A stretch of DNA of 64,000 bases, taken from assembly GCA_032622095.1 (NCBI GenBank), contig CP136063.1:215095982-215159981 (forward strand), in the 5' to 3' direction. Shown one piece after another: positions 1 to 64,000 of the stretch. The notes below the pieces were generated by a model. That model saw only the letters and a program-made list of their open reading frames with translations, did not search any database and was not told the origin of the DNA. The DNA is from Siphonodentalium dalli (Eukaryota > Mollusca > Scaphopoda > Gadilida > Siphonodentaliidae). How positions within the stretch are numbered: the first letter of the stretch is position 1; each line of letters begins with the position of its first letter. The position numbers and the translations under genes were made by a program.

Positions 1-358
1 AGCTTCAACAGCCTAAAATATCTTCGGTCTGTCTCAATAAAACCATACAAATTTGGATATCATTGGAACCGGCTCCTTGACCACATTGTGATAGTTACAG
101 TTATGCCCTGTGCCAATGCATTCTCTTATATATGCGAGTCGACCATAGGTCGCCTCGCATATATAAGAGAATGCATTGGCCTAAAAAAAATCTTTTTTTA
201 ACACTTTTTACCATTTTTTCTTACATTCTTTAACAATTTTATAATTTTTAATGTGTTAAGCCAATGCATTCTCTTATATATGCGAGGCGACCTATGGTCG
301 ACTCGCATATATAAGAGAATGCATTGGCACAGGGCCCTTCTGTTGGGTAAAGGGTTAA
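1..358 (+). mobile_element. A1-type TTAA MITE, 5' truncated by window edge
   Basis: This copy enters the window already inside the element and ends with TGTTGGGTAAAGGG followed by TTAA at 355-358. It holds two copies of the 68-bp hairpin (about 111-180 and 263-329) in opposite orientation, separated by an AT-rich linker. Complete copies of the same family start at 4023, 16771, 30879 and 48964. TTAA flanks and CCCTTT/AAAGGG ends suggest a piggyBac-like non-autonomous element; no transposase is present. Confidence 0.8.
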
Positions 359-730
359 AGATGATAAATCTCCTCCAGGCGCTACTTTCTATAACAACAT
401 TTTTGGGAAAGTTGTTTTGAACACACCTCAGCACTGCTGCTCCCCAACCAACATCTGGTGTTCCAAATATCTCACATAAAAGTGTTTTAAAAGATAAATT
501 TTTAATCAAAATGTAGTAATGTTCGAAAAATAGCCACATAAACTACCCCCCCCCCCCCCCCCCCCCCCCCCGATTCATAGAAAAATTAATTTCCTATTGA
601 CAGAAGCTTTAGGTAACATATGTTTCCCCAACTCATAATTATTATTTTACACTCATCAAATATATATAACACATTCAGGGAAGAGATACTCCCATCTTTA
701 AGCTCCATAATGATATATCAAGAATCACAG
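359..730. other. non-coding stretch with poly-C tract
   Basis: No gene is seen. A homopolymer C run of about 25 bases lies at about 546-571. The ORF across 198-539 on the - strand reads through the hairpin element and is not supported. Confidence 0.5.
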
Positions 731-997
731 TTAACCCTTTCATGACGGGAACTGTGCTGGTGCAGCATTAAAGACCCTGTGCCATTGCATTCTCTTATAC
801 ATGTATATGCGAGTCTCCCATAGGGAGCCTTGGTTATATAAGAGAATGCACTGGCTTACAAGATCAAGGTAAATATTGTCAATGTATTCTCTTATTTAAT
901 AGGCTCTCTATGAAAGACTCACATATATAAGAGAATCCATTGGCACCGGGCTTTTTGCTAAATTTCCGGAAGCTCCAGTCTGACATGGAAGGGTTAA
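731..997. mobile_element. A-type TTAA MITE
   Basis: TTAACCCTTTCATGAC at the left end and GGAAGGGTTAA at the right end. Inside are two diverged copies of the palindromic hairpin, recognisable by CATTCTCTTATAtatGCGAG and its complement. TTAA flanks on both sides fit piggyBac-like insertion. Confidence 0.75.
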
Positions 998-1037
998 CAT
1001 GTTGAGTTGGGGCTCCCATTGATTGCATGCAAAAAGT

Positions 1038-1253
1038 ATAGTAATGCCCCAAATAATCGACTCCTTAACCACAGCAGAATTATGGGTAATTTTTCAGGAT
1101 TTAGTCGGAAATATGGCTTGTTGCCATTCATCGGAAAGCTCTCAGTGAGAGCTTTACGATGAATGGCAACAGGCCATATATCCGACTAAATCCTGAAAAA
1201 TTACCCATAATTCTGCTGTGGTTAAGGAGTCGATTATTTACAGCATTACTGTA
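1038..1253. mobile_element. B-type foldback MITE
   Basis: A near-perfect inverted repeat of about 215 bp: it opens with TAGTAATGCCCC and closes with AGCATTACTGTA, with the fold centre at CTCTCAGTGAGAG near 1145. TA flanks and CAGT-type ends suggest a pogo/Tc1-mariner-derived MITE (family-level inference). Confidence 0.8.
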
Positions 1254-1921
1254 CGAGATAATTTGTAGTTGGCACTCAACGTGTTAAGGAGTTAATAGAA
1301 TACATTTCACTGAGGAAATTGAACAATTGGTGCGTACTTTTTTCTTTCACAATCTGTTGTGGGTAAATGCTTAAGAATTACAGGTGTGGGTAGGAGAGGT
1401 AAATATCTTCTGACATTTGCCATCCAGATTGAAACGAACTCACATGCAGAACAAATTCAAGGCAAATGATAAACAGCATATGTTCGGCGCACTTTCACAA
1501 ATTATCCGCAGTTCACAACTTTTTTTAATAGTTGTCATATTTCCATCAAATAGCATGAAAAGTTCGCAGAAGCGTAAGATCTGTGAAAACATTTCCAAAC
1601 TATTTCTGGAGAGATGTGAATTATAATCTGGCTGTTATATCCTCCGTGAATTAACGGCTGTAATTATTTTAATCCTCGTTCTGCGCTGAGTTCATACCTG
1701 ACAGTGAAGCTACCAGACCCATTAGATCTCACCATTCCGATGCAGAAATTCAAGTACTTATGTTAGAATCAAAGTAACCTTAGTCTCTTAATTTGAGAAA
1801 CTAATTGATGCCAGCATGTCAGTTTCACTCTTCAACCCTTAGCGCATCAAATCGTGTAGTATTAACTGCCTGGTTGATCAAGATTTTACTCTAATTGATG
1901 CCACCATGTTAGTTCTATACT
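1254..1921. other. no gene seen
   Basis: A unique-looking AT-rich stretch. The 69-residue ORF at 1417-1626 has no recognisable domain and no splice or start context I can support. Confidence 0.4.
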
Positions 1922-2506
1922 TTAACCCCTACATGACTGGAGCTTCCTGCAATTTTGTGAAAACCCTGTGCCAGTGCATTCTCTTATAAATGCTAGTCTC
2001 CAGTAGGGAATCTTGCACATATAAGATAATGCTTGGCTTAACAATATTTACATTGACCTTGTAAGCCAGTGCATTATCTTTTATATGTGAGGCTCACTAT
2101 GGGAGACTCGCATATACAGGAGAATGCACCGGCACATGATCTTTAATTCTTGGCCTAACAATATTTTCATTGACCTTGTAAGCCAGTGCATTCCCTTATA
2201 AATGCGAGTCTCCAATAGGGACTCTCGCATATATAAGTTAATGCTTGGCCTAGCAATATTTACATTGACCTTGTAAACTAGTGCATTCTCTTATATGTGT
2301 GACGTCTCCAATAGGGAATCTTGCATATATTAGATAATTCTTGGCCTAGCAATATTTATATTGACCTTGTAAAGCCAGTGCATTATCTTATATATGCGAG
2401 TCTCCCATGCGAGGCTCCCCATGGTAGACTCACAAATATAAGAGAATGCACTGGCACATGATCTGTAATGCTGCACCAATGCAGTTCCCGTCATGAAAGG
2501 GTCATC
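1922..2506. mobile_element. expanded A-type MITE with serial hairpins
   Basis: It begins TTAACCCCTACATGACTGG and ends near CCCGTCATGAAAGGGT. The hairpin plus its spacer (a segment containing AATATTTACATTGACCTTG) is repeated in series, so this copy is about twice the usual length. The hairpin copies differ in sequence but each stays largely self-complementary. Confidence 0.65.
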
Positions 2507-2650
2507 CCTTAGAGGATCACATCCCTTGCTGCTAAATGCCTGGTTGATGTTGGTTTGGCTGCCAGCTTTAGGTGTAAGGCGAATATATATTTATGAGTTG
2601 CTGCACTGCACCGCGGCATGCATGGGTTCTAACCTTATACTTGACTAACC

Positions 2651-2831
2651 ATACGGAAATGCCCTAAGTAATGGACTCCTTAAACACAGCAGAATTATGG
2701 GTAACTTTTCAGGATTTAGTCAGTGAGAGCTTTCCGATGAATGGCAACAAGCCATATTTCCGACTAAATCCTGAAAAATTACCCATAATTCTGCTTTGGT
2801 TAAGGAGATGATTATTTAGGGCATTACTGTA
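2651..2831. mobile_element. B-type foldback MITE, one arm shortened
   Basis: The left arm lacks the segment around the fold (it jumps from GGATTTAGTC to the CAGTGAGAGC centre); the right arm is complete and ends GGCATTACTGTA. Confidence 0.7.
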
Positions 2832-3108
2832 CCTGTATTTAACCGTCTGTCATTGCAGTCAAGTGCAAAACTGCGAATGTCCAATTGTTTATATTTGAGC
2901 CTGAAATTATGTTCCAACTGTATTTTTGTGAGTTATTTGCCAGGAATATAGTCACTAGTTTGATTGGCAAGCAATGTCATGGACAATAAACTCAGAAACT
3001 AAACCAAAACTATTTTATTATTGTCAAACAAAAAATACAGGAAATGTGAAAATAATCAGATTTTACGGTATTATAAAAAGGAAATAGTACTACACTAAAA
3101 TGTCAGTA

Positions 3109-3493
3109 AAGTTAAAGGTACATAATCCGATTCAATGATCCCCATATCATCAGATTCCAACAACAATAACATTTCTTCAAAAGACGATTTAGTTATCAGA
3201 ATCGATTAATTACCAAAATATAATATTAACCACCCTCAACTCTAGTATAAAATTTTCCAAAATGTGTTATTTATCAACATTTTGTTCAACACAATTTTGG
3301 TATGTCGGTCGGCTTGTCAAATATTTGCTAGGCCGCCAAATATTCCAGTGGTGAAAAATAACAGATTTCAAAAATGGATATCTGATAACTCTGAGCTGTG
3401 ATAGGTGGGTTCCTCGACTCGAATCAAATATTTTTTACCCCAGAAGCCAAAGAAAAAGTAATTTAGGAGGATTAACTTGGATTATGTATCTTT
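3109..3493. mobile_element. F-type repeat (TTAAAGGTAC ends)
   Basis: It starts TTAAAGGTACATAATCCGAT and ends with ATTATGTATCTTTAAA in inverted orientation. It contains the family's CAACAACAATAACATTTCTT block. Other copies or pieces lie at 11683, 26735, 28187, 35424 and 46085. The length varies between copies and superfamily assignment is open. Confidence 0.6.
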
Positions 3494-3560
3494 AAATGCG
3501 AGAGGGTTGAAAACAAGGAAAACTGATGAACATGTTTTTTTTATATTTCCATCATTGGCC

Positions 3561-3733
3561 TACAGTAATGCCCTAATTAATCGACTCCATAACCACAGCA
3601 GAATTAAGGGTAACTTTTCAGGATTTAGTCGGAAATATGGCTTGTTAAACAAGCCATATTTCCGACTAAATCCTGAAAAGTTACCCATAATTCTGCTGTG
3701 GTTAAGCAGTTGATTAATTAGGGCATTACTGTA
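3561..3733. mobile_element. B-type foldback MITE, shorter fold
   Basis: TACAGTAATGCCCTAATTAA at the left and its complement at the right; the fold centre is TTGTTAAACAAG near 3647, so both arms lost the same inner segment. A separate single-arm fragment of the same family ends at 3870. Confidence 0.8.
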
Positions 3734-4022
3734 TATGGTGAAAAAGATCTCTTCTTTAATTCAATGTTTTTTTTATTTTTATATACAAATTCGTTTTATT
3801 TATTTTAGTAATTTTCCAGTCATAGCAAAACAAGTGGTTAAGGAGTCAATTATTTAGGGCATTACTGTAGAATACATTGCTAAACTCAGCTCCTGAACTT
3901 GTTGAGAAGCTCAAAAATATTGATATCTCAAGGTGTCGTCCTTTCATCATATAGCTAAATAGAGGAGCTCTAATGGGTCATAATTCCATGTGAAGTGCAC
4001 TAAATTAGAATCGAGTGGAGCT

Positions 4023-4416
4023 TAACCCTTTACCCAACAAACCGGCCAAAACCGGCCAAATAAAGCTTCAACAGCCTAAAATATCTTCGGTCTGTCTCAA
4101 TAGAATCATACAAATATGGATATCATTGGAACCGGTTCATTGACCACATTGTGATAGTTACAGTTATGCCCTGTGCCAATGCATTCTCTTATATATGCGA
4201 GTATAGGTCGCCTCGCATATATAAGAGAATGCATTGGCCTAAACAAAATCTTTTTTTAACACTTTTTACCATTTTTTCTTACATTCTTTAACAATTTTAT
4301 AATTTTTAATGTGTTAAGCCAATGCATTCTCTTATATATGCGAGGCGACCTATGGTCGACTCGCATATATAAGAGAATGCATTGGCACAGGGCCGTTCTG
4401 TTGGGTAAAGGGTTAA
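4023..4416 (+). mobile_element. A1-type TTAA MITE, complete
   Basis: TTAACCCTTTACCCAACA at the left and TGTTGGGTAAAGGGTTAA at the right, perfect inverted ends, 394 bp. Two hairpin cassettes face each other; the left one has a small deletion in its loop (GCGAGTATAGGTCGC). Confidence 0.85.
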
Positions 4417-5088
4417 ACGAGACTCAAATCAAATTTAGTGCACAAGGTTAATAAATTTTGTATAATATTGCGATGAATTTGACATAGACATCATTGCGCT
4501 AAGCTCTTACATCACTGATAACACACCTGTTTCTTACTAAAAATTTTAGGTCGGGTTTAGGGGACAATTCTGTGATAAATTTACTTATATCAGGGGAAAA
4601 CACAATTCGGCCATGTTTTCTTCCACCAACTCAATCGAGCAGGTCACCAGCTGAGGTCACTTCAAATTTTTTGCAGGATAATGTCCATGACCTAAGGCTT
4701 ATAATCAGGCTTGTGGTTATGTGGTATCTTTTAAACTAAACAGGACACTTCAATGATTCCCCATGACATCGGGAGCTCCGGTGGCTCAGTCATAAAGGTG
4801 CATAGTGCATACAGCCATTATAAGTCATCTAGCAAGGCAAAGCTGCATCAACTTCCCAATAGTCATGAATTTGTGATCCACGCAAATGGAGGGTAAGCTG
4901 ATTTGTGTATCTGATCAAGTTTGCCAGTTCCACCCCGAAGGGAGGGTCGATTGTTTATATGTGTTGTGATGTGAAGTAAACCTGTGGCAGTCTATCTTCC
5001 ATTGATGAAACTCAAAATATAATTGGAAAAACCTGGGGGCTGAATAGACAATAAACCCCAAATAGACCAAACCAATTATTATGAGGGA
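4417..5088. other. non-coding, possible tRNA-like SINE head
   Basis: No gene seen. At about 4781-4815 the sequence GGTGGCTCAGTCATAAAGG resembles a tRNA A box, as in tRNA-derived SINEs, but no convincing B box follows. Weak call. Confidence 0.25.
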
Positions 5089-5591
5089 CAAGCCTGCAAA
5101 AAGCTTGTTGTCATTTGCAGATTGAGGTTCCCAAAGGGTGAATTTAGTGATGCTATCCCACACAGAGGGCTAGCATCACCAAATTCACCTTCTGGGGACC
5201 TCATTTTGCTTAGGCCTCATCTTCTGGGAAGTCTCTATAGTCTCAAATTAACATCGTTTTTAGTTACTTTTCCCCTTCTGTTCAGTTTCTATATAATCTA
5301 ATCTGCAGAAGATAAAATGCATACTCGAGGTGCCCAATGGGTGAACATTACCAACTTCAACTTGGGAACTTCAATCTGACCCTAGGTCTCCCATAGCAGA
5401 TGAGGCCCAAGCAACTAAAAACAATGTTAATTTGAGACTATAGATACTTCTCAGATGATGAGGCCTTAGCAGAATGAAGGCCCCCAGAGATTGAAGTTGG
5501 TGATGCTAGCCCGCTGGGCACGATAGAGTCACTAAATTCACCCTCTGGGGACCTCATTCTGCTAATGACAGACACACTATTTGTAGTCTTG
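5089..5591. mobile_element. E-type long foldback element
   Basis: Opens CAAGCCTGCAAA and closes TTTGTAGTCTTG. Both halves carry the block around GGTGAATTTAGTGATGCTA and its complement, and a middle segment contains GCATACTCGAGGTG. Related copies are at 17767, 20235, 23762, 37698 and 47867. Superfamily unknown. Confidence 0.7.
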
Positions 5592-6104
5592 GATCTTTAG
5601 ACTAAAAATGATGCTTCAATGTTTCGCAGTGAAATCTGACTATCAGGCAGCCTGTGTTTCCAATATCTAAAGCACTTTAGACTTAGCTGGCTGATGTTTA
5701 GATTGTAACAGAACAATAGGCAGGCAGATTTGAAAACTGATATTTTAATGCAGTCTGTTTAAATGTCAGAACATTAAAATAGAACAAGCTACTATTCTTA
5801 CTGAAGAAAGGTCTTGTTTAAACAATCAATAATGATAAAACCTGGAGTGAATTCAGCCTCCATTCCACTGGTGGAACCTGCCACTTAGATAAATAGAAGT
5901 TCTGTGGAGTCTCCTCTTACCTTTAGTTTGTTGTTGGATTCCATACCTGACTTTACCTTTCCAGGTTTCACTTTCTTATCTAACACCTGTTTCTATCTGA
6001 GCTGGGGTTTTGAGGTGAAATTATTTCAATACTTTAGGCCTTAGTCCAACAGTGCATAATGCATCATTGAGAGGTTACGAAAATTTACATTTGATCTTAA
6101 TTTC
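5592..6104. other. no gene seen
   Basis: AT-rich sequence without recognisable repeats or coding potential. Confidence 0.4.
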
Positions 6105-6311
6105 ATCACGGGAGCTTGGTGCAGTGTTAAATATCCTGTGCTAGTGCATTCTCTGATATATGCGAGTCTCCCATAGGGAGCCTTGCATATATAAGAGAAT
6201 GGTTTGGCTTACAAGATCAAGGCTCACTATGGGAGACTTGCATATATAAGAGAATGCATTGGCACAGGGTTTTCGCCAAATTTCAGGAGGCTTCAGTCAT
6301 CGAAGGGTTAA
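6105..6311. mobile_element. A-type MITE
   Basis: Starts near ATCACGGGAGCTTGG and ends GAAGGGTTAA, with two hairpin relatives in between. The left TTAA is eroded. Confidence 0.6.
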
Positions 6312-6699
6312 GCCTTAGTCTGACAGTGCATAATGAATCATTGAGAGGTTACGAAAATTTACATTTAGGGATAGGAATTTTAAAGGTTTGTTTCTTTCCC
6401 TGGCCTTGAAGTGTGTATATATAATCATCATGTGGTTTCGCACATTTACATTTAAAGGGGTATGTCAATTTTAATTTTGTGTACGTACATGTAATATATG
6501 CATAATTGGGGAAGAGGACAGCAAAATATATATTGTGACAATTTTAACCGATTATGTTGATATTCAAAATACTCGGTGAATCAGTGTGTTAATTGTAATT
6601 TACTATAATTTTGGGATCGTTTTGGTGCATATCCATGTCAAAAATTGTGATTTCTTCTATTTCACTTTTCTTATTGAAGAAATAAGATCTTGCCAATGT

Positions 6700-7063
6700 T
6701 TAACCCTTCTATGACTGGAGCTTCCTGAAATTTTACAAAAACCCTGTTCCAATGCATTCTCTTATACATGCAAATCTCCCATAGGGAGCCTCGCATATAT
6801 GATCAAATACATTGGGCTAACAATATTTACCTTGACCTTGCAAGCCAGTGCATTCTCTTATATATGCAAGATTCGCATATATAAGAGAATGCACTGGGAC
6901 TGGATCTTTAATGCTGTAACAGCTCCACTATATTATTGTGATCATTTGGTTTGTTTCCTTGTTCAAAATTGTGAAATCTTCTATTTCATTTTGCTTATTG
7001 AAGAAGTAAAGATCTTGTTGAAACAATCAATTATAATAAAACCTAGCGCAGCTCCCGTCATAT
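6700..7063. mobile_element. A-type MITE, interrupted
   Basis: Starts TTAACCCTTCTATGACTGG. Hairpin remnants lie at about 6751-6815 and 6845-6897. The right end (GCAGCTCCCGTCAT) is displaced to about 7063, so about 100 bp of foreign sequence appears inserted. Confidence 0.5.
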
Positions 7064-7589
7064 ATATGGTCGTGTATCCGAGTTTAAAGACATATTATGG
7101 ACTTGTTCGGGTGCGTGGAATTTATAAGTTAGTACTCAGGCGGTATGCCAATATGGGGAATGTAGCAATCTACTAACATCGCCAAAATTTCAAAGATATC
7201 AACCATACCACTTCATAGAAAACATAGTCGGAACTGCGCCCAATTGTAAATATTTACATCTTGATCCGGGACGCAATTATAGGCGATAATCTAACACAAA
7301 TGATTTCGCCATCGATAGCCATTGCATTTAATTAATATATAAGAATGACAATGTGTATCGTCAATTTGGATTGATATTAGTAACAAATAACTATTTTGAG
7401 GAAGATTATTCTCAATTTCTATTTGATCACCCAACCGGAGTGTTTCACATCACTTTAAAAGTAACAATGGAAAAGTGTTTGGATGCAGGCTGTAAATATA
7501 CCTAAGCAAACATATACTTATATGTAAATTTTCGTAACTTTTCAATAATTCATTATGCACTGTTTATATTCCATGGTGGAATGGAAGCT
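7064..7589. other. no gene seen
   Basis: Unique AT-rich sequence with no supported feature. Confidence 0.4.
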
Positions 7590-7834
7590 GAATTCACTCC
7601 GGTGCAGCATTGACGATCCTGTGCCAGTGTATTCTCTTGTATATGCGAGTCCATAGGAGTCTTGCATATATAAGCAAATACAATGTCTTACAAGGTCAAG
7701 GTAAGTAATATTAGGCCAATGTATTCTCTTATATATATGAGGCTCCCTATGGGAGACTGGCTTATATAAGAGAATTGATTGGCACAGGGTTTTTTTCGCA
7801 AAATTTCAGGAAACTCCAGTCGTGTAAGAGTTAA
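7590..7834. mobile_element. A-type MITE
   Basis: Hairpin pair bounded by GGTGCAGCATTGACGATCC at the left and CTCCAGTCGTGTAAGAGTTAA at the right. Confidence 0.55.
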
Positions 7835-7976
7835 CTATTTAGGTGATCAATTGCTTCCCTTTTTACATCAATCGGTGAAACTTCAAAAAGTTGAGTCAGA
7901 AAACTCCACATTCTCACATTGACTGGTTTTCACATTTTTCTTCATATATACATGTAGGTTCAACTAAGTTATAGAT

Positions 7977-8185
7977 ATAGTAATGCCCTAACTAATCGAC
8001 TCCTTAACCACAGCAGAATTATGGGTAATTTTTCAGGATTTATTCGGAAATATGGCTTGTTGCCATTCATCGGAAAGCTCTCACTTTCTGATGAATGGCA
8101 GCAAGCCATATTTCCAACTAAATCCTGAAAAATTACCCATTATTCTGATGTGGTTAAGGAGTCAATTATTTAGGGCATTACTGTA
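7977..8185. mobile_element. B-type foldback MITE
   Basis: Complete inverted repeat, TATAGTAATGCCCTAAC to TAGGGCATTACTGTA, fold centre near 8085. Confidence 0.8.
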
Positions 8186-8693
8186 CATGTAGGTTCTACT
8201 ATAGTTATAGATACATGCAATAAATCTCCTAAGTACACACTGCATTATATTTCTCGAGCTGTTGAATTGAGGTTGTGATTCATTATACAGGACATGACGT
8301 GCCCAGACTGCCCCCAAGCCTGACTCTTTTATCCGATGGAATTTCCTAACTTGAAGACAAAAACACATTTCTATAATTAGGAGTTGGTCGCTGCGCAAAC
8401 AAATATAATGACATTAATCTGGACCTCAGTATCGGACTGACCTCCCCATATTACAGGATGTAATTTGAAAAAAATCCCACCAGTGGCGATGTTTCGGAAG
8501 TATTAACATTCAAATGTTTTCTGGCGGATTGTGCATCAGATCGGAAATAACATGATTAGCAGCGAGGAAATAAGGTCTTAATATTCACCCTGCGTTGGCC
8601 GGACACTCCGCAGGATCACGGCGAAGCTCTAATGAATAGGTCTGCCCCAATAGTTGAAGGCCCGTCGTGGTTTTGAGCCGCAATTTATAGTAT
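8186..8693. other. no gene seen
   Basis: Contains a short piece resembling the F family. The - strand ORF at 8162-8398 starts in the neighbouring MITE and is not supported. Confidence 0.35.
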
Positions 8694-8954
8694 TTAACCC
8701 TTTCTATATAAATGGATTATCACACTCAGTTATAAAAGTATACATTGGAATGATTAATTGTTCATTTGGAGGGGTTTTCAGGAAAAATAAGCAGATGACA
8801 GATAATAAAAGTTCAGAAGGAGTCCCAATTTATTGGAAGGAAATGTTCAGATAATCAGTTCAACAAACAACATATGGTCGTTTGTTGAACTTATTATCTG
8901 AACATTTCTTAAGGAAATTACTCTTCAATGAGTATTTAGTATAGAAAGGGTTAA
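8694..8954. mobile_element. D-type TTAA MITE, complete
   Basis: TTAACCCTTTCTATATAAATG to TTTAGTATAGAAAGGGTTAA. It has an inner inverted repeat around GTTCAGATAATaAGTTcAAC. It shares only the TTAACCCTTT ends with A and C, not the hairpin. Other copies: 10224, 18622, 20945, 50222 and 54053. Confidence 0.8.
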
Positions 8955-9334
8955 TACTTGCTTTTATTCCACAACCGTTGATGTGTGGTGCAGCACAATC
9001 CCAGCCATTGAATACGTATTGTTGTATACCATGAGCCGGACTACTTTGAGTTGACAATGTTACCAAGAGTGATGATGTACATAACGTCAACACTCTACCT
9101 GTTTTTCACCTGACTCAAATCTCAATAAAGGTAGTTATAGCATCTCATGTAGTCTCATGGATGAAACTTAACCGAGGCAAGGTGTGGAATAAATACAGAA
9201 AACAACTTGCATCATAATCTATAAGCTTTTAGCAAACTTGTTGCAGACGACGCATAGTCACGTATCACTCAAGTTCCGCTTTTGTGAAATATAGCCCTGC
9301 GTCATCCGTAAGTTAATCGATAAAAGATTCTTGA
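8955..9334. other. unique stretch, no supported gene
   Basis: Single-copy looking. A - strand reading frame with two Cys lies at about 8950-9093, but it runs into the D element and has no ATG. Confidence 0.3.
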
Positions 9335-9596
9335 TTAACCCTTTCATGACCGGAGCTGCGCTGGTGCTGAATTAAAGATCCTGTGCCAGTGTATTCTCTT
9401 ATATATGCGAGTATTCCATAGGGAGCTCGCATATATAAGAGAATGAACTGGCTTAAAAGATCAAGCTAAATATTGTTAGGCCAATGTATTTTCTTATATA
9501 TGCGAGGCTCCCTATGGGAGACTTGCATATATAAGAGAATGCATTGGCACAAGGTTTTCGCAAAAATTCAGGATGCTCCAGTCATGGAAGGGTTAA
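9335..9596. mobile_element. A-type TTAA MITE, complete
   Basis: TTAACCCTTTCATGACCGG to GTCATGGAAGGGTTAA with two hairpin copies. Both TTAA sites are intact. Confidence 0.8.
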
Positions 9597-9673
9597 GATG
9601 TACATTGTGTTGTGTCTATTTCTCACATTTATGTCTTGTTCTGGGATCACATTAATACCATAAATGCCCAACA

Positions 9674-9893
9674 TACAGTAATGTCCTAAATAATCAACCT
9701 CTAAACTACAGCAGAATTATGGGAAATTGTTCAGGATTTAGTCGGAAATATGGCTTGTTGCCATTCATCGGAAAGCTCTCAGTTAGAGCTTTCTGATGAA
9801 TGGCAACAACCCATATCTCCGACTAAATCCTGAAAATTTTCCCATAATTCTGCTGTGGTTAAAGGGTCATATACTTCGTGCACTACTCTATTT
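9674..9893. mobile_element. B-type foldback MITE, diverged ends
   Basis: TACAGTAATGTCCTAAATAA at the left. The right end has decayed to GTGCACTACTCTA. Confidence 0.75.
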
Positions 9894-10009
9894 TTAGCGG
9901 TCTTTATATGACCCAAAGACTGAAGTCATAAAAGTTACCTTTTAGGAGACTAGGAGTCTAAAAAAGGAGGGCCCTATTTTCCTCCTAGTCTCTTTTGCTT
10001 GGTGATCAT

Positions 10010-10208
10010 ACTGAATATTGTAAGAATATATGCGAGTCTCCCATGCTATTTATCCTGGCTTACAAGGTCAAGTAAACTATTGTCAGACTAATGTATTCTC
10101 TTATATATGCAAAGCTCCCTGGGAGACTCGCAAAAATAAAAATAAGACAATGCATTGGCACTGGGTTTTCGCAAAAAATTCAGGAAGCTCCAGTCATGGA
10201 AGGGTTTA
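10010..10208. mobile_element. A-type MITE remnant
   Basis: Left end lost; the second hairpin (about 10085-10160) and the right end GTCATGGAAGGGTT remain. Confidence 0.5.
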
Positions 10209-10223
10209 ACTGGATTGGTCCCT

Positions 10224-10460
10224 TTAACCTTTTCTTTACTAAATACTCATTGATGAGTAGTCGTTTTTAGATCTTTTTATCTGAACATTTCCCACTAAAG
10301 AATATGAATCCTTCAGAACTTGTGTTATCATTTCATCTGATTGTCATCTGCTAATTTATCCTGAATACCCATTCAACGCCCCTCCAAATGAATAATAGAC
10401 CATTCCAATGTATACCATTATAACTGAATGGGAGAATCCATTTTGTATATAACAGGTTAA
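10224..10460. mobile_element. D-type TTAA MITE
   Basis: TTAACCTTTTCTTTACTAAA to ATATAACAGGTTAA, in opposite orientation to the copy at 8694. Its AATACTCATTGATGAGTAG is the empty-site counterpart of the insertion at 20971. Confidence 0.7.
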
Positions 10461-10676
10461 CTCTATGAACACGGGCACTCCACATGTCTCTGGCCTCCTA
10501 GCTAGGGTTGATCAGCATGCATCTTAACTGTTTCTATACTAGATACTTACTGACGAGTAAAAAAAATATAAATAGACCAATCATATGTAAAGTATGATTT
10601 TTTTTTTCATTCTGTACTTGTATCTTTATCATCTTTTTATCGGTCTTTCGTATGCTGAAGGTGAATTTGGTGATGC

Positions 10677-11024
10677 TAGCACCTTGTAAGCCAGTGAATT
10701 CTCTTATATATATGTGAGGCTCCCTATGGGAAAATCACATATATAACAGATTGCACTGGCACAAGTTCTTTAACCCTTTGAGTGCCAGGGGCCGATCTCA
10801 TCAGCCCTAAACCTACAAAATAAGTATGTTAAAGAATATAAGAATAAATTATTAAAATTTAAAAAAAAAAAAAAAAAAATTGTTAGGCCAATGCATTCTC
10901 TTATATATGCGAGGCGACCTATGGTCGACTTGCATATATAAGAGAATGCATTGGCACAGGGTATATGGGTTGATACAAAAATCGACCTGGCACTCAAAGG
11001 GTTAATGCTGCACCAACTCCAGTG
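10677..11024. mobile_element. A-type MITE split by a C element
   Basis: The left part ends GCACAAGTTCTT and the right part resumes TGCTGCACCAACTCCAG. In uninterrupted copies (for example near 15917-15940) these two parts are adjacent. Confidence 0.7.
10770..11005. mobile_element. C-type TTAA MITE, nested in A
   Basis: TTAACCCTTTGAGTGCCAGG to CTGGCACTCAAAGGGTTAA. It contains a poly-A tract and one hairpin cassette (about 10888-10956). The target TTAA is duplicated on both sides, which directly supports piggyBac-type insertion. Confidence 0.85.
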
Positions 11025-11682
11025 ACTCCGATAACGACTGTGATGGAGTTGTCATTTAACTGGGCTAGTGGCTGAAATGGAGATAAACCAAACCCAATCG
11101 AGAGATTGGGAGAAGTTCTCAATTCTCAAACTTCATCGTGAACTATGCATCGAGCCAATTATGTGAAAAAAGCAGAAACAATTAAGAGCCTATTAGTAAT
11201 CCATTGCAGTACTAAGCATTGATTTAGCAAACCTGATTATAGAGTTATTACAGCCTTAACAAAATTTTCCACTTTGACTAAGTTCACGCACTGAGTTCGA
11301 GTTGAGCAATTGGTAATCGCGATTTTATTGTATTGAAATGTCATCACTTGGCAATTCATTGGGAAACAATAATGAATTTTATCGTGCGCATCCCTCTATA
11401 GAATTTATGGCTGTTTAGAGCTCTGATGTTGCCTGTTAAAAACATTCATCAATAAGACAGCAATTAGGGAAATATATGTTCAGTTTTGTTACAGCATCTC
11501 CTGTTAGACTCCAATTTCTCATTTGAGTTACTCGAGTTTCCTTTTATGGCTATTGATGTAAGAAATTTCTATTTCAAAGCACATTGAATACCAGTCAAAT
11601 TGGTAAAATTAGCCCTGCCATATCAAATCCAGTCGGGATTTTTTTTACCCTGTGCCAATGCATTCTCTTATATATATATACA
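11025..11682. other. no gene seen
   Basis: AT-rich sequence; a fragment of the A hairpin (CCAATGCATTCTCTTATATA) appears at about 11656-11676 just before an F copy. Confidence 0.35.
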
Positions 11683-11998
11683 ACGCTCCTATATTACTAT
11701 TTCTTTGGCTTCGAGGGTAAAAAGGTATTTCATTTGAGTCAAGGAACCCACCCATCAAAACTCAGAGTAACAGATGTCGATTTTTAAATCTATTATTTTT
11801 AACCACCTGCAATATTTGGCAGCCCAGCAAATATTCGACGAGCCAGCTCTCGATATCAAATTGCATTGAACAAAATTTGTTGAATTATTTTTTTGTAATT
11901 AATCGATTCTGATAATTAAAGCGTCTTTTGAATAAATGATGTTGTTGTTGGAATCTGATGATATGGGGACCATTGAATCGGATTATGTACCTTTAAGA
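11683..11998. mobile_element. F-type repeat
   Basis: From AACGCTCCTATATTACTATT to GATTATGTACCTTTAAG; the same block order as the copy at 35424. Confidence 0.55.
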
Positions 11999-12059
11999 CC
12001 AATATAAATAAATTGCTAGATTTACGTCCAACTTTTTCAGAAAATTGGGTGGGGGGAGG

Positions 12060-12560
12060 GGGGGTGCAAATTTAATTTTTATGTTTACCCATACCATAGT
12101 ATGGTAAACATAGTGTCATTGTTCGTCCGTCTGTCTGTCTGTATGTCCGTAGACACTTTACGCATGATAACTCAAATATGTTCTATCTGATCGGAACCAA
12201 ATTTTGTATATGAATTTCTCAGCACAAACGACAGATCGAGTTCGAATATGGGTTTGATCCGACTATTTTAACTGAGTTATGGCCCTTTTTCTAAAAAATA
12301 TTTACTCTTAAAGAAAAAAAAATTTAGATTGAATTCCTTGCTCAATTTAAAAATTAATTAATTAATTAATTAAAAAAATATATAATATTGTTTTTTTTTA
12401 AATAATTAAAAAAACATTTTTTTTAAAGTTAACAAAATTTGAAAAACTAACTGCCAAGGGTACCCTGAGTCACCACACCAAATTTGTTTAAATCGGTCCA
12501 TATCTTGTGTTATGTACTGGTAAATTTGTTTGGAGCGACATTAAATCCAATTCATCAATT
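12060..12560. repeat. dispersed repeat with GTCTGTCTGT core
   Basis: It begins with a small palindrome (CCATACCATAGTATGG), then CGTCCGTCTGTCTGTCTGTA, then segments ending in TGAGTTATGGCCCTTTTT. Relatives occur near 13500-13700, 15400-15620 and 44230/46005. No protein. Family unknown. Confidence 0.45.
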
Positions 12561-13479
12561 CCATCCCATGCCTTTGGACTACTTAGCTATTGATAAGGCT
12601 ATATTATTTTCTGATGTCTCTTATGCCAATGTGCAGATAATCTGATAAAGAAAGCTATGGTATCTAATTTAAAATAAAGATTCAACAATACACATCACAT
12701 GATATTAACAGTAGACTTGGACATCTGTGCTGCCTTGCACAGCTGAAGATATCACTCTACAGATGGTCTGAGGTCACTATAAATGTTATTGGTTTAATAG
12801 AGATGTCAGCTTTCAACATAAACAATACCTGTGATTTGTTGACAGCTCTGCTATATAATTGATATTAATGGGTCAGCAGTGAGGTGGCTTATCTTAATCT
12901 ATATTGTTGGTAGCATTTGATACATTATCATTGTAAACTTAAATTAGACTCTCTTAACCCAAGTATTCCGTGTCCAGGTCACCTTTCACATTTAACTCAA
13001 GGCTGTGGTGGTGCAGCATTACAGATCCTGTACCAGTGCATTCTCTTATATAAATGCGAGTGACCCATCAATTCCAATAATTTGTGTTATGTAAATTTGT
13101 CTATAATAGTACATAACAGTATACTCAATTCAACACCAAAACTCTCATTTATGATTTTGATCATAGTAATTTACTATTGCCAAGGGATGGGTTAACATCT
13201 GCCAATCATGATCGGCCTCTCGTTTAATATTTTATTCTTCCTAACAAATGGTCACGGACAGTTCTAGATATTGAAGCAGTTGCCTATCTTATATAATACA
13301 AGGTGATTTAGATTGATTTGTGTGCCATTGACATGTAATTTGATGGTTAAGGCATGAGAAAAAAGTTTACATGAAAGATTTCCAAATTAAAAAAAAATTG
13401 AGGGGGGGGGGGGGGGACTAAAATTGTGTTGGGAGGTGATGTAAATCAAGCAATTTGTTTATATTGGCCTAAAGGACCA
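12561..13479. other. no gene; A-element fragment
   Basis: A piece of an A element lies at about 13000-13065 (GGTGCAGCATTACAGATCC). Otherwise unique AT-rich DNA with a poly-G run near 13400. Confidence 0.35.
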
Positions 13480-14900
13480 TATAATATTTAAGTTTGAATT
13501 TATTTTTATATGCCCATTTTAAAAATATGACGTATTATTTTATTGTTCTGTCGGTTCACTGTTGGTTTCCAGATGATAACTTTAGATAGTCTCAACTGAA
13601 TGGAATGAAATTTGGTGTGTGAGTTTACTATCACAAAATACAGGTCAAGTTTGAATTCTGGTTCTACCAATTTTTACCAGAGTTATGGCCCTTTGTTGGA
13701 GTTACCACAGCCATATTTTGCCACAGCCTATCGATGGGCTTGTATAATTTTTGATACCCCCACTTTTCGAAGATTGACTTTGTCCTTCTGGGCATATATC
13801 TCAGTCATGGGCTAATGGATGTTAACTATCATAATTGCTTTCAAAAAGAGGGGAACTGAAATGACATTGATCACATTTTCCATTCTAGTGTTATCCTTCT
13901 TGTTCATCTGGATATAAATTTATTTTGTCCATCTGGTCAGATATCTCAGCCATGGGTTATGAATAAAATTTGGTATGGATGTTCACCGTCTTGACTGCTT
14001 TCAAAAGAGTGCCCAATGACGTTGTTGGCATTTTTAGCTCAACATAGCTCAACTTGAGAAAGTCAAGTTTGAGTTATTGACATGGGTTGTCATCTGTCTT
14101 TAATAATATATATGTCTGTCCTTGCCTGGTGCGTCTGCCAACAATTTCTTTTTGCACACCCTACAGGCCACATCTCTCAACCGATCATCACCAAACTTCA
14201 TATGGATCTTCGGGGTGACCTCTAGATGGGAACCATCAATTTTTTTCCAAAATTTGTTAAAAAACATAGCTGCCAACAGCCATTCCGGATTTCTAATTTG
14301 AATCCATCGACACACCCTGCAGCCTGCATTTATTAGAGAAATATTATGAAAATTTACATTTTTGATGAAAAACATGGCCACCGACAGCCATCTTGGATTT
14401 CACTCTTTGCATGACTAAATACTTTTGCACACAATACAGGCCACATCCCTCAACCAATCGTCAGCAAACTTAATATGGATCTTCGGGTGACCACTAGAAG
14501 GGAGACATAATTTTTTTTGATTTTTCATTGAAAAGCATGGCTGCTAGCTTCATCTTAAAGTTTACTCTTTGCATGACTATCCTTTGGCACACCCTGCAGA
14601 CCACATCCCTCATCCAGTTGTCAGCAAATTTAATATGGTTCTTCGAGAAAACCTCTAGATGGGAGTCACTGATTCCATCACACACCCAGCAGTCCACATT
14701 TATTTTTAAATTTACAGGCATGTTTAGGATCACTTTTAGATGGGAATTATTGAATTTGAAAACATTTGATGAAAATCATGGCTGCTGGCAGCCATCTTGG
14801 ATTTTACTCTTTGCATGACTAAATCTTTAACATGCTGTACAGCCAACATTTTTCATCCAATTGATCCCAAACTTCATATGGCTCTTCAGTTTGACCTCTG
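13480..14900. repeat. diverged tandem-like dispersed repeat
   Basis: Blocks of about 180-220 bp recur with strong divergence, each with ACCTCTAGATGGGA, ATGGCTGCTGGCAGCCATCT and TTTGCATGACTAAATC. The ORFs on both strands here (14100-14818) come from the repeat and are not genes. A related block lies at 31370-31790. Confidence 0.55.
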
Positions 14901-14974
14901 GTATTGCTTAAAGATTTAAACTTTCTGCATTCCTTATCGTTCCATTATCTGCAATGTATGATCCCGTAATGTAA

Positions 14975-15100
14975 TGTATGAGGTCCCCAGAGGGTGAATT
15001 TGGTGATGCTAGCCCTGTGTGCTGGATAGCATCTCTCAATTCACCTTCAGGGGACTTCATTCTACAAATGTCAGACACACTATTTCCAGGCTTGCACTTG
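14975..15100. mobile_element. E-type element fragment
   Basis: One foldback half only: GAGGTCCCCAGAGGGTGAA through its complement and TTTCCAGGCTTG. Confidence 0.6.
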
Positions 15101-15703
15101 TTTTGTAATCTGCTGTATGCATGAAAATTCTTGGGCATTGTGTGAGTTTTCCTTCAATATTTTACTTTTCCATGACTGATTCATGATTCAAGTATTCAAA
15201 GTATTTGATTTGAAAAGAAATTCCCAATAGCAGGCTATATGCCCATAAACAAAGGCATATAATTGTGGGGGGAAACCCGCTCCCAGCTAGCAAACTTATC
15301 CACCCCCCCCCCCCTCCCCCAAACCAAAAATGATTAGCTTAAACCACATTCAGGATAGCACTATAGATATCAATCTTGAAAGATCTAAAATTGCATGAGT
15401 TTTTATACCCTCGCTTGAAGATTGGGGGAGATATTTTGGATTTTATTCGACCATCTAGCCAGTAGCCATCCTTCCATTCATCTGTCCAATCTCTTATCCA
15501 CTGGTTGATGGATCTCCATGAAATATGGTATGGATGATCCCCATTTACATGGGCCTCCAGTTGTGCCAAATGCCCTTGTTGCATATTCTGTTCGAGAGTT
15601 ATTCATCTTTGTTTATCTCAAAATGTAAATTTTTGTCCCGTCAACACAAATATGAGAGTTTGATAGTTATTATTTTTGTTTTATCTCAAAATTTTCTTTC
15701 TAT
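15101..15703. other. no gene; poly-C and repeat relics
   Basis: A C-rich run at about 15302-15320 and relics of the 12060-type repeat. Confidence 0.35.
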
Positions 15704-15965
15704 ATAACCCATCATGACTGGAGTTTCCTAATTGTTTGCGAAAACCCGGTGCCAATGCATTCTCTTATATAAACAAGTTACCCAATGGGTGCCTCACATA
15801 TTTAAGAGAATGCATTGGCCTAACAATATTTACCTTGACATTGTAAGCCAGTGCATTTTCTTATATATGCGAGGCTCCTTATGGGAGACATGCATATATA
15901 ACAGAATGCACTGGCACATGATTTTTTATGCTGCACCAGCGCATCTCCTGTTATGAAAGGGTTAA
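15704..15965. mobile_element. A-type MITE
   Basis: Left end eroded (TAACCCATCATGACTGG); right end CTCCTGTTATGAAAGGGTTAA. Two hairpins. Shows the uninterrupted sequence around TGATTTTTTATGCTGCACC. Confidence 0.7.
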
Positions 15966-16160
15966 ACTCGATCCTGGGATTCCATGTCTGTTTTGAAGCC
16001 AGATTTTGGATTCCAAGGAGTAAGGGGGTGGCATTCATAGCTGTATGGGCACCCAAATTTTTAGGGGGGGGGGGGCTGAGATTTTTACCCAAATATTTTT
16101 ACATGATATATATTCATGGTTGTAACACAGCGTTTATATAAAATAGCTTGTATATACTCA

Positions 16161-16325
16161 TACAGTAATGCTCTAATTAATCGACCTCTTAACCAAAGCA
16201 GAATTATGGGTAACTATGGAGAGCTTTCCGATGAATGGCAACAAGCCATATTTCCGACTAAATCCTGAAAAGTTACCCATAATTCTGCTTTGGTTAAGAG
16301 GTCGATTAATTAGAGCATTACTGTA
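16161..16325. mobile_element. B-type foldback MITE, left arm shortened
   Basis: TACAGTAATGCTCTAATTAA to TTAATTAGAGCATTACTGTA. The two ends carry matching variants (CTCTAATTAA/TTAATTAGAG). Confidence 0.8.
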
Positions 16326-16407
16326 TATATATAACAAAATAGATTCAAATTAACCTTAAATATGTATAAATTTGAAGCCCTCCTAGTCCACCTGGCCCAT
16401 ACAGCGA

Positions 16408-16475
16408 CAGTAATGCCCTAATTAATCGACTTCTTAACCACAGCAGAATTTTGGGTAACTTTTCAGGACCTAGCT
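16408..16475 (+). mobile_element. B-type MITE, single-arm fragment
   Basis: Only the first 65 or so bases of the left arm remain, up to AACTTTTCAGGA. Confidence 0.65.
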
Positions 16476-16770
16476 TTAGAATCCAAGCTGTGCCATGCAC
16501 TCATATGGTGCCATGGTGGTACTGGCCTATCTTGACATATATAAATATCAGGACAACAGGATATCAAGACACTACGTCATATCATTTATATTTATACCAT
16601 GTTCACATATTAACAGTCGTGAAAAAAAGTTGTTAATCGTCACTGTAGGTATAAAGGCATGTTGTAGGTATAAAAGTTTCCCATATGGTTTGAACGGAAA
16701 AGTTATATACCTACAGTAGGGTCTACAATGATCATGACCTCTTGTGAAAATATAGCTCCAAGATGACAAG

Positions 16771-17169
16771 TTAACCCTTTACCCAACAAACCGGCCAAAA
16801 CCGGCCAAATAAAGCTTCAACAGCCTAAAATATCTTCGGTCTGTCTCAATAGAACCATACAAATATGGATATCATTGGAACCGGCTCCTTGACCACATTG
16901 TGATAGTTACAGTTAGCCCTGTGCCAATGCATTCTCTTATATATGCAAGTCGACCATAGGTCGCCTCGCATATATAAGAGAATGCATTGGCCTAAAAAAA
17001 AAAAAAATTTAACACTTTTTACCATTTGTTCTTACATTCTTTAACAATTTTATAATTTTTAATGTGTTAAGCCAATGCATTCTCTTATATATGCGAGGCG
17101 ACCTATGGTCGACTTGCATATATAAGAGAATGCATTGGCACAGGGCCCTTCTGTTGGGTAAAGGGTTAA
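16771..17169 (+). mobile_element. A1-type TTAA MITE, complete
   Basis: TTAACCCTTTACCCAACA to TGTTGGGTAAAGGGTTAA, two opposed hairpins, linker rich in A and T. Confidence 0.85.
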
Positions 17170-17399
17170 TAAACAAAACATCAAGTTATACTTGTGACAT
17201 CTGTGACAGTGTGATATTATGTGACCAAAAAAATGTCATCATAAATTTCAATAGCTTTTTTTTACACTTTCACAATTCCCTCAGGTTTCATATCCCTTCG
17301 CCAGGTAAGTACTAATGTACTGCGGGGTCCACAAGTGTTGAAATGTTCAATGTTTTAAGTTCTAACTTTCTAATATGATACTTATTGGTAGGATCATGG

Positions 17400-17530
17400 T
17401 ATAAAAAATATACACACGTAGTGTTTTTGAATACCAAATTTACACCACTCGCTAAAGCTTGTGCGGTAAATCATCAATCCCAATTGTGGTGTAAATTTGG
17501 TATTCAGAAACACTATGTGTGTATTCTATA
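17400..17530. repeat. inverted repeat of unknown family
   Basis: Left arm with AATACCAAATTTACACCA and right arm with TGGTGTAAATTTGGTATTC, arms about 42 bases, spacer about 40. The + frame continuing to 17675 has no recognised domain. Confidence 0.5.
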
Positions 17531-17766
17531 TATCGATATGGTTTCCCAAACTCGAATGACAACCAATGCCATTGACCAAGTTGGTATTTCCATTCTTGAT
17601 AAAAGTGATGGAAGGGGAATAATCCTAAATGTTTTAGATGCCATGGGCTCCATTTTGATCAGAGATTCTAGTTAGAGTTGTCTACCATTATTCATATTCT
17701 CGACTTGTTGCTTGATCAACAGAAATTTGGAAATGAAATGGCAAACACCAAGATTGCAGTCTGAAG

Positions 17767-18208
17767 CAAGCCTGAGTTTAGTGTGCCTGTCATTTGCAGA
17801 ATCAGGTCCCCAGAGGGTGAATTTAGTGATGCTACAATCACTAAATTAACCCTCTGGGGACCTCATTCTGCTTAGGCCTGATCTTTTCTGGGAAAGTTTC
17901 TTTATTATTAAATATCTATAGAAATTTCTTCACATAGATTTCTATTTCTTTTTTTGTTTAGTTTTCTCTATACATGTATCCCCAAATTGGCAGACGACTC
18001 TGCATAATCGAGGTTCCCAATGGGTGTACATCACAATATTCACCATTTGGTAACTTCAATCTGAGTCTATGTCAGATGAGGCCTAAGCAGAATGAAGTCC
18101 CCAGAGGGTGAATTTAGTGATGCTAGCCTGCTATGTAGGATAGCATCACTAAATTCACCCTCTGGGGACTTCATTCTGCAAATGACAGGCACACTAAACT
18201 CAGACTTG
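17767..18208. mobile_element. E-type long foldback element
   Basis: CAAGCCTGAGTTTAGTGTG to CACACTAAACTCAGACTTG, near-perfect inverted ends, with the GTGAATTTAGTGATGCTA block in both halves. Confidence 0.8.
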
Positions 18209-18240
18209 GTCTGAAGTGCTTTGTTCCTGATCCAACTTAT

Positions 18241-18456
18241 GCAGTAATGCTCTATATAATCGACTTCTTAACCACAGCAGAATTATGGGTAACTTTTCAG
18301 GATTTAGTCGGAAATATGGCTTGTTGCCATTCATCGGAAAGCTCTCCCCGAGAGCTTTCCGATGAATGCCAACAAGCCATATTTCCGACTAAATCCTGAA
18401 AAGTTACCCATAATTCTGATGTGGTTAAGAAGTCGATTACTTAGAGCATTACTGTA
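18241..18456. mobile_element. B-type foldback MITE
   Basis: Complete, with AACTTTTCAGG in the left arm matched by CCTGAAAAGTT in the right arm; fold at CTCTCCCCGAGAG. Confidence 0.8.
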
Positions 18457-18621
18457 TATATTGATATTGAGAAAGATTTATGATTTGCAATATTAGAATT
18501 AGAATATTTATGTTGAACATAAACTCTTTTACAATTCTGTTAATATAACACAAATAAACACCTTACATTCACAATGTTTGAAACATTTCTCGGTGAAATT
18601 CATTTTGAAATACCCTGACCT

Positions 18622-18873
18622 TTAACCCTTTCTATACAAAATGAATTCTCCCACTCAGTTATAAAGCTGTATATTGGAATGGACTATAATTAATTTGGAT
18701 GGGGGGTTCAGGTTATATATGCAGACAACAGACAGAAAAAAACAGATAATACAAGAGCAGAAGGAATCCTATTTATTGGAGGGAAATGGTCAGATAATAA
18801 GTTTTAACAACTTACTATCTGAACATTTCCTGAGGGAACAACTCTTCAATGAGTATTTAGTATAGAAAGGGAT
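18622..18873. mobile_element. D-type TTAA MITE
   Basis: TTAACCCTTTCTATACAAAA to TAGTATAGAAAGGGATAA; the right TTAA has one change. Confidence 0.75.
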
Positions 18874-19067
18874 AATGATATGAATTTTGTTTCTATCCAA
18901 ATTTGTGTGGCAAGAATATATAAAATGTACGTGTAAGTTTAAAAAAAAAATCTCTTCTAATCACTCTTCTAATGGCTTAATGATTCGACAACACAAATGA
19001 CTGAAATAAAAACAATTCCAGTTTTTATAAACATTGACCATTTTGTGTTGGTGTCCACAAATTACTA

Positions 19068-19583
19068 TTAACCCTCCCATGACTGGAGCATCTTGAAATT
19101 TTGCGAAAACGCGGTGCCAAGTATTCTCTTATATATGAGTCTCTATAGGGAGCCTTGCATATATCAGAGAATGCATTGGCCTATGGGAGACTCGCTTTAT
19201 GTAACAATATTTACCTCGACTTTGTAAGCCAGTGCATTCTCTTATATAAGCAAGGTTCCCTATGGGATACTTGCGTATATAAGAGAATGCCCTGGCACAT
19301 GATCTTTAACCCTTTGAGTGCCAGGTCCGATTTTTGTATCAACCCATATACACTGTGCCAATGCATTCTCTTATATATGCGAGTCGACCATAGGTCGCCT
19401 CGCATATATAAGAGAATGCATTGGCCTAACATTTTTTTTTTTTTACAATTTTTTACAATTTTAATAATTTATTCTTATATTCTTTAACAGACTTATTTTG
19501 TAGGTTTAGGGCCGATTAGATCGGCTCCTGGCACTCAAAGGGTTAATGCTACACAAGTGCAGCTCCTGTTATGAAAGGGTTAA
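19068..19583. mobile_element. A-type MITE split by a C element
   Basis: TTAACCCTCCCATGACTGG to CTCCTGTTATGAAAGGGTTAA. Interrupted at the TTAA of GATCTTTAATGCT, the same position used in the copy at 10677. Confidence 0.75.
19306..19546. mobile_element. C-type TTAA MITE, nested in A
   Basis: TTAACCCTTTGAGTGCCAGG to CCTGGCACTCAAAGGGTTAA, with the hairpin in the middle. Orientation is opposite to the copy at 10770. Confidence 0.85.
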
Positions 19584-19744
19584 TAAATACCCATATACCC
19601 TGTGCCAATGCATTCTCTTATATATGCGAGTCGACCATAGGTCGCCTCGCATATATAAGAGAATGCATTGGCCTAACATTTTTTTTTTTTTTTTTTTTTT
19701 TTTACAATTTTAATAATTTATTATTATGGCACTCAAAGGGTTAA
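19580..19744. mobile_element. C-type MITE, truncated
   Basis: Shares the TTAA with the previous A element, starts inside the family at ACCCATATACCCTGTGCC and ends GCACTCAAAGGGTTAA. Confidence 0.65.
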
Positions 19745-19816
19745 GGAGTCGATTATTAGGGCATTACTGCAGCTCTATGTCTTCTCTTGTCAGGATGTTT
19801 AGAGTATTACTGTACC
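19745..19816 (-). mobile_element. B-type MITE end fragments before an exon
   Basis: Two right-end pieces: GGAGTCGATTATTAGGGCATTACTG and TTTAGAGTATTACTGTA. The second ends 14 bases upstream of the first exon base at 19830. Confidence 0.55.
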
Positions 19817-19829
19817 GCATGTATTGCAG

Positions 19830-20181
19830 GATGATGATGCGAACAGTGAGAAGGAGCCAATGGACCTAGAAGAGGACCTCACCACTGCCATCAAGGACCA
19901 CATCGGCAAGAAAAACCAGGACCCGTCTGTCGCCGCACCAGCATTAACACAGAACCAGATGGAGATTCTGGAGCTGGAGATGAGGGCGCGAGCAATCAGA
20001 GCAATGCTAAGGGTGCAAGAGAAGAAGGAGGATAACGTGGCATCGGAGGTGGCAAGTCAGCTTTCAGAGGGCGAGGTCACAAACATCACTGATGAGTCTG
20101 TCTCGAGTCACGGGAATGCTGACGATAAAGAGGATATACATTCAAATGATGCATCCAAGGATGATGCAAAGGCTGAGGAAG
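19830..20181 (+). CDS. CAAP1-like exon with conserved motif
   Basis: The acceptor is TGTATTGCAG|GATGAT and the donor GAGGAAG|GTGATT. The exon is 352 bases: 117 codons plus one base. It opens with an acidic run (DDDANSEKEPMDLEEDL), then the helical motif EILELEMRARAIRAML at about residues 48-63 of the exon, then a Glu/Ser/Asp-rich stretch. The motif is the reason for the CAAP1 assignment. Codon use here is richer in G and C than the surrounding intron, as expected for real coding sequence. No start codon is required because the exon is internal, with phase 0 at its 5' side. Confidence 0.75.
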
Positions 20182-20234
20182 GTGATTATTTTAATATTAT
20201 TGTAATCATCATACCACCCCCCCCCCCCCCCCCC

Positions 20235-20648
20235 CAAGCCTGCAAATAATGTGTCTGTCATTTTCAGAATGAGGTCCCCCGAGGGTGAATTTAGTGATAC
20301 TAGACCCTCTGGGCACCTCAATCTGCTTAGGCCTCAACTGCTATGGGAGACCTAGGATCAGATTGAATTTCCCTAGTTGAAGTTGGAGATGCATGTTCAC
20401 CCATTATTCACCTCGATTATGCATTTTATCTTCTGCAAATTAGGGGATATGGAAACTTCCCAGAAGGGAAAAAGTAACTGAAAACAATGTTAACTTGAGA
20501 CTATAGATACTTCCCACAAGATGAGGCCAAAGCAAAATAAGGTCCCAAGAGTGTGAATTTAGTAATGCTAGCCCACTCACTGTAGAGGGTAGCGTCACTA
20601 AATTCACCTTCTTGGGACCTCAGTCTGCAAATGACTATTTTAAGACTT
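20235..20648. mobile_element. E-type long foldback element
   Basis: CAAGCCTGCAAATAATGTG to TTTTAAGACTTG; contains CTCGATTATGCATTTTATC in the middle as in other copies. Confidence 0.7.
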
Positions 20649-20686
20649 GTCCCCCCTCATCCCCCCCACATCTTTGTCAGACAGAT

Positions 20687-20800
20687 ACAGTAATGCCCTA
20701 AGTAATCGACTCCTTAACCACAGCAGAATTATGGGTAACTTTTCACAATTTAGTCGGAAATATGGCTTGTTGCCATTCATCGGAAAGCTCTCGGGGAGTA
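20687..20800 (+). mobile_element. B-type MITE, left half only
   Basis: The left arm is intact from TACAGTAATGCCC to the fold (GGAAAGCTCTC); the right arm is absent. Confidence 0.75.
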
Positions 20801-21042
20801 TGTTTGAATCCCCAGGCCACGTTATATTCAACATGTTCTATAGTACATACCATTTGAAAGAGGATGCTCCAAAGCATTGTATTATCAACTTATCCGGTGG
20901 AATAAACTGTGAGCTTGTTGATTTTGCTGAGTATTATGTATGATATAACCTTTTCTTTACTAAATACTCATTAACCCTTTGAGTGCCAGGGGCCGATCTC
21001 ATCGGCCCTAAACCTACAAAACAAAATAAGTCTGTTAAAGAA

Positions 21043-22336
21043 CAGCGTTCACGCTGGACCGAAAAAAACTTTAGCCAAAAGTTTAGCCAAATGAAAATTT
21101 TATTAGCCAAATGAAAAAAACTTTAGCCAAATGTTTTTTGGCCAAATTAAAAAAAACTTTGGCCAAATTAAATCATCGTTTTCTGGTCGGTTCACAATTA
21201 ATGACTAAAACGTAAAATCTAACAGACACAGGTAAAATACACAATAATTTAAATAATTTTTATGAACTAGAAGTATTTTTTATATATATCATTTATTACA
21301 AATTTATTAATCTTTATTGTCCTTAATGTCATTATTTTGTTTGTTTTATATCAATATCTTTTTTTAAATCATTAAATATTTATCCTTGCGAAAATATCTA
21401 AGTGACATCTGGAAACTAATAACTTAATATTGTTACGCCATTATCAAATTACAATCTGTCATAAAAGCATGCATATTATTTTGTCCGTATCGGTATTGAC
21501 GACAAATAGCCACAAAATATCTGTCGTGATTCACATTTGGCTGATTAAGCTATTGTCTTACACTTGGTGCTCATAAACCTTGACCGACATAAATACAATG
21601 TCATCATAAACATGCATTGTGCGGGAGTCCCGTGAGTGACCAGACAGACAATGGGATTAAATGTAAAATAATAACTTTTTGCTGTTTCGTGCAGAATGAC
21701 GTAATTTTTCTCCAGATTAAAACAGCCTGTTACGAACAAATTGCTTATATACCAGCGTCAATGCACACTTTACAAAATATTGCTTTCTTCACATTGTCAT
21801 GATTCAACCACGGTCGGTTTAATGTCCATGCGTCTTTGAATGTCCGTCTTGTGAAAACTAAAGATGATTGCATATCACTGTGTGATCGCTTGGTTGATAG
21901 AGTTGTCGATCGGGTTTCCCTTTGTACTGTCCGCGATCGGGTTTCCCTTTGTACAGTCGGCAATATATTCCCACTTTCGATATTTTCGGACTAGATCGTT
22001 CACATCACAGAATTGAAAACCCACTTGCCAAAATTTATGTTAGATTTGGAAATAAAAATATGTTTACTGTACACTAAATGTTAGAGCTTACCTTTTGCTG
22101 TTACGGAACGATATTTCATAAGTACGAAATTAATGAAATACTTTCGTCACCTAACTTCGTCTTGAATGTCGATCTATTGAGCGCTTTTATGAATTAGCTT
22201 TCTGACTCCATGCTTTCAGTCTCCATTTGGGGTAAAACAAAGTTTAGCCAAAAGTTTAGCCAAATGAAATTTTTATTAGCCAAATTCGAAAAAGATTAGC
22301 CATTGGCTAATTTGGCTACCGACAGCGTGAACACTG
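21043..22336. mobile_element. non-autonomous hAT element 1
   Basis: Ends are CAGCGTTCACGCTG and CAGCGTGAACACTG (inverted, one mismatch). The 8-bp target duplication TTAAAGAA is exact at 21035-21042 and 22337-22344. CAG ends with an 8-bp duplication are diagnostic of hAT. Subterminal sequence repeats TTTAGCCAAA on both sides. About 1.29 kb; no transposase ORF. The ORFs inside (21545-21963) show no known domain. Confidence 0.85.
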
Positions 22337-22412
22337 TTAAAGAATATAAGAATAAATTATTAAAATTGTAAAAAATTGTAAAAAAAAAAAAAAAAAATTG
22401 TTAGGCCAATGC

Positions 22413-23284
22413 CAGGGACCAGCCGAGATGGCGACGTGGGCGACTTCTTCGCCCTAGCACCGTCCGCTTCACTTATTTTTGCAGTCGGGCGAAGTTCAAG
22501 TCGCCCTGAAAATTCCAAAGTTGACTGACGAAAATCCGCAACATTCCCCAAATAATTTATGATAATTTACAACTGTCAACAGTGATTGCACACAATACTC
22601 CACTATCAGGGTGTTGTAAAACAATTAACACCTGTATTGCTCCAATCTGGAAGCATGTTGACAACGGAGTCTGATTACTGGCAGCTGTTAAAACATCGTC
22701 GGGCCTCAAATGTTAATCTGGTTGTTGTGATTTTTAGATTACCGTGATTACCACACCTTACAATGAAGATTACAACTCACAGCTCTCACAATGTGTCAGT
22801 TCATCACTCCCTCTATGGAGTTTGGTTAAAGAAATTTAAAAACAAATTCATTTGTGAAGCATATTAAATTTTCAAACGGGATTACTAATAGAGCGCAGTG
22901 AAAGTGTTCATGATTTCGTTTCGTTTCGGTTATATAAATATTGTTGGCATTTTTAAAAACCCGAAAAATATGAAATAAAATCTTGTCATTCTCCCACAAT
23001 TACGATATAAAATGCTGCTATCCTCTCACAATTATGTTTGGGTATTATTAATAGTTATTAGGGTCATGAAGTGAACATAAAGACTCCATATTTCAACCAT
23101 TGTTTCATAAGTTTAATTGACATATTACATCTCTCCTATTTTCGTTCTATAGCGACTCCTGTCGTAGTACTGTTCAATTTAAGTTTTGTAGACTCACTTC
23201 GCCCTATAGAACGGCCACTTCGCCTTATTTTGATAGTAGGGCGAAGTCATTTCGCCCTGAAAATATGGTCTAGGCTGGTCCCTG
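22413..23284. mobile_element. non-autonomous hAT element 2
   Basis: Perfect inverted ends CAGGGACCAGCC and GGCTGGTCCCTG. The 8-bp duplication GCCAATGC is exact at 22405-22412 and 23285-23292; it lies at the very start of the C element's hairpin. Subterminal repeats of GGGCGAAGT and TCGCCCTGAAAAT. 872 bp, no transposase. Confidence 0.9.
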
Positions 23285-23761
23285 GCCAATGCATTCTCTT
23301 ATATATGCGAGGCGACCTATGGTCGACTCGCATATATAAGAGAATGCATTGGCACAGGGTATATGGGTTGATACAAAAATCGGACTTGGCACTCAAAGGG
23401 TTAACGAGTAGTTCCCTTATGAAATGTTGAGCAACAAATGACCATATGTGGTTTGCTGAACTTATTATCTGAACATTCCCCACCAATTAAAAATTGAAAT
23501 CCATTCGCATTTGTGTTATCTTTTCGTCTGTCTGCCATCTGCTTACATTTCCTGATCACCCTTCCAAATGAATAATAGACCATTCCCATTTATATGTGTG
23601 GTATAATCCATTTAGTATAGAAGGGTTTAAACTAATCCGCGTTGTTTTGATGTGCACCTTCATTTAAGCAGCACTTCTATAATTATTATATTTGATTATT
23701 GGTTTAATTTGGAAAATCTGACAAACAGCAGTGTGAATCCTGGTCTAAAATAACCAATATC

Positions 23762-24208
23762 CAAGCCTGGAAATAGTGTGTCTGATATTTGCAGAATGAG
23801 GTCCCCAGAATGTGAATTCAGTTATGCCACCCTATCATCACCAAATTCACGCTCTGTGGGCCTCATTCTGCTTAGGCCTCATCTTCTGGGAAGTATCTAT
23901 AGTCACTAATTAACATTGTTTTTAGTTACTTTTGCTCTTCTGTTCAGTTTACATTTCCCCTAATTTGCAGAAGATAAAATGCATAATCGAGGTGACTTAT
24001 GGATGAAAATCACCAACTTCAACTGGGGAACATCAATCTGATCCTAGGATTCCCATAGTAGTTGAGGCCTAAGCCAAAATGGGTTCCCAGAGGTTGAATT
24101 TGGTGATGCTAGCATGCTGTGTGGGATAGCGTCACTAAATTCACCCTCTGGAGGTCTCGAGACCTCATTCTGCAAATGTCAGACATACTATTTCCAGACT
24201 TAACAATT
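23762..24208. mobile_element. E-type long foldback element
   Basis: CAAGCCTGGAAATAGTGTG to CACTATTTCCAGACTTA region, ending about 70 bases before the next exon. Confidence 0.75.
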
Positions 24209-24275
24209 TCACTGTCAAATAGCAAAAGGATGCTTGGTCTATCATATGTATAAAAGATTTTTTTTCTTCTCTAAG

Positions 24276-26471
24276 GTAAGAATTTGGCTACAAAGAAACT
24301 CGAGATTCGGGCAGAGAAAAGCTCAGCAACAGTGGAAATCACTCCAAAAGTGGAAATCACTCCAAAAGTGGAAATCACTCCAAAAAAGATGAAAATCACT
24401 CCAAAAGTGGAAATCACTCCAAAAGTGAAAATCACTCTAAAAGTGGAAATCACTCCAAAAGTGGAAATCACTCCAAAAGTGAAAACAAAAGTGGAAATCA
24501 CTCCAAAAGTGGAAATCACTCCAAAAGTGAAAATCACTCCAAAAGTGACCAGTGAAGTGGATAAAAAGCATGAAGGAAAGGTTAAAAAGGAGAAAACAGA
24601 AGCGGAAAAGCCGTCTGTGTCACAGCTTGTGAAACCAGTGAGAACTCTGAAAGCTCGTGCTGCAGACACTGACCAGACTGATGCAGAAGATTCATATAGT
24701 TCCAACGTAGTCGGTATCAAACAATGTGTTGACACCAAAGTCATCATAAAATCTGTTTCCATGAAAAAAATAGGAAGTTTACAGCCTTTTCTTGGAAGGA
24801 AAGCTGTACGAACTCAAATCGTTGTAAAGCCGAAAAGTAAACTGCTTCCAGAGGCGTATAAAATGCGCAACAAAATTCCAGTGGTGCTTCCCGAGGTCAA
24901 AAGGGTCAAGAAGGTTGATAAGCCTGATGATGCAACGCGAGAATTTCTTGCTAAGAACAAAGAGAAAAGTTTGCCTGTTAAAAACATTGTTCCGCCACGG
25001 AAGAAGAAAATTAAAAAGGTGAAACCAAAGCACAATTCTGATAGTGAATGTGAAGAAGGGGAGGTAACCGACAGTAGTTATGATGAGGTTGAGGACACGG
25101 ATAGCGACAGTGATATTATTCGTCTAACGGGATCTGACAGTCGAGACCATAGTCAAAATGAGGATTCTAATATGGCGAAAAAATTTCCATCTGGAAGCCA
25201 AAATCCTGCACTTGATATGAGCGAAGCCCTTCGTGAAGTTTATACAAAGGATTCTAGCGCTGATATCGATAACGCAGATCAGAATAATTGTGCGCACATG
25301 GAAATTTGTGGAGAAAATGATGTTGGTGATATGGAAGAAAAATCACCAAACGACAAACATCAAGGTGTGGATATTCTTGAGCAGACGTCAACGTCTCATG
25401 ATTCAGATTGCCATCACAAGCAGACTATTAGCGAGTCTCCGGGATGTGAAGTAATGGAAACACCTGAAGGTATTCATGACATTTCCGCTGATGAAGAGAA
25501 AGATCTTGAATCAACTGGTAATCGTGTGAATACTTCCAAAGAGCATACTGCTGATGTTACATTAAGTGTGGACAGAGAATCTGATGCTGTAAAAGTGGAA
25601 CATTGTGACAAGGTCATGCCATTTAGGAGCGACAATCGAGATGAAATACATGAGTCACATGACATTGTGAGTAAATCTGGTGATGTACATGTAGTTGTGC
25701 ATGAGGACCATGCAATCGATGACAGAGAAAGCATTGTTAAGGGAGATGATATGGTTAATAAACACGACAGTCTGCATCCAAACGTCGAGCAAGAAAAAAC
25801 TGAAGATATCAAACATGACAACGTGAATGACAATGTGAATGACAATGTGAATGATAGTGATTCTGATGAGGGTGCTGAGGAAGAGAAACCATGTGTATCA
25901 AATGATGAACACAGTGGAGATAATGTAGCCAGCAACTGGGACACATCGGATAATAGAAATTCTGATGATGGCCTTGTAGAAGAGACACCAAGTGAAGTGG
26001 ATGGTGAGGGAAATATCACAAACAATGCAACTAGTCACATAGGCACTGAAAATGCTAGCGATTCTTATGAAGGCCATGTAGAGGAGAAACCACACAATGA
26101 AGGAAATATCAGAAACAGTGTAGAGCGTAACAGGGACAAGGTAAATGATAGTGACAGTTCTGTGGATGAAAAACCTACTGTGTCCGGTGATGAACGTTGT
26201 GAAGTTAGCAGCAGAAACAGTGAGTGTAGTGAAGTTAGCAGCAGAAACAGTGGACGTAGTGAGGTTAGCAGTAGAAACAGTGGACGTAGTGATGTTAGCA
26301 GTAGAAATAGTGGACGTAGTGATGTTAGCAGTAGAAACAGTGGACGCAGTGAGGTTAGCAGTAGAAAGTGTGGACATAGTGATGTTAGCAGTAGACATAG
26401 TGATGTTAACAGTGGACATAGTGATGATAGTGACGAGAATGATGATGAACATTCAGACGGTGGAAATTCAG
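24276..26471 (+). CDS. CAAP1-like large exon, disordered repeat-rich tail
   Basis: Acceptor TTCTCTAAG|GTAAGA; donor AATTCAG|GTGAGG; 2196 bases, in phase with both neighbours. Early residues are a run of near-identical VEITPK hexapeptides (about 24336-24545). A basic middle part follows, with KKKIKKVKPK near 25000-25030, then long Asp/Glu/Ser-rich sequence. Near the end (about 26200-26420) comes a run of about ten-residue SGRSEVSSRN units. No globular domain, signal peptide or membrane segment is visible. Basic and acidic blocks alternate, as in many nuclear disordered proteins (inference). Reading on past the donor gives only a few more residues before a stop at 26488, so intron retention would truncate the protein. 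Confidence 0.8.
24336..24545 (+). repeat. coding minisatellite, VEITPK units
   Basis: An 18-bp unit, AAAGTGGAAATCACTCCA, repeats about 11 times inside the exon, with deletions of whole codons so that the frame is kept. Confidence 0.85.
26200..26420 (+). repeat. coding minisatellite, SGRSEVSSRN units
   Basis: A 30-bp unit containing GTGAGGTTAGCAGTAGAAAC repeats about seven times in frame; the last copies are shortened (SGHSDVSSRHSDVNSGHSDD). Confidence 0.8.
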
Positions 26472-26573
26472 GTGAGGATATGTTTTAGTTATTTTTATTC
26501 CACTATTACATGTATATAGATAATGCATGGCTTGCAGTTGACTATACCAAAATAGTGGTCCGAGAGAAGGCGT

Positions 26574-26693
26574 ATAGTAATGCCCTAAATAATCGACTTC
26601 TTAACCACAGCAGAATTATGGGTAATTTTTCAGGATTTAGTCGAAAATATGGCTTGTTGCCATTCATCGGAAAGCTCTCACTGAGAACACTCA
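26574..26693 (+). mobile_element. B-type MITE, left half only
   Basis: TATAGTAATGCCCTAAATAA to GGAAAGCTCTCACTGAGA; the right arm is missing, as in the copy at 20687. Confidence 0.75.
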
Positions 26694-26734
26694 CTACTCA
26701 CTACATGAAGCATCAGAAAACACTTAAAGATGCA

Positions 26735-27395
26735 TAGTCCGAATTAACGCTCCCAAATGACTATTTATTTGGTTTCGGTGGTGAAAATGTTTTAACCCTT
26801 TCAGTGCCAGGGGCCGATCTCATCGGCCCTAATTTACGGTCTGTAAAATCGGCCCTAAAAAAATATTTTTTTTTTTTTTTTTTAGATTTAAAAAAAAATA
26901 TTAAAATTGTAAAAAATTGTAAAAAATAATAACAAATGATGAAAAATTGTTAGGCCAATGCATTCTCTTATATATGCGAGGCGACCTATGGTCGACTCGC
27001 ATATATAAGAGAATGCATTGGCACAGGGTATATGGGTTGATACAAAAATTGGACCTGGCACTCAAAGGGTTAATTCAATGAGGAACCTACCCATCAAAGC
27101 TCAGAGTGATCAGATATCGATTTTTGAAATTTGTTATCTCTTGAAATGTGAAATTAGTTGTGTCCCAGAAACAGGTCGTCAAACTAACTGTATCGGAAAA
27201 AATTGCGGATGAAGATGGATAACTCTAAAATATCAAGTGGTAATATGGCCAAATTTCATGATAGGCAAGTGATAATACGGCCATATTTTTATATAATCGA
27301 TTCATATAACAAAACGGTATTTTGAAGAAATGTTGTTGTTGTTGTAACTTGATGATATGGGGACCGTCTGATTGGATTAAGTACTTTTAAAATAG
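26735..27395. mobile_element. F-type repeat split by a C element
   Basis: Left part with CTCCCAAATGACTATTTA; right part with GAGGAACCTACCCATCAAAG and GTTGTTGTTGTAACTTGATG, ending in AGTACTTTTAA. Confidence 0.6.
26792..27073. mobile_element. C-type TTAA MITE, nested in F
   Basis: TTAACCCTTTCAGTGCCAGG to CTGGCACTCAAAGGGTTAA, one hairpin at about 26952-27020, TTAA duplicated. Confidence 0.85.
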
Positions 27396-27635
27396 CATTA
27401 AAGATCCTGTGCCAGTGCATTCTTATATATGTGAGTATCCCTTATATATGTGAGGAAGCCTCGCATATATAATATAATGCACTGGCCTACAAGGTCAAGG
27501 CAATATTGTTAGGCCGATGTATTCTCTTATATATGCAAGGTTCCCTTGGGAGACAGGGAGACTCGCATATATTAGAGAATGCATTGGCACAGGGTTTTCG
27601 CAAAATGACAGGAAGATCCAGTCATGGAAGAGTTA
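27393..27635. mobile_element. A-type MITE
   Basis: AGCATTAAAGATCCTGTGCC to GTCATGGAAGAGTTAA; the left TTAACCC end is missing. Confidence 0.6.
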
Positions 27636-28186
27636 ACTCATTAATGAAAGCATTAAAATTGGTACTTAAATTTACATTTTGTTTTTGGAAGTCAATATAG
27701 ATACATAAGCAAACTCGATGGTCCCTGTATCACCGAAAGCCAATTTAGTTATCCAAATTAGTTTATTATCAATAAATATTCACAACAATATCATATTTAC
27801 GAAAGAATTCCTATAATAGCGTTTTCTCTTCGAGTTTGGACGATGAGCGAGTGTGGTTTACAATATCCATATATGGTGATTCTTATTTCAAATTGGAATT
27901 CTCCCCACACGTGTTATCTCTAATGTAAACACATAGTATTTATACGTGTAAACAGCATGGTGCCATATAACATGTCTATTTGCATGAATAAAACAGTACC
28001 GATTAGTAAAAAACTATAAGTATGTATCTGCACGTCACGTCTTGTTGATGGCGATACTTTTCATCGTCATATATTCCAAAATTAATTTGCGATCGCCACT
28101 GATGCACTTATCGTACAAGGAGTCATGACCTTGCATGACCTCTCCTAACAGCATCCGCGCATGTCTGTACTATTTCTGGAAGAAGT

Positions 28187-28353
28187 CAGCGGAATTTCTG
28201 CCAGGCCGCCAAATATTCCAGATCGAAAAAATCGAAATCTGATAGCTCTGAGCTTTGATGTATGGGTTACTTGTCTCAATTCAAATATTTGTTCCCCAGA
28301 AGCCAAAGAAATAGTAATTTATGGGCATTAATCACATTATTTATCTTTAAATT
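28187..28353. mobile_element. F-type fragment
   Basis: Contains GGCCGCCAAATATTCCAG and CCCCAGAAGCCAAAGAAATAGT as in the copy at 3109. Confidence 0.5.
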
Positions 28354-29163
28354 AATGAACATTTCTAATTCAAATTTAATGCTATTTTAAGAAATAACCA
28401 ACATGCCTAGAAATCTTGCATGAGCATTTTCATCGCTTGTGTATCGCGCAACTTTTAACTGGCATAAGCGATTTTTCGCCGCAAAATTTTTATGAACTGT
28501 GTCATCATCGTCCTCTGAAAGGGAATCTCACAGTGATAATGACAATAAGTAATCATGTTCACTCAAGCAATCATTTATGAGGTAGCTAATAATGTTGATT
28601 GCTACAAAGTCTGCGTGTCGCACGTGCCCAATTTATGAATTATGAGGTAAATCGTGTTTGATATTGCTGAAAATTAATATTTTTGTACCCCCAAATATAT
28701 ATAGAAAGTTCATGGAAGAGATACGCCATCTTTAAATAAATAGATAATTATATAAATAGTGTTTTAGTGAACATTCAGACGACCACGATTCAATCGTAAA
28801 TGGAAGAATCGGGACCTGACAATATCATGGATAGTTTGTTCACATGATTGCAATGTCGTCGCAGATGAGGATATCATGGGTTGTTCGTAAGCCATGGTTA
28901 ACCATGTGATTGACTACCCTACGATCTTTCCATCTTGATTTTTATGTACACACTACTCCGATTCCGCAAGTGGAAGTAACAAAGGATACACCACGACTTC
29001 GCATCTAAAATCAAACAGTGCTTGATATTAATTTTTTACTCAAAATCTTGCTGTGAGTATATGCAGTCCAACTACCGGTTACTACACAGGATGGAAAATT
29101 TCCACTTATGATTGCATCATGGTCATCTGAACGTTCACTTATTCATCCACTTGTCTATTCCAG

Positions 29164-29333
29164 GACATTTATCTGGAAATTCCACGGACACAATTGAATA
29201 CATTTGCAGTGAAGAGAGTAACACTGGTGTGGACAGTGAAGAGAGTAACATGGGCAGTGTGGACAACGAAGAATCTAGTCACTCACCTCATCTGTCCTTC
29301 AAAAGTCAACCATCTAAACATAGCTATAAATGA
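29164..29333 (+). CDS. CAAP1-like exon 3 (alternative terminal exon)
   Basis: Acceptor GTCTATTCCAG|GACATT; the two bases GA complete the Gly codon left open at 26471. The frame reads HLSGNSTDTIEYICSEES, then acidic Ser-rich text to a stop at 29331-29333. The last six codons and the stop lie inside the first partial unit of the 53-bp array. Two phase-1 donors, GAGA|GTAACA after 29217 and after 29244, would join it to the exon at 30221. Which form is made cannot be told from sequence. Confidence 0.65.
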
Positions 29334-30240
29334 TATTGCTATTCTATTTCAGTCGATGGAGACTATCTAAACATAGCAATAAATAATATTGCTATTCTAT
29401 GTCAGTCGATGGAGACTATCTAAACATAGCAATAAATAATATTGCTATTCTATTTCAGTCGATGGAGACTATCTAAACATAGCAATAAATAATATTGCTA
29501 TTCTATGTCAGTCGATGGAGACTATCTAAATATAGCTATAAATGATATTGCTATTCTATGTCAGACGATGGAGACTATCCAAAGATAGCTATAAATGATA
29601 TTGCTATTCTATGTCAGTTGATGGAGACTATCTAAATATAGCTATAAATGATTTTGCTATTCTATGTCAGTCGATGGAGACTATCTAAAGATAGCTATAA
29701 ATGATATTGCTATTCTATGTAAGTCGATGGAGACTATCTAAAGATAGCTATAAATGATATTGCTATTCTATGTCAGTTGATGGAGACTATCTAAATATAG
29801 CTATAAATGATTTTGCTATTCTATGTCAGTCGATGGAGACTATCTAAAGATAGCTATAAATGATATTGCTATTCTATGTCAGTTGATGGAGACTATCTAA
29901 AGATAGCTATAAATGATATTGCTATTCTTCTAGGTCGGATGATGTAGAGTATATAAAAAAATAGCTGACAATGATATTGCTACCCTTCGATGTCATACGA
30001 TGGAGATTATCTAAAGATATCTATAAATGATATTGCTATTCTTCGAGGTCATGCATTGTAGAGTATCTAAAAATAGCTGACAATGATATTGCTATCCTTC
30101 GATGTCATACGATGGAAACTATCTAAAGATAGCTATAAATTATATTGCTATTATTTTAGGTCAGACGATGTAGAGTATCTAAAAATAGCTGACAATGATA
30201 TTGCTATCCTTCGATGTCAGACCATGGAAAACACATGACA
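29310..30240 (+). repeat. 53-bp minisatellite carrying a 3' splice site in each unit
   Basis: CAG ends fall at 29352, 29405, 29458, 29511, 29564, 29617 and 29670, so the period is exactly 53. Each early unit ends TTGCTATTCTATGTCAG, a pyrimidine-rich stretch plus CAG, followed by TCGATGGAGAC. One unit (29723) has AAG instead of CAG, making TGTAAGT. The distal third is a two-unit higher-order repeat with GTCAT in place of GTCAG in most units; the last unit regains CAG and serves exon 30221. Confidence 0.9.
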
Positions 30241-30342
30241 GATGATGATAGTTCTTCAGATTCTGATACTCATGACATTCCAGATGACTATTCCCCACAG
30301 AGGGCGTGTCCTTCTCACAGCAAAGAGCTTACAGGGAGTTGA
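30221..30342 (+). CDS. CAAP1-like last exon
   Basis: Acceptor CTTCGATGTCAG|ACCATGG, formed by the last unit of the 53-bp array. Two bases complete a codon, then 39 codons and TGA at 30340-30342. The residues begin HGKHMTDDDSSSDSDTHD: the same acidic/Ser style as the previous exons, which supports membership. The start of the exon (ACCATGGAAA) is recognisably related to the array's TCGATGGAGA. Confidence 0.6.
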
Positions 30343-30504
30343 AATCCTTCATTCACATGATGGATACTTTGTTTTAAAGATGTATTCAGTGTTTCAGAAC
30401 CACCTCAATTACAACAACAACTTAGAAAATTTTAATTCAGCTTCACTTTTCGCTTTGTTTCTCTGGAAAAATGTTGAAAACCAAATGTAAAATAGACCTA
30501 TAAA

Positions 30505-30769
30505 TTAACCCTTTCATGACGGAAACTTCCTGAAATTTTTCAAAAACCCTGTGCCAATTCATTCTCTTATATATGCGAGTCTCCCATGGGGAGCCTCGCA
30601 TATTTAAGAGAATGCATTGGCCTAACAATATTTACCTTGAATGTATGTAAGCTAGTGCATTCTCTTATATATGTGAGGCTCCCTATGGGAGACTCGCATA
30701 TATAAGAGAATGCACTGGAACAGGATCATTAATGCTGCACCAGTGCAGCTCCCGTCATGTAAGGGTTAA
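30505..30769. mobile_element. A-type TTAA MITE, complete
   Basis: TTAACCCTTTCATGACGG to CCCGTCATGTAAGGGTTAA. Two hairpins, one of CCAAT/ATTGG type and one of CTAGTGC/GCACTGG type. Confidence 0.8.
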
Positions 30770-30878
30770 TACAAAACATTGTAATTTTGCGCTGGACCCC
30801 TGAATATGATAGGGAACAGGACCGCCCAACCCATAACAACTTGACCCAATTTTGAGAATCAAATCAATCATGTTTTGT

Positions 30879-31268
30879 TTAACCCTTTACCCAACAAACC
30901 GACCAAAACCGGCCAAATAAAGCTTCAACAGCCTAAAATATCTTCGGTCTGTCTCAATAGAACCATACAAATATGGATATCATTGGAACCGGCTCCTTGA
31001 CCACATTGTGATGGTTACAGTTATGCCCTGTGTCAATGCATTCTCTTATATATGCGAGTCGACCATAGGTCGCCTCGCATATATAAGAGAATGCATTGGC
31101 CTAAAAAAAATCTTTTTTTACCATTTTTTCTTACATTCTTTAACAATTTTATAATTTTTAATGTGTTAGGCCAATGCATTCTCTTATATATGCGAGGCGA
31201 CCTATGGTCGACTCGCATATATAAGAGAATGCATTGGCACAGGGCCCTTCTGTTGGGTAAAGGGTTAA
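30879..31268 (+). mobile_element. A1-type TTAA MITE, complete
   Basis: TTAACCCTTTACCCAACA to TGTTGGGTAAAGGGTTAA, immediately followed by a left-end fragment of an A element (CCCTTTCATGGTGGGAGC) sharing the same TTAA. Confidence 0.85.
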
Positions 31269-32159
31269 CCCTTTCATGGTGGGAGCTGCGCTGGTGCAGC
31301 AATCTTATATTTAGTGTTGAGATGAATTGTGTTTTGATGACCCCATATGATTAAACTCTGCAGTCCATATTTATTGCAGGATTATTTTTAAAAATGACAG
31401 GCATATTAGGATCATGCACCTCTAGATGGGAGCTATCATTTCAAAGATTTTCGAGCAAAAACATACCGGCAGCCAGCCATCTTTGATTTAACTCTTTCCA
31501 TGGATAAATCCTTTGTATTTCATTTGATTGATTCCAAATTTCACATTGATGTTCGGGGTGACTTCTTGATCGGAGCTACCAAATCTTCGTTAAAAAACCA
31601 TGGACGCTGGCAGCCATCTTGGATTAAACTTTTTGCATGACTAAATTCTTTGACATGCCCTACAGCCCAAATATTTCATCAAATTGACCCCATACTTCAT
31701 ATGGTTCTTCAGGGTATTACTTAAACGTTTCAACTTTCTGTATTCCTTATCGTTTCATTGACTGTAATGTATAATATTATCACCTCTCCAAGATGAGCTA
31801 CACTCTCACTGACACTTTCATTTGTGTTTAATAAGAGAGGCATTTTTCTTAAAAAGAAAACTCTCCAAAAATATTTACCTGAGACATGGGACACTCCGAC
31901 CAGAAAAATCAGGACGATCGACCCAGCCCAAAATACCCGTGGGTTGAGAGGTCACGCTTCCATTTTTATAGACAACATACTTTTCAGATCTTCATTGTAA
32001 ACAGTCATACTTCATTCATGTTTGACAATTATACACATAAATGATTAAACTTTAGCATTGTTCAGAAATCCCTCCCAGTCTTCTATGAACAAGATGGGCA
32101 TACAGTGTCAATATATTTCTATATATGCAATCAACATCATTTTGTTTATGTATCTATGA
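31269..32159. repeat. dispersed repeat relic, otherwise no gene
   Basis: 31370-31790 is a single set of the 13480-type blocks (CACCTCTAGATGGGAGCT, GGCAGCCATCTTGGATTA). 31791-32159 is unique AT-rich DNA. This lies between the two converging genes. Confidence 0.45.
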
Positions 32160-32660
32160 GCATATATCGTTGGTGAGATTCGAAGAGGTTGTAAAGTCAA
32201 ATTAGCAATTATTCAGAAGACAAAAAACTGATTCCAACTTATTTACGCAAATTCGAATTGGCGATTTTCATTGTTACCATGTTTTATGATCACTTTACGG
32301 AGGTTGTGCTTGAATGTGCATGTATGTATTCATGTACGCACCTGTCATATGGGTTCTGTCAAATCTCATTAGGGTGTGATATACCGGTAAGGGGAATGCC
32401 TTTGAAATCCAATATCCATGACTCAGATGGTAATTCAAAAATTTTGTATAATGTTTACGTCCTTTTCGATCTGGATTTTTCAGCCAATCAGATTCATGAT
32501 TTTTTGTCACATGTCGAAAATATCACACTTCTGCATGGATATTGGGGTCACAGTTTAATAATATACCCGAAATATTTGAGTGCGCTGATTCCGAATCTGC
32601 AATAAAAAATGTCATGTCGAAACCACTTTACGACCTCTTTGAATCTCACTGACGACATAT
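32160..32660. mobile_element. element with about 35-bp inverted ends
   Basis: Left TATCGTTGGTGAGATTCG and right CGAATCTCACYRACG-type complement (TTTGAATCTCACTGACGAC). The 115-residue frame inside (32258-32605) has no recognised domain. Confidence 0.45.
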
Positions 32661-33434
32661 AGAAGTACCCGTTGATGAACAACATACTGTATAATTCCGC
32701 TTTGGATGTTGTTCGTCCAATGAAACTTCTATATTTTCATAGATCCATCAAAAAAAATAATGCTAATAATTACAACAAAGAAACTTTATATGCAACCGTC
32801 TAGTATTCTAATGCACTTAGGCCAATATACCCCCGGAAACACCACATATTTGCGGGGGGTTATTCATTCAATAATCTGTCGCAATGTATAGTCCGGCTCA
32901 CTGCTTCAATGTTAGACATTCCTACGTGCCAATATTGCCGTTAGCTGAATTCCTAATCTCGGCCATGCCCAATCCAGCCCCGCTCACTGTTCCGTTTCAC
33001 TCCATGACGTCACCCTTACGTGGTACATTCCGGCGATGTTACGGAGTAGATTATAGAGTTGGTGCCCTTGCTACTGACTTCCGTTACTAGCTCGTTGCTA
33101 TATAAACAAACCAGCGACGCCGCTTTTGTCGAAAATTGACAGTCAGTACATTCGCCCTGTATACATGTACTTTCAGAAAATACCACACCGTTATATCCCA
33201 CCAATATCAGGCTCTCGATATCATTTTGACCAAATTTATTGACATGAAACCGCGACAGACATTTTTAACGATAAGAGCGATGGTAATTGAGGGACTATAT
33301 TTTATCTAGCGAATTAAATTTAAAATAAAAAGTCGTGAATTGGATGAGTGTTTTCTATGGCCGCACATTTCGTTGATAATTACGTGGCATTTGTTTGTCT
33401 AAATAACGTTTTAAAGTTCGAAGAGCATTAGAAT
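32661..33434. other. no gene seen
   Basis: Slightly more GC-rich than its surroundings around 32880-33120. No exon or repeat could be supported, apart from a diverged copy of the palindrome end near 33165-33200. Confidence 0.35.
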
Positions 33435-33602
33435 GGGGATAACAGTGTGGTGTTTTGTGATTTCGGAAAGGTACATGGCGAATATATTGTGGCAAATACC
33501 CGTTAATGGGCTCCGGCTCCGCCGTCGCCCATTAACTAAATTTGCCACAGTATATTCGCCATGTACCTTTCCGAAATCACAAAACACCACACTGTTATCC
33601 CC
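33435..33602. repeat. long hairpin, arms about 75 bases
   Basis: GGGGATAACAGTGTGGTGTT at the left is matched by AACACCACACTGTTATCCCC at the right; the loop is about a dozen bases (TCCGGCTCCGCC). A direct 28-bp triplet repeat (ACTACCCATGGCCATGATCA core) follows at 33723-33806. Confidence 0.75.
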
Positions 33603-33831
33603 TAATTAATCTGTCTCAGAAAATAAATTGACAAAACATGATTTTTCTGTTGGATGATATCCGTATCTGGTTGACACTTTTAAGAAAATAAATACAACTC
33701 AACATCCCATTTTCTTCGATAAACTACCCATGGCCATGATCAAAAACAGAACTACCCATGGCCATGATCAAAAACAGAACTACCCATGGCCATGATCAAA
33801 AACAGAATTCTTGTTTGCCTACTATTGAAAA

Positions 33832-34265
33832 ATTTAAAGGTCCACTTAATTTTGAATGCCCAAATTGCATTATACACAACATATTTAAATATATACCATT
33901 TGGAAGAGGAACCAAAATATATATTCCAACAGAATATGGAACGACTGGCCTTGGAGTGTCCACCAAGTGATAGATATTATCAGATTCAACCCAAGATTTG
34001 CCCCATAATTTACAACATAGAGATAGAGTTATTCGCTTTCCATTGAGAATAATAGACTGGCAGTACAGACCATACCAAAATTAAGCACATAACACATGTC
34101 GGTACCTTGACAAACACAACATGTTCAAAGTTTATTTGACGGGATAAGTTGATAATACAATGTTTTGTAGCTTCCTTTTTCAAATGGTATATAATATGGA
34201 ATATGTTGTAATATAATGTGCTCTGAGGATTTGATAAATTAAGTGGGCTTTTAAAATGATGCGAA
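33832..34265. repeat. G-type dispersed repeat
   Basis: Starts TTTAAAGGTCCACTTAATTT and contains ATACCATTTGGAAGAGGAAC and, inverted, CTTCCTTTTTCAAATGGTAT. Relatives lie at 20815-20942, 54690-55325 and 60020-60300. Confidence 0.5.
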
Positions 34266-35029
34266 AACATCTTAATAATTATCAACACACCCAGAGGCAA
34301 GGAAATCCCAAATCGATGGTCACTGACAGGTTTGCATTCTCGGGTAATAACTCCGGATGTAAATAAATGTTCTTATTTACCATTTCCTTTGAAATTCCCT
34401 GATAAAATTGGCGATAAAGATCGCGATAAAAACATCTGTAGTTTCTGCAGTTTTGAGACGTCCTTCGCTGTTCAAAATCATAAATTAACTGATGTCATAT
34501 GTAATCGCGTGCAAAATCAAAACAACAGTCCAAAGTATATTCTTGCACACTAAACAATATAGTTCCTAGTTTTTATCAGTATTTGATTGCCTCCCATCAT
34601 GGGTAATATGGTAAAACATATCAGAAAGTAACTAATATATATTTGTTGAGTATTTATTATTTAATTATATAAAAAAAACTCAAGTATAAGAGATTTTGTC
34701 GATTGAATTCAAATTCCTTTAGTCATAGTTATGCACGTGCAATTGCTGTTGGGTGAATTTAGCAAATCGAGCTAATCGTGTTTCACATGCAGGTTGGGAG
34801 AATTTACTCAATAAAGTTACAAAAAATATCTTAAAATGTAATTATTATGGTGGATTCTGTAACACAAATGGTAGATAAACTCGGCTCGTTTTCATGGTCA
34901 TATAGTGACTCAGCGACCAACGTCTCCTCGTCGTTATATGACCATGATAACGGGCCTCGTCCCAATACATGAATCGTTACAAACACATTGTGTATATGAC
35001 ACATATTGATCACATTTAATGGTATCATT
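34266..35029. other. no gene seen
   Basis: Contains a small inverted repeat (CATGGTCATATA/TATATGACCATG, about 34893-34947). Otherwise unique. Confidence 0.35.
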
Positions 35030-35137
35030 ACCAATGACAGGATATTTGTTCACAGAGCATGTCATTAACGATTGGAATGCATTACCTGAACTGCTTATCA
35101 ATGCAGTTGATCTCACCACCTTCAAATCACTCATACA
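35030..35137 (+). pseudogene. non-LTR retrotransposon RT C-terminal relic
   Basis: The frame reads ...HVINDWNALPE...NAVDLTTFKSLI, the ending typical of jockey/CR1-type reverse transcriptases (xVNxWNxLPxxVVNAxSxxxFKxxL). Only about 35 codons remain, and a B element is inserted at its 3' side. Confidence 0.6.
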
Positions 35138-35328
35138 GTAATGCCCTAAGTAATCGACTCCTTAACCACAGCATAATTATGGCTAACTTTTCAGGATTTA
35201 GTCGGAAATATGGCTTGTTGCCATTCATCGGAAAGCTCTCAGTTAGAGCTTTCCGATGAATGGCAACAAGCCATATTTCCGACTAAATCCTGTGGTTAAG
35301 GAGTCTATTACTTAGGGTATTACTGTAG
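35134..35328. mobile_element. B-type foldback MITE, right arm shortened
   Basis: TACAGTAATGCCCTAAGTAA to TTACTTAGGGTATTACTGTA; the ends carry matching CTAAGTAA/TTACTTAG variants. Confidence 0.8.
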
Positions 35329-35423
35329 ACTGTTTTTATTCTACGAGAGAAAATCTGTTTGACGCTGTTGGCACTCAGTGACATTATTAGCGTACATTTT
35401 GCTGTTATAGCGCCAAATATTTA

Positions 35424-35874
35424 AAGGTACTCAATCCAATCAGACGCTCCTAAATTACTATTTCTTTGGCATCGGGGGTAAAAAATATTTGATTCGAGTC
35501 GATGATATCAGATATCAATTTTTGAAGTTTTTTATTTTTCGAGATGTGTATAATATGTGGCCCTGAAACACGTGGTCAAACAGAGGTTCTCGGACAAAAT
35601 TACGGATGAAGATGGATAACTCTAAAATCAAGTGGTAATATGGTCAAATTTTGATACTTTAGTGATAATACGGCCATATTTTGTTGGACAAAATGTTGAT
35701 AACAAGTTTTGGGAAATTTGATACCACAGCTGACAGTGGTTAGCATTATTTTGTTGCAAAAAATTGATTCTGATAACTAAAGCATATTTTAAGGAAATGT
35801 TGTTGTTGTTGTTGTTGTTGTTGTTGTATCTTGATGGTATGTGGACCATATGATCGGATTGAGTACCTTTAATT
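35424..35874. mobile_element. F-type repeat
   Basis: AAGGTACTCAATCCAATCAG to GGATTGAGTACCTTTAA, with a GTT microsatellite (about 35798-35826). Confidence 0.65.
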
Positions 35875-35940
35875 TTTCACCGGGACGAAATTTCAGAAGT
35901 TTTGATGATGATTAGTATCATCATCAATGATTTTGTCATC

Positions 35941-36466
35941 TTAAAGGTGGATTATCTCTTTGTAAACATGTATTATATAGTTACCGGGGTATAAAATATT
36001 AGATTTGAATCGAAGACTCCTGTCCGAAAATGCCTCTATCGATTAATATTAATTTTATTTCGAATATTTTCTGGTCTAAAAAGGTGTGTTTGTTCAGCTA
36101 ACGAACAATAGTGGTTACTGTTAACAGAGACCAGAAATTATATTGTTCAATTTTGTCACAAATAAACGTTAATTATATTCATTATCGCTTATATATGTGG
36201 AACAAAACAATACAAACAACCAATCTGACATTTGATATTCGTTGCGTAGCCGTAGGAACAGCCCAGTGCTCTATATCGCAATACGGTCTCATCCGAATGG
36301 TCGGTTCTAAAAATAGTAACATAAACGGGCCCGATTTAATATTCGAAATAAAATCAATATTAATTGATAGAAGCTTTTCCGGACATAGGTCTTCAGTTCA
36401 TATCTATTATTTTATACCCACGCAACTATTTAAAAAAAATTATTTAAAGAGATAATCCATCTTTAA
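35941..36466. mobile_element. H-type foldback element
   Basis: TTAAAGGTGGATTATCTCTT and AAGAGATAATCCATCTTTAA ends, arms extended by ATTAATATTAATTTTATTTC and its complement. TTAA flanks. No transposase. Confidence 0.65.
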
Positions 36467-36491
36467 GAACACATATGTGGTAAATATATTT

Positions 36492-36697
36492 CTAATTCAT
36501 AGAGTACACTAATATCAAAATAATTGAGAGAAACATTAATACATTTATATGCATGGTTGATGAGTTGCTTGGTTGATTGTCATTCTTTTCTTTGACTTCA
36601 CGGATCCACTCATCTATCAGGCTTTCCATAACAGATAAAGGTAGTGGCCCATTGTTCAGGATAACTCCATGAAAATCCCTCACATCATAGTTAGGCC
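36492..36697 (-). CDS. DUF885 last exon
   Basis: Acceptor AATCAATTGCAG|GGCCTAAC; the GG completes Gly from the previous exon. It encodes PNYDVRDFHGVILNN, then GPLPLSVMESLIDEWI: the canonical C-terminal end of DUF885 proteins. A hydrophilic Asn/Ser stretch (NQPSNSSTMH) and a final hydrophobic segment, INVLMFLSIILILVYS, come before the stop. That tail is not part of the family core and looks like a GPI-attachment or tail-anchor signal. Confidence 0.85.
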
Positions 36698-36779
36698 CTG
36701 CAATTGATTTATTGATTTTATTCTGGCGGATCATTAAAAAAATATTTTGATCTAAAACAATAAATTTAAAAAAAAATTT

Positions 36780-37033
36780 AAAATATCAAGTTGAATTTCC
36801 CCTGTTGAAGTTGTGATGTTACCCATTAGTCACCTCGATTATGCAATTTATCTTCTGCAAATTAAGGGATATAGAAACTGAACAGAAGGGAAAAAGTAAA
36901 TAAAAAGATGGGGCCTAAGCAGAATGAGGTCCATATAGAGTGATGCTAGCCCATTGTGTGGGGTAGCATCACTAAATTCACTCTCAGTGGACCTCATTCT
37001 GCAAATATCAGACACACTGTTTCCAGGCTTAGC
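36780..37033. mobile_element. E-type element, truncated
   Basis: Middle block with CCTCGATTATGCAATTTATC and one foldback half ending TTTCCAGGCTTAG. Confidence 0.6.
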
Positions 37034-37248
37034 CACTCGGTTTGCAAAATAAAGTTTTTTACTTGAACAAGGATTCAATAGAATTTGATTGGGAAGCAAA
37101 TGATAAAATATTTTTGAAAAGGCAATGACCACATGCCTTGATAGAGTGATGACGACACAATAATATATACTCTAACAAAATCATAACCAAATCAAATAGA
37201 CAGCCATCTATTTAGACTAGACTCATTCACATGACAAACATGAATATA

Positions 37249-37463
37249 CAGTCATGCCATAAATAATCGAATCCTTAACCACAGCAGAATTATGTGTAAT
37301 TTTTAAGGATTTAGTTGGAAATATGGCATGTTGCCATTCATCGGAAAGCTCTCAGTGAGAGCTTTCCATAGAATGGCAACATGCCATATTTCCGACTAAA
37401 TCCTGAAAAATTACCCATAAATCTGCTGTGGTTAAGGAGTCGATTATTTAAGGCATTACTGTA
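37249..37463. mobile_element. B-type foldback MITE
   Basis: TACAGTCATGCCATAAATAA to TATTTAAGGCATTACTGTA; GGCATGTTGCCATT is matched by AATGGCAACATGCC, a variant shared by both arms. Confidence 0.8.
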
Positions 37464-37529
37464 TATGCAGTTATAACAACAGTACACAAATTATAACTCC
37501 TTACATTTGCCACAATCAGAATTTTAATC

Positions 37530-37687
37530 CTTCCATGATTGGAGCTTCCTGAAATTTTGCGAAAAGCATGTGTCAATGCATTCTCTGATATATGTGAGTC
37601 TCCCATATTGGGAGCCTTGCATATATAATGCACTGGCAAAGGATCTTTAATGCTGCACCACTGCATCTCCCGTCATGAAAGGGATAA
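37530..37687. mobile_element. A-type MITE, shortened
   Basis: TAATCCTTCCATGATTGGAG to CCCGTCATGAAAGGGATAA; only one partly deleted hairpin. Confidence 0.6.
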
Positions 37688-37697
37688 CCAACTGAAT

Positions 37698-38260
37698 CAA
37701 GTCTGAGTTTAGTGTGCCTGTCATTTGCAGAATGAGGTTCCCAGAGGGTGAATTTAGTGATGCTATCCCACAGTGGGATAACAGTGGGATAGCATCACTA
37801 AATTCACCCTCTGGGGACCTCATTATGCTTAGGCCTCATCTTGGAAAGTTTATTTATTATAAAATTTCTATTGAAACTTCTTCACATAGATTCTATATCT
37901 TTTTAGTTTAGTTTCTCTATATTCCCAAAATTGGCAGATGACACATTGCATAATCGAGGTTCCCAATGGATGTAAAAATCACAATATTCACCCTTTGGGA
38001 AATTCAATCTGAGTCTATGTCTCCCATAACAGATGAGGCCATGCAGAATGAGGTCCCTAGAGGGTGAATTTAGGATAGGATAGGATAGGATATTTTATTT
38101 AAATATACACATATTAATGCATAATACATTTGACAAATATTATGTTGTATATTCGAGGGGTGGCATAGTCAGGCTAGGCCCACTATGCGGGATAGCATCA
38201 CTAAATTCACCCTCTGGGGACCTCATTCTGCAAATAACAGGCTCACTAAACTCAGACTTG
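37698..38260. mobile_element. E-type element with small insertion
   Basis: CAAGTCTGAGTTTAGTGTG to CACTAAACTCAGACTTG. Its right half is interrupted at about 38074-38170 by AT-rich sequence that opens with AGGATAGGATAGGATAGGAT, a short-repeat end typical of a retrotransposon 3' piece. It ends 14 bases from the exon. Confidence 0.7.
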
Positions 38261-38274
38261 ATGTGAATACATAC

Positions 38275-38444
38275 CAAGCTCGCGTTCAGCCTTCCCTCTG
38301 AGCTCCAGTATCTTTAATTCGCCTATCTTGTAAGAACACGCCTGCCCAGGCCATGTAAGATACCGGTCGATCTCAACCTCGGCATAGTTTTGGGAGTAGC
38401 TTGTGTAATTGAGCATATATTCGATGGCCTGCTGACGGTCCCAG
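38275..38444 (-). CDS. DUF885 exon, RQQAIEYML and WPGQ region
   Basis: Acceptor ACATATGTTTCAG|CTGGGACC; donor GAGCTTG|GTATGT. 170 bases: one base finishing a Ser codon, 56 codons and one base. It encodes WDRQQAIEYMLNYT, then EVEIDRYLTWPGQACSYKIG and ELKILELRGKAERELG, the most conserved C-terminal helix region of DUF885. No internal stop and full family length, so this part looks functional. Confidence 0.9.
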
Positions 38445-38497
38445 CTGAAACATATGTTTCCATGGTTACATGGACATTCATGTCGGTGCAAGGAGTA

Positions 38498-38713
38498 TAC
38501 AGTAATGCCCTAAATAATCGACTCCTTATTAACCGCAGCAGAATTATGGGTAATTTTTCAGGATTTAGTCGGAAATATGGCTTGATGCCATTCATCGGAA
38601 AGCTCTCACAGAGCTTTCTGATGAATGGTAACAAGCCATATTTCGACTAAATCTGAAAAATTACCCATAATTCTGCTGTGGTTAAGGAGTTGATTATTTA
38701 GGGCATTACTGTA
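38498..38713. mobile_element. B-type foldback MITE
   Basis: TACAGTAATGCCCTAAATAA to TTATTTAGGGCATTACTGTA, lying 53 bases upstream (gene sense) of the exon at 38444. Confidence 0.8.
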
Positions 38714-38910
38714 CTTACGTGACAAGTATAAAATTGTTCCATCGGTATATGATACATGCATTCGCGAGTTGGAACCTGAATGGAGGATGTTGGTTGGTTG
38801 AAATCCTGTGATGTGATGTCATGCACAGGCCCCGCCTTATTATATATATTTCTGTATTTCCATACTGACCACTCAGCTCTAGCTCCTATCATGGAAATTA
38901 ATTAATCACC

Positions 38911-39361
38911 TCTTGACTAGATCAAGTCTTCTTGGTCCACAACAGCTTGGGATATTGGTTGGTATGATGCTGTTTTTGGACCGAGTCCTGCCCCGTTGCT
39001 CTTCTATAATTGTGGGCAGGAGTTATAACTTATATTTCTTGTATGTCTTTGGATTAGGTCAAATGGAAGCTTTTTGTATATGAACATAGAGGGCAGCATG
39101 ATGGTATCAAACATGCAATTATCAGAGCCTCATGTTCATCACTATACCATTTTCTATCATGGTAGATGATATATCATTTTGAAGAAAGATTAATAGTGGG
39201 CATGTCAGGTGATCAATCACATTCAGGGTTTTACATGAATGGCCGGGCTCCACATTTACATGTTATAGAAGAGCAAGAAGGCGGGACTCGGTCCAAAAAA
39301 AGCATCGTCTGAACTACTATCCAAAACTGTTGTGGACCAAGAAGACTTGGTCTATTCTTGA
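38911..39361. mobile_element. MITE with about 100-bp inverted ends
   Basis: Left CAAGTCTTCTTGGTCCACAA and right TTGTGGACCAAGAAGACTTG; the arms continue through TTTTTGGACCGAGTCC and GCTCTTCTATAA. About 450 bp, no ORF. Family unknown. Confidence 0.7.
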
Positions 39362-40297
39362 CATGTGTCTCTGGTCTTGTTTATATAATTGTAATGATGA
39401 TTCAAATATGTAACATGGGACATGCATCATATTCAAATTTCATCAAATTCTTATGGTTTGGAATCTCCATTGGTCTGCTTAAAAAATATAACCCTTTCCA
39501 TCTGTGTGATTAATTATTAATGGATCTCCACACAATCATCTCTTGACAATTACCACATGCAGGTAGCATTCTAAGTTTTTAATTTCTCAACAAAGATAGG
39601 GGGTGTGTCAATGTGTTTTCTTCTCAGTTATTAACTGTTCTGTTACATTTTAAAAACTGAAAAGGAAACACATTAAAACCATCAACCTGTGTGGATTTTG
39701 GTATTGATTAATTAACCCTTTTACTTTTGAACCAGGTTTAAAATGAACACTCTATAAAGCACATAGTTTTACACCATTAGAGGTATTGTCCTGTTTTGAA
39801 AATATGAATGTTTTATTCCCAAAGTTATAAACATATGTCAATAAATTAATTATGAGCATCCAATATCCACAATGTTTAGAGTTCATCCATTATAACTTCA
39901 AAGCAACTTTATTAGGCTTCAACAATTGTTGAATAGACATAGGCTATCTGATATATTTGTCATTTGAATGTGTTTATATTCCATGGCACAGTTTACGATG
40001 ACAGACCCCTGACCTAGATTCTAATTTTATGCCATGTAAGGTCTCTTTCCAGTCATCTGCACTTTTTGTGAATAGCTATATATTCCTTTCTAGATTGATG
40101 ATTTTGACTGTTGTAGCAGATGACTCGTTATGGTTGAAGGTATGTGTTCAACATCCGACGACTGTCACTGGCCTCTTGTCTAAATTAATTGAGTCTGTAC
40201 AAATATATGTAACATATTGACAAATCTAGTTTGGATATCCGAAAATGGACTGAACAAAAGCGGTTATATTGCAAGGATTCAACCCATCGTGGAACTT

Positions 40298-40590
40298 TAA
40301 CTCTTACATGATGGGAGCAGCATTAAATATCCTGTGCCAGTGCATTCTCTTATATGTGTGAGTCTCCCATATGGAGCCTCGCATATATAAGAGAATGCCC
40401 TGTCAATATTGTTATGCTAATGCATTCTCTTACAGTAATGCCCTAATTAATCGACTGCTTAATCACAGCAGAATTATGGGTAACTTTTCAGGATTTAGTC
40501 GGAAATATGGCAACAATCCATATTTATAAGAGAATGCAATGGCATAAGGTTTTCAAAAAATTTCAGGAAGCTCCAGTCATGTGAGGGTTA
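40298..40590. mobile_element. A-type MITE with a B fragment inserted
   Basis: Left TTACATGATGGGAGCAGC, right CTCCAGTCATGTGAGGGTTAA. The second hairpin is broken at ATTCTCTTACAGTAATGCCC by a B left arm of about 85 bases. Confidence 0.65.
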
Positions 40591-40861
40591 AAGCGACCAT
40601 AAGGCCTGAAATTAAGCCCAGCTAGTGGTTGCTTACTTATACCTGGGTTTATAACAGATCAACAGTACTAAATGTGCATGCAACTGTCGTGCTCAGAAAT
40701 ACTTGACTAAAATGCTTATATCAATACCTGAGAAATTAATAGAAACAAAATTTATGTCCCCTGAAAATCAATGCATATGTATGTCTGTACGGCTTTAAAT
40801 ACAATTGCACCGATATTGATACCACATAAAGACTTTTTCAATTTAAAACATGGATCAAGAG

Positions 40862-41482
40862 CGTTTATTGCTAGTGTAATCATCATATGTCATGAATGAA
40901 GAGTGTTTGTTGCTAGTATATTCCTGATATGGCATGAATAAAGAGTGTTTGTTGCTAGTATATTTCTGATATGGCATGAATAAAGAATTTAATGCTAGTA
41001 TATTTCTGATATGGCATGAATAAAGAATTTAATGCTAGTATATTCCTGATATGGCATGAATAAAGAGTGTTTGTTGCTAGTATATTTCTGATATGGCATG
41101 AATAAAGAATTTAATGCTAGTATATTTCTGATATGGCATGAATAAAGAATTTAATGCTAGTATATTCCTGATATGGCATGAATAAAGAGTGTTTGTTGCT
41201 AGTATATTTCTGATATGGCATGAATAAAGAATTTAATGCTAGTATATTCCTGATATGGCATGAATAAAGAATTTAATGCTAGTATATTTCTGATATGGCA
41301 TGAATAAAGAATTTAATGCTAGTATATTTCTGATATGGCATGAATAAAGAATTTAATGCTAGTATATTTCTGATATGGCATGAATAAAGAATTTAATGCT
41401 AGTATATTTCTGATATGGCATGAATAAAGCATGTATTTTGCTAGTCTATTCCTGATATGGCATGAATAAAGAGTGTTTGCAC
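40862..41482 (-). repeat. 40-bp minisatellite with acceptor-like units
   Basis: On the gene strand the unit is AAATATACTAGCATTAAATT followed by CTTTATTCATGCCATATCAG, about 15 copies, some 42 bp with CAACAAACACT in place of the middle. Each unit carries a TACTAGC branch-point-like word, a pyrimidine-leaning stretch and CAG. No exon follows it directly. Confidence 0.8.
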
Positions 41483-41566
41483 ACCTGTGTGCATAGAATT
41501 GAAAACAGCTGAAAAATAGATTCAGCAAGTTTTTTTTAAGAGTATATAAGTTCTATACAAATGCAT

Positions 41567-41691
41567 ACAGTAATGCCCTAAATAAGTATGGGTAGCTTTT
41601 CAGGATTTAGTTGGAAATATGGCTTGTTGCCATTCAACGGAAAGCTCTCACTGAGATATCGATTATTTAGGGTATTACTGATATTTAGTAT
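41567..41691. mobile_element. B-type MITE, strongly deleted
   Basis: TACAGTAATGCCCTAAATAA, most of the left arm, then directly ATTATTTAGGGTATTACTG. Confidence 0.6.
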
Positions 41692-41768
41692 ACTTAACCT
41701 ACTACCAAAATTACATGATGTACATACTGTTTAGGTTAAAATGAGCCATCAAGTCTTGGTTTAATTAC

Positions 41769-41840
41769 CTGTAGAAATGTAAGCCTGTATCAACAACTAG
41801 TCTGACTGCCCGGAAAAGTTCAGCTCCATATCTCCCTATC
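41769..41840 (-). CDS. DUF885 exon, RLVVDTGLH region
   Basis: Acceptor GCATGTTTCAG|GATAGGG; donor TTCTACAG|GTAATT. 72 bases: one base, 23 codons and two bases. It encodes [20 protein letters not shown], a core DUF885 segment. The AG left over plus C from the next exon gives Ser. The first 26 bases and the intron's last 25 are the source of the adjoining 51-bp array, so the true acceptor is the last of about 45 almost identical ones. Confidence 0.9.
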
Positions 41841-44125
41841 CTGAAACATGCATGGTGAAATAATTAAAGTTCAGCTCCATATCTCTCGATCCTGAAACAT
41901 GCATGGTGAAATAATTAAAGTTCAGCTCCATATCTCCCGATCCTGAAACATGCATGGTGAAATAATTAAAGTTCAGCTCCATATCTCTCGATCCTGAAAC
42001 AAGCATGGTGATACATTTAAAGTTCAGCTCCATATCTCCCGATCCTGAAACAAGCATGGTGATACATTTAAAGTTCAGCTCCATATCTCCCGATCCTGAA
42101 ACAAGCATGGTGATACATTTAAAGTTCAGCTCCACATCTCCCGATCCTGAAACAAGCATGGTGATACATTTAAAGTTCAGCTCCACATCTCCCGATCCTG
42201 AAACATGCATGGTGATACATTTAAAGTTCAGCTCCACATCTCCCTATCCTGAAACATGCATGGTGAAATAATTAAAGTTCAGCTCCATATCTCTCGATCC
42301 TGAAACATGCATGGTGAAATAATTAAAGTTCAGCTCCATATCTCCCGATCCTGAAACATGCATGGTGAAATAATTAAAGTTCAGCTCCATATCTCTCGAT
42401 CCTGAAACAAGCATGGTGATACATTTAAAGTTCAGCTCCATATCTCCCGATCCTGAAACAAGCACGGTGATACATTTAAAGTTCAGCTCCATATCTCCCG
42501 ATCCTGAAACAAGCATGGTGATACATATAAAGTTCAGCTCCACATCTCCCGATCCTGAAACATGCATGGTGAAATAATTAAAGTTCAGCTCCATATCTCC
42601 CGATCCTGAAACAATGCATGGTGAAATAATTAAAGTTCAGCTCCATATCTCTCGATCCTGAAACAAGCATGGTGATACATTTAAAGTTCAGCTCCATATC
42701 TCCCGATCCTGAAACAAGCATGGTGATACATTTAAAGTTCAGCTCCATATCTCCCGATCCTGAAACAAGCATGGTGATACATTTAAAGTTCAGCTCCATA
42801 TCTCCCGATCCTGAAACATGCATGGTGATACATATAAAGTTCAGCTCCACATCTCCCGATCCTGAAACATGCATGGTGAAATAATTAAAGTTCAGCTCCA
42901 TATCTCCCGATCCTGAAACAATGCATGGTGAAATAATTAAAGTTCAGCTCCATATCTCTCGATCCTGAAACAAGCATGGTGATACATTTAAAGTTCAGCT
43001 CCATATCTCCCGATCCTGAAACGAGCATGGTGATACATTTAAAGTTCAGCTCCATATCTCCCGATCCTGAAACATGCATGGTGAAATAATTAAAGTTCAG
43101 CTCCATATCTCCCGATCCTGAAACATGAATGGTGAAATAATTAAAGTTCAGTTCCACATCTCCCGATCCTGAAACAAGCATGGTGATACATTTAAAGTTC
43201 AGCTCCATATCTCCCGATACTGAAACAAGCATGGTGATACATTTAAAGTTCAGCTCCATATCTCCCGATCCTGAAACAAGCATGGTGATACATTTAAAGT
43301 TCAGCTCCACATCTCCCGATCCTGAAACATGCATGGTGAAATAATTAAAGTTCAGCTCCATATCTCCCGATCCTGAAACATGAATGGTGAAATAATTAAA
43401 GTTCAGCTCCATATCTCTCGATCCTGAAACAAGCATGCATGGTGAAACATTTAAAGTTCAGCTCCATATCTCCCGATCCTGAAACATGCATGGTGAAATA
43501 TTTAAAGTTCAGCTCCATATCTCCCGATCCTGAAACAAGCATGGTGATACATTTAAAGTTCAGCTCCATATCTCCCGATCCTGAAACAAGCATGGTGATA
43601 CATTTAAAGTTCAGCTCCATATCTCCCGATCCTGAAACAAGCATGGTGATACATTTAAAGTTCAGCTCCACATCTCCCGATCCTGAAACATGCATGGTGA
43701 AATAATTAAAGTTCAGCTCCATATCTCCCGATCCTGAAACATGAATGGTGAAATAATTAAAGTTCAGCTCCATATCTCCCGATCCTGAAACAAGCATGGT
43801 GAAATAATTAAAGTTCAGCTCCATATCTCTCGATCCTGAAACAAGCATGCATGGTGAAACATTTAAAGTTCAGCTCCATATCTCCCGATCCTGAAACATG
43901 CATGGTGATACATTTAAAGTTCAGCTCCATATCTCCCGATCCTGAAACATGCATGGTGATACATTTAAAGTTCAGCTCCACATCTCCCGATCCTGAAACA
44001 TGCATGGTGAAATAATTAAAGTTCAGCTCCATATCTCCCGATCCTGAAACATGCATGGTGATACATTTAAAATTCAGCTCCATATCTCCCGATCCTGAAA
44101 CATGCATGGTGAATTAATTAAAGTG
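41815..44125 (-). repeat. 51-bp minisatellite reiterating the exon's 3' splice site
   Basis: Gene-strand unit: TTTCACCATGCATGTTTCAG, then GATCGGGAGATATGGAGCTG and a short AT-rich link. Two main monomer types (link AACTTTAATTATTTC or AACTTTAAATGTATC) alternate in blocks that recur as higher-order repeats, some starting with a slightly longer monomer (ACAATGCATGG or ACAAGCATGCATGG). About 45 copies. Because 51 is a multiple of 3, one frame stays open as 17-residue repeats; in the DUF885 frame each unit ends in TAA after GRYGAEL. Confidence 0.95.
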
Positions 44126-44284
44126 TAGATGAATTTCCTTTCATTATGTTGATTACAATAAACAAAATATGACACAGCCTATATATTTTAACATGAACCA
44201 TTATAGTAGAAAATGTTGAACTTTATGGTTCTGTTCTCATTTTTATAAGCCCATTTTATAAAAAACGGAAAATATTATGTTATT

Positions 44285-45995
44285 AGTGTAAAATGGTCCA
44301 GGAGATAAGGGACCCTGTAGACTGACTAATTAAATAAGTCGCTCTTCAAAAGCTTTCAGCCTTAGGCCTTCCTCAGTTGATAATATCAACTGAGGTGACG
44401 TTTACACATAGCCGGTGAAGCCGTTACCCGGCGAACCCGTTAGCCGGCGAAGGTTGGGCAGAGTGTTTACACATCGCCGGCGAAGATACGCATATATTCA
44501 TGTGTCTCCTTTACTTGATAATAGTTTTCGTTTTAGTTCTCACTGAACTGCAATATGATATTGCTGTACGCATGTAAACATCTAGCCGCTTCCTGTTAGA
44601 AATATGGTTGGGCAGTATAGTGAAATGAAACTTTTTAGAAAAGGAAATGCCGAAATTATTAATATCAAACTCAAACTTTCAGGTATTGCTATTGGTAATT
44701 TTATAGATATTTAAACAAAATTGTTAATGGTTTGTTTGGGTTCATAGACAGCCTGTGAAGTGAGTGTCGCACCAAAAGCATGGTCATTGTCAGTTTTGAG
44801 ACATTTTCGTCGCATGCATCTACAAATTGGTGTCTATAATCATTCGGATTGGATATTATATTATATATATAAGTTTCAACATCGCGAATCAAATGTGACA
44901 CATTTTCCGTTTGCACATTATACAATAAAATATGTTTTTCATTTTACTCGGGCGTTCACCATGTCCATGTATGTAGGGCCGTGGCGATGGGGGTGTCTCA
45001 TCCCAACTTTAATCAATATATTCAAAAGCTGGAAATTTCATACCTGACACGGCAATGGTTGGAAATTTGACATCAGCAATATGTTGAAATTGTTCTCGTA
45101 GTTTTATTTTCAACAATTTGTTATTGGTGATTTCTTTAAGCAACATTTGCTGAAATGGCCATCAGTTGGAAATGATCCAACCTTAGATGTGTGTCAAGTT
45201 TGGAAAATGTCCAACAATTGGAAATCTTCAGGCTGGATGCTAGGATTTTGCAATTTTCAGGGTTCAGATTAAAAAAAATTCTCACACCTGGCCATAACCA
45301 CGGTCGGTCGATAAATTCCAAAGATGAACAGTCCCACACCTCCAAATCAGGCCCTCTAGACCCGTCCCTGTGTACATATGTCCACGGCGCACTCAGATTT
45401 AAATTATTGAACTAATTGTCCATTGAGTTTGAATCCATAGAAACGTGCCATCCCATTTCTTCCATATATATATGGACATACATGTACATGAATTAATTCC
45501 CTCGAATGCGCAACAAATGTACCATGCACATGCAGAGTACGTGTACCATCATCAGTTGGTATTTATAATAATAGCTTATAACCAAGGTGCGTGACCACCG
45601 ACGGACAGCTGATTAGAGACAATCAAACTGGCACACTGACCAATATATACACAGGTGAAAAGCGGGCTGGTCTATCAGCGATTGCACAATAATATTGTTC
45701 GAGTTAATTGTTGAAAGGAAATCACCCATGACGACATGACCCCAGATAAACATCTAACTTAACCGCAGAGCGAATTAGAATCCATACGACAATCGGGTGC
45801 TTGTACGAAATCATTTTATCCAAAAGTTGAAAACCGTATAGCTGAGTATCCGGATAGCCGTAATTCTTATCCGGCGAAGTACAAACACTCTATTGTTATC
45901 GCTGCCAGCTAAAGCGAATGCGATCTTTGCCGGGTAATGTATAAACACACCCTGAGGAAGGCCTAAGGCCGAAAGATTTTGAAGAGCGACTTATT
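44285..45995. mobile_element. 1.7-kb DNA transposon with 12-bp target duplication
   Basis: The host repeat word TATTATGTTATT is present on both sides (44273-44284 and 45996-46007). Inverted segments AAATAAGTCGCTCTTCAAAA near 44332 and TTTTGAAGAGCGACTTATTT at the right end match over about 45 bases; on the left they lie 47 bases inside the border. Inner GC-rich pieces (AGCCGGTGAAGCC, CCGGCGAAG) recur near both ends. The 74-residue - frame inside (44701-44925) is unrecognised. The duplication length would fit a Mutator-like element. Confidence 0.65.
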
Positions 45996-46213
45996 TATTA
46001 TGTTATTGGTTCGTCCTTCCATCTGTCCGTTCTCTTTTTTTTTCTTTTCCAGATGATAATTTTTAGTAAACCTGAACTGAATGGAATCAAATATTTTTTA
46101 CCTCCGAATCCAAATAACTAGTAATTGAGGGGCGTTTAATTGGATTATGAATCTTAAAAGGTTACATTAGTGATGCAGGTTCCTGTCAGATTTTGCTACT
46201 TGTTGCCACATAT

Positions 46214-46435
46214 ACCTTAGGATTAGAGTCACCTACATTAATGCCCTAAGTAATCGACTCCCTAACGACAGCAGAATTATGGGTAACTTTTCAGGATTTA
46301 GTCGGAAATATGGCTTGTTGCCATTCCCCGAGAGCTTTCCGATGAATGGCAACAAGCCTTATTTCCAACTAAATCCTGAAAAGTTACCCATAATCCTGCT
46401 GTGGTTATGGAGTCGATTAATTAGGGCATTACTGT
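46214..46435. mobile_element. B-type foldback MITE
   Basis: TACATTAATGCCCTAAGTAA to TTAATTAGGGCATTACTGTA, fold CCCCGAGAG, left arm slightly shortened. Confidence 0.75.
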
Positions 46436-46767
46436 ACATGTTGTTTGAATACCAAAATATCTCATGGGTGTCTGGAAAGAAATCCAACCACTTGTGAACA
46501 TTTTATATTTCTTAATTTTCTTTCCAGACACGAATGATATGTAACATTTCAGTTATTCAAACAAAAACTGTAGGTGTTCTTTTCATTATATGTGCACGTT
46601 TAATGCTTAAAGTTGCTAAATTCTGCAGCATTCTCACTTTTTATAGCACAACAAATTAAATAATACATGGAAAGCAACACCCCAATTTCTGACAATGATC
46701 AACTGATAGGTTGCAAACTGCTTTCAAGTGATGACGTTATTCGGCAAACTACTGAGAAATGACAACA

Positions 46768-46994
46768 AACTACAACTGTAGCTTCTAAGATATACATATG
46801 ACGATTTGCCTTTCTGTAATTGTCCGCAATTTTATAGGCAAGGATATAATAAATGTCCTTATTGTAGTAAATGTAGATGTGAACTCACATTTCATAGTCA
46901 TTTTTGTACAGTCCCATTTGAACACCAAGTCCTTCGGAATAAAGACCCCAGCCCTAAAATATACCAAAATATATGTGTTAATGATATCTAGTAC
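46768..46994 (+). other. small Cys-rich reading frame, unassigned
   Basis: The + strand frame reads LPFCNCPQFYRQGYNKCPYC, then SKCRCELTFHSHFC. The spacing of Cys and His (CxC, CPYCxKCxC, HxHFC) looks like a small zinc-binding or secreted Cys-rich peptide. There is no in-frame ATG before it. A possible acceptor (CAACTGTAG) precedes it, but no partner exons are seen. Lies antisense inside the DUF885 intron. Confidence 0.25.
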
Positions 46995-47149
46995 AGCGGT
47001 TGCCATACTCATCTTATAAACCAGCATTCCAGTTGAAATTATCTGATGGACATATGTTATGTGACTACTATGTGCTCATTTTACTACTTCAAACTTATAT
47101 TTTACTCGATGCAAAGACCAGCTGAATAAAAGTTGAGCCAATCAGTATA

Positions 47150-47366
47150 TAGGTAATGCTCTAAATAATCGACTCCTTAACCACAGCAGAATTATGGATA
47201 ACTTTTCAGGATTTAGTCAGAAATATGGCTTGTTGCCATTCATCAGAAAATTCTCAGTGAGAGCTTTCCGATGAATGGCAACAAGCCATATTTCCGACTA
47301 AATCCTGAAAAGTTACCCATAATTCTGATGTGGTTAAGGAGTCAATTATTTATGGCATTACTGTAG
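47150..47366. mobile_element. B-type foldback MITE
   Basis: TATAGGTAATGCTCTAAATA to TTATTTATGGCATTACTGTA, complete arms. Confidence 0.8.
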
Positions 47367-47866
47367 GTTTAATTTCAAAGATAAATAATTTCATGTCAGA
47401 TCAGATGGGGATGGTAATTTATTGAAGGAATCCAGCCACAAAATGGATTAGACTAGTTCAAGCCTTGAAATAATTTCATGACGGCTCATTACATATTCAA
47501 CCTGTTAATTTCATACATTCCGCCTGTCAACAAAATGCCACATTAAATATCGAATGTGCTAGAAAGTATCATCATTCGATCTTCAAAGAAAATTAACTCA
47601 TTCCAGTACAAAACTGAGTCATTGGTCAATTCAATTTCCATAAGCATAATAAATGTTGTACATTCCCATTCTCGTATGGCTTCAGATCCATAAATTAATC
47701 ATAAGTGTTTCCATACATTGCTGGTTGCTTTTGGAATTTCCGTGATAAATCGTCAACTAAATTAGGGTCTGTCACAATGGCAGGTACAAACATTTCAGCC
47801 TCTCATTAAAATTTCTCAACCTGTAAGTGACCATGACAGGCCAGATATTTTAAGATTTGGACTAGT

Positions 47867-48314
47867 CAAGCCTGCTAATAGTGTGTCTGTCATTTGCAGA
47901 ATGAGGTCCTTATAGGGTGAATTTAGTGATGCTATCCGACACAGTGGGTTATCATCACCAAATTCACCCCCTGGGGACCTCATTCTGATTAGGTCTCATC
48001 TTCTGGGACATATCTATAGTCTCAAATTAACATCGTTTTTAGTTACTTTTTCCCTTCTGGGAAGTTTCTATATCCCCTAATTTGCAGAAGACAAAATGCA
48101 TAATCGAGGTGACTAACTTGAATGGGTGAACACCACCAACTTCAACTGGGGAAATTCAATCTGACCCTGTCTCCAAAGCATTTGAGGCCTTAGCAGAATG
48201 AGGTTCCCAGAGGATGAATTTGGTGATGCTAGCCCACTGTGCGGGATAGCATCAGTAAATTCACCCTCTGGGGACCTCATTCTGTGAATGACAGACACAC
48301 TATTTGCAGGCTTG
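47867..48314. mobile_element. E-type long foldback element
   Basis: CAAGCCTGCTAATAGTGTG to CACACTATTTGCAGGCTTG; ends 27 bases from the DUF885 exon's donor. Confidence 0.8.
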
Positions 48315-48341
48315 ATACTTATCACAACTGTGAGGACATAC

Positions 48342-48446
48342 CTCTGCATAAGCAGTATACCCTGGAAATGAGGCAGGGGCTGCCAGATTGCTGTAATCTG
48401 TCTCCTTCCTGAATTTGGGTATCTTAATCACCTTCTCATAATTGCC
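48342..48446 (-). CDS. DUF885 exon, PGYTAYAE region
   Basis: Acceptor ATATTTCACAG|GGCAAT; donor GCAGAG|GTATGT. 105 bases, 35 codons, phase 0 at both sides. It encodes GNYEKVIKIPKFRK and ends PASFPGYTAYAE, after which the family continues GWALYAE. The terminal Glu is the likely E of the EGWA motif and so a candidate metal ligand. Confidence 0.9.
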
Positions 48447-48543
48447 CTGTGAAATATTGCTTATTGATAACATGGGTACATGTACTCACATCTTCAAAAC
48501 AATCTGTATCTGTATCTTTTCCCAGTGCGGGAGCCTTTCAACT

Positions 48544-48742
48544 GTACAGTAATGCCCAAAGTAATCGACCTCTTAACCACAGCAAAATTATGGTTAAATT
48601 TTCAGGATTTAGTCGGAAATATGGCTTGTTGCCATTCATCGGAAACAATGAATGGCAACAAGCCATATTTCCTACTAAATCCTGAAAAGTTACCCATAAT
48701 TATGCTGTGGTTAAGAAGTTGATTAATTAGAGCATTACTGTA
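48544..48742. mobile_element. B-type foldback MITE, short fold
   Basis: TACAGTAATGCCCAAAGTAA to TTAATTAGAGCATTACTGTA; fold near ATCGGAAACAATGAAT, so the inner arm ends differ from other copies. Confidence 0.75.
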
Positions 48743-48963
48743 TGTTGCGCGATAATTATTGAAATGTCAATCGACCAGAAACTGATTATTTTCAATTAAC
48801 ACACTCGCTTGAAAATATAATTGATTTGTTTAATACTTTCTTTACATTGACAAGTACATGTACTTCCTTTAGGAAATGTGCTGATAATAAAAACAATAAA
48901 AGGCCACTGATCAAAATGACCCCCAAGTTTGGTGATTGGTCAACTGCCAATTGGGTCACCCGG

Positions 48964-49352
48964 TTAACCCTTTACCCAACAGAAGGGCCCTGTGCCAATG
49001 CATTCTCTTATATATGCGAGTCGACCATAGGTCGCCTCGCATATATAAGAGAATGCATTGGCTTAACACATTAAAAATTATAAAATTGTTAAAGAATGTA
49101 AGAAAAAATGGTAAAAAAAGATTTTTTTTAGGCCAATGCATTCTCTTATATATGCGAGGCGACCTATGGTCGACTCGCATATATAAGAGAATGCATTGGC
49201 ACAGGGCTAACTGTAACTATCACAATGTGGTCAAGGAGCCGGTTCCAATGATATCCATATTTGTATGGTTCTATTGAGACAGACCGAAGATATTTTAGGC
49301 TGTTGAAGCTTTATTTGGCCGGTTCTGGCCGGTTTGTTGGGTAAAGGGTTAA
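48964..49352 (-). mobile_element. A1-type TTAA MITE, complete
   Basis: TTAACCCTTTACCCAACAGA to TTGTTGGGTAAAGGGTTAA, reverse orientation to the other A1 copies, two opposed hairpins. Confidence 0.85.
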
Positions 49353-49656
49353 CATCCCAATAATGCAAAGTGTGTATCACGAACATGAAGTTACAAACTA
49401 TTGACCTAATCTGAACTAATCGCTAAACGCGGTCAGCAGAATAATTGGTTGTGCTTTTGAAAGTTCAGCCGAATTGCATCTGAAGCCAATTATTTATATC
49501 GATCACATTATCATAGCTAAGATTTGGAAATCATATAGTGGGCTGACTTAATCTGCTGCATGGGCTAGTCCCAAATTATCGGCAGATTTCGTGAAAATAA
49601 ATAAGAATACACTCAGCTTTTATGGGAATACATCACCAAAAAGCTATATAAATAAC

Positions 49657-49801
49657 AAAAATGAATGTAGTGGGTGTGTGTGGTGGATACGGTGCTGTAG
49701 TCATTGGGGGGGGGACATTTAGGCGGTTTACACAATGTGCCCCAATAACCACAGTACCATATCCCCCAATAACACTCACGCCCACTACATACATTTTGTT
49801 A
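49657..49801. mobile_element. small hairpin MITE
   Basis: AAAATGAATGTAGTGGGTGT at the left and GCCCACTACATACATTTT at the right; a G run of nine lies near 49707. Confidence 0.6.
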
Positions 49802-50085
49802 ATTACACAGCTGCATATTCTTTTCATGATTTACATAAATGTTAGATTATAATTCATCATTTTGACTGCAAGATAGCACTCTTTCCGATAAATGTAGCAT
49901 TTTTGTACTGATTTGTATAACAAAGTTGATTAAAATTGACGAAAAATCCCGCCACTGGATCTGGGCTTAAAGTCTGCTATAGAACAATGAGGCAACCATA
50001 CTTTGAGTAAACCAGTATCATCCCTACCGATTTCACAAGGTGGTTTACATTGAATGAAACTTGGTCTACATATCGCGATACTCAC

Positions 50086-50149
50086 AGCCTGAAGATGGTG
50101 TCCTGGTACAGCCTCGTGTATAGCGATTGCAGCCATTTCCATGGTTGGT
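50086..50149 (-). CDS. DUF885 catalytic exon, HEAVPGHH
   Basis: Acceptor GTGCTTTTTGACAG|ACCAACC; donor CAGGCT|GTGAGT. 64 bases: one base completing a Val codon, then 21 codons PTMEMAAIAIHEAVPGHHLQ plus Ala. HExxxGHH is the metal-binding signature of the family and is intact, so loss of catalysis is not indicated here. Phase matches both neighbours. Confidence 0.9.
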
Positions 50150-50221
50150 CTGTCAAAAAGCACAGGAGGTTGGAAGACAATGGTGGATTCATACGTGCAC
50201 ATGATATACAAATTAAACGCT

Positions 50222-50690
50222 TAACCATTTCTGTACCAAAGGGAGTCTCATAACAGTTATAAAAGTATACTTATATCGCAATCGTCTATTATGAGCCCCC
50301 CACCCCCTTTTTCGTACGCCGTATTCCATGCCCTGTTATGAGGTACGCCGTATTCCGGCCCCTCTGTTAGGAGGTATTCGGTATTCCAAAAATACCGGTA
50401 TTCGTACGCCGACCTTCAAAAAAATTAAGTTTTCATATATTTTTATGTATTCCATATGGCTGTTAACAGGTATTCCGTATTCCACCCTCTGTGTTAAGTG
50501 GTATTCCGTATTCCATGGGGGGTGAGGGTGGGGGCCTCTATTATTCTTTTGGTGGTATGATCAGGAAATATAAGCAGATGACAGACAAGACGAACAAATA
50601 TCTTTCCGCACAGATACATTGCATCTCTGCATTCGGTAATTGGTTCAGTTGTTCCTCTTTGTTACAAGTTTTGTAATGTTACACGTTTGA
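50222..50690. mobile_element. D-type MITE split by a small 8-bp-TSD element
   Basis: Left AACCATTTCTGTACCAAAGG and GTTATAAAAGTATAC; right CTATTATTCTTTTGGTGG and AGCAGATGACAGACAAGA. The right end is decayed. Confidence 0.55.
50293..50536. mobile_element. small element with GCCCCC ends, probable hAT
   Basis: Exact 8-bp duplication TCTATTAT at 50285-50292 and 50537-50544. Ends GAGCCCCCCACCCCC and GGGTGAGGGTGGGGGCC. The interior is made of GTATTCCGTATTCC and CGTACGCC repeats. Confidence 0.7.
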
Positions 50691-50873
50691 CACACAATTT
50701 CTGAATGGTTTGGCCATGTACATATAGGAGGAATGGTCACGTGAGACAGGTGACTGTTGTTGGCAATGACAACACACGTTACACGTGCGTGTGGCTGAAC
50801 CTGACGAATGCATTCATAGTGTATTCATGCGAAATAACATAAATGTCTGTAAAACAACTATCATCAACAAGTA

Positions 50874-52531
50874 CAGTAATGCTCTAAATAATCGACTCCT
50901 TAAGGGTTTTGTGGACCCAATTTTTCCAAAATTTCCCAAAATTTTATCGAGTCCAAATAAAGGATTCTGTTCATGTATATTAGTAATAATAGAAACCATG
51001 CCCATTGATGCAACATTTTGAGAGTATACTTCATGGTGGATTATGTTAGAAATAAAAAATGTGAACTTTATTGAGATTTAAAAAAAAATTATTTACAGGC
51101 AATGGTCCAATAAAAACAAAGTCCAAATCTAAGAATCAAATATGGGAATATGTACTGAACACTGTGATGAATGATGTATTACAAAATAAATATTATATTT
51201 CTTGAGTGTTCTTTGATACAATTACTTTGAACCGGTTGTTGACAAATGATATATACTTGCTTAAACGTTGGCTATGTGGGTGGTAGCACGCACGGGATAA
51301 CAGCTGGCCATTGTTACTGCTCTGGACTCTGTTGACAATAGAATGCTAATCCTCAATCATACCCCTACCAGATCACCATACTAATTCTAGTAAGTAGGTC
51401 ACCACTCACTCAGGGTGATCACTCATGTGGAAGTTTGACCCTGGTAAAAAGCCATTCGCACTAGACTGGACATCAGCCATGAAAGGTTGACCCATTAACT
51501 GCTGCCTCTCAGTCAACCATATTATGAAGTTAGTATCTCATTTGTCAACAACCGGTTCAAAGTAATTTTATCAAAGAACACTCAAGAAATATAATATTTT
51601 TTTTGTAATACATCATTCATCACAGTGTTCAGTACATATTCCCATATTTGATTCTTAGATTTGGACTTTGTTTTTCTTGGACCATTGCCTGTAAATAAAA
51701 AATTTTTAAATCTCAATAAAGTTCACATTTTGTTTTTCTAACATAATCCACCATGAAGTATACTCTCAAAATGCTGCATCAATGGGCATTGTTTCTATTA
51801 TTACTAATATACATGAACAGATTCCTTTATTTGGACTCTATAAAATTTTGGGAAATTTTGGAAAAATTGGGTCCACAATTATGGGTAATTTTTCAGGATT
51901 TAGTCGGAAATATGGCTTGTTGCCATTCATCGGAAAGCTCTTGGCGAGAAAAATTATATGTTTTATTGAAACATTCAGATTGTCTTTCACAACGCAAAAT
52001 CATGCTAGTAAAATATGTTACACATCGCCAAACTCCATACAGTGCCCTCTACATTATCACTGCGAAATATCTCAGTGTAGCGATGAGAGATAACTCTGGC
52101 TGGAGTTTGATACATCGCCTGACTAAATTTGATGGGGGTGCGTTCTATTGACCCGATATAAAATAGAGTATTGCACTTTTAGTAGAGTCGTCTTTCTTGG
52201 ACAAGCGCTGTTGGCGAATGTCAAGGGCAGACTGATGTGAATGGAGATTCCAGAGACCTAAATCGAAGATTCGAGATTGCATCGGCTTTAAAGAAACTGA
52301 GTTTATTGTTGTATAATATGCTGAACTCTGATTATTTTTTTACATAAAGTATATGAACATCGACGCATTATACGTGCTAGCATTCGCGATATCCCGGTCA
52401 TTGTGAAGTCACTGCTAAACTCATTTTACCGGTGACTGTACAAAATGTGCCCCCAATAATAGGTTTGCCCCCCTGCCCTTCAGTCCTTCCGGCGGCCCTG
52501 TAAGGAGTCGATTATTTAGAGCATTACTGTA
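50874..52531. mobile_element. B-type MITE broken by a long palindrome and other DNA
   Basis: Left end TACAGTAATGCTCTAAATAA at 50874; middle piece ATTATGGGTAATTTTTCAGG at about 51878-51942; right end TTATTTAGAGCATTACTGTA at 52531. The left and right ends carry the same CTCTAAATAA variant, so they belong to one element. Confidence 0.7.
50909..51878. mobile_element. foldback element with about 345-bp arms
   Basis: TTGTGGACCCAATTTTTCC at the left and its complement GGAAAAATTGGGTCCACAA (one base different) at the right; the arms match until CATTTGTCAACAACCGGTTC at about 51540. Spacer about 290 bp. No transposase; the arm ORFs (51753-52151) run into the B element. A short piece of the arm recurs at 62228-62275. 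Confidence 0.8.
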
Positions 52532-52667
52532 CATGAAAAAATTGTTTCTTATTTCATTATTAATAACTCTCCATACTCAAAACCATTGTTATGTATAAAC
52601 AGTGGAATTATCGATAAAGGTCCAGTTACTCCAATATGATACCATTTGTTTTAATAAATACTTGATG

Positions 52668-53311
52668 TTAAAGGGGTACTGTACCCCAATTTCAATAAAT
52701 TCCCGGTGACAATTGCGATCTAATATCAATATTATATTTTAAAATAACTTATTTGAGTCGACGATGTCTACTGAAAACGTTCCGATTATCAGGCTATCAT
52801 AAAAGTCAAATTGAATTATTTAATAAAAATGAATTTATGGCTGGAGTCATAAAATGGCGAATTATGCAATTACGAGTTACCGTTCTTAAAATCTCACCTG
52901 TTGCGTGTCTTTAATCGACGGCCGTTTACGACGAACATTATTGAGTTGCGAACAAAACATGTTACATGCAAAAGGAAGTCCCGCGCTATAACCGATTCGG
53001 AAGAAAAAAAACAAGAAACCAGATTCATAAAGCGTCAAGTACTTTTATAGGGAGTGAGATTGTTCGATGGAACAGATTGCAAGCATCAATTGAACTTCCG
53101 GTTCATCCTGCAACCTGCGTCTTCTCCGGTGAAGGTCAAAAACATGGCGCGTAGTTTGAAATCATAATATTTTTATTTCTAAGATCAATATTTTCATCGC
53201 TAAATTAGGTTTATACGAAACTCATATAACACGAACATAATCTAACTTGAAAGTTATGTCAATGGGAGTAAATAATAAAATTGCCTATCTCTGTGTACAG
53301 TACCCCTTTAA
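52668..53311. mobile_element. I-type element, TTAAAGGGGTACTGTAC ends
   Basis: TTAAAGGGGTACTGTACCCC and TGTACAGTACCCCTTTAA with TTAA at both borders. 644 bp. The 62-residue frame at 52966 shows no domain. Confidence 0.7.
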
Positions 53312-53567
53312 ACATTGGGTCAAAGAATATAAAAAAATGTTCTGAAAATCATATTCAGACTAAAATATTTTAACTTACTGCGCGGTTAGCGATGTTTGTG
53401 ACAAATCACTAACAGTTTTGTTGACATAACAGTGGTTTCAACACGTGAATTTTTTTTACTGGAGAACATTCAATAATGAACATAAGAACAATGTTGATCT
53501 GTTTCTCCGTGTTCTTCACAGTGGTGATGTTTTTACAGACTTTTTTATATATTTGTTGCACATTTAC
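53312..53567. other. no gene seen
   Basis: AT-rich intron sequence. Confidence 0.4.
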
Positions 53568-54020
53568 TAGATCATGCCATGAATCTTTTATGCTCTGGCT
53601 AACGAGAGATCATATTCCACCAGTATAAAACCTGGGAACTTTTTGAAATTTTGACAGGGAACCTTGTAAAGTCAAAAAATAATACAGGGAATATATTTCT
53701 TATGTATTATCTGTTCCTTAATAATGTAATTCACTGTAAGTGAAGGTCTCAACTAAAAATTTAGCTTTTCATCACTTACAATTATGGAATTTCTCCTGAG
53801 TAATTAATTCAATGTTTATTGCGTTATCGGCTCAGAAAAGCATGCAATTTCGAGTTGGGACCTTCAACTACAGCAAAGTACATTATTAAGGAACAGAAAA
53901 TAACTAAGATATGTATTCCCCTGGTTCCCTGTCAAAACTTCAAAAAGTTCCAAGGTTTTGTAACAGTGGAATATGATCTCTACGGGCGTTAACCAGAGTA
54001 GAGATTCATGGCATGATCTA
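53568..54020. mobile_element. foldback MITE with about 190-bp arms
   Basis: TAGATCATGCCATGAATCT to AGATTCATGGCATGATCTA; arms include TATTCCACCAGTATAAAACC / GGTTTTGTAACAGTGGAATA and TTAATAATGTAATTCACTG / its diverged complement. An end fragment recurs at about 63160-63185. Confidence 0.75.
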
Positions 54021-54052
54021 CACATTTACCTACTGGGTGTGCCTTGGTCCCT

Positions 54053-54270
54053 TTAACCTTTTCTTTACTAAATAGATTCTCCCATCACTTATACATTGTA
54101 TACAAGTATACATTGGAATGTTCTATTATTCATTTGGAGGGATGTTCAGGTAATTAATGCAGATGCTAGACTGATGAAAAGATGATACAAGTGCAGAAGG
54201 TTTCATATTCTGTGGTGGGAAAAGTTCAGATAATAAGTTAAAAAAAAAAAAAATTGAACTAACGGGTTAA
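54053..54270. mobile_element. D-type TTAA MITE
   Basis: TTAACCTTTTCTTTACTAAA to GAACTAACGGGTTAA with a poly-A run near the right end; 78 bases from the exon. Confidence 0.65.
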
Positions 54271-54348
54271 GACTAGCCTTTCAAAGAAGCACAAGCGACA
54301 CGATGCTGTCTTTTGAAATTGATGCTTCGATCATAATGATATACGTAC

Positions 54349-54456
54349 ACGTCTCTTGGTCGGAGAACATTGGCAAGGAAAATGCCAGGTCTGCTGCCGT
54401 CTTCAGTGCCAGCTGAGTATCGGCCAATAGGACCAGGGCTCACCGATGCTTCAACT
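54349..54456 (-). CDS. DUF885 exon, GSRPGIFLANV region
   Basis: Acceptor CTGCTACTCAG|AGTTGAAG; donor GAGACGT|GTACGT. 108 bases: one base, 35 codons, two bases. It encodes VEASVSPGPIGRYSAGTEDG, then SRPGIFLANVLRPRD, the strand just before the HEAVPGHH exon in the family. Another donor six bases downstream (GTGTAC|GTATAT) would not keep phase. Confidence 0.85.
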
Positions 54457-54689
54457 CTGAGTAGCAGAAAAGCACAGAACGAATTAAACATGAGATCAGG
54501 AACATTTTAGCCAAAATGTTGTGCACAAATATATATGTACTGCTCTTTTATGACTCCAATTAAAACAAATATTAGGCATGGCCACCGACATTATTATACA
54601 AATATATTAACAGTCAAAGTTGGGGAGGGGGTTGGTCGGGGTGGGGTGGTGGTGTGCCCGAACTCCGATGCACGTTACTTGATTGAACA

Positions 54690-55325
54690 ATTTAAAGGCC
54701 CATTTAATTTTCGAATCACCGATTATTTGTTTACAGTGCCGTGATATACGATTTTAATAACAATCTATGACATAAAATATGATTAAAATACTATAATACA
54801 TCATCATTTGGAACGTCTGTGTCTCAGTAGGTGCCCATAGAGTAATAGAAAATAGCTGATATAATAATTTCCCCCGTTTTGCTCCCAGAATGCAACTGAA
54901 TTCAAACTAAGATATAGAGTTATTCCCCTTCCATTGAAAATAATAGACTTTGCAGTACAGTCCAGATGTTGATGTTTATATGTACAATGAATAAGAATTA
55001 TTAACAAAGCATTGATATACGAATTAATAGTATTGTACAGGAGCAGCATGACCTACTGGCCGTCTTCCTGCTGCCCCTGAATAATAATACAATAAGAAAA
55101 TATGATGGCGTATGTAGTTTCGTATGTAGTCCAGATGAAACTTAGCACAGAAAACACGTTGGTACCTCAACAAAAACAACATGTTCACAATTTATTACAC
55201 CAGATAAGTTGATAATGCAATGTTTTGGAGCTTCCTCTTTCAATGGTATATAATATGGCATATATTTTGTATGATGTGATCTGGGTGTTTTGAAAATTAA
55301 GTGACCTTTAAAGGTTTTTTTTTTA
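54690..55325. repeat. G-type dispersed repeat
   Basis: TTTAAAGGCCCATTTAATTT at the left and AATTAAGTGACCTTTAAAGG at the right, with GAGCTTCCTCTTTCAATGGT inside. The same block order as at 33832. Confidence 0.5.
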
Positions 55326-55486
55326 GATTTGTTTGGGTTGAATTTGTTTTGGGTATGCTTAAGCATGCTATAGCGAATTTAAAAACAAACTGGATAAAAC
55401 ATTAGGGGCATGTTATAACTCAAAACTATCACCAAGTAATCATAGTAATAATTTTGATGCCCATGAAAAACGTAAGATTCCCTGGC

Positions 55487-55675
55487 ACTGAACCTACAAA
55501 ATAAGTCTGGCACTGAAAGAGTTAAAGAATATAAGAAAAAATTATTAAAATGGTAAAAAATAACAAATGATGAAAAATTGTTAGGCCAATGCATTCTCTT
55601 ATATATGCGAGGCGACCTATGGTCGACAGGGTATAGGGGTTGATACAAAAATAGGACTTGGCACTGAAAGGATTA
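55487..55675. mobile_element. C-type MITE, decayed
   Basis: CCTGGCACTGAACCTACAAA to TTGGCACTGAAAGGATTAA; the hairpin has lost its second arm (it breaks at GGTCGACAGGGTATA). Confidence 0.65.
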
Positions 55676-55693
55676 AACCATGAGAATATTTAC

Positions 55694-55785
55694 CTAATCG
55701 GGAGACCAGGGTAATCCTTGAATAACATTGGTAACTTCGCTGTAGCTTCCTTTATCAGATCCTCATAAATCTTAAGTATTTCCTC
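55694..55785 (-). CDS. DUF885 exon, EEILKIYEDL region
   Basis: Acceptor TTCATATTTCAG|GAGGAAA; donor CGATTAG|GTAAAT. 92 bases: 30 codons and two bases. It encodes EEILKIYEDLIKEATAKLPM and LFKDYPGLPI; DUF885 members have this helix and the LPxLF..LP turn directly before the VEASV-like strand of the next exon. Confidence 0.85.
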
Positions 55786-56392
55786 CTGAAATATGAATGA
55801 GTCTAATTCAAAATCAAGCCACGTACACACACACACACAAGAGGGATGACTGCATGCCTCAATGTTACTATACAGAATCTGTATTACAGATACGTACGTA
55901 ACGTACCCCACCCCACCACAACAGTGGACCTGGTCTACAAAAAGACCATAAAGCCATTTTTAAAATGTTGACCGGCGATGGTCAAGAAAGTTTTTTGAGA
56001 AACTTAGAAGATGTTGTATCTCTTCCGGGCCACACTTACAACAACAACATAATTTTTATAAAAACCCGATTTCAAGACTACAAATATCTTTTTGTGTTAA
56101 TAAAATGCAGACAAATCTGAAGATTGTGTATATTAATTATTTATCTATCAAGGCATACTAAAGTGGCTTACTCCTGTAAAATATCTTAATTGAAAGGTCA
56201 TTTTGCCATGATGGAGAGTGCTAACAAAAAGGGGTTCCCCCTCTTACTATGCTGCTGCCAAATGTGCATGAGATTTCTGCTAACAACAGTCCGTGAAACT
56301 CTCCTGAAAGGTGGCTTAAGGTGCATATATTACAATGTGTAATATACAAAATAAAATCAATATTAATTGATAGAAGGCATCATAGTACTCAC

Positions 56393-56479
56393 AGATGAAT
56401 TTATTTTCAAACTCTCATCTGCTTTCGCTTTCTGATAAAATTCTGTAATGGTACCATTGTGGCCCAAATTTTCCATCAA
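56393..56479 (-). CDS. DUF885 exon, LGHNGTITEF region
   Basis: Acceptor AACCATTTCAG|TTGATGG; donor TCATCT|GTGAGT. 87 bases, 29 codons, phase 0 at both sides. It encodes LMENLGHNGTITEFYQKAKA and DESLKINSS, matching the LGY.G(S/T)..EF pattern of the family. Confidence 0.85.
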
Positions 56480-56604
56480 CTGAAATGGTTAAATAATACA
56501 TTTACAATACCACATCAACAATAAACATCCAATGCGCTCTTGATTCAGATCACTGTTTAGATCGCCATAGAAACGTACACAAATAATGTAAGTGTATACC
56601 CCCA

Positions 56605-59600
56605 ATGGGTATAGAATGCGGACTGCGAACTAACCTCAAGGGAAAAACCTTCATCAATGTCTATGGAGCACTGGTTTCAGAGATAGATTATATTTTCCAT
56701 CCAAAGTCTATGACAGACGTTACAACAACCAGGGTCATGAATCTCTCGTCTAACCCATCTGACCATATACCAGTTTACTTGGAACTGCATGAAAGAATAC
56801 AAATAGCAAAAACAAATAAGACTCCTGCACTCTTAGAACAAATGTGTATAAATACTACACAAAATGTGTTACATTTGATCTTAAACAAAATTGTGTAGAA
56901 ATGACACATGACATATAATTATTAAATATGTCGGTGGAATATCATCAACGTTGAATATGATTGAATATGTGAGTGTATCATAGTTATTAGATGAAATGTG
57001 TTCTATTGGAGACACAAAACTCGTAAAGGCTACCACATAACAAACAATTGGCAGCAGCTTTAAACTTTGTTATACACTATGTTTGTGTAAAAACTGAACA
57101 ACACATAATTGTGTAGCACAAAGTTTTAAAGCAGCTGCCAATGTTTTATTATGGCAGCTTTTACGAGGTTTATGTCTCAAATAGAAAATATCTCATCTAT
57201 TAAATATAATATACTCACATATTCACTCATATTCAATTTTGAGAAAATTCCACCGACACATTTATGTCATGTTGCATTTCTACACAATTTTGTTTAAGAT
57301 CAAATGTAACACATATTGTGTAGTATTTATACACATTTGTTCTAAGAGTGTGTCATTTCACGGAAAGTGAACTGGAAAAAGATCAATACTGAACTATACG
57401 CAAGCGCTGTAACACACAAATCTGCAACGCTGAAGTGTATCCCCGGCTCTACAAGCACAGTTCAACTGCAACATGCTGTGACTAAATTATCATCGGTGCT
57501 CGAGCAGTGTGCAAATAAGGCAACTACAGCGAAAAAACCATCACAGAATAAACCAAATCTTGAAGTCTGGAACAGAGAGATAGCCGCAGCCCTATATTCA
57601 AATAGAAATGCGCACAGTGGCTGGGTAAAAGCTGGAAGACCATCAGACCACGATAACATGCTTTTAGTACAAAAGAAAGAATATCGTAAGATCTACCGCA
57701 CGAAAGTTCGAGAAGCAGTCAGCATGAAGGATGCAAGATATACGGACAAGATCACGACAACAAGGGCATCTGATTCTGAAACATTCTATAAATTAATAAG
57801 TAAACAGAGAAATTCGGGAGCCGTAATGATATCCGACCTTAATGTGGACGGACAAGCTAGTGTACAGTAATGAGCAAGTACTACAAGGCTGGCATCAGCA
57901 CTTCAGCAATCTCGCTAAACCAGCAGCCAATGGCTACAATCACAATTTCCTGAAACTATGTCAAAGGGACTATCAACACATCTCAGAATGTCTACCAGAC
58001 GACAAGTTAGAAGAGGTCAGCCGTGGGGACGTGATCAATGCATTAGGATTTTTACATAGAAGAAAAGCCCAGGACATCTTTGGGCTAACAGTGGAGCATT
58101 TTATCTTTGGTGGCGAGGACCTGCTAGGTATTCTAACGAGCATAATCAACTGTATCCTGATAAATAAAGAAGTGCCTGCAAATCTCAAGATCGGCCTACT
58201 TAATCCAATATATAAACGTAAAAGCGACAAGACAGCCTCATCCAAGTATCGGGGCATCACTGTGTTACCAGTTATCCTGAAAGTTGTGGAAGTCATCATG
58301 CGTGAATACCTACGAAAATGTACTCTACCTACACAAGCTCCAACTCAAAGAGGATTCACCGCCAACGCGTTTCCACTTAATAGTGCATTGATGGTCGAGG
58401 AGATAGTCAGAGAAGGCCTGGATAACAACACACCGATATATGTAGCATTCCTGGATGCGAAGTCAGCCTTTGACGTTGTCACAAAAGAAATACTGATGAG
58501 AAAAACATACCTCACAAACACTCACGCTGTTTGCTGGTCAGTGATCGATAACCTTCACACAGACCGAAGAAAAGTGTAATATTGAAGATTTCACCAAACG
58601 AAAGAAAAAATACTGTTGACCATACATGGGATCTGGCTGGGACACAGATGCCCAATGTCGATGTGGCAGCCCATATTGGTATACTCCGATCAACAACAGC
58701 CACCAAATCAGTCATGGAAACCATACAAAATAATATAAAAAAGAACAGCTTATAGTCTAATGCCGCTTGGCTTCCATGGGGAGAATGGATTGGACCAAGA
58801 GACATGCCTTCATATTTATAGGACATATGTTATTCCCACTTTGACATATGGATGTGAAATCCTGCTACCAGAAGAAAGACACGTCAACATGCTGGAGGGA
58901 TGTCAGAAGAAGTTCGTTAAGCAGCTGCTATCTCTACCACCAAATGTAGCCAATCCTGCTATATACATACTGTCGGGTCTCCTCCCGATAGAGGCACAAA
59001 TCGACTTGAAGGCTCTCACGTTCTTCAACAATCTCACCCATCAAGTTGAATCCTCAATAGAGAAAAAACTGGCACTCCGTCAACTAATCTTGAAAGATGA
59101 GAAAAGCAACAGCTGGTTTTCTGATGTCAGGAGAATACTGTATAAATAAGAGCTATCATCTCCATTGAACTTATTACAAATGCCTGGAAGGAAATTACTA
59201 AAGACTCAGTCAACCGCTACTGGAAGAGCTACATTACTACAAGATGCCATCTGTACAGCACCTTACAACTACTAGATCCCACTACCCATGCACCAGGAAA
59301 GATCAACAACATCATTGGTGGTATGAATTCAGCTAATGACATCACAGCAAAGATTGCGGTGAAGCTGAAGATGCTGACTAACACATATACGCTAGAAATA
59401 CACAACCAAAAATTCAACATTTCAAAGTCAGAAGGGATATGCCGTTGCTGTAACTTGAAGAGAGAGACTATTGAACACCTACTGTTGGAATGTGAGATCT
59501 TAGAGTCGGTCAGAGGGTTGTCTTCAACATATATCAAGAACATATATGATGAAATAACGAAAGAGGATTTCAACAACTTGTCGACAAAGGATAAACTCAC

Positions 59601-59772
59601 AGTCATCCTGGGTAATGGGATTCACAGATTGCAGATTGAGGATTGCGAAGGGGTTGCAGCTCTGCTATCAAAACTAAAGATCAGCTGTATGCATCTACAT
59701 GTATGCTATCGCTTGCACTGTGCCAGAAAGAAGTATTCGATCGACAGAAAGAACATTGGTGGCGACGAATGA
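56605..59772 (+). pseudogene. non-LTR retrotransposon relic (EN, RT, zinc knuckle)
   Basis: Pieces in order: the end of an endonuclease domain (VYGALVSEIDYIFHPKS...SDHIPVYLEL, 56605-56810); a linker region (57367-57840); the N-terminal part of a reverse transcriptase with RGITVLP and the catalytic motif-A text FLDAKSAFD (57842-58579); then, after a deletion removing the YxDD region, a C-terminal part with YGCEILLPEE (58760-59149); and finally CRCCNLKRETIEHLLLECE, a CCHC-like knuckle (59323-59772). At least three frame changes or stops and one internal MITE insertion make it inactive. Sits antisense in the DUF885 intron. Confidence 0.8.
56828..57350. mobile_element. foldback MITE inserted in the retrotransposon
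   Basis: CACTCTTAGAACAAATGTGT to ACACATTTGTTCTAAGAGTG; arms continue through TACACAAAATGTGTTACATT and ATATTCAATTTTGAGAAAATTCCACC-type text, with a second inner inverted repeat around GGCAGCAGCTTTAAA. Family not assigned. Confidence 0.75.
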
Positions 59773-60019
59773 CCGTGCACGGTGCATTTTAACCTATATA
59801 TTTTATCCCCTAATATGGTGACGTTATGGTACCTGTAAATATGTACAGTTCACTCAACAAGTTGAGGTTGTCCGATGCTGGACGGTTGGATTACAGAAGT
59901 AAGTAATGGAGGGGTTTGGTAAAACATTTCAGCTGTAACTTTCATGCCTGACAGACACAACATTAGTTGGAAATTTTACGCCACATATACTATACTATAG
60001 GTTGAAATTGTTCTCATCA

Positions 60020-60300
60020 TCAAAGGCCTACTTAATTTTTGAATGCCCAGATCACATTATAGACTATATATATATTCCATATTATAGACCATTTGGAAGA
60101 GGAACCAAAATAAATATATATATTCCACCAAAATACGGAACAGCTGTGGCCTAACGAGTGCCCACTAAGTAATAGAGATTCTCAAGATACATCCCAAGAC
60201 TTTCCACCATTATTTACCCAAGAATGCCTCATAATTCACAACTAAGAGATAGAGTTATTCCCCTTCCATTGAGAATTGGCAGAATCGTAGATTGCGCTTA
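60020..60300. repeat. G-type dispersed repeat, partial
   Basis: AAAGGCCTACTTAATTTTTG, ACCATTTGGAAGAGGAACC and GAGATAGAGTTATTCCCCTT as in the copy at 33832. Confidence 0.5.
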
Positions 60301-60649
60301 TGTTATGTATTTATCGAGTTTTTATGAACACATGTCTGATGTGAAAGTAATACATTATATAAAGTCTGAACTAAACGCTGAGGATTGCGTGTCACTAGTT
60401 TATGGTTCATATGTTTTACTTCACCTTTGTCATGCTTTTTGATATCCGTTCTACTTCAGAAAGACCCATCTTGTGGACTTGTTGGGGTGTCAGATTCGGT
60501 GTCGTATGCCACTTCAATATATCACAATAGAGTTCCTTCCCTTTGTCTCCAAGTGTTGACAGACCATATCCGCTTCTTGTGTTCGGCATATAGGTCTAAA
60601 AAGAATCTGAATTTTAACAAGAAAACCAATGTCGGAACGGTTACGTAGC

Positions 60650-61885
60650 GTTTTTCCGAAGACCTATAACTCCGAAGGTCCGATTCTCCGAAGGTCAGAT
60701 TCTCCGACGCCCCGATTCTCCGAAAGCCCATAACTCCGAAGTCCCGATTCTCCGAAATCCCATAACTCCGAAGACCCATAACTCCGAAAGCCCATAACTC
60801 CGAAGGCCTATAACTCCGAACGCCCATAACTCCGAAGGTCTATAACTCCGAAGGGCCGATTCTCCGAAGGTCCGATTCTCCGAAGATCATGTTTTATCGC
60901 TATTAAATAGTGTACAGTCCAGTGGCGGGGTCAATGGGGCCCTAGGGAAGACCGCCCCCAAAAGACATGTCAAATGTCATGTAAACGTCAGGAAATCCCT
61001 CCTAGGCATTCAAATATTCACAGTGTTCCTGCCCAGGGGAGCCCCCGGACCAACGATTGGGGGCGACCCCTCCCGTGTATGCGCTCCCCAAATCAGGCCT
61101 TCGTGATATGCTTTCGGCATATCATATGCATGATATATCCCCCACATATGCTAATTAATGTGCACCCCTAAATGGGAACCCTGGCTCCGCCACTGGTGTG
61201 CACCGGGTATATTATAACGAAACGCTGCAAGAATGTCAGAGTAGCCTAACATGCACAGGGGCGACACGTTCTTCCCCGTTCACCCTTGTACATTTTACTC
61301 TGGCATATCATGGGCCAACGTAACGTTATAGTATCTGGTGTATAGTCAGTGGCGGGCCAGGATTCCCATTTAGGTGGGGGCAGTAGGAAAAGTTTGAATA
61401 TTTTGATGCCCCATGAACGATTTCCGGGCGTTTACATGACAATGGACATGTTTTGGTAGGGGCCCATATTATCTGAAATAGCAAGTAGAGGTTTAATGGG
61501 GGCAGTGGGAATTTTGGGACCCCTTGGCTTCGCCACTGGACTGTACACTATTTAGTAAACGATAATACCCCGATAAAACAAAATCTTCGGAAAATCGGAC
61601 CTTCGGAGTTATGGGCCGTCGGAGAATCGGGCCTTCGGAGTTATAGGTCTTCGGAGAATCGGCCCTTCGGAGTTATAGGTCTTCGGAGTTATAGGTCTTC
61701 GGAGAATCGTCCCTTCGGAGTTATGGGCTTTTGGAGAATCGGATCTTCGGAGTTATGGGACGTCGGAGAATCGGATCTTCGGAGTTATGGGCCGTCGGAG
61801 AATCGGGTCTTCGGAGTTGTGGGCCGTCGGAGAATCGGGTCTTCGGAGTTGTGGGCCTTCGTAGTAATAGGTCTTCGGAAAACCG
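60650..61885. mobile_element. palindromic element with minisatellite arms
   Basis: Left arm (60650-60890) alternates CCGAAGGTCCGATTCT and CCGAAGGCCCATAACT units of about 15-16 bp. The right arm (61585-61885) is its complement (CTTCGGAGTTATGGGCC, CGGAGAATCGG). Inner inverted pair: ATAGTGTACAGTCCAGTGGC (about 60905) and GCCACTGGACTGTACACTAT (about 61533). The spacer contains further repeats of CCACTG/CAGTGGCGG type. The antiparallel ORFs are products of the repeats. Confidence 0.75.
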
Positions 61886-62285
61886 GTCTGACACCGTCAG
61901 AAATGGTAACGCGCTCAAGATCATTTCGAATATATACCTATGATTAAGGACAATAAACGAAATTGAAATTCCCAACTACACCTTTTACCGGACTCGGCCT
62001 CCGGGTCGCAGTTCGACTTTTAATCCATCCAAAAAATTCCCATTTCTATAAATAAAACGCGCATGCGCCCACTGTATACCAGGAATCGGCGACAATTATA
62101 CACGTGGAGCGCGAAATAAGGATGAAGTTATATTTTCAATTAAGGGTCCACTCCCATCTGGAATCGTGTCTAGAGTCTAGACGCGGCGACTTTTAACTCT
62201 TTAACGATGGTTAAACATATTTTTTAAATCCTCTATAAAGTTCACATTTGTTTTTCTGAGATAATCTTAAAATGGTGCACCCAAT

Positions 62286-62919
62286 CAGGCTTGTCAACCG
62301 GTACCAGTACCGGTACCGGCGGTACTTGGCCGTTTCAACGGTACCGGTTCTGATACTCAGTACCGACGGTTCTCGTTACTCGTCAAAAACAGTAGATAGA
62401 TCAGTATAGATCGATTAAAATTGAAGGAACTTTGCTCTTTTAAGTGTGCCGCAACTGCCGCTTGCATTATGGTATGCTACTATTATATGTGTCAACGGAT
62501 GCCGAGTCTTGAAGCTATTATCATTTTATTCAACAATGTATATATGTGTCATTGACTCAATGTGTTTTACATTATAACTTATCACCTATCAGGCTGCCTA
62601 TATTATGGCACATTTTAGGTGATTGTTGTGGGTGATAAATCCAACTATTTCAGACTATACTAATGCATGTATGTCACACATTTATGCTGTGGCATACGTG
62701 CATTAGGATAGTCTGACATGGTTGTATTTGTCATCCACAACAATCACCAAAAACTGGCACAAAGTGCCATACATTACCAGTAATTACCACATTAGAATAT
62801 ACTCTTTTAAATGTGTGATATGTAGTGGAATAAACAATACAACACCGGTACCGGTACCGCAGTTCCAACGCAGTACCGGTACCGACTACCTTGTTACCGG
62901 CGGTACTTTGACAAGCCTG
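62286..62919. mobile_element. hAT-like element with CCGGTACCGGTACC repeats
   Basis: Perfect inverted ends CAGGCTTGTCAA and TTGACAAGCCTG. Subterminal ACCGGTACCGGT repeats lie at both ends, and an inner inverted repeat is built on GGTGATTGTTGTGG (about 62620-62755). The flanking 8 bases match only partly, so the duplication has decayed or is absent. Confidence 0.7.
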
Positions 62920-63028
62920 AACCAGATCGAATGTGCACAATACTACAGAACAGCTTGCGCGCAAGTCAATGTAATGGAACTATTTTTGGGAGGGAGGCCG
63001 TAGCCCTTGCACAGTACATGTAACTCAC

Positions 63029-63110
63029 TTCAAGAAGAAATTCCTTTATTTCTCCATACTTATCTAAGATGGCCTGCACGGCTGCCGCACCACGCGTTTT
63101 CAAATCAGCT
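63029..63110 (-). CDS. DUF885 exon, first one visible
   Basis: Acceptor TTTTTATTTGCAG|AGCTGATT; donor CTTGAA|GTGAGT. 82 bases: one base plus 27 codons, ADLKTRGAAAVQAILDKYGE and IKEFLLE. In the family this helix precedes the LGYDG-like segment, as here. The 5' phase requires two bases from an upstream exon, which is not identified in 63111-64000. Confidence 0.8.
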
Positions 63111-63259
63111 CTGCAAATAAAAAGATATGTTTTTTCACTCGCTAACTTATTATATGTATAGTAGACCATGCCATGAATCTCTACTTTATAGTCTCCCATA
63201 TAAGACAAGAAAACCATAATCAGAAATGGTAACACCCACAAGATCATATTATTAGCCAT
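63111..63259 (-). other. possible signal-peptide reading frame
   Basis: An in-frame ATG at 63257-63259 opens MANNMILWVLPFLIMVFLSY, a good signal peptide by eye, and the frame stays open into the 63029-63110 exon. It passes through a fragment of the 53568-type MITE and through the pyrimidine tract of the acceptor, so it may be chance. If used, it would give a protein without the family's N-terminal region. Confidence 0.3.
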
Positions 63260-63715
63260 AAATATAAATTATAAAATAAAACTATTCGTTACATGAATGC
63301 ACCGCCTCAGAATTCCGTTAAAACAACTAATCCTTCAAATTATTACAAAAAATACAGCTTATTACTGCAGGTTTCTCATTCACCACACAAGAAAGCATCT
63401 ACATGCGGATACAAAATCGGAGGCATTGTGTTCCCGCCAAGAGTGCATGGCTCAGCAATTGTTCATACCTAAACATCGAAAGCAATTAACGCGGTCATAA
63501 TAGTTACATACTGCAACTATAAGACATCCAGCGAATACACCCCCGCGAAAACCCGAAATGTGTTGTCCTGGGAGAAATCCCATCGCTATAGCTCAATTTG
63601 ACACGGCCAGATTAGCCTTCCTACAATATCCTAAAACAATAAAGCTTCTCAAATCATAGTCAACAGAACTTTCACGAACTTGGACATCGACACTTTCTAA
63701 TCGCTCTACATAAGC

Positions 63716-63966
63716 ATGGTCAGACATATCATCGAATGCTGTAACCCTGCATGGAGCCCACACAAATATCAAAGCATTGTGTTAGAGAAAATACAAAAAA
63801 AAGCAACGAAACTAGTTCGTCAAATCAAAACTCTATGCTACCGAGACCGAATGCTAAGACTCAAACTGATGTCTTTAGAATATTTAAAGGAGATCCAATC
63901 GAGGTATATAAACTGTTGAATGGTCATTACAATATCAATGCCTGTGACCTATTAGAAAGATATTAA
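63716..63966 (+). pseudogene. non-LTR retrotransposon RT C-terminal relic
   Basis: YCNPxWSPH-like text (ECCNPAWSPHKYQSIVLEKI, then QKKATKLVRQIK) switches frame near 63885 to IFKGDPIEVYKLLNG. This order is typical of the region after the RT fingers in jockey/CR1-type elements. Frameshifted and cut by the window end at the earliest. Confidence 0.7.
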
Positions 63967-64000
63967 TCGGGAAGAACAAGAGGACATAATAAAAAGCTAC

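Follow-up and report, generated by a model that had tools for sequence, protein, structure and literature searches.

The DUF885 gene and its surroundings

We analyzed a single stretch of DNA 64,000 nucleotides long (hereafter the window), which has a GC content of 37.3% and carries a DUF885 gene on its minus strand. With a DUF885 profile that drew on 51 of the 80 bacterial relatives fetched, we detected seven minus-strand stretches between 60595 and 36495 that exceeded the profile's inclusion threshold, plus an eighth, at 55959-55693, that fell below it (E = 1.3); the stretches are colinear with the bacterial profile. Eight exons joined from 55785 to 36492, all with AG acceptors and GT donors, gave 293 open codons followed by a stop, and the best domain in the joined sequence scored 320.4 bits against the bacterial profile. 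The exon pieces joined without the exon at 46953-46889 scored 185.7 bits against Pfam DUF885 (PF05960), for which the cut-off is 32.4. Judged by its reading frame and splice sites, the gene looks intact across the modelled part (55785-36492), and its N-terminal part may fall outside the window.

The first modelled coding exon (55694-55785) is weak when taken alone, with a profile E of 1.3, while the next two, at 54349-54456 and at 50086-50149, the latter containing HEAVPGHH, are supported by both the profile and the joined frame. The exon at 48342-48446 was missed by the profile when searched alone and was placed by its phase, its position and the gain in score, since adding it lifts the profile score from 293.6 to 320.9 bits. 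It is followed by a 65-nt exon at 46889-46953 (GWGLYSEGLGVQMGLYKNDYE plus AT) with the donor AAT/GTGAGT (the slash marks the splice junction), and then by the 72-nt exon at 41769-41840, which uses the AG at 41842-41841 as its acceptor and CAG/GTAATT as its donor and is referred to here as the array exon. Two further coding exons lie downstream, at 38275-38444 and at 36492-36697, the last of which contains the stop. The first-pass annotation had taken the exon at 48446-48342 to be the upstream neighbor of the array exon, a pairing that does not hold, since joining 48342 directly to 41840 runs into a stop after DREIWS and the exon at 46953-46889 intervenes and supplies the phase: its terminal AT and the G of the array exon together make an ATG codon.

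The intron between these two exons (41841-46888) is 5048 nt long and bears a minisatellite at its 3' end. Since the array exon falls on the conserved core when aligned to the bacterial DUF885 profile and to the solved relative 3o0y, the exon sequence came first and the array was derived from it.

Several other elements were observed in the window. A second minisatellite (40911-41472) begins about 300 bp into the next intron of the DUF885 gene and can be read as 13.9 copies of 40 bp or, alternatively, as 4.6 copies of 122 bp; matches to its 40-bp unit in the window are confined to its own array (E 1e-3). Copies of a palindromic repeat, about 200-220 bp long and matching itself on both strands, occur across the window (46234-46436, 47153-47368, 48539-48747, 37244-37467, 38498-38714 and others), one of them inside the array-bearing intron. 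Reverse transcriptase pieces lie at 57830-59772 on the plus strand, where RVT_1 scored 31.3 bits (cut-off 29.6) and zf-RVT scored 26.5 bits, under its cut-off of 27.5; the frame preceding them (57346-57870) had no Pfam match. An open frame of 737 codons at 24275-26488 (plus strand) has internal tandem repeats at 24327-24561 and 26194-26430 but lacks any Pfam match at E 0.1. Neither a tRNA nor an Rfam match reaching gathering score was found in the window.

Anatomy, birth and turnover of the 51-bp array

The minisatellite in the array-bearing intron occupies 44119-41815 on the minus strand and consists of 45 units of 51 bp, each made of the last 25 nt of the intron (AATTATTTCACCATGCATGTTTCAG or variants) and the first 26 nt of the array exon (GATCGGGAGATATGGAGCTGAACTTT or variants). 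TRF reported one array with a period of 51, 44.9 copies, 94% matches and a score of 3764, the highest of its 33 rows in the window, and reading the units by acceptor recovered TTTCAG directly before the junction in 45 of 45. Both readings bear out the earlier description of an exon whose own 3' splice site had expanded into a 45-copy array of 51-bp units, each presenting an acceptor followed by real exon sequence. The extent first given for the feature (41769-44125) does contain the array and the exon, but the six nucleotides at its 44125 end are flank. The array exon resembles the repeat over its first 26 nt (GAT...CTTT) and diverges thereafter, so that, as previously claimed, only the 45th unit is joined to the full exon, its AG at 41842-41841 running into 41840-41769. 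The remaining 44 units (41866-44119), each consisting of TTTCAG and a copy of the first 26 nt of the exon, are referred to here as decoys. Matches to the 51-bp unit in the window are confined to its own array (E 1e-3), and a 36-base part of the unit had no exact match in viral_contigs.

The units are not uniform. Two are 55 bp and two are 52 bp long, such that 40 of the 44 acceptor-to-acceptor gaps measure 51 bp, two measure 55 bp and two 52 bp. Once indels are corrected, 15 of the 51 unit columns are variable, and the 45 units fall into 22 distinct types in the order ABCBBDEFCGGGHDFCGIJFKLMNCOGGMNCPQMKRSTUGGMKRV. This ordered and partly block-repeated series, together with array ends that join non-tandem intron and exon, argues against a collapsed, expanded or misplaced assembly. 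Arrays of this kind are hard to assemble, one of the amphioxus "mirages" discussed below was aberrantly assembled in a genome draft according to part of one report (PMC3087553), and copy numbers differ between two versions in passages of another (PMC3902484); even so, we regard an artefact as very unlikely, while the copy number of the array may be off in the assembly.

The unit length of 51 bp is divisible by 3, and one frame stays open over runs of units for up to 190 codons, as would be expected if the array encoded a repeated peptide with a 17-residue unit. The 55- and 52-bp units break that frame, and the conserved exon uses another; we consider a coding repeat excluded on these two grounds and give it practically no weight.

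The two ends of the array bear on how it arose. The sequence ACTTT lies directly upstream of the first unit (44120-44124, minus strand) and again where the repeated part of the exon ends (41815-41819), forming the two halves of a 5-bp microhomology. When random junctions 30-80 bp apart were drawn from the window with arrays excluded, 0.77% showed at least 5 bp of identity. Finding ACTTT at each end suggests that the array was born by slippage, in which a 51-bp piece across the 3' splice site would have been duplicated by way of two copies of ACTTT, one intronic and the other 22-26 nt into the exon. Alternatively, the upstream ACTTT could be left over from a partial unit, which would be expected to look the same.

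Unequal exchange would then have amplified the 51-bp unit to 45 copies. The units M-K-R-S (42223-42427, minus strand) differ from the last four units, M-K-R-V, by one mismatch in 205 nt; the M-K-R-V block contains the real start of the exon, and M-K-R-S is a near copy of it located eight units upstream. The next best lag for the terminal block gives 6 differences in 204. An A at +4 is found in only 2 of the 45 units, namely the last unit of M-K-R-S and the last unit of M-K-R-V. Because the block recurs and the A at +4 is distributed in this way, the block carrying the exon's own start probably took part in the exchange, and we infer that unequal exchange also involved the exon-adjacent unit.

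A second array, located at 29312-30221 on the plus strand between two open acidic serine-rich stretches, consists of 17 units of 53 bp. At its acceptor-like place, TTCTATGTCAG stands in 8 of the 17 units and TTCTATTTCAG in 2, while the last unit reads TTCGATGTCAG/ACCATGGAAA; a putative junction from A/GTCAAC fits the phases when judged by eye. This is possibly a second, more decayed boundary array with putative exons that lack homology support.

Choice among 45 similar acceptors

Spliced from the true upstream donor, all 44 decoys reach a stop, and the 45th acceptor alone stays open. In 42 of the 44, the frame continues for nine codons (MIGRYGAEL or a variant) and stops at the tenth, while in the other two it continues for 17 further codons before the stop. 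The expectation that use of a decoy would be unproductive is thus upheld for every unit in the array.

The decoys had also been described as nearly identical sites, and this proved accurate. Eleven of the 44 are identical to the real acceptor over -25 to +3, and 12 over -20 to +3; across the whole 51 bp, none of the 44 matches the real site, with six differing at one position. The decoy with its AG at 42249 agrees with the real site over 216 nt upstream, the G of the AG included, and over 11 nt downstream, and the two differ at +12. A model based on nearby sequence therefore cannot prefer the real site over this decoy, save by this single difference. Taken together, these comparisons show that nearby sequence cannot distinguish the real acceptor from the decoys.

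Two sequence features of the acceptor itself were considered as selectors and rejected. With 11 pyrimidines among the 16 positions from -20 to -5, the real acceptor ranks third highest of the gene's eight (range 7-13), and it is not unusually weak. Acceptor hexamers account for about 60% of choices in the portion of a study consulted here (PMC12480690), and all 45 sites share TTTCAG.

RNA hairpins between neighboring units could in principle hide the decoys from the spliceosome, and in the fold of a 193-nt stretch containing the last units, at -48.2 kcal/mol, units pair with one another over long tracts. This value corresponds to z = -1.30 for the one stretch folded, 20 of 200 shuffled sequences reach the same stability or better, and the real site sits in a similar context. 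We therefore treat concealment by RNA structure as unsupported and highly improbable.

What does set the real acceptor apart is that it alone directly precedes the other 46 nt of the exon and a donor 72 nt away. Since the acceptors are alike nearby and only the real one has the remainder of the exon and the donor, exon definition is the likely selector, although its operation here is assumed from the sizes of the intron and exon. The array would be transcribed and then removed within the intron (46888-41841), and it is most likely spliced out passively, with the real acceptor chosen by exon definition. We consider it very probable that this is a mirage-type minisatellite, born by slippage, removed passively with its intron, bypassed through exon definition, and mostly a tolerated by-product rather than a device.

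By arithmetic, the nearest decoys would give exons of 123, 174 and 225 nt, such that a degree of unproductive leakage to near decoys is possible. RNAs with a premature stop ahead of later exon junctions are expected to undergo nonsense-mediated decay, and occasional use of a near decoy would presumably have this outcome. The same observations could be read as regulation, with unproductive splicing to upstream units lowering protein levels and array length setting the fraction, since the nearest decoys would form exons of ordinary size and every decoy carries TTTCAG and leads to a stop upstream of two later exons. Against this reading, amphioxus mirages are reported, in the passages cited below, not to disturb splicing, and the variation among the unit columns leaves no conservation beyond chance. 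A count of 24 variable columns that ignored indels had given P = 0.016 for selection on the decoy acceptors, a signal that disappeared after indel correction, when the six invariant TTTCAG columns gave P = 0.11 and AG by itself gave P = 0.49. We accordingly claim no conservation for the decoy acceptors, and by this test there is no sign of selection either keeping or removing them. Protein-altering changes occur in the exon halves (G to E in 8 of the 45 units, Y to C in 9), which is what presumably untranslated sequence would be expected to show.

Regulated decoy use therefore appears quite unlikely, and tuning of expression by the array is possible but unsupported. A splicing rheostat, in which acceptors of equal sequence compete, transcripts are lost to nonsense-mediated decay and array length shifts output, is given a slim chance.

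Amphioxus mirages and other boundary repeats

The first-pass annotation knew of no named class for an array of this kind. Such a class has in fact been described as "mirages", minisatellite-like tandem duplications across an intron-exon boundary in amphioxus Adh3 and in the amphioxus globins BflGb6 and BflGb9 (PMC3087553, in the passages concerned), to which a later report adds PGBD5 while citing TnC (PMC3902484, likewise in part). In those passages, Adh3 data and globin RT-PCR suggest that mirages leave splicing undisturbed, length instability is reported, including somatic instability at Adh3, and it is proposed that new introns may arise from mirages (PMC3087553).

The DUF885 array is a mirage by its anatomy: its 45 units span the intron-exon boundary with 25 nt on one side and 26 nt on the other, all carry the splice signal, and the near identity of the M-K-R-S and M-K-R-V blocks corresponds, within a single allele, to concerted turnover. 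As described in part for BflGb6, the repeat takes in the 3' end of an intron together with the 5' part of the exon that follows, and many units of the amphioxus mirages likewise retain splice signals. The arrays differ in copy number (45 here, compared with 6 and 3 in two haplotypes of BflGb6 and 2 to 7 among versions of PGBD5) and in unit size (51 bp here, compared with 150-160 bp for BflGb6 and 10-72 bp for Adh3), as far as these passages give them. In addition, every DUF885 unit keeps its AG, whereas many but not all units do so in the amphioxus globin, as the passages describe it. That the spliceosome would ignore the decoys fits the mirage reports, although the amphioxus precedent for splicing may not carry over to this host.

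The repeated boundary in the DUF885 array is a 3' splice site, and a further 46 nt separate the repeated part from the donor of the array exon at 41769. A minisatellite with multiple splice donor sites is indicated, by the title of a 1995 study by Turri, in a human interferon-induced transcript, reportedly IFI 6-16; papers on IFI6 and on G1P3 both cite that title. Going by the title, the units of this minisatellite resemble those of the DUF885 array in carrying the host gene's splice sites, but they repeat donor sites rather than acceptor sites.

Human genes within segmental duplications have also been described as having internal tandem repeats at their exon-intron boundaries (PMC2812944, in part), indicating that minisatellite expansion can sit at such boundaries. 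In contrast with the DUF885 array, the repeats in that account are tied to novel introns and changed gene structure, and the variable ones average 4 copies of 30 bp. Beyond the lancelet papers, no acceptor array was recognized in the open-licence literature searched.

The DUF885 array is longer than the mirages whose copy numbers appear in the passages cited (BflGb6 and PGBD5). It also provides a clean natural test of acceptor choice: since one decoy matches the real site over 227 nt around the junction, the selector must act from the exon body, the donor or position. If the rheostat reading were true, the locus would be a natural experiment, perhaps outside the lancelets, in which only position and exon context decide among acceptors of equal sequence. 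Should the host prove not to be a lancelet, mirages would not be confined to lancelets.
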